Shown: one piece after another, positions 1-33,788 of the stretch
How the letters are laid out: every line of letters begins with the position of its first letter
Numbering within the stretch: the first letter of the stretch is position 1
DNA from: Candidatus Puniceispirillum sp.
GTDB taxonomy: Bacteria > Pseudomonadota > Alphaproteobacteria > Puniceispirillales > Puniceispirillaceae
Length of the DNA stretch: 33,788 bases
Assembly: GCA_017859295.1 (NCBI GenBank)
Contig: JAFMNI010000001.1
Span: forward strand, 33,848 to 67,635
Reading direction: 5' to 3'
Notes under the pieces: model-generated
Database searches by the model: none
What the model saw: only the letters and a program-made list of their open reading frames with translations
Told to the model about the DNA's origin: nothing
Translations under genes and position numbers: made by a program

Positions 1-729
1 GCCTTCATTCTTTATGAACGTCTTGGATCGGTTCCGACTGCCGAGATTGGCCATTTGATCCGTGCCATGCAGGAAAGCGATAAGCCGCGTTTGGCGCGTT
101 TGGGGCTTCGGTTCGGCGTTGAAACTGTTTACATGCCCGAATTGTTAAAACCGGCACAGATTGAATTACGAAGCCTGCTTTTCAGCCTCGCCAATGGTGC
201 CTTTTATGAGGGGGCGCCGCCACCGGCAGGGCGTGTTGCCATTGATGCGATTGCCGATGTTCCTGATGCCTATTGGTTGGCGGTTGGGTACCGGCGGCTT
301 GGTCAGCGCGTGATGCGCGTTGATATGGTTGAACGTGTTGCGATGCTGGTTCGTGTTGCAGCACGCCAAGGCCAGTTTAAAATCGCTGAAGATATGCTGT
401 CTTTGGCAGGGGCAACGCGCGAACAAATGGCGCTGATGCTGCTTGATCTTGGCTGTGTGATCGTTGGCGAAGAAGCGATTGAAGATCCGGAAAAGCCAGC
501 ATTGCAGATTTTCGAGCGCAAGCGTAAGGCACGTCCACCGCGTAGCGATAAAGCACCAGCACCAAACCAGCGCCGTGGGGCCAAACCAAAAGATGATCGC
601 AAAGCGCAAAATCGAAAGCCAAAACCGGCAGGTGGCAAGCCGCAATCTGGCCAACGCCGCCAAGCTGAAAAACAGCCTGATCCCAATTCACCTTTTGCTG
701 TTTTGGCCGCTTTGAAAACAAAAGCCTAG
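1..729 (+). CDS. 3' end of a SUV3/DEAD-box-like helicase (partial)
   Basis: The frame is open from the first base, so this is the C-terminal part of a gene starting outside the window; about 242 codons are present. The visible part resembles the C-terminal region of the large alphaproteobacterial helicase-related proteins (SUV3-like C-terminal domain), with a segment around bases 100-170 reading GVETVYMPELLKPAQIELR. The helicase motor motifs are not in the window, so the assignment rests on this tail and on gene order (helicase, S4 protein, ferredoxin, CarD), which is conserved in many Alphaproteobacteria. The last 80 or so residues form a Lys/Arg/Pro-rich, probably disordered tail ending in SPFAVLAALK, a plausible nucleic-acid-binding extension. 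The next gene starts four bases after the stop, so the two are probably co-transcribed. Confidence 0.75.
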   Translation, partial: AFILYERLGSVPTAEIGHLIRAMQESDKPRLARLGLRFGVETVYMPELLKPAQIELRSLLFSLANGAFYEGAPPPAGRVAIDAIADVPDAYWLAVGYRRLGQRVMRVDMVERVAMLVRVAARQGQFKIAEDMLSLAGATREQMALMLLDLGCVIVGEEAIEDPEKPALQIFERKRKARPPRSDKAPAPNQRRGAKPKDDRKAQNRKPKPAGGKPQSGQRRQAEKQPDPNSPFAVLAALKTKA

Positions 730-733
730 GCCA

Positions 734-1150
734 ATGAATGCTGGCGCGCCAGAAACAGTCATACGGCTGGATAAATGGCTGTGGTATGCGCGTTTTTTCA
801 AAACCCGAAGCGCCGCCAGCAAAGCCATTTCGGCAGGGCGTTTCCGGCTGGATGGTCAGGTGATGACAAAACCGCACCGCCAAGCTTTGTGCGGGCAGGT
901 CTTGACCTTTGTTCAGGGCGATCGGGTGCGGGTGATTAAAGTTGTGGCGATTGGCACCCGCCGCGGGCCAGCGCCCGAAGCGGCATTGCTGTTTGAAGAT
1001 CTGGCGCCGGTTGAGGCAACGCCGCGCAAGGCGGCAAAAACCAAGCCGCCTGAATTCGAGGCGCGCGGCAAAGGCAGTGGACGACCAACAAAACGTCAGC
1101 GTCGGGAAACTGATCGGCTGAAAACAGGATTAGAAAGTGACGAGGATTAA
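734..1150 (+). CDS. hslR: S4-domain RNA-binding protein, Hsp15 family
   Basis: This 138-residue protein has an S4 RNA-binding fold at about residues 11-75, opening with the RLDKWLWYARFFKTRSAA signature of the Hsp15/HslR family. In E. coli Hsp15 binds stalled 50S subunits carrying peptidyl-tRNA and helps recycle them; a similar ribosome-linked role is inferred here. The C-terminal 50 residues are basic and Lys/Arg-rich, as usual in this family. The ATG lies four bases after the helicase stop and the TAA abuts the next ATG, so it sits in the middle of a tight operon. The family call is secure; the exact cellular job in this organism is not known from sequence. Confidence 0.85.
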   Translation: MNAGAPETVIRLDKWLWYARFFKTRSAASKAISAGRFRLDGQVMTKPHRQALCGQVLTFVQGDRVRVIKVVAIGTRRGPAPEAALLFEDLAPVEATPRKAAKTKPPEFEARGKGSGRPTKRQRRETDRLKTGLESDED

Positions 1151-1615
1151 ATGTTAAATCAATTTTCTGAATGGGTTAAAGGGTTTTCAGATGGCGGCAC
1201 GGCCGTGCCATGTGAGGATGAGGCCTTTGTAACCACCATTACCGCGCTTCTTGTCGAGGCAGGTATGGCCGATGGTGATCTTGACGATGCTGAACGCGAC
1301 GGCATTCTGCATTTATTGACCGAACAGCTTGAGCTTGCGGATGATAAGGCAAAGACCCTTCTTGATGAGGCGATTGCGGCGCATGATTCGCGCATTGAAA
1401 TTCACAGCCTTGTTCGCCAGATCCGTACCGAAACCGAAATGGATGACCGAATTATCATTCTGGAAATGATCTGGATGGTGGTGCTTGCCGACAAGCAGTT
1501 GGATTCGCATGAATCACAATTGATGCGGCGGCTTGCCGGATTGTTATATATTGACGATGTGCAATCGGGAATGGCGGCAAAACGCGCACAAAACCGTCTT
1601 GGTCTTGCCGATTAG
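1151..1615 (+). CDS. TerB-like tellurite-resistance/DjlA-N-terminal-type protein
   Basis: This is a small acidic 154-residue all-helical protein. It has the features of the TerB family: an acidic patch with an Asp/Glu helix pair (GMADGDLDDAERD at about residues 38-50) and its repeat-like counterpart near residues 110-125 (MVVLADKQLDSHESQ). TerB domains bind metal ions or act as scaffold/co-chaperone modules, and many stand-alone copies have no role in tellurite resistance. Its ATG directly follows the stop of the S4 gene with no spacer, implying translational coupling. No signal peptide or membrane segment is visible. The specific function is unknown. Confidence 0.75.
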   Translation: MLNQFSEWVKGFSDGGTAVPCEDEAFVTTITALLVEAGMADGDLDDAERDGILHLLTEQLELADDKAKTLLDEAIAAHDSRIEIHSLVRQIRTETEMDDRIIILEMIWMVVLADKQLDSHESQLMRRLAGLLYIDDVQSGMAAKRAQNRLGLAD

Positions 1616-1705
1616 CCGCATCTGCGATAGACAGATAAAAAAGCGGGTATGACTTGGTTTCATTCTGGCTTTTTCACAAAATTATTTAGAGGAGCTAGGC
1701 CGCGA

Positions 1706-2044
1706 ATGACCTATATCGTCAATGATAACTGTATCAACTGCAAATATACTGATTGTGTTGAGGTATGCCCTGTCGATTGTTTTTATGAGGGCGAGAATAT
1801 GCTGGTTATCCATCCCGATGAGTGCATTGACTGCGGCGTATGCGAGCCAGAATGCCCGCCTGAAGCAATCCTGCCTGATTCAGAGCCGGAAGCTGAAAAA
1901 TGGCTTGAGCTGAATCGCGAAATGTCAGAAATCTGGCCAAATATCGGGCAAAAGATTGATGCCATGCCCGAAGCTGAAAAAATGCAGGATGAAACTGGTA
2001 AATTCGACAAATATTTCAGCAAGGCACCAGGCAAGGGCGCCTAA
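1706..2044 (+). CDS. fdxA: 7Fe-8S ferredoxin FdxA
   Basis: This 112-residue ferredoxin carries both iron-sulfur cluster motifs in order: Cys9, Cys12, Cys17, Cys21 and Cys25, then Cys40, Cys43, Cys46 and Cys50. This is the Azotobacter FdI-type arrangement expected to hold one [3Fe-4S] and one [4Fe-4S] cluster. It is a soluble low-potential electron carrier; the partner is not evident. The frame is open upstream to 1649, but the start at 1706 is chosen because MTYIV is the universal family N-terminus, GGAG lies at 1691-1694, and the resulting length is typical. It follows the TerB-like gene by 90 bases and precedes carD, a common alphaproteobacterial neighbourhood. Confidence 0.95.
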
Positions 2045-2089
2045 ATTTTGGCGGCAAGCCCCAGCCTGACCGTGATTATGGCCAGATGA

Positions 2090-2118
2090 TTGATTTTGCC
2101 GCAAAAATAAGCTATGGT
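2090..2118 (+). promoter_or_regulatory. possible sigma70-type promoter for carD
   Basis: TTGATT at 2090-2095 and TATGGT at 2113-2118 are separated by 17 bases, each matching four of six consensus positions. They lie in the 246-base gap between fdxA and carD, which holds no convincing gene. It is a weak match judged by eye only. Confidence 0.3.
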
Positions 2119-2290
2119 CACAGCGGAAATCAGAGATGAAGTTTTTTTCGCAGCGCCATGTCGGCCTGCGTTCTAATTCTGTTGTTTGTGAATACAGGCT
2201 TTTGCCAACGCATCATCTTTGTCATGAATTGTTTTTTAAAGGCTGGTGGCAAGCAAACAAGTTTTGTTAGCTGCGGCGCTGAGGGAAAAT

Positions 2291-2794
2291 ATGGCACGAA
2301 AAAGTGAGAGTTCGTTCGAAGAGGGCGATTTTGTTGTTTATCCAACACATGGTGTTGGGCGAATTTTGGGTACTGAAGAACGTGAAGTTGCCGGTATGAC
2401 GCTCGAAATGCTGGTTGTGCGCTTCGAACATGATCGCATGACATTGCGGGTGCCAATGGAAAAAGCGCGTGGGCTTGGTTTGCGAACTTTGAGTTCGAAA
2501 AAACAAATGGAACAGGCCATCACCACATTGCAGGGCAAAGCCAAAGTGCGCCGCACCATGTGGTCGCGCCGTGCGCAAGAATATGAAACAAAAATCAAAT
2601 CAGGCGATCCGGTATCAATTGCCGAGGTTGTGCGCGATCTTCACCGCCGCACCAACCAATCTGAGCAATCCTATTCCGAGCGGCAAATGTATCAGGCCGC
2701 GCTTGAGCGTTTGGCCCGTGAATTTGCAGCCATTGAGAAAATTGATCAGGATGCGGCGGCGCTTCGTCTTGAAGATCTTATGGACGCTGCCTAG
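2291..2794 (+). CDS. carD: CarD/CdnL-family RNA polymerase-binding regulator
   Basis: This 167-residue protein belongs to the CarD/CdnL family, which binds the RNA polymerase beta subunit and stabilises open promoter complexes, notably at rRNA and growth-linked promoters. The N-terminal Tudor-like RNAP-interaction domain (about residues 8-65) has the typical FEEGDFVVYPTHGVGRI opening. The helical C-terminal domain holds the MWSRRAQEYETKIKSGDP segment with the tryptophan used for promoter DNA contacts. The start is placed at 2291, preceded by GAGG at 2281, rather than at an upstream GTG at 2246 that would add 15 atypical residues. A strong intrinsic terminator follows the gene at 2858-2881. 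Confidence 0.93.
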   Translation: MARKSESSFEEGDFVVYPTHGVGRILGTEEREVAGMTLEMLVVRFEHDRMTLRVPMEKARGLGLRTLSSKKQMEQAITTLQGKAKVRRTMWSRRAQEYETKIKSGDPVSIAEVVRDLHRRTNQSEQSYSERQMYQAALERLAREFAAIEKIDQDAAALRLEDLMDAA

Positions 2795-2857
2795 CATTTC
2801 GATCCGGCATGATGTCATATCTGCCAATCGGGTTTTGCCGATCGGTCAATTTTGCAT

Positions 2858-2881
2858 ACGGGCAGCTTGGCTGCCCGTTTT
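2858..2881 (+). terminator. intrinsic terminator after carD
   Basis: There is a perfect 9-bp GC-rich stem (2858-2866 paired with 2870-2878) with a three-base loop, followed by TTTT (2878-2881). It lies 64 bases after the carD stop and before the proline iminopeptidase start at 2921. It therefore also argues against the longer iminopeptidase reading frame that opens at 2852. Confidence 0.85.
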
Positions 2882-2920
2882 GCCGCGTCGGGTTGTGATT
2901 GCTTTGAATGGGGTCTTGTC

Positions 2921-3862
2921 ATGGTAAATGCGTTTATTCAGGAACGTGAATTATTTCCCCCGGCAATGCCGTTCCGAAGCGGCTTTCTGCAACGTGACAA
3001 GCATGAAATCTATTATGAGCAATGTGGTAATTTAGATGGCCAGCCTTTGCTGTTTTTGCATGGTGGGCCGGGCGCGGGAATTGCACCGGCGCATCGACGA
3101 CTGTTTGATCCAAAGCGGTTTCATGTGGTGCTGTTTGACCAAAGAGGCTGTGGGCAATCCCGTCCACATGCCAGCCTTGTCGATAATCAGACCGATGCGC
3201 TGATCGGCGATATCGAGGCGCTTCGTAAATCTCTGAATATCGACAAATTTGTTTTATTTGGTGGCTCATGGGGAAGCACCTTGGCGCTTGCTTATGCAAT
3301 TGCCTATCCTGAACATGTCTCCGGGTTGATCCTGCGTGGTATCTTTCTTGGCACCCGCGCCGAAGTTGATTGGTTCTTGAATGACATGGGGCGGTTTTTC
3401 CCCGAAGCCCATGACCGGTTTACCGGCCATCTTGATGCGGCTGAACGCGGTGATTTGCTAAGCAACTATTTCAAACGTTTGATTGATCCTGATCCGGCTG
3501 TTCATCAAAAGGCGGCTGAATTTTGGGCTTCTTATGAAACTTCATGTTCAACTTTGCGCGCTGGAAACCGTCATATGGGCGGGGCGGGTGCTTTGACGAT
3601 GGCGCGGATTGAGGCGCATTATTTTGTTAATGACTGTTTCATGCCCGATAATCACATCATGGATAATATTGGGCGGATTGCACATTTGCCAGCGACCATC
3701 GTTCAAGGACGGCATGATGTTATTTGCCCTCCGATTACGGCAAGCCGTCTGGCGGCAAAATGGGGTCGCAAAGCCAAATTGGAAATCATTGATGCTGCGG
3801 GTCATTCGACCTTTGAAAGCGGCATTGCACATGCGCTCATGGCGGCGCTGGAAGAAATCTAG
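2921..3862 (+). CDS. pip: proline iminopeptidase (alpha/beta hydrolase, S33 family)
   Basis: This 313-residue alpha/beta hydrolase matches the length of bacterial prolyl aminopeptidases, cytosolic enzymes that remove N-terminal proline from peptides. Visible motifs are HGGPG at residues 47-51 (oxyanion hole), DQRGCGQS at 73-80, and the nucleophile elbow GGSWGS with Ser116. The likely acid is in VQGRHDVICP and the catalytic His in DAAGHSTFE near the C-terminus. The start at 2921 is preferred over an in-frame codon at 2852 because the earlier start would lie before the carD terminator hairpin and add 23 unrelated residues. It appears to be a single-gene unit. Confidence 0.93.
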   Translation: MVNAFIQERELFPPAMPFRSGFLQRDKHEIYYEQCGNLDGQPLLFLHGGPGAGIAPAHRRLFDPKRFHVVLFDQRGCGQSRPHASLVDNQTDALIGDIEALRKSLNIDKFVLFGGSWGSTLALAYAIAYPEHVSGLILRGIFLGTRAEVDWFLNDMGRFFPEAHDRFTGHLDAAERGDLLSNYFKRLIDPDPAVHQKAAEFWASYETSCSTLRAGNRHMGGAGALTMARIEAHYFVNDCFMPDNHIMDNIGRIAHLPATIVQGRHDVICPPITASRLAAKWGRKAKLEIIDAAGHSTFESGIAHALMAALEEI

Positions 3863-3995
3863 CCAAATTCTGTTTGTCGATACTGTCACAATTTCATTAA
3901 AGCGGCATATGATACCGCCGAGGGCAATCTGGCCTAATCAAAATGGCCGGTTTGTGTTGGTGGTTTTTGCTTTTTTGGAATAGAGGTGACTTTTT

Positions 3996-4463
3996 ATGGC
4001 TATCTCGAAGGATGATATCGTCGAACGAAACTTCCGTATTACCAATAATAATGCGATTGATATGCATGTTGGCAAGCGTGTGCGTCTGCGCCGAACGCTT
4101 CTTGGCATGAGCCAAGAACAGCTTGGTGCCGAGCTTAATGTTACCTTTCAGCAAGTGCAGAAATATGAGCGTGGCGCAAACCGGATCAGCGCATCACGGC
4201 TGTGGGATATCAGTCAAATTCTTGATGTGCCGATCAGCTATTTTTTCGATGATATGTCGGAAGGCACAATGCGTAGCTCGCCGCGCTGGATCAGCCGTGG
4301 CGATAATGCAGACGTTTTGAATGGCGAGCAAATAAAAGACCCAATGGCGCGGCGTGAAACGCTGGAATTGGTGCGAACATATTACACCATCGAAAAGCCA
4401 GCGGTACGCAAGCGGATCGCCGAAATGGTGAAATCAATTGCCACAACGCTTGCTGGCGAATAA
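3996..4463 (+). CDS. XRE/Cro-CI-type HTH transcriptional regulator
   Basis: This 155-residue DNA-binding protein has an HTH_3 domain at about residues 26-81 (VGKRVRLRRTLLGMSQEQLG through LDVPISYFFDD). The C-terminal half, ending in a helical ETLELVRTYYTIEKPAVRKRI segment, is that of a widespread alphaproteobacterial regulator family. The family is common but its targets are mostly uncharacterised. A good ribosome-binding site, GAGGTGA, lies just before the ATG. The stop is followed by a 9-bp hairpin that overlaps the start region of xseB, which could be an operator for this protein or a translational element. No inducer-binding domain is recognisable. Confidence 0.9.
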   Translation: MAISKDDIVERNFRITNNNAIDMHVGKRVRLRRTLLGMSQEQLGAELNVTFQQVQKYERGANRISASRLWDISQILDVPISYFFDDMSEGTMRSSPRWISRGDNADVLNGEQIKDPMARRETLELVRTYYTIEKPAVRKRIAEMVKSIATTLAGE

Positions 4464-4467
4464 TCTA

Positions 4468-4489
4468 ATCCCATTACATATAATGGGAT
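4468..4489 (+). promoter_or_regulatory. perfect hairpin/palindrome over the xseB start region
   Basis: A 9-bp perfect inverted repeat (4468-4476 pairing with 4481-4489, loop CATA) fills the gap between the HTH regulator and xseB. The right arm contains GGGA, which is the only ribosome-binding-like sequence for the ATG at 4497, and it covers the first two bases of the alternative ATG at 4488. It has no T-tract on either strand, so it is not a standard terminator. It may act as a translational control hairpin or a protein-binding palindrome. Confidence 0.6.
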
Positions 4490-4496
4490 GAAAAAA

Positions 4497-4763
4497 ATGA
4501 CCGATAATGCCGCCAAATCCGTATCGCTGGAAAAGCCAAGCTTCGAAGATGCGCTCAAGGAACTTGAAGGTATTGTCGCATCGCTCGAGCGTGGCGAAGT
4601 GTCACTTGATGATGCGATTTCAGCTTTTGAGCGGGGCACTGAATTAAAATCGCATTGTCAGGCGCGTCTTGAAGAAGCCCGCATGAAAGTCGAAAAAATC
4701 AAAGTGCCATCTTCGGCTGGTGCGCCCGATCAAGCCAGTGATTTTGATATGGGTGAGGCCTAG
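4497..4763 (+). CDS. xseB: exodeoxyribonuclease VII small subunit
   Basis: This is a small helical protein of 88 residues (91 if the in-frame ATG at 4488 is used). It carries the XseB signature: SFEDALKELEGIVASLERGE followed by LDDAISAFERGTEL. XseB binds the XseA catalytic subunit to form exonuclease VII, which degrades single-stranded DNA; xseA is not in the window. The start at 4497 is preferred because GGGA at 4485-4488 is suitably spaced for it, whereas the ATG at 4488 has no ribosome-binding site. It opens the xseB–ispA–dxs–tlyA block, a gene order found in many proteobacteria. Confidence 0.92.
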   Translation: MTDNAAKSVSLEKPSFEDALKELEGIVASLERGEVSLDDAISAFERGTELKSHCQARLEEARMKVEKIKVPSSAGAPDQASDFDMGEA

Positions 4764-4771
4764 CCCAAGAC

Positions 4772-5677
4772 ATGGCCGGTTTCCAAGAACAATTGCAGCG
4801 TGACGCTGCGGCATGTGATGCTGTTTTGCAGCAATTAATTGCCGAAACAAAAGGGCCGGCAAACCGCCTTCTTGAGGCCATGCAATATGCTGTTTTCAAT
4901 GGCGGTAAACGCATGCGGGCGGCATTGGTTCTTGGCGCTTCGCGGATGGCGCGGGGCGATGGCGATGATGCAGTTGCCAGCAAAGGCGCGCTTCGCACCG
5001 CCGCGGCGATTGAATGTCTTCATGCCTATTCATTGGTTCATGATGATCTGCCTGCCATGGATGACGCTGATATGCGCCGTGGAAAGCCAAGCTGTCACAA
5101 GGTTTTTGGCGATGCAACCGCGATTCTGGCAGGCGATGCATTGCAAACAATGGCGTTTGAGATTCTGGCAGGCGCGGCCACGCATGATGATGCGGCTATT
5201 CGCCTTCGCCTTGTGGCGCAATTGGCCGGCGCGTCCGGCCGTGATGGCATGGCGGGTGGGCAGATGCTTGATCTTGAAGCCGAAACCCGCCCTTTTAATC
5301 TTGCTGAAACCAGCGAAATGCAAATGATGAAAACCGGCGCGCTGATTTCATGTGCGGTGATTTCTGGCGGTATTGTTGGCGGTGCGGATGACCAGCTATT
5401 GGCAGCGCAGGCAGCCTATGCCAAACATCTTGGGCTGGCGTTTCAGATTGCTGATGATTTGCTTGATTATGACGGTGATTCGGCGCTTCTTGGGAAACCG
5501 GCTGGACAAGATGCAGCACGCGGCAAAGCTGGTTTTGTGGCGCTGATGGGCGGTGATGCGGCAGCGGCCGAAGCCAAACGGCTTATTGATGAGGCGAATA
5601 ATGCGCTTGCCCCATGGCAGGGGGCTGGTGAATATATGCAAGAATTGGCGATATTCGCCATTACGCGCAAAACATGA
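4772..5677 (+). CDS. ispA: farnesyl diphosphate synthase / geranyltranstransferase
   Basis: This 301-residue short-chain trans-prenyltransferase condenses IPP with DMAPP and geranyl-PP to give farnesyl-PP, the precursor of undecaprenyl phosphate and quinone side chains. The first aspartate-rich motif is at residues 91-98 (DDLPAMDD) and the second at 228-232 (DDLLD). The GGKRMR substrate-binding motif is at 44-49. Its ATG is eight bases after the xseB stop and it precedes dxs, the first enzyme of the methylerythritol-phosphate pathway, so early and late isoprenoid steps are grouped. Length and motifs are complete. Confidence 0.95.
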   Translation: MAGFQEQLQRDAAACDAVLQQLIAETKGPANRLLEAMQYAVFNGGKRMRAALVLGASRMARGDGDDAVASKGALRTAAAIECLHAYSLVHDDLPAMDDADMRRGKPSCHKVFGDATAILAGDALQTMAFEILAGAATHDDAAIRLRLVAQLAGASGRDGMAGGQMLDLEAETRPFNLAETSEMQMMKTGALISCAVISGGIVGGADDQLLAAQAAYAKHLGLAFQIADDLLDYDGDSALLGKPAGQDAARGKAGFVALMGGDAAAAEAKRLIDEANNALAPWQGAGEYMQELAIFAITRKT

Positions 5678-5707
5678 TAGATTTACGATCTTCGGTTTTT
5701 TGGAGCT

Positions 5708-5781
5708 GCGGCAGTGATTGACGAAACAGGGTCAATGATTGGCCGCGATGGCTGCTAGAATCCAGTTACCGGTTTGCCGGT
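5708..5781 (+). promoter_or_regulatory. two consecutive hairpins in the dxs leader
   Basis: In the 129-base gap before dxs there is a nested inverted repeat: outer arms 5708-5712/5742-5746 (GCGGC/GCCGC) and inner arms 5717-5722/5731-5736 (ATTGAC/GTCAAT). A second small hairpin, ACCGG-TTTG-CCGGT, follows at 5768-5781, ending 25 bases before the dxs ATG. Neither has a clear T-tract. They do not match a riboswitch class I recognise by eye. Confidence 0.4.
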
Positions 5782-5806
5782 GTAAGAGTATGGGACGATA
5801 AGGTTA

Positions 5807-7744
5807 ATGCGCACACCGTTGCTTGATCACATAAAAGAGATTGATGATGTTCGGCGGCTTTCCGAAGCTGATTTGCCGCAGCTTGCCAATGAATTGCGCA
5901 CGGCAACCATTTCCGCTGTCTCGAAAACAGGTGGCCATCTTGGGGCGGGGCTTGGCGTTGTCGAGCTGACCGTTGCCTTGCATTATGTGTTTTCTACGCC
6001 AGAAGACCGCCTGATCTGGGATGTTGGACATCAAGCCTATCCGCATAAAATTCTGACCGGTCGGCGTGACCGAATTGAAAGCCTGCGGCAAAAAGGCGGG
6101 CTGTCGGGCTTTACCAAGCGAAGCGAATCAGCCTTTGATCCTTTTGGTGCGGGCCATTCCTCAACATCGATCTCGGCAGGACTTGGCATGGCAGTTGCCA
6201 GTGAAATGCAGGGCATTCCGCGCAATGTGATTGCGGTGATTGGTGATGGCGCAATGAGCGCTGGCATGGCCTATGAAGCGATGAATAATGCTGGCACAAG
6301 CAATAACCGGTTGATTGTGATTTTGAACGATAACGACATGTCGATTTCACAGCCGGTTGGCGCGATGAGCAGCTATTTGTCACGGCTCATCACCTCGCAG
6401 CCTTATCATTCGATCCGCGATCTGATGCGCGAAGTTGCCAGTCATTTCCCGGCAGAAATTGAACGGACGGCGCGACGAGCCAAAGATGCGGCGCGTGACC
6501 TGATGGGCGCAAATTCAGTTTTCAGCCAGCTTGGCTTTACCCATATCGGGCCAATTGACGGGCATGATATGGCGCATTTACTGCCGGTTCTGAAAAATCT
6601 TCGTGATTCGCGATCGCATGGGCCGGTATTGGTTCATGTTGTCACTGAAAAAGGTCATGGGCATCCTTTTGCGGGGCCATCGGCAGAAAAATACCATGCT
6701 GTTCCCAAATTCGATATTATCACCGGCACGCAGCAAAAATCTGGCGGCAATCTGCCAAGCTATACATCGGTTTTTGCCAATAGTTTGATTGCCGCTGCTG
6801 AAATTGATCCAAAGATTGTGGCAATTACGGCGGCGATGCCATCGGGTACTGGTCTTGATAAGGTCAAAGCGCGCTTTCCAAGTCGGGTTTTCGATGTGGG
6901 CATTGCCGAACAACATGCGGTGACTTTTGCGGCAGGGCTTGCCTGTGAGGGGATGAAACCGTTTTGTGCGCTATATTCGACCTTTCTTCAGCGTGGATAT
7001 GATCAACTTGTGCATGATGTCGCCGTGCAGAATCTGCCAGTACGCTTCGCCATTGATCGGGCAGGGCTGGTTGGCGCTGATGGGGCAACGCATGCGGGTG
7101 TTTATGATCTTGCCTATCTGTCCTGTTTGCCGAACATGGTCATTATGTGTCCATCGGATGAGGCGGAACTTGTTCATATGGTGGCAACCGCTGCGGCTTA
7201 TGATGATGGGCCGAGTGCGCTTCGCTATCCACGTGGCGAGGGGGTTGGCTGTGCTATCCCTGACGCAGGAGAGGTGCTTGAGATTGGCAAGGGGCGAATT
7301 CTACGCGAAGGCCGTGATGTTGCGATCCTGTCATTGGGAACCCGCCTTGGGGCGGCAAGTGAAGCGGCTGACCGGCTTGAAGGCGATGGCATTTCGGTTA
7401 CCGTTGCTGATGCGCGGTTTGCCAAGCCGCTTGATATGGCTTTGATTGATCAGCTGGCGACAAACCATAAAGCATTATTGATTGTCGAAGAAGGCAGCCC
7501 GGGTGGTTTTGCCGCCCATGTCATGACCTATCTTGGCAATGCTGGCCATCTTGATGGTGGGTTGAAAGCGCGTGCGCTTTGCTTGCCCGATGTCTTTATT
7601 GACCATGACAGCCAGCAAGGCCAATTGGCTTTTGCCGGTGTGGATTGTGATGGGATTTATGCGGCGGCGCGCAAAGTGATGCCGAAACCATCGGCAAAAA
7701 CCGCTTCGCCAAAGTCCAAGAAAACCTCGGCTGGTAAATCATAA
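5807..7744 (+). CDS. dxs: 1-deoxy-D-xylulose-5-phosphate synthase
   Basis: This 645-residue thiamine-diphosphate enzyme joins pyruvate and glyceraldehyde 3-phosphate to give DXP, the entry step to the MEP isoprenoid pathway and to thiamine and pyridoxal synthesis in many bacteria. Visible features are [16 protein letters not shown] near residue 70, the ThDP/Mg motif [16 protein letters not shown] near residue 146, the pyrimidine-domain [15 protein letters not shown], and [19 protein letters not shown] at 5800-5803 precedes the ATG closely. The last 20 residues form a Lys/Ser-rich tail ([11 protein letters not shown]) beyond the conserved core. It is most likely transcribed with ispA and tlyA. 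Confidence 0.96.
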
Positions 7745-7798
7745 ATCTGCCAGATTGCGCGGCTATGCGGGGCATCAATCACGATAGGATCATCGGGT

Positions 7799-8605
7799 TT
7801 GGCCAAATCACGAAAAACAAAGCAAGATAACGGCGCGACCATTGATGTGGCTGATCAAAAACAGCGTGCCGATGCATTGTTGTTGACGCGTGGGCTTGCG
7901 CGTTCGCGTGATCGGGCGCGTGACCTGATTGCCGAAGGTGCGGTTTTGGCGACTGGTGAGATCGTGCGTAAAGCCTCGAAAATGCTGGCAATTGATTGTG
8001 ACATTACGGTGACGTCGGCTGGTAATCCGTGGGTCAGCCGCGCTGGCATGAAATTGGCTGGTGGGCTGGCCGAATTTCCGATGATTGAAGTGGCTGGCCG
8101 TTACGCGATTGATATTGGCGCCAGCACGGGTGGTTTTACCGAAGTGTTATTGGCGCATGATGCCGCGCATGTTGTTGCCATTGATGTTGGCAATGGGCAA
8201 TTGGCAGACCATTTGGCAACCGACCCGCGGGTGACGGTGATGGATGCCACCAATGCCCGCTATCTAAAGCTGGATATGCTTTCTGAGGCGCCGCAGCTTG
8301 TGGTTTGTGATGCGTCGTTTATTTCACTGAAAAAAGTGCTTGTGCCAGCGTTGGAAATGGCCGCTGTCGGTGCTGGTCTTTTGGCTTTGATCAAACCGCA
8401 ATTTGAGGTAGGCAAAGGGCTTGTTGGCAAAGGCGGCATTGTTCGCGACCGCCATCTGCATGAAATGGTGATTGCCGATATTGAAAGCTGGCTGGTCACT
8501 GAAATGGGATGGCAGCATCTTGGTACCGCCGCGTCACCAATTGACGGGCCCGATGGAAACCGCGAATTTCTGCTTGCTGGCAAAAAGCCTGCCAAGGCAG
8601 GCTAG
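7799..8605 (+). CDS. tlyA: TlyA-family rRNA 2'-O-methyltransferase
   Basis: This 268-residue protein has an N-terminal S4 RNA-binding domain (about residues 22-80) and a FtsJ-like Rossmann methyltransferase domain with the SAM-binding motif DIGASTGGFTEVLL at 105-118. TlyA proteins methylate ribose in 16S/23S rRNA; the 'hemolysin' name often attached to them is historical. No in-frame ATG is suitable, and the start is taken as TTG at 7799 with AGGA at 7786-7789 spaced nine bases away. The 3' end of the coding region contains the hairpin that terminates the convergent aroC transcript. Confidence 0.93.
   Translation: MAKSRKTKQDNGATIDVADQKQRADALLLTRGLARSRDRARDLIAEGAVLATGEIVRKASKMLAIDCDITVTSAGNPWVSRAGMKLAGGLAEFPMIEVAGRYAIDIGASTGGFTEVLLAHDAAHVVAIDVGNGQLADHLATDPRVTVMDATNARYLKLDMLSEAPQLVVCDASFISLKKVLVPALEMAAVGAGLLALIKPQFEVGKGLVGKGGIVRDRHLHEMVIADIESWLVTEMGWQHLGTAASPIDGPDGNREFLLAGKKPAKAG
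8582..8603 (-). terminator. intrinsic terminator for fabI–aroC, inside the tlyA 3' end
   Basis: A perfect inverted repeat, AGCCTGCC-AA-GGCAGGCT (8586-8603), is followed on the minus strand by TTTTT (complement of AAAAA at 8582-8586). It is 12 bases beyond the aroC stop. On the plus strand there is no T-tract, so it should stop only minus-strand transcription. It is fully contained in the last codons of tlyA. Confidence 0.8.
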
Positions 8606-8614
8606 CCTATCTGT

Positions 8615-9715
8615 TTACGACAGATCAAACCCACATTGGGCTTTGTGCCGCATTAATAGATCGGCAAGCACCAAAGACATCATCGCTTCGGCGACCGGAA
8701 CGCCGCGAATGCCAACACAAGGGTCATGCCGCCCTTTGGTGACAACATCGACATTTTGATTGTCACGGTCGATTGATTGGCGCGGGGTCAAGATTGATGA
8801 TGTTGGCTTGATCGCAACGCGAACGACAATTTGCTGGCCGGTTGAAATGCCACCAAGAACACCACCCGCCTGATTACTAAGGAAGGTTGGGGTTTCAAGG
8901 CTGTTGCCAGCCCGCATTTCGTCACTAGCAAGACTGCCGTCAATGCCGGAAAGTGCAAAGCCACCGCCAATTTCAACGCCTTTGGCAGCGTTGATGCTCA
9001 TCATGGCCGCGGCAAGTTCACCGTCAAGCTTGCCAAAGATCGGCTGGCCAAGACCCACCGGAATACCATCGGCAATGATTTCGAGAATGGCACCTGCTGA
9101 TGATCCGGCTTTGCGCACCCCATCAAGATAGCTTTCCCATTGTTTTGCCATCGCTGCATCTGGACAGAAAAACGGGTTATTATGACGTTCGTCCCAATCC
9201 ATATTTGTGCGGTCAATGGCATGCGGCCCGATTTGCACAACGGCACCGCGGATTTGATAATCGCTGCCAAGAACCTTTTTCAAAAACATGTCGGCAATTG
9301 CACCAGCGGCAACCCGAACAGCGGTTTCGCGTGCCGATGACCGGCCACCACCGCGATAATCACGATGGCCATATTTCATCTGATAGGTGTAATCGGCATG
9401 GCCTGGACGGAATTGATTGGCAATCTCGCCATAATCTTTTGACCGTTGATCTTTATTGCGGATCAACAGGCCAATTGGCGTGCCGGTGGTTTTGCCCTCG
9501 AAAATGCCCGACAGGATTTCCACCTGATCATCTTCTTGCCGCTGGGTCACAAATTTGCTTGTTCCCGGGCGACGGCGATCAAGATACGGCTGGATCAAAG
9601 CTTCGCTAAGCGGCAGATTTGGCGGAACGCCATCAACAACACAGCCAATCGCCGACCCATGGCTTTCGCCAAAGCTCGTTACATTGAATAGGGTGCCAAA
9701 ACTATTATCTGCCAT
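8615..9715 (-). CDS. aroC: chorismate synthase
   Basis: This 366-residue enzyme converts 5-enolpyruvylshikimate 3-phosphate to chorismate, the last shikimate-pathway step, using reduced FMN. The N-terminal [20 protein letters not shown] and the central [21 protein letters not shown] are the two family signatures. The start is placed at 9715 rather than at an upstream in-frame codon at 9745 because the family begins with this sequence and the shorter form avoids overlapping fabI. Only one base separates this ATG from the fabI stop, so the two are almost certainly translated from one message. A Rho-independent terminator lies 12 bases downstream. Confidence 0.96.
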
Positions 9716-9716
9716 G

Positions 9717-10538
9717 CTAGACAACTGAAATATCAGGCGCGTCAACGGCTTTCATGCCAACAACATGATAGCCACAATCGACATGATGGGTTTCGCCAGT
9801 CACGCCGGATGCCAGATCAGACAAAAGATACATGCCAGCCCCGCCAACATCGGCAAGCGTCACATTGCGCTTGAGCGGCGAGTTATACTGGTTCCATTTC
9901 AGAATATACCGAAAATCGCCAATGCCAGATGCGGCCAAGGTTTTCATGGGACCAGCTGACAGACCATTGACGCGGATATTGCGTCCGCCAAGATCAACGG
10001 CAAGATAACGGATTGAGGCTTCAAGGGCTGCTTTTGCAACCCCCATGACATTGTAATGTGGCATGACGCGCTCGGCACCATAATAGGTCAGGGTCAGCAT
10101 CGAGCCACCATCATTCATCATCGCGGCAGCGCGGCGCGCAACGTCGGTGAAGGAATAGACCGAAATATCCATCGTCCGCGCGAAATTATCGCGGCTTGTA
10201 TCGACATAGCCGCCTTTCAATTCTTCCTTGTCGGAATAGGCAATGGCGTGAAGCACAAAATCCAAACTGCCCCATTTTTCTTTCAGCACATCAAAAGTGG
10301 CATCCATGCTGGCCTCGTCGGTGACATCGCATGGTATGACAAGATCGCTGCCAACCGAGGCTGCAAGCGGCTCAACCCGCTTTTGCAAAGCCTCACCTTG
10401 AAAGGTAAACGCAAGCTCGGCGCCCTGTTCAGCAAGTTTGGCAGCAATGCCCCACGCGATTGACCGGTCATTGGCAACGCCCATGATAAGGCCTTTTTTG
10501 CCCGCCATGACGCCAGATGATGATGCTGTATTTGACAT
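9717..10538 (-). CDS. fabI: enoyl-[acyl-carrier-protein] reductase (NADH), FabI
   Basis: This 273-residue SDR-family enzyme catalyses the last reduction of each fatty-acid elongation cycle. The nucleotide-binding turn reads [17 protein letters not shown] (about residues 16-32). The catalytic residues align with E. coli FabI Tyr146, Tyr156 and Lys163 as Tyr152, Tyr162 and Lys169 in [18 protein letters not shown], so it should be of the classical triclosan-target type rather than FabV or FabL. It is the first gene of the fabI–aroC pair. Upstream, on the same strand, lie two inverted repeats (10598-10611 and 10629-10661) that may bear on its expression. Confidence 0.95.
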
Positions 10539-10597
10539 GAATGACTGCCCTTTTCATCGAAAGATAGTTTTACACGATATTGTAATGGTCTGATGGC

Positions 10598-10611
10598 TGG
10601 AGTTTACTCCA
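10598..10611. promoter_or_regulatory. operator-like palindrome upstream of fabI
   Basis: TGGAGT-TT-ACTCCA is a perfect 6-bp-arm palindrome 60 bases upstream of the fabI start. The size and position suit a dimeric repressor site, but the sequence does not match the FadR or FabR consensus I know. No regulator can be assigned. Confidence 0.35.
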
Positions 10612-10628
10612 ACACAGGCCAAACATAC

Positions 10629-10661
10629 AAGTGATGCCGTGAAAATCACGGATCATCACTT
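10629..10661. repeat. long interrupted inverted repeat between the glycine-zipper gene and fabI
   Basis: Outer arms AAGTGATG (10629-10636) and CATCACTT (10654-10661) enclose inner arms CCGTGA (10637-10642) and TCACGG (10646-10651) with an AAA loop and a two-base bulge. The 14 paired positions make a stable hairpin on either strand. It lies 36 bases after the stop of the glycine-zipper gene, the position of a terminator, but is not followed by a T-tract on the minus strand. It could be a processing or attenuation hairpin, or an imperfect terminator. Confidence 0.5.
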
Positions 10662-10696
10662 GGATGGTCTAGATTGGGAAAGGGCGGCTATTGATC

Positions 10697-11272
10697 TTAA
10701 CGAAGCGAATAGCTGATCCGGCGAACCACTTCAACGCGTGAACCAACCGCCAAGGGGCTTTTGCTTTCAAGCTTGATGATTTTGCCGTCAAGTTCGATAT
10801 GGTTTCGATAACCGGTGATTTCGCTGACATTTTCTTCCAGCATCACGGTTGTTACGGTGCAGGATTCCTGCTGTTTATAGCCAACAATGCGACTGTTTTT
10901 CTGGTTTTTCGCATGTTCGCGGCCAAGAATGGCACCAGCAACAGTTCCGGCGGCGCCAGCCCCATCATTGTCGGAAAATTTATTACCGACCGCCGATCCG
11001 ATCAGGCCACCAATAATCATTGACCCAAGTTCGGAGTTGCCCTCGCTCTCGGCGTAAATCGGCACATCTTCGGTGCGGCAATTGCGCTGATCTGTTGGCG
11101 TTTTGCGAATATAGGTTGATGTTAGGGTGATGGTGTCTACCACTGTGCCAACAACCGTCTCAACGCGCGTTTCTGCGGCGGCGCTGCCAACCATCAGTGA
11201 TCCAGACATAATCACGGCGGCAACTGGGGCGACAAGGCGGCAAAGCGGCGTATTCACTGTCATTCGGGTCAT
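10697..11272 (-). CDS. secreted glycine-zipper 2TM (17-kDa-antigen-like) envelope protein
   Basis: This 191-residue protein has an N-terminal signal sequence (basic start, hydrophobic LVAPVAAVIMSGSLMVGSAAA, cleavage likely after AAA near residue 33). A glycine-zipper membrane motif follows at about residues 80-113 (GSMIIGGLIGSAVGNKF, then GAAGTVAGAILGRE). This is the domain of the Rickettsia 17-kDa surface antigen and SlyB-type proteins, generally associated with the outer membrane. No lipobox cysteine is seen at the cleavage region, so it is probably not a lipoprotein. The first ATG is preferred because AAAGGTG sits just before it, while the ATG three codons later has no such site. The function is not established. 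Confidence 0.8.
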   Translation of the reverse strand: MTRMTVNTPLCRLVAPVAAVIMSGSLMVGSAAAETRVETVVGTVVDTITLTSTYIRKTPTDQRNCRTEDVPIYAESEGNSELGSMIIGGLIGSAVGNKFSDNDGAGAAGTVAGAILGREHAKNQKNSRIVGYKQQESCTVTTVMLEENVSEITGYRNHIELDGKIIKLESKSPLAVGSRVEVVRRISYSLR

Positions 11273-11595
11273 GTTACACCTTTAGGTTTTGGTTTGTTAC
11301 ATTTGACATCTGCGGCGTTATCCGGCCACGCGGCGAAGCGATAAGCGCAAACAAATTTTTATCGTTAATCTTAGCATTGTTATCATCTGCGGTGAATATG
11401 GCAATTCTATGATATTTTGCATGATTTTTTAAATATTTTCGATCATGGGTAAAACCGGTAAATCGGCAAGAAACAGCACCGAAACTAAAATTTGTACCTT
11501 GGCCGCGTTGCACCAGATCATCCAAGACCCTACATTGAAATCAGCCCCTTTTGGGCATGCCTGATTATGGGCGATATCAATGGAGACAAATTCCT
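11273..11595. other. AT-rich divergent intergenic region
   Basis: This 323-base gap separates the glycine-zipper gene (minus) from pdxH (plus) and holds no believable gene. It is most AT-rich at about 11405-11455. On the minus strand TTGCCA (11404-11399) and AACAAT (11381-11376), 17 bases apart, make a weak candidate promoter for the glycine-zipper gene. No clear plus-strand promoter was found by eye. Confidence 0.5.
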
Positions 11596-12186
11596 ATGGA
11601 AATCATTGCCGGAACCGACCCTTTTGCCCTTTTTCAGATTTGGTTTGATGAGGCGGTAAAAACCGAAATCAATGATCCTGATGCGATTGCATTGGCATCG
11701 GTTGATGCCAGCGGCATGCCGTCGGTGCGGATGGTCTTGTTGCGGCGCTGGTCGCCTGATGGGTTTTTGTTTTTCACCAATTATGAAAGCCGAAAGTCGG
11801 ATGAATTGCTGGCCACGGGCAAAGCGGCTTTTTGCATGCATTGGAAAAGCCAGCGTCGTCAAGTGCGGGTTGTCGGCGATATCACTAAGGCATCAGCCGC
11901 GCAATCCGATGAATATTTTCACAGCCGTGGACGCGGAAGCCAGATCGGTGCTTGGGCATCAGCACAATCACGCCCGCTTGCCAGCCGCGCCGCGCTCGAA
12001 GCCGAGGTCAAAGCCGTTGAAACACAGTTTCCCGCCGCTGTTGAGCGCCCGCCGCATTGGGGTGGGTTCTGTTTAAAGCCGCAGGAAATCGAATTTTGGC
12101 ATGATGGTGAACACCGGCTGCATGACCGGTTCCGGTTCCTGTTACAGGCTGATGGTGGCTGGGATATTCAACGGCTGAATCCATAG
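11596..12186 (+). CDS. pdxH: pyridoxamine/pyridoxine 5'-phosphate oxidase
   Basis: This 196-residue FMN-dependent oxidase makes pyridoxal 5'-phosphate from PNP or PMP. Conserved stretches include SVRMVLLRRW, FFTNYESRKSDEL, the EYFHSRGRGSQIGAW-like segment (written DEYFHSRGRGSQIGAW) and the C-terminal IEFWHDGEHRLHDRF, all matching E. coli PdxH blocks. The ATG at 11596 is preferred because GGAGA at 11582-11586 is correctly spaced; in-frame ATG (11557) and TTG (11551) codons would lengthen the N-terminus to about 209-211 residues and cannot be excluded. It is close to fabI–aroC, as in several Alphaproteobacteria. Confidence 0.94.
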   Translation: MEIIAGTDPFALFQIWFDEAVKTEINDPDAIALASVDASGMPSVRMVLLRRWSPDGFLFFTNYESRKSDELLATGKAAFCMHWKSQRRQVRVVGDITKASAAQSDEYFHSRGRGSQIGAWASAQSRPLASRAALEAEVKAVETQFPAAVERPPHWGGFCLKPQEIEFWHDGEHRLHDRFRFLLQADGGWDIQRLNP

Positions 12187-12388
12187 ATCGGCGATCATAA
12201 TTCGGGCTTAGAATTGCCGTCAGATTTGCGTTTTTGTCTGTTTGCGGCATGCATCGCCCGATTTTGTCAAAATACAGTCGTTTGCTAGACGCTTTTTGCC
12301 AAATTTTCTTCGTAACATAACGCTGTCATGCGATATGCCCCTTACTGGTGATATCGCGGGTTAGCTTTATTTTTGCGGGAGACTTGGC

Positions 12389-14827
12389 ATGAAGTCGCAT
12401 GCGCGTGTTGTTGTAATTGGCGGTGGCGTCGTTGGTGTTAGCACTTTGTATCATCTGGCAAAGAAGGGCTGGAGTGATGTAGTACTTGTCGAGCGTAAGG
12501 AGCTAACCTCGGGTTCGACATGGCATGCGGCAGGTTTGTTGCCATTATTCAACATGTCCTATTCGGTTGGACAAATTCACAAATATTCAGTGAAATTTTA
12601 TCAAGAATTGCAAGAAGAGACCGGCATGGATGTCGGGTTCCGCAATGTGTCCAATATCCGGCTTGCCAGCAATCAAGACCGGATGGATGAGTTTCGGCAA
12701 TATGCCGGTGTTGCCAGCACGATTGGCGTGCAGGTTGATTTCCTAACACCTGAGCAGGTTCTGGATTATTGGCCAATGGCAAATATCGAAGGGCTTGTTG
12801 GTGCGATCCGTCACCCGCAAGATGGCTATATCCAGCCAGCCGATTTAACCCAAGCGCTGGCACGCGGTGCGCGTGACCGTGGCGCGGAAATTTATCGCAA
12901 TACTGCGGTGACGGCGATCACCCGCAGTGATGATGGTCTTTGGATTGTATCCACCGACAAGGGCGATATCACCTGTGAACATGTGGTCAGCGCAACCGGC
13001 AATTTTGCGCGGAAAACCGGCGAAATGGTTGGGCTGAATATTCCGGTCATTCCGGTCGAGCATCAATATATCGTAACCGAAGCGCATCCCGATATTCAGG
13101 CGCGTCACCGTGATGGCAAGCCCGAAATGGGCGTTCTTCGGGATTCCGAAGGACAATGGTATATGCGCGAAGAGGCCGGAGGTTTGATCCTTGGCCCTTA
13201 TGAAAAGGGCGCGCCGGTCTGTTATCTGGATGGACCAAGCGATGATTCCGAATATGAGTTATTCCAAGAAGATTTAGAACGGCTTGAGCCGCATATCGAG
13301 TCGGCGATGAACCGTGTTCCTGCCTTTGGCGAGTCTGGGGTAAAGCGGGTTTATAATGGTGCGATTGCCTATACGCCTGATGGCAACCCGATTGTTGGAC
13401 CGGCATGGGATCTGCCAAATTTCTGGCTGAATGAAGGCCATAGTTTCGGCATTACCGCGGCTGGCGGTGCCGGATGGCAGCTTGCTGAATGGATTGTAGA
13501 GGGCGAGCCAACAATTGATATGTTGGGGGTCGATCCCCGGCGTTATGGCAGCTATGCAACAAAATCCTATCTGAAGGTCAAAAACGAAGAAGCCTATGCC
13601 AATGTTTTTGTCACGCATTTCCCCGATGAAGAACGCACCGAAGCCCGCCCGCTTCGCACCGCGCCTTGTTATGATCGGTTAAAAGCGCTTGGTGCGGTTT
13701 TTGGACAGAAATTTGGTTGGGAACGAGCCAATTGGTTTGCCCCTGAGGGCGTGCCGCAAGAAGATCATTGGTCTTTCCGCCGGTCAAATTATTTTGCGCA
13801 TATCGGTAATGAGGTTCGTAACGTTACTGAAAATGCCGGATTGCTTGATATGTCTGCCTTTGCCAAAGCGCGGATTTCAGGGCCCGGTGCCGAAGCGTTC
13901 TTAGATCATCTTGTTGCCAATAAATTACCCAAGAAAGTGGGGCGGGTGGCATTATGCCATGCCTTGACCGAACGTGGCGGCGTGCATTCCGAATTCACAA
14001 TCCAGCGGGAAAGCGCAACGAGTTTTTATCTTGTTTCAGCAGGGGCGGGGCAACGCCTTGACCATGACTGGATCAAAAAACATATGCCGACTGATGGCTC
14101 GGTGCGGATGGACAATCTGACCAATTCAATTGGTGTTCTGGTTTTGGCAGGGCCAAAATCACGCGATATTCTTGGCAAAATCACCCGCGCCGATCTGTCG
14201 AATGCGGCCTTCCCTTGGCTGTCTGGACAGATGATTGATGTAAATTTGGCACCGGCAATGGCCATTCGGGTGAATTTTGTTGGCGAGCTTGGCTGGGAAT
14301 TGCATCACCCGATCGAATATCAAAACCATATTTTTGATGCGTTGATGGCGGCGGGTGCTGAATTTGGGCTAAAGCCATTTGGCATTCGGGCAATGGATGC
14401 AATGCGGCTGGAAAAATCATATCGTCTGGTTGGCACTGAACTATCAATCGAATATGCGGCATTGGAAAGTGGTTTGCACCGGTTTGTGCATCTGAATAAG
14501 GGCGATTTCAAAGGCCAGCGTCAATTGGCCGAATGGCAAGAACGCGGCTTTGCCAATGCCATGGTAACGCTTGAGGTGCATGACACAACCGATGCTGATG
14601 CCATTGGCGGCAATCCGATCATGACCGAAGATGGAACGGTGATTGGCCGCGCCACAAGCGGTGGTTATGGATTCCGGCTTGAAAAATCGCTGGCATTGGC
14701 AATGGTTCGTCCGGATTTGGCGACACCTGGCACCAAATTGATGATTGATATTCTGGATCAGCGATTGCCAGTGACCGTTCTTGAGGATTCGCCATTTGAT
14801 CCTGACAATGCCCGCCTTCGCGCCTAG
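12389..14827 (+). CDS. dimethylglycine-dehydrogenase-like FAD/GcvT flavoprotein
   Basis: This 812-residue protein has an N-terminal DAO-type FAD domain (dinucleotide motif VVVIGGGVVG, residues 7-16) and a C-terminal folate-binding GcvT aminomethyltransferase module (about 430-810). That is the architecture and length of mitochondrial dimethylglycine and sarcosine dehydrogenases. The motif GSTWHAAGL at 42-50 includes His46, equivalent to the histidine that covalently holds FAD in mammalian DMGDH; the SARDH version reads differently, so dimethylglycine is the more likely substrate. It would oxidise an N-methyl group and pass the C1 unit to tetrahydrofolate. GGGAG lies before the ATG. An MttB-family methyltransferase follows after 33 bases in the same operon. 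Related flavoproteins act on other N-methyl compounds, so the substrate is not certain. Confidence 0.85.
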   Translation: MKSHARVVVIGGGVVGVSTLYHLAKKGWSDVVLVERKELTSGSTWHAAGLLPLFNMSYSVGQIHKYSVKFYQELQEETGMDVGFRNVSNIRLASNQDRMDEFRQYAGVASTIGVQVDFLTPEQVLDYWPMANIEGLVGAIRHPQDGYIQPADLTQALARGARDRGAEIYRNTAVTAITRSDDGLWIVSTDKGDITCEHVVSATGNFARKTGEMVGLNIPVIPVEHQYIVTEAHPDIQARHRDGKPEMGVLRDSEGQWYMREEAGGLILGPYEKGAPVCYLDGPSDDSEYELFQEDLERLEPHIESAMNRVPAFGESGVKRVYNGAIAYTPDGNPIVGPAWDLPNFWLNEGHSFGITAAGGAGWQLAEWIVEGEPTIDMLGVDPRRYGSYATKSYLKVKNEEAYANVFVTHFPDEERTEARPLRTAPCYDRLKALGAVFGQKFGWERANWFAPEGVPQEDHWSFRRSNYFAHIGNEVRNVTENAGLLDMSAFAKARISGPGAEAFLDHLVANKLPKKVGRVALCHALTERGGVHSEFTIQRESATSFYLVSAGAGQRLDHDWIKKHMPTDGSVRMDNLTNSIGVLVLAGPKSRDILGKITRADLSNAAFPWLSGQMIDVNLAPAMAIRVNFVGELGWELHHPIEYQNHIFDALMAAGAEFGLKPFGIRAMDAMRLEKSYRLVGTELSIEYAALESGLHRFVHLNKGDFKGQRQLAEWQERGFANAMVTLEVHDTTDADAIGGNPIMTEDGTVIGRATSGGYGFRLEKSLALAMVRPDLATPGTKLMIDILDQRLPVTVLEDSPFDPDNARLRA

Positions 14828-14860
14828 CCGCCGAATTGACTGTTTATGAGGATTTGTTAA

Positions 14861-16414
14861 ATGACTGACACAAACACATCAGATCGCCGGAACCGCCGTG
14901 GTGGCGGACGCGATGCGCGCCGCAGCGCAAGGTCTTCAGGCAATCAGCAGGCCGCCGCACCGTTCATTGTTCGCAAGATAGCCCCGGTTGATATCCTAAG
15001 CGATGAAGGCGCCGAGATTATTGAAAATAATGCCGAAACGATTCTTGAGGAAATTGGCATTGATTTTCGTGATGATCCCGAAGCCTTAAGCATTTTGCGT
15101 GATGTTGGTTGCGATGTTCAAGGCGAGCGTGTGCATTTCCCGCGTGGTCTTGCCCGCCAGCTTTGTTCGACCGCGCCATCTGGCTATACCCAGCATGCCC
15201 GCAATGCCGAACGTTCAGTTGAAATTGGTGGGATGAATACGGTTTTTGCGCCGGTCTATGGCCCGCCCTTTGTGCGTGACCTTGATAATGAACGCCGCTA
15301 TGCGACGATGGAAGATTTTCACAATCTGGTAAAGCTGGCCTATATGCATCCGGGCCTGCATCATTCGGGCGGCACGATCTGCGAGCCAGTTGATTTGCCA
15401 GTGACCAAACGTCACCTCGAAATGGTCTATGCGCATCAGCGTTTTTCCGACAAGCCCTATATGGGGTCAGTGACCGCGCCAAGCCGTGCGCAAGACACAA
15501 TTGATATGTCGAAGATCCTGTTTGGCGATGAATTTGTTGCCAATAACACGGTGGTAACAAGCCTGATCAATGCCAATTCGCCAATGACATGGGATGACAC
15601 CATGCTTGGGGCATTGAAAGTCTATGCCCGCAACAATCAGGCAACGGTTATTTCGCCCTTTATCCTTGCCGGTGCGATGTCGCCAGTATCGGTTGCCGGT
15701 ACCTTGGCACAAACGCTTGCCGAAGCGATGAGCGGCATTGCCTTTGCGCAGGCGGTCAACCCGGGAGCGCCGGTTATTTTTGGCAGCTTTGCAAGTTCGA
15801 TGTCGATGCAGACAGGCGCGCCGACCTTTGGTACGCCCGAACCGGCAAAGGTGCTTTATGGCTGTGCCAAGCTGGCGCGTCGTTTAGGCGTGCCGTTCCG
15901 GTCAGGCGGATCATTGACCGGTTCCAAAACGGCTGATGCGCAGGCAGCTTATGAATCGACGCATACGATTTTGCCAACAATCATGGGTGGCACGAATTTT
16001 GTGCTTCATGCGGCGGGCTGGATGGAAGGCGGTTTGGTTGCCGATTACGCCAAATTGCTGCTTGATGCCGATCAATTGACAATGATGCCAAAACTGGTCA
16101 ATGGCATTGATCTGTCGGAAAATGGTCAGGCAATGGACGCGCTTCGCGAAACTGGGCCCGGTCAGCATTTTCTGGGGTCGGCGCATACGCAGGCCAATTT
16201 TGAAGATGCGTTTTGGCGGTCACAAATGGCCGATAACACAACATATGAGCAATGGTCATCTGAAGGCAGTGTTGAGAGCAGCGCCCGCGCGCGCAAACGC
16301 GCTGGTGAGATGCTGGCAGCCTATGAAGCGCCGGCAATTGATCCGGCGATTGACGAAGCCTTGCGTGCCTTTATCGACAAGCGCATGGAAGAATTGCCCG
16401 ATACTGATTATTAA
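14861..16414 (+). CDS. MttB-family (non-pyrrolysine) trimethylamine methyltransferase homologue
   Basis: This 517-residue protein belongs to the MttB superfamily of methylamine:corrinoid methyltransferases. There is no in-frame amber codon, so it is a non-pyrrolysine member. Characterised non-Pyl members include glycine betaine:corrinoid methyltransferase (MtgB), and most marine copies are unassigned. Family-like segments include NAETILEEIGIDFRDDPEA near residue 57 and the C-terminal QANFEDAFWRSQMADNTTYEQW region. The first 35 residues are unusual: an Arg/Gly-rich basic stretch (RRNRRGGGRDARRSARSS). GAGG at 14848-14851 supports this start, so the extension is probably real. Co-transcription with the DMGDH-like gene suggests a quaternary-amine substrate, but no corrinoid protein is present in the window. 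Confidence 0.85.
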   Translation: MTDTNTSDRRNRRGGGRDARRSARSSGNQQAAAPFIVRKIAPVDILSDEGAEIIENNAETILEEIGIDFRDDPEALSILRDVGCDVQGERVHFPRGLARQLCSTAPSGYTQHARNAERSVEIGGMNTVFAPVYGPPFVRDLDNERRYATMEDFHNLVKLAYMHPGLHHSGGTICEPVDLPVTKRHLEMVYAHQRFSDKPYMGSVTAPSRAQDTIDMSKILFGDEFVANNTVVTSLINANSPMTWDDTMLGALKVYARNNQATVISPFILAGAMSPVSVAGTLAQTLAEAMSGIAFAQAVNPGAPVIFGSFASSMSMQTGAPTFGTPEPAKVLYGCAKLARRLGVPFRSGGSLTGSKTADAQAAYESTHTILPTIMGGTNFVLHAAGWMEGGLVADYAKLLLDADQLTMMPKLVNGIDLSENGQAMDALRETGPGQHFLGSAHTQANFEDAFWRSQMADNTTYEQWSSEGSVESSARARKRAGEMLAAYEAPAIDPAIDEALRAFIDKRMEELPDTDY

Positions 16415-16462
16415 ACGCTTCTTGGTAAAATCTCATTATTGCGTTTTCTGGGGCGTTTTATG

Positions 16463-16496
16463 TGGCCGTTAATTTCATGTGACCGGTAATTTCATG
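16463..16496. repeat. 17-bp tandem duplication between mttB-like and soxG genes
   Basis: Two head-to-tail 17-base units (16463-16479 and 16480-16496) share TAATTTCATG and differ at two positions; a degraded partial copy may precede them. They lie in the 117-base convergent gap where no clear intrinsic terminator is seen for either operon. Confidence 0.6.
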
Positions 16497-16531
16497 TAGC
16501 CTGGGTTTGTGGTCACTGATCTGACTGCAGC

Positions 16532-17146
16532 CTAGGCAATATATTGATAGCCATATTCCAAAGAAGCATCAGCAAGCCAGCGTTGAACATACGGGGCAAA
16601 GCTGGTGCGGCAAATCAGAATAAAGGCATCATCTGCTACAGCCATCAATGTTACCGCAGAGAGTGCCAGCAAGCTTTGCGCCGATTGGCCAGCGGCGAAT
16701 TGCGTTGGATGCAAATCAAGCCCGCAACCTTTGGCTAGAACAGCACGAACCGCAGGCCCGCGAAGCGATAGCGCACAGAGGCTGTCACTGACATCGGTGA
16801 CGGCGAAATGCGATGATGTGATCATGCTATGCAGGCTGTCTTGCAGCTCTTGTTCTTTGCCAGCCTCGCATAATAACAGATATTCATCGGGGCCAAGCCA
16901 AACCACATGGCGATCGCCTGCCGATTGAAACCGGTTGGCCTTTGGCGGAAATGTGCAGCCGGTGACCGCCTTTACCGCTTTGGCAAGGCCGTTTTGGCCA
17001 CGCAGATTCAGTTTGCCAAGATGCGCCATCTCACCAAAAACAAGCCCAATCGCACCGCCATCGGGGTTGGCGCTTGTGCTACTAGCAATGCCAGCAAGGG
17101 CGGTCTGGCCTGAAAAATCTGGTTTGCTGCTTGATAAATTAGCCAT
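16532..17146 (-). CDS. soxG: sarcosine oxidase gamma subunit
   Basis: This protein of about 204 residues is the small gamma subunit of heterotetrameric sarcosine oxidase. It is recognised by its position after soxA and by family-like segments such as WLGPDEYLLLCEAG, DVSDSLCALSLRGPAVRAVLAKGC and the C-terminal SFAPYVQRWLADASLEYG. The ATG at 17146 is preferred over one eight codons upstream because GGGAG lies at the right distance and it overlaps the soxA stop by only eight bases, the usual coupled arrangement. It is structurally GcvT-like but has no recognised catalytic residues. It is the last gene of the soxBDAG operon. Confidence 0.88.
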   Translation of the reverse strand: MANLSSSKPDFSGQTALAGIASSTSANPDGGAIGLVFGEMAHLGKLNLRGQNGLAKAVKAVTGCTFPPKANRFQSAGDRHVVWLGPDEYLLLCEAGKEQELQDSLHSMITSSHFAVTDVSDSLCALSLRGPAVRAVLAKGCGLDLHPTQFAAGQSAQSLLALSAVTLMAVADDAFILICRTSFAPYVQRWLADASLEYGYQYIA

Positions 17147-20100
17147 TGATGCGCGCTCCCTTTGGATCAAAAAATGCCGTATCGACGATTTCGGCTTTCA
17201 AAACCGAACCATCAAGCATGGGAAAGAAGACCGTTTGCCCCTTTAGCGCATGGCCGCCTTTTAACATGGCCATCGCAATCGAGCGTCCACAATTTGGTGA
17301 AAAATAGGATGATGTTACCTGTCCAAGCATCTTCATTGGTAAAGGCTGGTCTGGATCAAGAACCGCATGCGCGCCCTCAGGGATCACTGTTGACGGGTCG
17401 CTGCACAGCAATCCAACAAGCTGTTTGCGATCATCATATTCCATGGTGTGACGCGCCAGCGCCCGCTTGCCAATGAAATCGGGTTTGGTTTTTGAGACAA
17501 TCCAATCCATGCCAAGATCATGCGGCGTTACTGATCCATCAGTTTCCTGTCCGACAATGATAAAGCCCTTTTCGGCACGAAGAACATGCATGGCTTCGGT
17601 ACCATAAGGGGTGATGCCATGCGCTTTGCCGGCGGCCATCAGGCGGGTCCATAATGCCAATCCATGACGCGCCGCCACATTGATTTCGTAAGACAGCTCG
17701 CCAGTAAATGAAATGCGGAAAATGCGTGCTGCCAGCCCGCCAATATGACCTTCCTTCATCGACATGAACGGAAATTCGGTTGGTGACAGATCAAAATCAA
17801 TACCGGCATCTTGCAAAATCTTGCCAGCATTCGGCCCTGATAATGTGGCAACCGCCCATTGTTCGGTTACCGATGTTAGATAAACCTCAAGATCAGGCCA
17901 TTCGGTTTGCAGCCATTCTTCCATCCAATCCAGAACACCAGCAGCACCGCCAGTGGTTGTAGTCATGTGGAAATGATTTTCGCCAATGCGGGTGGTCACA
18001 CCATCATCCATGACCATGCCATCATCTTTCAGCATCAGGCCATAGCGGCATTTGCCAATACCAAGCTTGCGCCACGCATTGGTATAAAGACGGTTCAGAA
18101 ATTCGGCCGCATCCCGCCCGCGAATGTCAATTTTGCCAAGCGTTGAGGCGTCAAGCAATCCGGCTGTTGTCCGCGCTGCCTTGACTTCACGATTGACCGC
18201 TTGTTGCATGGTTTCGCCATTTTGCGGATAATACCAAGCGCGCATCCATTGCCCGACATGTTCAAAGGTCGCACCATGCGCACGATGCCAATCATCCATG
18301 CGGGTCAGGCGAACCGGATCAAAAAGATCGCCAATATCGCGGCCAGCGATGGCACCAATATTTGATGGGGTATAGGGCATCCGGAAAGTGGTTGTGCCAA
18401 CGGCTGGAATTTCATTGCCAAGCGCATCGGCAAGAATGGCCAAGGCATTGATATTGGATGTTTTGCCCTGATCGGTTCCCATGCCGGTGGTGGTATAGCG
18501 TTTGAGATGTTCAACCGACTGATATCCTTCGCGCGCCGCAAGCGACACATCACTTGCGGTGACGTCATTCTGGAAATCGACAAAGGCCTTTTGCCCGCGT
18601 CCGGCGGCATGACCATTTGGAATTTTCCATGCAGCAAGCGGACGCCAGCTTTGTTTATGGCTTTGCACAATAGGCGTATCAAGCGCGGTTGTTTTATGGC
18701 CGGTTGCGCTTGCGGCTTTGGTGCCAGCGCGAACCGCCTCTTTCAAACCAGCGCTAAGATCAAAACTGCCATTACAAGCGCCAATGTTAAAGCTCGGCTC
18801 ATGTGTCGCTGATGGACGGAAACATAATTTTGCATCGTCCCATTGTAATTTGCCGCGGGCTTGTGAATGAAGATGAACCGCAGGCGACAAGCCGCCCGAC
18901 ATGGCAATCAGGTCACAATCACGATGATCAATATCGCCACTGATTTCGGTAACAGCGTCATTAACCGGCGCAATCTCGACCCGCGCAACGCGGTGATTGC
19001 CATAGGCGGCAATAATGGCATGGCCTTGCAGAATTTCGATGCCAGCATCACGAACCGCACGCATTAGCGGGCCGGTTGCCTTTGCCCGAAGATCGGCAAC
19101 CACGACATGCGCGCCAGCATGATGAAGATCAAGCGCGGTGCGATAGGCATCATCATTATTGCAAACAACGATGGCGCGTTGTCCCGGACAAACGCCATAG
19201 CGGTTGATATAGGTGCGAACTGCGCCGGCAAGCATAACACCGGGAAGATCATTGCCTGCAAAAACCAATGGCCGTTCATGGGCACCTTGCGCGATGATCA
19301 CCTGTTTTGCGCGGATTTTCCACAAACGTTGGCGTGGCAGATGCGCTGGGCGTGATGGTAGGTGATCGGTTACGCGCTCATTCAAGGTCAGGTAATTATG
19401 ATCCAGATAGCCAAAAACCGTGGTTCGGGGAAGCAAGGTGACATTCGGCATGGCGGCTAATTCGGCCACAATATCGCTGATCCAATTGAACGCTGGACAA
19501 TCGCCAATCATGATATCGGCTTCGCCAAGCAACCAGCCGCCAAATTCATTCTGCTCGTCAGCCAGAATCACGCGGGCCCCGCTTTTTGCCGCTTGCAGTG
19601 CCGCCATCAGGCCAGTTGCGCCACCGCCAGCAACAAGAATATCGCAATGCGCGTGGGTTTTTTCATAGCGGTCAGGGTCATTATGATCATCAGCAACCTT
19701 GCCAAGACCGGCAGCGTGCCGAATGACATGTTCGTAGCGCATCCACATTGATGCTGGCCACATAAAGGTCTTGTAATAAAACCCTGCTGGGAAAAACCGG
19801 TCGAGAACCGAATTAATGGCCCCAATGTCAAATTTTAAAGACGGGGTGCGGTTCTGGCTTTCGGCATAAAGCCCTTCAAAAATTTCAATCTGAGTGGCGC
19901 GTAAATTGGGTTCGGCATAAGCGCCTTTGCCAAGCCGGATCAGCGCGTTCGGTTCTTCGGAACCCGCTGCCATGATGCCGCGTGGCCGGTGATATTTGAA
20001 TGAACGACCAACAAGATGAACATTATTTGCAAGCAATGCCGATGCCAGCGTGTCACCAGCAAAGCCGCGATAGCTGCGGCCATCAAAGGTGAAGTTGACA

Positions 20101-20180
20101 GGCGCGTTTTGGTCGATTCTTGCGACTGCGCGCTGGGGCTTGGTTTGTGGGCTGCCGGATGCGGCGGAACGAGATACCAT
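17139..20180 (-). CDS. soxA: sarcosine oxidase alpha subunit
   Basis: This 1013-residue large subunit oxidatively demethylates sarcosine to glycine with SoxB, transferring the C1 unit to tetrahydrofolate. In order it has an N-terminal Fer2-like domain (about 25-100, without cluster cysteines), a dinucleotide-binding domain with ILVAGGGATGLMAALQAA at 181-198, a second nucleotide-binding region (GQRAIVVCNNDDAYRTALDL), and a C-terminal GcvT folate domain from about 620 onward. The length is typical. The ATG shares one base with the soxD stop (TAATG) and is preceded by GGAGG inside soxD; the 3' end overlaps soxG by eight bases. This is sarcosine oxidase, not the unrelated sulfur-oxidation SoxA. 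Confidence 0.95.
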   Translation of the reverse strand: MVSRSAASGSPQTKPQRAVARIDQNAPVNFTFDGRSYRGFAGDTLASALLANNVHLVGRSFKYHRPRGIMAAGSEEPNALIRLGKGAYAEPNLRATQIEIFEGLYAESQNRTPSLKFDIGAINSVLDRFFPAGFYYKTFMWPASMWMRYEHVIRHAAGLGKVADDHNDPDRYEKTHAHCDILVAGGGATGLMAALQAAKSGARVILADEQNEFGGWLLGEADIMIGDCPAFNWISDIVAELAAMPNVTLLPRTTVFGYLDHNYLTLNERVTDHLPSRPAHLPRQRLWKIRAKQVIIAQGAHERPLVFAGNDLPGVMLAGAVRTYINRYGVCPGQRAIVVCNNDDAYRTALDLHHAGAHVVVADLRAKATGPLMRAVRDAGIEILQGHAIIAAYGNHRVARVEIAPVNDAVTEISGDIDHRDCDLIAMSGGLSPAVHLHSQARGKLQWDDAKLCFRPSATHEPSFNIGACNGSFDLSAGLKEAVRAGTKAASATGHKTTALDTPIVQSHKQSWRPLAAWKIPNGHAAGRGQKAFVDFQNDVTASDVSLAAREGYQSVEHLKRYTTTGMGTDQGKTSNINALAILADALGNEIPAVGTTTFRMPYTPSNIGAIAGRDIGDLFDPVRLTRMDDWHRAHGATFEHVGQWMRAWYYPQNGETMQQAVNREVKAARTTAGLLDASTLGKIDIRGRDAAEFLNRLYTNAWRKLGIGKCRYGLMLKDDGMVMDDGVTTRIGENHFHMTTTTGGAAGVLDWMEEWLQTEWPDLEVYLTSVTEQWAVATLSGPNAGKILQDAGIDFDLSPTEFPFMSMKEGHIGGLAARIFRISFTGELSYEINVAARHGLALWTRLMAAGKAHGITPYGTEAMHVLRAEKGFIIVGQETDGSVTPHDLGMDWIVSKTKPDFIGKRALARHTMEYDDRKQLVGLLCSDPSTVIPEGAHAVLDPDQPLPMKMLGQVTSSYFSPNCGRSIAMAMLKGGHALKGQTVFFPMLDGSVLKAEIVDTAFFDPKGARING

Positions 20181-20548
20181 TATTTTGATCCTCCGGCTTT
20201 GCTGCGTGATGGCGTGGCGGCTTTTTCGGCCGCTGTGTCGCGCCGCCAGCTTGTTTTATAGGTGGTTTTTGCGGCGGTTTTTACCGGCAGGCTTCCCATT
20301 GGGTAAATCTCGACAATTTCATTGCTTACCGTATCGCGTGCCACATTAAACCAGCGCCGGCATCCGGCGCTGTGCCGCCATCGTTCAAGAAACAGGCCTT
20401 TTGGATTGTCGCGCATGAATAGATAATCGGCAAAATCAGCATCCGAAATTTTATGATCGGCAAGGGGGCGCGCAATATGAGCTTCGCCGCCACAGGCAAA
20501 TTCAACTTCGTCACGGGGGCCACAAAATGGGCAAGTGATGATCAACAT
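20180..20548 (-). CDS. soxD: sarcosine oxidase delta subunit
   Basis: This 122-residue small subunit holds the structural zinc of heterotetrameric sarcosine oxidase. The ligands known from Corynebacterium/Stenotrophomonas SoxD are all visible: Cys6 and Cys9 in CPFCG, His59 and Cys63 in RHSAGCRRWF. The C-terminal 25 residues are basic and low-complexity (AAEKAATPSRSKAGGSK), longer than the conserved core. AGGAGAG seven bases before the ATG is a strong ribosome-binding site. It lies 21 bases after soxB and overlaps soxA by one base. Confidence 0.95.
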   Translation of the reverse strand: MLIITCPFCGPRDEVEFACGGEAHIARPLADHKISDADFADYLFMRDNPKGLFLERWRHSAGCRRWFNVARDTVSNEIVEIYPMGSLPVKTAAKTTYKTSWRRDTAAEKAATPSRSKAGGSK

Positions 20549-20569
20549 AATACTCTCCTAGAACCCGTC

Positions 20570-21868
20570 TTAATGCGCCACGCCAGCGGCGCCATGTTCA
20601 TCAATCAGCAGGCCGGTACGGAACCGATCCAAACTATAGGGCGCGGCAATTTTATTGGGCCGGTCATTGGCGATAAGATCGGCAAAAACATGCCCTGATC
20701 CGGGTGTTGCTTTAAAGCCGCCAGTGCCCCAACCGCAATCAAAATACAGGCCTTCAATATCGGTTTTGGAAATGATTGGTGATGCGTCGGGACAGGTGTC
20801 AACAATGCCGCCCCAATGGCGAAGCATCCGCAAGCGCGATAAAACCGGAAACAGCTCAACCGCGGCGGCAAGCATATGTTCGGGCACTGGAAATGAACCC
20901 CGTTGTGCGTAGGAATTATATTTATCGACACCGGCACCAAGAACCATTTCGCCCTTGTCAGACTGGCTGATATACATATGAACCGCATTCGACATGATCA
21001 CCGTATCAAGAATCGGTTTGATCGGTTCCGACACCAGTGCCTGTAATGGGCGGCTGGCAATTGGCAAACGGATACCGGCCATTGCCGCAACGACGCTTGA
21101 ATGACCGGCCACAACGCAACCAACTTTTTTGGTTTTGATAAAACCGCGACTGGTTTCAACGCCAATGATTTTGCGGCCTTGGCGGCGCAATCCAGTGACT
21201 TCACATTTCTGGATGATATCGACCCCTAAATCATCGGCCGCGCGCGCATAGCCCCAGGCCACCGCGTCGTGGCGTGCTGTGCCGCCGCGCCGCTGCAAAA
21301 AGCCGCCCATAACCGGATAGCGGATTGACTGATCGATATTGATTGTTGGAACGAATTTTTTGATTTCTGCGGGGCCAAGAATTTCTGAATCAATGCCGTT
21401 TAGCCGGATCGCATGAACGCGCCGTGACATTTCGCGTAATTCATGTTCGCTGTGCGCAATGGTCAAAACGCCGCGCTGGCTGAACATGACGTTGAAATTC
21501 AAATCCTGCGACATGCCTTCCCACAGCTTCATCGAATGTTCGTAAATGGCAGCAGATTCGTCCCAAAGATAATTTGACCGGATGATGGTGGTGTTACGGC
21601 CGGTATTGCCGCCGCCAATCCAGCCTTTTTCAATCACCGCAATATTGGTCAGGCCATGAACCGCTGCGAGATAATAAGCCGTGGCAAGCCCATGCCCGCC
21701 ACCGCCGATAATCACCGCGTCATATTCGGCCTTTGGTTCGGGGTCGCGCCATGCGCGTTGCCAGTCCTGATGATAATTCATCGCCTTTTTGGCAAGCGCA
21801 AATGCTGAATAGCGCGGGGCGCCGCCCGGCAATCCGCGTTGACCGCGGTCTGGATGATTTTGTGCCAT
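20570..21868 (-). CDS. soxB: sarcosine oxidase beta subunit
   Basis: This 432-residue DAO-family flavoprotein is the catalytic subunit that oxidises sarcosine. It has a dinucleotide motif [20 protein letters not shown] (residues 49-68) and the motif [17 protein letters not shown], whose His200 corresponds to the histidine that covalently binds FMN in characterised SoxB. The first 25 residues (Gly/Arg/Pro-containing) are slightly longer than in many homologues, but AAGG lies upstream of the ATG and no better internal start is evident. It is the first gene of the soxBDAG operon; 346 bases separate it from the divergent M20 hydrolase gene. Confidence 0.95.
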
Positions 21869-22214
21869 CTAACCCACCCTTCAAACTTTGTAAAAGCCAT
21901 CATAGCGATAGCGTAAATGCTGCAATCGGCTCTGCCGTGACATGCTGCGCATTTGCCGAAAAATCCCTAGCCTATCAACGACATTGGGTATGTTTTAATC
22001 GACATGATAAGATCGGTTTTAGGCTGTTAATGCGCCGAATGTCAATTGAGGCATTATGCCGCCAACCGCCGCCGTGATTTGCGCGTGATTAGCCATGTGC
22101 ATTACTTGACCTTGGGGGCTAAATTGCGGCACTGTTATCGGCATGATTTCCGGTTCGAAATAAATTTTCAGATCGGGTTATTTTGCAAAGATATGACAGG
22201 TTAGGACAATCATC
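21869..22214. other. divergent intergenic region between soxB and the M20 hydrolase
   Basis: This 346-base stretch must hold the promoters of both soxBDAG (minus) and the amidohydrolase (plus). I found no convincing ORF, riboswitch or perfect long palindrome. A TTGACC near 22107 resembles a -35 box, but there is no correctly spaced -10. No regulator gene is adjacent. Confidence 0.5.
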
Positions 22215-23384
22215 ATGGCGGTGATAAATTCGATTGCAGATCGTGAACAGGATATGAAGGCATGGCGGCATCTGCTGCATCAGCATCCTGAAACAAGCTA
22301 TGAAGAAGTTTGGACATCCGATTTCATTGCCGCAAAATTGCAGTCATTTGGTATCGAGATTCATCGTGGTATGGGAAAGACTGGCGTTGTTGGGGTTTTG
22401 CGCGGCACTGGCAATGGCTCGTCGGCAATCGGATTGCGGGCCGATATGGACGCGCTGCCAATGCAGGAAATGAACGAATTTGCCCATGCGTCCAAAACAC
22501 CCGGGCGGATGCATGCTTGTGGGCATGACGGGCATAGCACGATGCTTCTCGGCGCGGCGCAATATCTTGCGGAAACGCGTAATTTTGATGGCACTGTCTA
22601 TTTCATCTTTCAGCCAGCCGAAGAAGGCGGCAAGGGCGGCGAAGCGATGATCAAGGATGGGCTGTTTGATCAGTTTGACATGAAAACCGTTTGGGGGATG
22701 CATAATTGGCCCGGCATGGATGTTGGGAAAATTGGCGTTCATAGCGGTGCCTGTATGGCAGCGGCGGATATGTTTGAAATGCGCATCACCGGATCTGGGG
22801 GGCATGCGGCGATCCCTGATCTTGCCATTGATCCGATTCCGTGTGGGGCGGCGATTGTGCAATCATTGCAATCGATCGTTTCACGCCGTGTTGCGGCGCT
22901 TGAACCGGCGGTTGTTTCGGTGACGATTTTCGAGTCGGGAAGTGCCTTTAATGTGATTCCGGGCTCGGCGCGGCTTGGCGGTACAGCGCGGTCATTTTCG
23001 CCTGATGTTCGCAAATTGCTTGAAGATTCGATCCATGAAATCGCTATAGCAACAGCCAAGGCCTATGATTGTGAGATTGAAATTGACTGGCAGCCAGGCT
23101 ATCCGCCAACGGTCAATCATGCCGAAGAATCGGCGCGTGCTGTTGCTGTTGCCGCCAATATCCTTGGTGCAGACAATATCATCACCGATCTGCAGCCATC
23201 AATGGGGGCTGAAGATTTTGCCTATATGCTTGCCGAAAGGCCGGGATCCTACATCTGGCTTGGGGCAGGGCCTGCCAAGAATGGGGCGATGCTGCATAAT
23301 GATCGTTATGATTTTAACGATGATGTTCTTGCCACCGGTGCCAGCTATTGGGCGCGGCTGGTTGAAAGCGAATTGCCGAAATAA
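22215..23384 (+). CDS. M20-family metal-dependent amidohydrolase (HipO-like)
   Basis: This 389-residue peptidase-family M20D protein resembles hippurate hydrolase/N-acyl-amino-acid amidohydrolases. Metal ligands and catalytic residues are visible: Cys102 and His104 in HACGHDGH, Glu136-Glu137 in FQPAEEGG, and His163 in MHNWPG; a C-terminal LHNDRYDFND holds the last histidine. A dimerisation domain lies around 185-300. It would hydrolyse an N-acyl (or related amide) bond of an amino acid in the cytosol; there is no signal peptide. TTAGGAC precedes the ATG. Its divergence from soxB suggests, weakly, a substrate related to methylated amines, but HipO-like enzymes vary widely in substrate. Confidence 0.88.
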   Translation: MAVINSIADREQDMKAWRHLLHQHPETSYEEVWTSDFIAAKLQSFGIEIHRGMGKTGVVGVLRGTGNGSSAIGLRADMDALPMQEMNEFAHASKTPGRMHACGHDGHSTMLLGAAQYLAETRNFDGTVYFIFQPAEEGGKGGEAMIKDGLFDQFDMKTVWGMHNWPGMDVGKIGVHSGACMAAADMFEMRITGSGGHAAIPDLAIDPIPCGAAIVQSLQSIVSRRVAALEPAVVSVTIFESGSAFNVIPGSARLGGTARSFSPDVRKLLEDSIHEIAIATAKAYDCEIEIDWQPGYPPTVNHAEESARAVAVAANILGADNIITDLQPSMGAEDFAYMLAERPGSYIWLGAGPAKNGAMLHNDRYDFNDDVLATGASYWARLVESELPK

Positions 23385-23484
23385 TCCGTTAATTTATCTT
23401 TTGCCAGCGGGTGTTGCGGGGTGATTCGCCCAATATCCTATCGATTTTGCCCGATATTCTAGCGATCTTAAAAGATGGAAAATC

Positions 23485-23513
23485 TTGACTTTGGCATAGG
23501 TCTAAAATAGAAC
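23485..23513 (+). promoter_or_regulatory. predicted promoter of imuA–imuB–dnaE2
   Basis: TTGACT (23485-23490, five of six consensus) and TAGAAC (23508-23513, four of six) are spaced 17 bases. The -10 overlaps the left half of the LexA box, the standard layout for SOS repression. This is a by-eye prediction. Confidence 0.55.
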
Positions 23514-23524
23514 AAAACATGAAC
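23510..23524. promoter_or_regulatory. LexA (SOS) box upstream of imuA
   Basis: GAAC-AAAACAT-GAAC is an exact match to the alphaproteobacterial direct-repeat LexA site (GTTC-N7-GTTC read on the other strand). It lies 35 bases before the imuA start and overlaps the predicted -10 element. imuA–imuB–dnaE2 operons are known LexA targets in this class. Confidence 0.9.
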
Positions 23525-23558
23525 AAAAGGCAGATATATATGATAGGAATCAGGCAAA

Positions 23559-24485
23559 ATGCAAAGGATGAACCAGCCTATATCAATCGCAAAATCATCT
23601 GATTTTAGGGCATCTAATGATCAGATTATAAACGAAAAAAAGACATATGACCTTGCCCGCCTTCGACAAGAAATTGCCGTGGCTGATGGTTATGATAAGC
23701 GTCTTTATATGCCGCTTGGTGTCGATTCGCTGGATCAGGCATTGGCTGGTGGGCTGACGCTTGGGCGGGTGCATCTTTTAATGGGTGCGATGCAGGCTCA
23801 TGGGGCGGTAAGCGGCTTTGCTATGGCGCTTCTTGATTTGCTGCAACATCACGCGCAGCAGATAAAGCCCAAGCAAGCTAGCAATCGGCCAACAGCGGCC
23901 ATAAATGATGCTGGTCTGATTGTCTGGTGTCCGGCAAGCCAGCGAAATGGTGCTGGTATGTTATATGGGCATGGGCTTGCCGCGGCTGGGCTGGATCCGG
24001 CGCGATTGCTGATTGTTGATACACCAAACCCGTCACGGCGTTTGGCCGCGCTTGATGATATTTTGCGAACCGAAGGCCTGGCCGCGGTTGTGATGGAATA
24101 TGATGGGGTGCAGAAATCGGCTGATTACTGGATGCGGCTGGCACGACGTGCGCAGCTTGCCGCCGAAGATAGCGGCACAACAGCTTTTCTGCTTGGCGCA
24201 CCAGTTGGGGTTGCTGGATTTGAAACAGCTTGGCAGATCAAACCGGCGGCCGATCTTGACAGATGGTCACATTCTGCCTTGGTTCAACGCAGTGTCTGGG
24301 ATTTGACATTGCAGCGCGCGCGTGGTGGCAGGCCGCATAAATGCAGGGTTGGCTGGCAGGCGGGTCTTGGTCAATTGCAGGCCTGTGATCATAACATCAT
24401 GGCCAATGGCAAATTGGTTCAGGCCGAATTGCCCATCGCTGACTTGTCAGCCAGTCACTGGTCAGCGCAAGCTCTTGCCCGATAG
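23559..24485 (+). CDS. imuA: ImuA, mutasome accessory protein
   Basis: This 308-residue RecA-fold-like protein is the first gene of an imuA–imuB–dnaE2 cassette. The segment DSLDQALAGGLTLGRVHLLM (about residues 52-70) is the family hallmark in the place of a Walker A region; no intact GxxxxGKT is seen, so ATPase activity by the classical motif is doubtful. In Caulobacter ImuA is needed with ImuB and DnaE2 for damage-induced mutagenesis. The promoter region carries a perfect LexA box. ImuB starts 10 bases after the stop. Confidence 0.88.
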   Translation: MQRMNQPISIAKSSDFRASNDQIINEKKTYDLARLRQEIAVADGYDKRLYMPLGVDSLDQALAGGLTLGRVHLLMGAMQAHGAVSGFAMALLDLLQHHAQQIKPKQASNRPTAAINDAGLIVWCPASQRNGAGMLYGHGLAAAGLDPARLLIVDTPNPSRRLAALDDILRTEGLAAVVMEYDGVQKSADYWMRLARRAQLAAEDSGTTAFLLGAPVGVAGFETAWQIKPAADLDRWSHSALVQRSVWDLTLQRARGGRPHKCRVGWQAGLGQLQACDHNIMANGKLVQAELPIADLSASHWSAQALAR

Positions 24486-24495
24486 GCATGTGATC

Positions 24496-26127
24496 ATGCC
24501 CGTTTCCTATCGTCATATTATCTATATCCATTTTCCCTATCTGGCCGCATCGCGGATCCAGAGAGCATCTGGGCAAAGGGAATCTGGAGCTGATCTGCCG
24601 CTTGTTATAATCCGGAAAGTCAACGGCGCTGATATTATTCTGGCGGGTTGTACCAAAGCGGCAGCGCATGGTCTTGCCGCTGGTATGCAGCTTGCCGATG
24701 CCCGCGCCTTATGCCCACAACTCAGAACCGAAGCATATGACCCGCTAGCCGACCATGCCGATCTTCATCATCTGGCTTTATGGGCGCGCCGTTATAGCCC
24801 GCTTACCGCGGTTGATGATCAGCATTGCGGAATCTGGATTGATATTGCTGGTGCCGAACATCTGTTTGGCGGGGTGCGTTCGCTATTAGCCGATTGCGCC
24901 AAACGCCTTCATCGAAGTCACTTTCGGGCGGTGCTGGCGGCGGCACCAAATTGCGGCGCGGCGTGGGCCTTGGCGCATTATGGAAAGCCGTCAGAGCGGT
25001 TAATGACCGCACCGAAACCGGCAGATGGACAGCCGGACACGGTAAGATATATTTTCAGCCGCGCCCGCTTGCGACGCCATCTGGCAGCATTGCCGCTTGC
25101 TGCATTGCGAATCGATACGGCAATTGCCGATCATATGCGGCGCGCAGGCTTGCGGGCGATTGGGGATATTATTGGATTGGCGCGTGCGCCATTGGCCGCG
25201 CGTTTTGGTCAGGATGTGCTTCTTCGGCTTGATCAGGCGCTTGGCGATCAGGATGAAAGCTTTACAGCTGTTAGCCCGCCAAAACCGCTTTATATATGCC
25301 GTCAATTTGCCGAACCCATTGGCGCAGCTGATGATATCAAGGCGATGATTCGCCAATTGGCAAGTGAAACAGCCACTTTGCTTCAACAGGCCGGATTGGC
25401 AACACGCCGTTTGCGGCTTGGCTGGCAATTGGTTGATGGGCTGGTTTTTGCACATGATGTGCATCTTTCGCGGCCAAGCCGTGATGTGACTTTATTTCAC
25501 CGCTTGCTGGCCAATGCCAGCGACAAGATCAACCCTGAATTTGGTCTTGAAATGGGCTGGATGGAATCGCTTGATTGCAGCCCCCTTGCGCCACTTGATA
25601 CGGCTTTGCCGCATATGATGTTGCAGCGCCATGATGGGGTTGCAGGCGAATCCTATGCCAGCCTTGTTGACCGGTTGGTGGCACGTCTTGGCTATGGTGC
25701 CGTGGTCAGATTGGCACCGCAAGCCTGCTGGCAACCCGAAGCGGCGCAATCGTTTAAATTGCCTGATCCAAGCCAGATTTTCACCAAAACGGACGAAAAA
25801 TCAGGTTGGCTTGGTGATCCGGCATCAGGCACTGCGCCACCACGCCCCATTCGCCTTTTGGCCTATCCGCACCCTGTTGATGTTGTCGCGCTTCTTCCCG
25901 ATCACCCGCCAGCGCAATTTATCTGGCGGCGGCGAATTCATAAAATCATTCATGCCACAGGGCCAGAACGGATTGCCCCTGCATGGTGGCAGGCACCCGC
26001 TGGCAGTCGCACCCGCGATTATTTTCGGTTACGCGATGATCAGGGGGCAGGGTTCTGGCTATATCGTGAAGGTTTGCCAGAACGTCACGAAACCCCATCT
26101 TGGTTTTTGCATGGGTTTTTCGCCTGA
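24496..26127 (+). CDS. imuB: ImuB, catalytically degenerate Y-family polymerase
   Basis: This 543-residue protein has the Y-family (UmuC/DinB) fold but is expected to be a non-catalytic adaptor that links DnaE2 and ImuA to the beta clamp. By alignment in my reading, the first metal-binding Asp of active enzymes is His in YIHFPYLAAS (about residue 11), and the Asp-Glu pair of motif III is Cys-Gly in HCGIWIDIAGAEHLFGG. A helix-hairpin-helix region follows near ADHMRRAGLRAIGDIIGLA. The frame is open upstream into imuA, but the ATG at 24496 gives the family N-terminus. The stop overlaps the dnaE2 start (TGATG). Confidence 0.9.
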   Translation: MPVSYRHIIYIHFPYLAASRIQRASGQRESGADLPLVIIRKVNGADIILAGCTKAAAHGLAAGMQLADARALCPQLRTEAYDPLADHADLHHLALWARRYSPLTAVDDQHCGIWIDIAGAEHLFGGVRSLLADCAKRLHRSHFRAVLAAAPNCGAAWALAHYGKPSERLMTAPKPADGQPDTVRYIFSRARLRRHLAALPLAALRIDTAIADHMRRAGLRAIGDIIGLARAPLAARFGQDVLLRLDQALGDQDESFTAVSPPKPLYICRQFAEPIGAADDIKAMIRQLASETATLLQQAGLATRRLRLGWQLVDGLVFAHDVHLSRPSRDVTLFHRLLANASDKINPEFGLEMGWMESLDCSPLAPLDTALPHMMLQRHDGVAGESYASLVDRLVARLGYGAVVRLAPQACWQPEAAQSFKLPDPSQIFTKTDEKSGWLGDPASGTAPPRPIRLLAYPHPVDVVALLPDHPPAQFIWRRRIHKIIHATGPERIAPAWWQAPAGSRTRDYFRLRDDQGAGFWLYREGLPERHETPSWFLHGFFA

Positions 26128-29100
26128 TGGCCCTATTGCGTAAACAAGGCCAAGCCGCATCACATGCGTTGCTTGGCTGTTATAGTAATTTCACCTTTTT
26201 AAAGGGCGCATCGCATCCTGATGAAATGGTGGCACAGGCGGCCGCGCTTGGGTGGGCGGCGGTTGGCATTGCCGATGTGAATTCGCTGGCCGGTATTGTG
26301 CGGGCGCATGTGGCGGCGCGTGATCACCAGATCAGGCTTGTTGTTGGTGCCAGATTACGCCCTGCCGATGGTCCTGATATTATTGTTCATCCGTGTGACC
26401 GCGTTGGTTATGAAGCTTTATCAATGCTGCTAAGCGAGGCCAATATGCGAGGCAGCAAAGCCGCGCCAATTCTCTATCTTGCCGATCTTGCCCGCCTGCC
26501 AGCAAGCACCGCATTGCTGGTCATGCCGCCGCGTCATCCAGATGCGTATTACCAAACGCATTTGCAGACCATTCGCCAAATTGCCAAAGGGCAATTATTT
26601 GCAGGGATTTGCCTATATCGTGATGGGGCTGATGAGGCACGATGCCAGATGTTAGCGGCAGCGGCAGCGGCGCTGGGGCTGCGGGTGGCGGCAGCGGCAG
26701 ATGCGCTTTATCACATTCCTGATCGCCGCCCGCTTGCCGATGTTCTGGCGTGCATCCGTGAAAAGCAACAGCTTGATGATGCTGGCTATCTTATTTCGCG
26801 CAATGCCGAACGCCATTTGATTGATTGTGCCGAGGCTGAACGGCGTTGGCGGCATGTGCCAGATGCGCTTGATGGGGCAAAAGCGCTTGCAGATTTATGC
26901 CATTTTTCAATGGATGATTTGTCTTATGAATATCCTGACGAGCTAAAGCCGAGTGGACGAACCGCCATGCAGGAACTGGCCTTCCAGACATGGCGCGGCG
27001 CTGAAAAACGCTATCCTGATGCGATCCCTGATAAGGTAAGTGCCTATCTGAAACATGAATTGATCTTGATCGAGCGTTTGAATATTGCGCCTTATTTTCT
27101 GACCGTCTTTGATATTGTTCGCTTTGCGCGGGGGCGCGGTATTTTATGTCAGGGGCGCGGTTCGGCGGCGAATTCGGCGGTTTGCTATTGTTTGGGCATT
27201 ACCGCGGTTGATCCTGAACGATCGCAACCCTTATTTGAACGTTTTGTCAGCGAGGCGCGTGGTGAGCCGCCAGATATTGATGTCGATTTCGAACATGAAC
27301 GCCGCGAAGAAGTGATCCAGCATATCTATGCAAAATATGGCCGGAATCGTGCTGGCCTTACCGCCAGTGTGATTACCTATCGTCGCCGCAGCGCATTTCG
27401 CGAAGTGGCAAAGGTGTTTGGCCTTAGCCGTGATGTTCAGGCGGCCTTGGCTGGCGAGGTATGGGGGCGTGAAAAAACCGGCCTTGATGCTGCGGCGCTG
27501 GCCGCGGCGGGACTGGATGCCAATGACCGGCGACTGCGGTTGGTTTTACAATTAGTGGCCGATATCAGCCGGTTTCCACGGCATTTGTCACAACATGTTG
27601 GCGGGTTTGTGATCACCCGTGGGCGGCTTGATCATCTATGCCCGATCAGCCCTGCGGCGATGGCTGGCCGTACCGTGATCGAATGGGATAAGGATGATCT
27701 TGATGCGCTTGGCTTGTTAAAAGTCGATGTGCTTGCGCTTGGCATGCTAAGCTGTATCAGGCGCAGTTTTGATTTGCTTCGCACGCATTATAACCGACAT
27801 TTAACGCTAGCATCATTGCCGCCTGAAGATATGAAAACCTATGACATGCTATGTCGGGGGCAGTCGGTTGGGGTTTTTCAGGTTGAATCGCGGGCGCAGA
27901 TGGCGATGTTGCCGCGCCTGCAACCGCGCTGTTTTCACGATCTTGTTGTGCAGGTAGCGATTGTCCGCCCGGGCCCTATTCAGGGCGACATGGTTCACCC
28001 TTATTTGCGGCGGCGTGCCGGTTTGGAAAAGGTGGATTACCCGTCAGATGCCTTGCGTGATGTTCTTGAACGCACGCTTGGTGTGCCGCTATTTCAAGAA
28101 CAGGCAATGCAGATTGCCATTGTTGGGGCGGGGTTTTCGGGCGCTGAGGCCGACCAGCTGCGCCGAACGATGGCGACGTTCAAAAAGCAGGGAAACATAA
28201 GCCATTTCCGCAATAAAATGATCAATGGCATGATCGAGCGCGGCTATGATGAAGCGTTTGCCATTCGCTGTTTTCGCCAGATCGAAGGCTTTGGCATGTA
28301 TGGCTTTCCTGAATCACATGCGGCAAGCTTTGCGCTGTTGGTCTATGTGTCGGCATGGCTGAAATGCCATTATCCAGATGTGTTTATCTGTGCCTTGCTG
28401 AATGCCCAGCCGATGGGGTTTTATGCACCAGCGCAATTAATTGCCGAAGCCAAACAAAACAACATTACCATCCGCCCCGTTGATGTGAATTTTTCAGGCT
28501 GGGATCACCGTCTTGAAACCGACCCTGACAATCGAAAGGGTCATCATGCGTTACGGTTGGGTTTGCGGCTTGTCAAAGGGCTGGCGCGCGGTGAAGGTGA
28601 ACGGATTGCCGCCAGCCAAATAGCCGCCAGCCAAACAAGCAATGGCGGAAAACAGACAGGATTAAGCTTTTCCAGCCTTGATGATGTCATGCGAAAAGCC
28701 GATGTATCGGCAAAATCATTACAGGCCATTGCCGATGCGGATGGTTTTGCCAGCCTTGCGATTGACCGGCGACAGGCATTATGGGCAGCACGCGGACTGG
28801 CGCGGCACCGGCTGCATGATATGCCATTATTTGCCCTTGCTGGTCGCCGGCATGAACGGCTTGCGGGGAATGAACCGGTGATCGAATTGCCGCAAGCCGA
28901 ACTTGGTGAAAACGTGGCTGAAGATTACCGCAATCTTGGCCTGTCATTAAAAGCGCATCCCCTCGATTTGCTGGCAAAGCCGCTTGGTCTGGCTGGCTGG
29001 CAGCTTTGCAGCCATGTCCAAAATGCACCTGACGGGAAACGGCTTCGCATTGCTGGTCTGGTGACGATGCGTCAACGACCCGGCACCGCCAGCGGTACGG

Positions 29101-29348
29101 TTTTCATAACGCTTGAAGATGGGCAGGGCACGGCGAATGTGATTATATGGCCAAAATTAACCGAAACCTATCGCGAGGCATTGTTGCGGGCGCAGATTTT
29201 AGGGCTGGTTGGCCGCGTCCAACGCCAGCAGGCGGTGATTCATATCATTGCCGAATCTCTGTTTAACCTGAACGGGTTTTTGCGTCATATCGATGCCAGC
29301 AGCGGCAGCAAAAATGCCGTTCGGATGAAAAGCAGAGATTTTCATTAA
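26127..29348 (+). CDS. dnaE2: error-prone DNA polymerase III alpha subunit DnaE2
   Basis: This 1073-residue C-family polymerase performs translesion synthesis during the SOS response. In order it has an N-terminal PHP domain (LLGCYSNFTFLKGASHPDEMV, from about residue 15), the catalytic palm with Asp383 and Asp385 in PDIDVDFEHERREE and Asp534 in LLKVDVLALGML, a thumb/fingers region, a helix-hairpin-helix, and a C-terminal OB fold (RIAGLVTMRQRPGTASGTVF, about 975 on). The ATG overlaps the imuB stop, so translation is coupled; a start nine codons earlier would overlap imuB further. Residues 827-836 are a tandem IAASQ-IAASQ duplication. A complete active site implies a functional polymerase. Confidence 0.95.
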   Translation: MALLRKQGQAASHALLGCYSNFTFLKGASHPDEMVAQAAALGWAAVGIADVNSLAGIVRAHVAARDHQIRLVVGARLRPADGPDIIVHPCDRVGYEALSMLLSEANMRGSKAAPILYLADLARLPASTALLVMPPRHPDAYYQTHLQTIRQIAKGQLFAGICLYRDGADEARCQMLAAAAAALGLRVAAAADALYHIPDRRPLADVLACIREKQQLDDAGYLISRNAERHLIDCAEAERRWRHVPDALDGAKALADLCHFSMDDLSYEYPDELKPSGRTAMQELAFQTWRGAEKRYPDAIPDKVSAYLKHELILIERLNIAPYFLTVFDIVRFARGRGILCQGRGSAANSAVCYCLGITAVDPERSQPLFERFVSEARGEPPDIDVDFEHERREEVIQHIYAKYGRNRAGLTASVITYRRRSAFREVAKVFGLSRDVQAALAGEVWGREKTGLDAAALAAAGLDANDRRLRLVLQLVADISRFPRHLSQHVGGFVITRGRLDHLCPISPAAMAGRTVIEWDKDDLDALGLLKVDVLALGMLSCIRRSFDLLRTHYNRHLTLASLPPEDMKTYDMLCRGQSVGVFQVESRAQMAMLPRLQPRCFHDLVVQVAIVRPGPIQGDMVHPYLRRRAGLEKVDYPSDALRDVLERTLGVPLFQEQAMQIAIVGAGFSGAEADQLRRTMATFKKQGNISHFRNKMINGMIERGYDEAFAIRCFRQIEGFGMYGFPESHAASFALLVYVSAWLKCHYPDVFICALLNAQPMGFYAPAQLIAEAKQNNITIRPVDVNFSGWDHRLETDPDNRKGHHALRLGLRLVKGLARGEGERIAASQIAASQTSNGGKQTGLSFSSLDDVMRKADVSAKSLQAIADADGFASLAIDRRQALWAARGLARHRLHDMPLFALAGRRHERLAGNEPVIELPQAELGENVAEDYRNLGLSLKAHPLDLLAKPLGLAGWQLCSHVQNAPDGKRLRIAGLVTMRQRPGTASGTVFITLEDGQGTANVIIWPKLTETYREALLRAQILGLVGRVQRQQAVIHIIAESLFNLNGFLRHIDASSGSKNAVRMKSRDFH
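28605..28634 (+). repeat. 15-bp tandem duplication inside dnaE2
   Basis: Two adjacent 15-base units (28605-28619 and 28620-28634) differ at one base and encode IAASQ twice in frame. The insert lies in a Ser/Gln-rich surface-type linker. Confidence 0.85.
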
Positions 29349-29409
29349 AGATTAATTTTGAACATGATGACGCAAATGATAAAGCAAATGATTATTGTGG
29401 GAGGAAGCT

Positions 29410-29838
29410 ATGGCTCATGTCAAAGATATCGCCATCACCAAAGGTAAAATTTACCTAGGTGGTTGCCATTGCAGGGGTGTCCGGTTTTGCCTAACCGGTC
29501 CATTGCGTCAGGCGTTGATTTGCCATTGCCGTGATTGTTTTCAGATTGCCGGTCTTAGCTGGGGTTCGACCTCGGTTCCGGATGACAGCTTTGAGCTGAA
29601 CGCCCAGCAAACGCTTGGCTGGTATGACAGTTCGGCCTGGGCCAAACGCGGATTTTGCCGAAATTGCGGTGCGTCGTTGTTTTATCGCCTAAATGGCATC
29701 TCCCGAACATCAGTTGCCATTGGCATGCTTGATGATGCCAATGATCTGGTGATTGCTGGCCAGATTTTTGCCAATAGCCACCCGCATTGGGATCGGCTGC
29801 GCCCCCATGATTTGCCGCATCTTGATGATCAGTTTTGA
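29410..29838 (+). CDS. GFA/CENP-V-family zinc protein
   Basis: This 142-residue protein has the GFA (glutathione-dependent formaldehyde-activating-like) beta fold with zinc-binding cysteines: Cys19 and Cys21 in GGCHCRGVRF, Cys38, Cys40 and Cys43 in CHCRDC, and Cys82 and Cys85 in FCRNCGAS. The family is named for S-hydroxymethylglutathione formation in Paracoccus, but most members, probably including this one, have unproven function. The ATG at 29410 has GGAGG just upstream and begins the conserved protein; an upstream codon at 29395 overlaps that site. It stands alone after dnaE2 and converges on the carboxypeptidase gene. Confidence 0.85.
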   Translation: MAHVKDIAITKGKIYLGGCHCRGVRFCLTGPLRQALICHCRDCFQIAGLSWGSTSVPDDSFELNAQQTLGWYDSSAWAKRGFCRNCGASLFYRLNGISRTSVAIGMLDDANDLVIAGQIFANSHPHWDRLRPHDLPHLDDQF

Positions 29839-29849
29839 GGTAAAAAATC

Positions 29850-29863
29850 CTAAGATATCTTAG
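29850..29863 (-). terminator. possible weak terminator at the end of the D,D-carboxypeptidase gene
   Basis: CTAAGATATCTTAG is a perfect palindrome containing the minus-strand stop codon and followed on that strand by GGATTTTTT. The stem is short and AT-rich, so its strength as a terminator is doubtful. Confidence 0.3.
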
Positions 29864-31251
29864 CCGCGTGATGTTGGCGACACGGCAATGGCAATGCAGG
29901 GCCGTCCAGCGGAAAACAGCGCTGCACAGGCTGCGCGCGCCTGATCTTCTTCAAGATCATTAAATCGAACCCGCCATAATGGAATCGCGCCACGCGTGAC
30001 AAGATGCAAATTTGCCGGTGTCATGCCAAGCACATCATCGGCCGTGCGCCGTGCCACAATCGCCGCGCGATGTGCGTTAACACGTTGGGCAAAATTACCA
30101 ATTTGCACGCTCCAGCTTGGGTTTTCATCACTGGCAGGGTTGGCGGCACTTGCAATATCAAGCTGGATAAATTCGGTCTTTTTTGGTGCTGCAGCTGGCC
30201 GTGTCTTGGTTTTGCTGACTGGCAGGCTTTTGGGCAATTTGTCGCCGCGTTCGGGTGGTGCCACTGGCAAGGTTGTTGGCATGGCAAGCGCGGCACGCCG
30301 AACCGTGATGGTTTTGACGCGTTTAAACTGATTATCCAGAATTTGCATCATATGGCGGTCGCGGCTGCGCGACGTTTTCCCGCCAAACACAACACCAATC
30401 AGCCGAACACCATTGCGCTCGACCGTGGCAACAAGATTGAATCCCGATGCATTAATATAGCCTGTTTTGATACCATCTGTGCCGCTATATTTTGCCAACA
30501 GCTTGTTATGATTGCCGTATTTCCGGCCTTTCCAGTTAAAGCTTTGGGTGCTGAAATATTTATAAAATTGCGGAAAATCGCGCCGCATGGCAACGGCCAG
30601 AACGGCCATATCTCGCGCTGTCGATTTCTGCCGACGATTTGGTAGGCCTGACGCGTTCTTGAAAACCGTACGCCGCATGCCCAGAGCCTTGGCCTTGCGG
30701 GTCATGCGTTTGGCAAATTTTCGTTCCGTGCCCGACAGTTTTTCGGCAAGCGCTGTTGCCACATCATTGGCCGATTTTGTCACTAGCGCGTAGATGGCTT
30801 GTTCGGCGCTGATTGATTGACCCGGTTTCAAATATAATTTGGATGGCGAACGGCCAGCGGCTGTTTTGGAAACCGGAATCCTGCTTTTCAGCGTCATGCG
30901 TCCCGCTTCGATATCTTCAAACAAAAGATAAAGCGTCATGATTTTGGTCAAGGATGCCGGATAGCGCAGATTATCGGCATTGCGCGAAAACAGCACTTTG
31001 CCAGTGGCTTCTTCAATGACGATTGACGCATATTTGCTGGCTTTAGCCGGTGTCGCCGGCAACCCAAGCCCAACCATAAAAATGATCATCATTGTCAAAA
31101 AGGATTTACCGGGGCGGAAACCCCCAAGCTGTGACAAAGCCAAAAGGCCGGATTTTATCGAAAATAAAAATTTGTCACCACGGCGATTGAGTGACCGAAA
31201 GGGTGCATGTTGCTTGCTCAGTAGCGTCTTGGCTACATTTGATCGTGCCAT
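29860..31251 (-). CDS. D-alanyl-D-alanine carboxypeptidase (DacF/PBP5 type) with SPOR domain
   Basis: This protein of about 463 residues is a serine-type penicillin-binding protein that trims the terminal D-Ala from peptidoglycan stem peptides. The three active-site motifs are SLTK (Ser100), SAN (160-162) and KTG (262-264). A SPOR peptidoglycan-binding domain (WSVQIGNFAQRVNAH through CIAIAVSP) ends the protein, suggesting recruitment to the division site. The hydrophobic signal/anchor (FLTMMIIFMVGLGLPATPAKA) begins about 50 residues in if the ATG at 31251 is used. Alternatives are 31266 or 31308 upstream, or an ATG near 31092 just before the signal, which would give a normal signal peptide; the start is therefore uncertain. 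It neighbours clpS–clpA, as in many Alphaproteobacteria. Confidence 0.9.
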   Translation of the reverse strand: MARSNVAKTLLSKQHAPFRSLNRRGDKFLFSIKSGLLALSQLGGFRPGKSFLTMMIIFMVGLGLPATPAKASKYASIVIEEATGKVLFSRNADNLRYPASLTKIMTLYLLFEDIEAGRMTLKSRIPVSKTAAGRSPSKLYLKPGQSISAEQAIYALVTKSANDVATALAEKLSGTERKFAKRMTRKAKALGMRRTVFKNASGLPNRRQKSTARDMAVLAVAMRRDFPQFYKYFSTQSFNWKGRKYGNHNKLLAKYSGTDGIKTGYINASGFNLVATVERNGVRLIGVVFGGKTSRSRDRHMMQILDNQFKRVKTITVRRAALAMPTTLPVAPPERGDKLPKSLPVSKTKTRPAAAPKKTEFIQLDIASAANPASDENPSWSVQIGNFAQRVNAHRAAIVARRTADDVLGMTPANLHLVTRGAIPLWRVRFNDLEEDQARAACAALFSAGRPCIAIAVSPTSRG

Positions 31252-31466
31252 TAAGGCCTGCCCCATTCCGAAATTATGACTATCTTGTAACACTGCGCGG
31301 CAAAGCATAACGCAATTAGGATTCTATTCAAGAATCTTGCCAAAATTTGGACAATAAACTGCAATATGGTCGCATCATGTATTTGCGAAAGTTTTTTTGC
31401 TGCACCCCTTTTCCTTGATGGATGCGATACCAATATCAAAAGGATGCGGCGGCCGTTTTGTTTCTG

Positions 31467-31475
31467 TGCTATATT
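31467..31475 (+). promoter_or_regulatory. possible extended -10 promoter element for clpS–clpA
   Basis: TGC-TATATT fits an extended -10 box, 49 bases before the clpS start. There is no good -35 at the expected distance. Judged by eye only. Confidence 0.25.
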
Positions 31476-31523
31476 CAACGCCTTGTACGGATGATTGAAT
31501 TACGAAGGTTTAAAAGAGAATTT

Positions 31524-31841
31524 ATGGCAAATGAAGACGATAAAAACGGCAATGGTCAGTTAATCCTCGACAGCCGTACCAAAACGAAAAAGCCATCAAT
31601 GTATAAAGTCATTATGCTTAATGACGACTATACACCGATGGAGTTTGTCGTGCATGTCTTGCAGAAATTTTTCGGTCGTTCGGCAGATGAAGCCACCCAG
31701 ATCATGTTGAATGTGCATCAGCGCGGGGTTGGTGTTTGCGGTGTCTATAGTTTTGAAATCGCCGAAAGCAAAGCGCAAAAAACCATTGATTATGCGCGGA
31801 AGAATGATCATCCGCTGCAATTACAACTGGAAAAGGAATAG
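31524..31841 (+). CDS. clpS: ATP-dependent Clp protease adaptor ClpS
   Basis: This 105-residue adaptor binds the ClpA N-domain and delivers N-end-rule substrates to ClpAP. The core matches the family: [21 protein letters not shown] with the Asn-Asp-Asp substrate-pocket residues, then [22 protein letters not shown] flexible N-terminal tail of about 25 residues precedes it, as expected. The frame is open upstream to 31422, but the ATG at 31524 has AGAGAA just before it and gives the usual length. clpA starts five bases after the stop. Confidence 0.96.
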
Positions 31842-31846
31842 GCAAA

Positions 31847-33788
31847 ATGCTGTCACGCGAACTCGAAGAAACATTGCGCCGCGCCATGTCGAATGCGGCA
31901 TCATGTTCGCATGAATTTGCCACTTTAGAACATTTGCTGTTGGCACTAACCGAAGATAGTGACGCGCTTGAAGTCCTGCATGCCTGCAATGTTGATATTG
32001 ATGAGCTGGTCAAAAAGCTGGGTGAATTCATCGAAATTGAACTGGCATCGATTGTTGACCCCGAAGGCAATGTTGATGTGCAGCCAACGGCAAGTTTCCA
32101 ACGTGTGATCCAGCGCGCCATCATCCATACACAATCATCAGGGCGGGAAGTGGCCACCGGTGCCAATGTTCTGGTGTCGATTTTCTCCGAGCGCGAAAGC
32201 CATGCTGTCTGGTTTTTGAAATCATTGAATATGACACGGCTTGATGCGGTGTCCTTTATCAGCCATGGCGCCGACAGCAGTATCGCCAAAAGCCAGAGCG
32301 AAGATCAGGCTGGCGAAACCATTGGCGAGGATGGCAAAGACCCGCTTAGCCAGTTTGCTGTCAATTTGATCGCCAAGGCCGCAGCTGGTAGGATTGATCC
32401 ATTGATTGGCCGCAGCCGTGAATTAGACCGCACGATTCAGGTTTTATGCCGCCGCACGAAAAACAATCCGCTTTATGTTGGTGATCCGGGTGTTGGCAAA
32501 ACCGCCATCGCCGAAGGGCTTGCCTTGCGAATTTATGAAGGCAATGTTCCCGATGTTCTGGCAACAGCGGTGATTTATTCGCTTGATATGGGACAATTGC
32601 TGGCTGGAACCCGCTATCGTGGTGATTTTGAAGAACGGTTGAAAGCCGTGATGAAAGCGGTGGCAGATGATGAAAATGCCATTCTGTTCATTGATGAAAT
32701 CCATACGGTGATTGGCGCCGGGGCAACCTCTGGCGGTGCGATGGATGCGTCAAATCTGCTAAAGCCTGCGTTGCAGGAAGGCACGCTTCGCTGTATCGGG
32801 TCGACAACCTATAAAGAATATCGCGGCCATTTTGAAAAGGATCGCGCACTGGTGCGCCGGTTCCAGAAAATTGACGTTGCCGAGCCGACCATCCCCGATA
32901 CGATCAAAATTCTGAACGGTCTAAAAAGCCGGTATGAAGATCATCATAAGGTGCGTTTTACCGGTGCTGCCTTGAAAACCGCGGTTGATCTGTCTGCCCG
33001 CTATATCAATGATCGCAAATTGCCCGATAAAGCGATTGATGTGATTGACGAAGCTGCGGCGGCACAAAATCTGCTGCCACCATCACGCCGCCGCCAAACA
33101 ATTGGCCAGAAAGAAATCGAAGCCACGGTGGCGACAATGGCGCGGATTCCGTCAAAGCATGTTAGCCGTGATGACAAGGCTGTGCTGGCATCGCTTGAAA
33201 CCGATTTGAAACGTATGGTGTTTGGCCAAGATCCGGCCGTTACCGCATTGGCATCAGCGATTAAGCTATCGCGTGCTGGCCTTCGTGATGCAGAAAAGCC
33301 GGTTGGCAATTATCTGTTTTCCGGCCCAACAGGCGTTGGTAAAACCGAGGTTGCGCGCCAGCTTGCCGAAACGCTTGGCATCAAGCTGATGCGGTTTGAT
33401 ATGTCCGAATATATGGAACGCCATACGGTATCGCGCCTGATTGGTGCGCCTCCAGGCTATGTCGGGTTTGACCAAGGTGGGCTGTTGACCGATGCGGTTG
33501 ATCAGACGCCGCATGCCGTTCTGCTTCTTGACGAGATCGAAAAAGCGCATCCTGATTTGTTCAATATTCTGCTGCAGGTCATGGATCATGGCAAATTGAC
33601 CGACAATAATGGCAAGATTGTTGATTTCAGAAATGTCATTTTGATTATGACAACAAATGCCGGAGCGCAGGAATTGTCAAAATCGGCAATCGGCTTTAAC
33701 CGTACGCATAATGAAGGCGCCGATATTGAAGCTATCGAAAAAATGTTTACGCCTGAATTCCGTAACCGGCTTGATGCGATTATTCCGT
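31847..33788 (+). CDS. clpA: ATP-dependent Clp protease ATP-binding subunit ClpA (3' end outside window)
   Basis: The first 647 codons of a ClpA unfoldase are present and the frame runs open off the end of the window; E. coli ClpA has 758 residues, so about 85% is seen. The N-terminal Clp-N repeat domain ([18 protein letters not shown] onward) is the ClpS docking site. The first AAA+ module has Walker A GDPGVGKT at 212-219 and Walker B LFIDEIH; the second has GPTGVGKT at 493-500 and [12 protein letters not shown]. These positions nearly coincide with E. coli ClpA. AAGGA before the ATG and the adjacent clpS show a clpSA operon. Confidence 0.96.

Follow-up and report, generated by a model that had tools for sequence, protein, structure and literature searches.

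Does this stretch of Candidatus Puniceispirillum DNA (33,788 nucleotides, here called the window) carry a complete, damage-inducible mutagenesis operon, and do the operator and promoter of that operon overlap, as an initial annotation made from the letters alone had proposed? We are confident, at a level just short of certainty, that it carries a LexA-controlled operon for an ImuA–ImuB–DnaE2 translesion mutasome, read from one RpoD-type promoter in which the same GAAC would belong to both the −10 element and the operator. The features on which this reading is built are as follows.

23485–23490, + strand: putative −35 element of the imuA promoter, TTGACT (from sequence; the distance from TTGAC to the box is conserved)
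23508–23513, + strand: putative −10 element, TAGAAC (from sequence; GAAC doubles as the first LexA half site)
23510–23524, + strand: predicted LexA operator, GAACAAAACATGAAC (perfect GAAC-N7-GAAC, conserved 5′ of imuA)
23559–24485, + strand: imuA, 308 amino acids, probable RecA-like accessory protein (weak NCBIfam NF033429 match, position and homologues)
24496–26127, + strand: imuB, 543 amino acids, Y-family homologue, predicted to be inactive (Pfam IMS and IMS_C, alignments)
26127–29348, + strand: dnaE2, 1073 amino acids, error-prone C-family polymerase (NCBIfam NF004225, catalytic motifs)
29564–29578, − strand: second perfect GAAC-N7-GAAC, inside an open reading frame with a GFA domain (29395–29838); a chance match

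Genes, junctions and promoter

The three genes lie in the order and with the junctions first described, a gap of 10 bases between imuA and imuB (24486–24495) and a dnaE2 ATG at 26127 that overlaps the imuB stop codon by one base (TGATG). The description of the operon as complete also held: DnaE2 scored 1315 bits against NF004225 (cut-off, 939) and has intact catalytic motifs (PDIDVDF and KVDVLAL), and a separate DnaE1 is encoded on contig C176. ImuB matched the Pfam families IMS and IMS_C just over the cut-off, and its C-terminal region can be aligned with that of other alphaproteobacterial ImuBs. In its first N-terminal motif, YIHFPYLAA, the acidic residues of active Y-family polymerases are replaced and no Asp is present. 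ImuA matched NF033429 with E = 1.3e-8 and 35 bits, below the curated cut-off of 150, and a Pfam search with it gave no match; its assignment is favoured by its position and by homologues across the class that sit behind an operator. Searches of PDB sequences with ImuB and ImuA gave no matches, and an AlphaFold model of ImuB was discarded (mean pLDDT, 38.5). Terminator-like sites were absent from both 23380–23600 and the region just 3′ of dnaE2 (29300–29460).

Upstream of imuA, the perfect direct repeat GAAC-N7-GAAC is present on the + strand at the position first reported. TTGACT and TAGAAC are separated by 17 bases, and the last four bases of TAGAAC are the first four of the box, which bears out the proposed overlap of operator and −10 element. 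A generic E. coli-type promoter scan found no promoter here, because its rule requires TATAAT to end in T; by that standard TAGAAC is a poor −10 element. The −10 consensus for RpoD in Caulobacter is given as GCTANAWC (PMC8144410), and AATAGAAC fits five of its seven defined positions; the half site GAAC thereby fits as the putative source of NAWC, the 3′ half of this element. When the half site and the four bases before it were scored in the same way, at least five of seven positions fitted in 25 of 29 imuA loci of the order and 19 of 24 of the class, a score in which GAAC alone guarantees three of the seven.

By analogy with homologous systems, LexA bound to this operator would keep RNA polymerase off the −10 element. 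DNA damage would lead to RecA-stimulated self-cleavage of LexA and free the promoter, from which ImuA, ImuB and DnaE2 would be made together; DnaE2 would then carry out error-prone synthesis across lesions, ImuB acting as the hub and ImuA as a RecA-like partner. Binding by LexA, damage induction, assembly of the complex and mutagenesis are all predicted here from homologues, and the tight repression and damage-inducible mutagenesis expected in the initial annotation would likewise carry over from other bacteria.

Named records yielded ten related loci, of which seven carry the title Candidatus Puniceispirillum or SAR116 and three only Alphaproteobacteria. All ten keep the order imuA–imuB–dnaE2, and their DnaE2 proteins are 84–99% identical; ImuA is 89–95% identical in five, with part of the protein covered in the case of L126. 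Several of these records are incomplete or disturbed: imuA is cut in L126 and dnaE2 in L123 and L124, and dnaE2 of L122 was matched in two frames, which points to either a frameshift or a faulty assembly. An M20 peptidase gene, the same in each case, lies 5′ of the operon in nine of the ten, the tenth being L126, which begins inside imuA. Puniceispirillum is placed by the NCBI taxonomy in the Puniceispirillaceae, Alphaproteobacteria. The lineage is marine, as suggested, given the Candidatus Puniceispirillum and SAR116 relatives; its streamlining is mild (genomes of the genus with a completeness of 98% or more measure about 2.0–2.6 Mb).

Of the 61 genomes searched, 33 have ImuA, all of them from the family (33 of its 37, against none of the 24 others); a search of the class gave 143 of 385. 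ImuA identity across the loci of the order falls to about 33%. In one genome (G008, locus L061), the imuA frame that we used meets a stop after eight codons, and the start may lie further in.

The clamp motif of ImuB

The alternative that survives best, although we consider it improbable at roughly one chance in several, is that the SAR116 mutasome is decaying or works differently, ImuB having lost its contact with the β-clamp. Clamp foci and mutagenesis in mycobacteria depend on the ImuB motif QLPLWG (PMC10421592). We aligned 54 ImuBs, the remainder of 64 sequences or regions after removal of two without imuB, four fragments and four duplicates. In the column of the clamp-motif Gln (QxxL), which falls in a variable linker and is to that extent a weak point of the alignment, Gln occurs in 0 of 31 SAR116 proteins versus 22 of 23 from other alphaproteobacteria, and the one exception among the latter is cut off at the motif. 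The 31 include 13 of the genus; their residue is D, T, N, A, C, E or S, and it is D (Asp) in the source species. One sequence left out as a fragment (L194) had shown Gln.

Set against a lost contact, the hydrophobic residues of the motif are retained in SAR116, and 3 of the 31 proteins have Gln one residue earlier. Looser strings (Qxx-hydrophobic-hydrophobic) are present somewhere in ImuB in 20 of 31 SAR116 proteins and in 6 of the 23 from elsewhere, and the contact may therefore have shifted; a separate count of a loose string before a landmark (10 of 35 SAR116 proteins and 17 of 21 others) is superseded by the aligned column. Also against this alternative are genes that look intact in the window and the level of DnaE2 identity across the ten related loci.

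DnaE1 keeps QxSLF or QxNLF in all seven SAR116 genomes chosen for this comparison; the clamp pocket of SAR116 is therefore probably ordinary, which would locate the change in ImuB. DnaE2 of the same seven genomes, compared within SAR116 only, reads xPLF without Gln. Because variation of the clamp motif between ImuB groups is already in print (PMC12926913), the absent Gln is not a criterion for excluding this cassette from the mutasomes. As ImuB lacks the clamp Gln, recruitment may differ from the mycobacterial model, a point against the main reading.

LexA, its predicted operator and a two-CxxC protein

Control by LexA presupposes a lexA gene, and in the assembly of the source genome PF01726 had no match and TIGR00498 only three weak matches below the cut-off. 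The initial annotation had named a genome without lexA as a finding that would refute it; nominally the assembly is such a genome, but synteny places the gene in a gap between contigs. In the closest genome (G005), the DNA-binding domain of LexA lies at 5575–5766 of a 12 kb query. In the source genome, positions 1–2913 of this query are matched by sequence that runs to the very end of contig C138 (base 12283 of 12283), and positions 6660–10520 by sequence that starts with the first base of contig C82; 58 bases elsewhere are the only other match. About 3.7 kb, which would include lexA, is left unassembled between them. Because the synteny with G005 ends exactly at two contig ends, lexA is most likely unassembled, and we rejected its absence as a real loss.

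True loss of LexA in this species, with the operon constitutive or the former operator taken over by a different repressor, accordingly seems very improbable to us. It draws on the LexA searches, with at most weak matches below the cut-off, in an assembly that is 94% complete and on a genus of the same family (g8) in which none of three genomes, one of them 96% complete, has PF01726. Beyond the contig gap, it has to contend with an operator identical to that of LexA-bearing genomes of the same genus, G004, G005 and G010 among them. LexA was found in 48 of the 61 genomes, in 37 of 40 good assemblies and in 11 of 15 same-genus genomes. The source genome also has recA, and two boxes with one mismatch each, and none that is perfect, lie 226 and 256 bases before its presumed start ATG.

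By its letters alone, the box does not exceed chance significantly. The window holds two perfect matches versus 0.55 expected, a count reached in 9 of 100 shuffles, and the copy at 29564–29578 was rejected as an operator of the gene 3′ of dnaE2, as it sits within that open reading frame. A genome-wide scan for further GTTC-N7-GTTC sites, which the initial annotation had suggested, found 29 perfect matches (114 for a reversed control pattern), compared with about 30 expected when the window rate is scaled to 1.84 Mb; 24 of the 29 lie inside open reading frames of at least 70 codons. Motif frequency was therefore discarded as support for the operator, and it is position and conservation upstream of imuA, not the letters, that make the box significant.

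Of 30 imuA loci sampled from the order, 29 have a perfect box upstream, the exception (L064) being cut by a contig end; the 30 come from 33 ImuA-positive genomes, with G019, G029 and G031 left out. It also lies 5′ of imuA in 24 of 26 loci of the class outside the order, these being the best-scoring 26 of the ImuA loci there. Within the order the spacer of the box is usually AAAACA(A/T), and loci elsewhere in the class vary more. The distance from the end of TTGAC to the box is precisely 19 bases in 13 of 13 loci of the genus with upstream sequence, 19 of 29 of the order and 12 of 24 of the class, compared with 0.03 (order) and 0.02 (class) expected from letter-shuffled upstream regions. That the box is a chance GAAC-N7-GAAC without a role in the regulation of the operon, as its unremarkable genomic frequency and the many copies within open reading frames might suggest, is thus scarcely credible in view of near-identical boxes at imuA with TTGAC at a preferred distance.

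The overlap of box and −10 element, as judged from these upstream sequences, appears to be common but not universal. In the remaining 10 of 29 loci of the order, TTGAC stands further off, at 24–33 bases from the box, so that the box would fall just after the −10 element; of the remaining 12 of 24 in the class, two lack TTGAC and the other ten carry it 12–21 bases from the box. The lexA promoters of the order show a related arrangement. A perfect box is present at 17 of the 20 lexA loci sampled and absent from 3; 15 of the 17 show TTG 19 bases from GAAC, as at imuA, and 12 of the 20 have two overlapping perfect boxes with a common half site. Across the class, then, a LexA half site may double as the 3′ half of a −10 element, and the shared GAAC would be a simple reason for the operator not to drift from the promoter.

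GAACAAAACATGAAC recurs once in the genome, on contig C186, 5′ of an unannotated gene for a 93-residue protein with two CxxC pairs that matched no Pfam or NCBIfam family above the cut-off. The 61 genomes include 26 with a homologue, every one a member of the family, and a perfect box lies upstream in all 25 assessable loci of the 26. In the class, the protein was found in 39 of 385 genomes; of 25 loci sampled beyond the family, 15 show a perfect box no more than 450 bases from the first CxxC, and one of the loci without a box offered just 68 bases of upstream sequence. Six of the 15 boxes read GTTCTTGTTATGTTC, the same sequence as the box at two SOS genes of Caulobacter (PMC12700426). TTGAC at the 19-base distance was not seen in the upstream regions of CxxC genes that we read by eye. 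From its operator, the gene looks like an undescribed SOS gene.

ImuA is present in 30 of the 39 class genomes with the CxxC protein versus 113 of the 346 without it (Fisher P = 1e-7), an association confounded by shared ancestry and by the presence of an SOS response. A role as a mutasome subunit is unsupported; one complete genome (G020) has the gene and its box and no ImuA match. More speculatively, and with the odds in our judgement against the whole of it, SAR116 ImuB may have no Gln-anchored grip on the clamp and be recruited through DnaE2, through ImuA and RecA or through a weak or relocated contact, while the operator would be common to an undescribed, zinc-ribbon-like two-CxxC SOS protein of several alphaproteobacterial families that may join the same response.

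Comparison with known systems

SAR116 is a common lineage of the surface ocean, and the operon places a complete, predicted inducible mutagenesis system in cells under constant damage by sunlight. Literature searches for SAR116 with LexA or the SOS response, or with dnaE2, found only an unrelated paper. The operon is of a known kind; what merits follow-up is the promoter fusion, the change in ImuB and the CxxC gene.

In E. coli Pol V, the catalytic subunit is of the Y family, whereas here it is of the C family, and the accessory proteins and the operator are different. Pol V (UmuD′2C) is likewise an SOS-induced mutagenic polymerase (PMC9578287).

Published work describes both the alphaproteobacterial LexA box, GTTC-N7-GTTC, and the control of Caulobacter imuABC by LexA (PMC9578287, PMC3901139 and PMC12700426). 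The imuABC cassettes described from Caulobacter crescentus and other alphaproteobacteria have the same genes in the same order, as a single operon with an operator of the GTTC-N7-GTTC type (PMC3901139 and PMC9578287). They differ from the SAR116 cassettes at the clamp Gln of ImuB, which is replaced in SAR116 (by D in the source species), the comparison covering alphaproteobacteria other than Caulobacter. The GAAC common to promoter and operator is a feature of the source genus, as seen in imuA promoters from alphaproteobacteria other than Caulobacter.

Mycobacterial ImuA′–ImuB–DnaE2 is the same functional set under LexA (PMC10421592). In mycobacteria, however, dnaE2 stands at a separate locus (PMC3901139), unlike in the operon here, and ImuB binds the clamp through QLPLWG (PMC10421592), the Gln of which is absent in SAR116. 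The mycobacterial LexA box also differs, being GAAC-N4-GTTC (PMC3323433) in place of the GAAC-N7-GAAC found upstream of imuA.

A candidate SOS gene beyond the mutasome operon

The operator of an unannotated gene for a 93-aa protein with two CxxC motifs is identical, in the window's own genome, to the operator of imuA. A perfect GAAC-N7-GAAC box accompanies this gene at all 25 assessable loci of the family Puniceispirillaceae, and at 15 of the 25 other alphaproteobacterial loci taken. Judged from sequence, the gene is likely to be an undescribed member of the SOS regulon.

Contig C186:1676-1954, minus strand (locus L095): two-CxxC protein gene, 93 aa
L024:1501-1515: operator box of this gene

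A further GAAC-N7-GAAC match, on contig C66 of the same genome (L009:1501-1515), is intergenic and flanked by genes whose translations read as a site-specific DNA methyltransferase-like protein and a ribonuclease HII-like protein.

lexA promoters and LexA in genus g8

Three GAAC half sites stand in register in 12 of 20 lexA promoters of the order (L033-L052), forming two overlapping perfect boxes, and the final box of lexA promoters begins at the likely -10 element.

L036:1450-1475: example of the triple GAAC half sites

The PF01726 profile gave no LexA match in any of the three genomes of genus g8, which belongs to the same family (G022, G030 and G035; one is 96% complete), which may reflect loss, divergence or gaps. 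Both g8 loci taken, L068 and L073, retain their imuA boxes.

Reading frames and the ImuB clamp motif

In the relative L061 (genome G008), an in-frame TAA follows the first eight codons of imuA as aligned to the window; translation may begin further downstream, or the gene may be damaged. In L122, a metagenome-assembled relative, the dnaE2 match is split in two with a frame change near 11061-11066, either a frameshift or an assembly error.

Window 24496-26127, plus strand: imuB; clamp-motif position without Gln at residue 368 (alignment)

The glutamine of the beta-clamp-binding motif is absent from all 31 aligned SAR116 ImuBs (the window's and 30 others), and is found in 22 of 23 aligned ImuBs from other Alphaproteobacteria.
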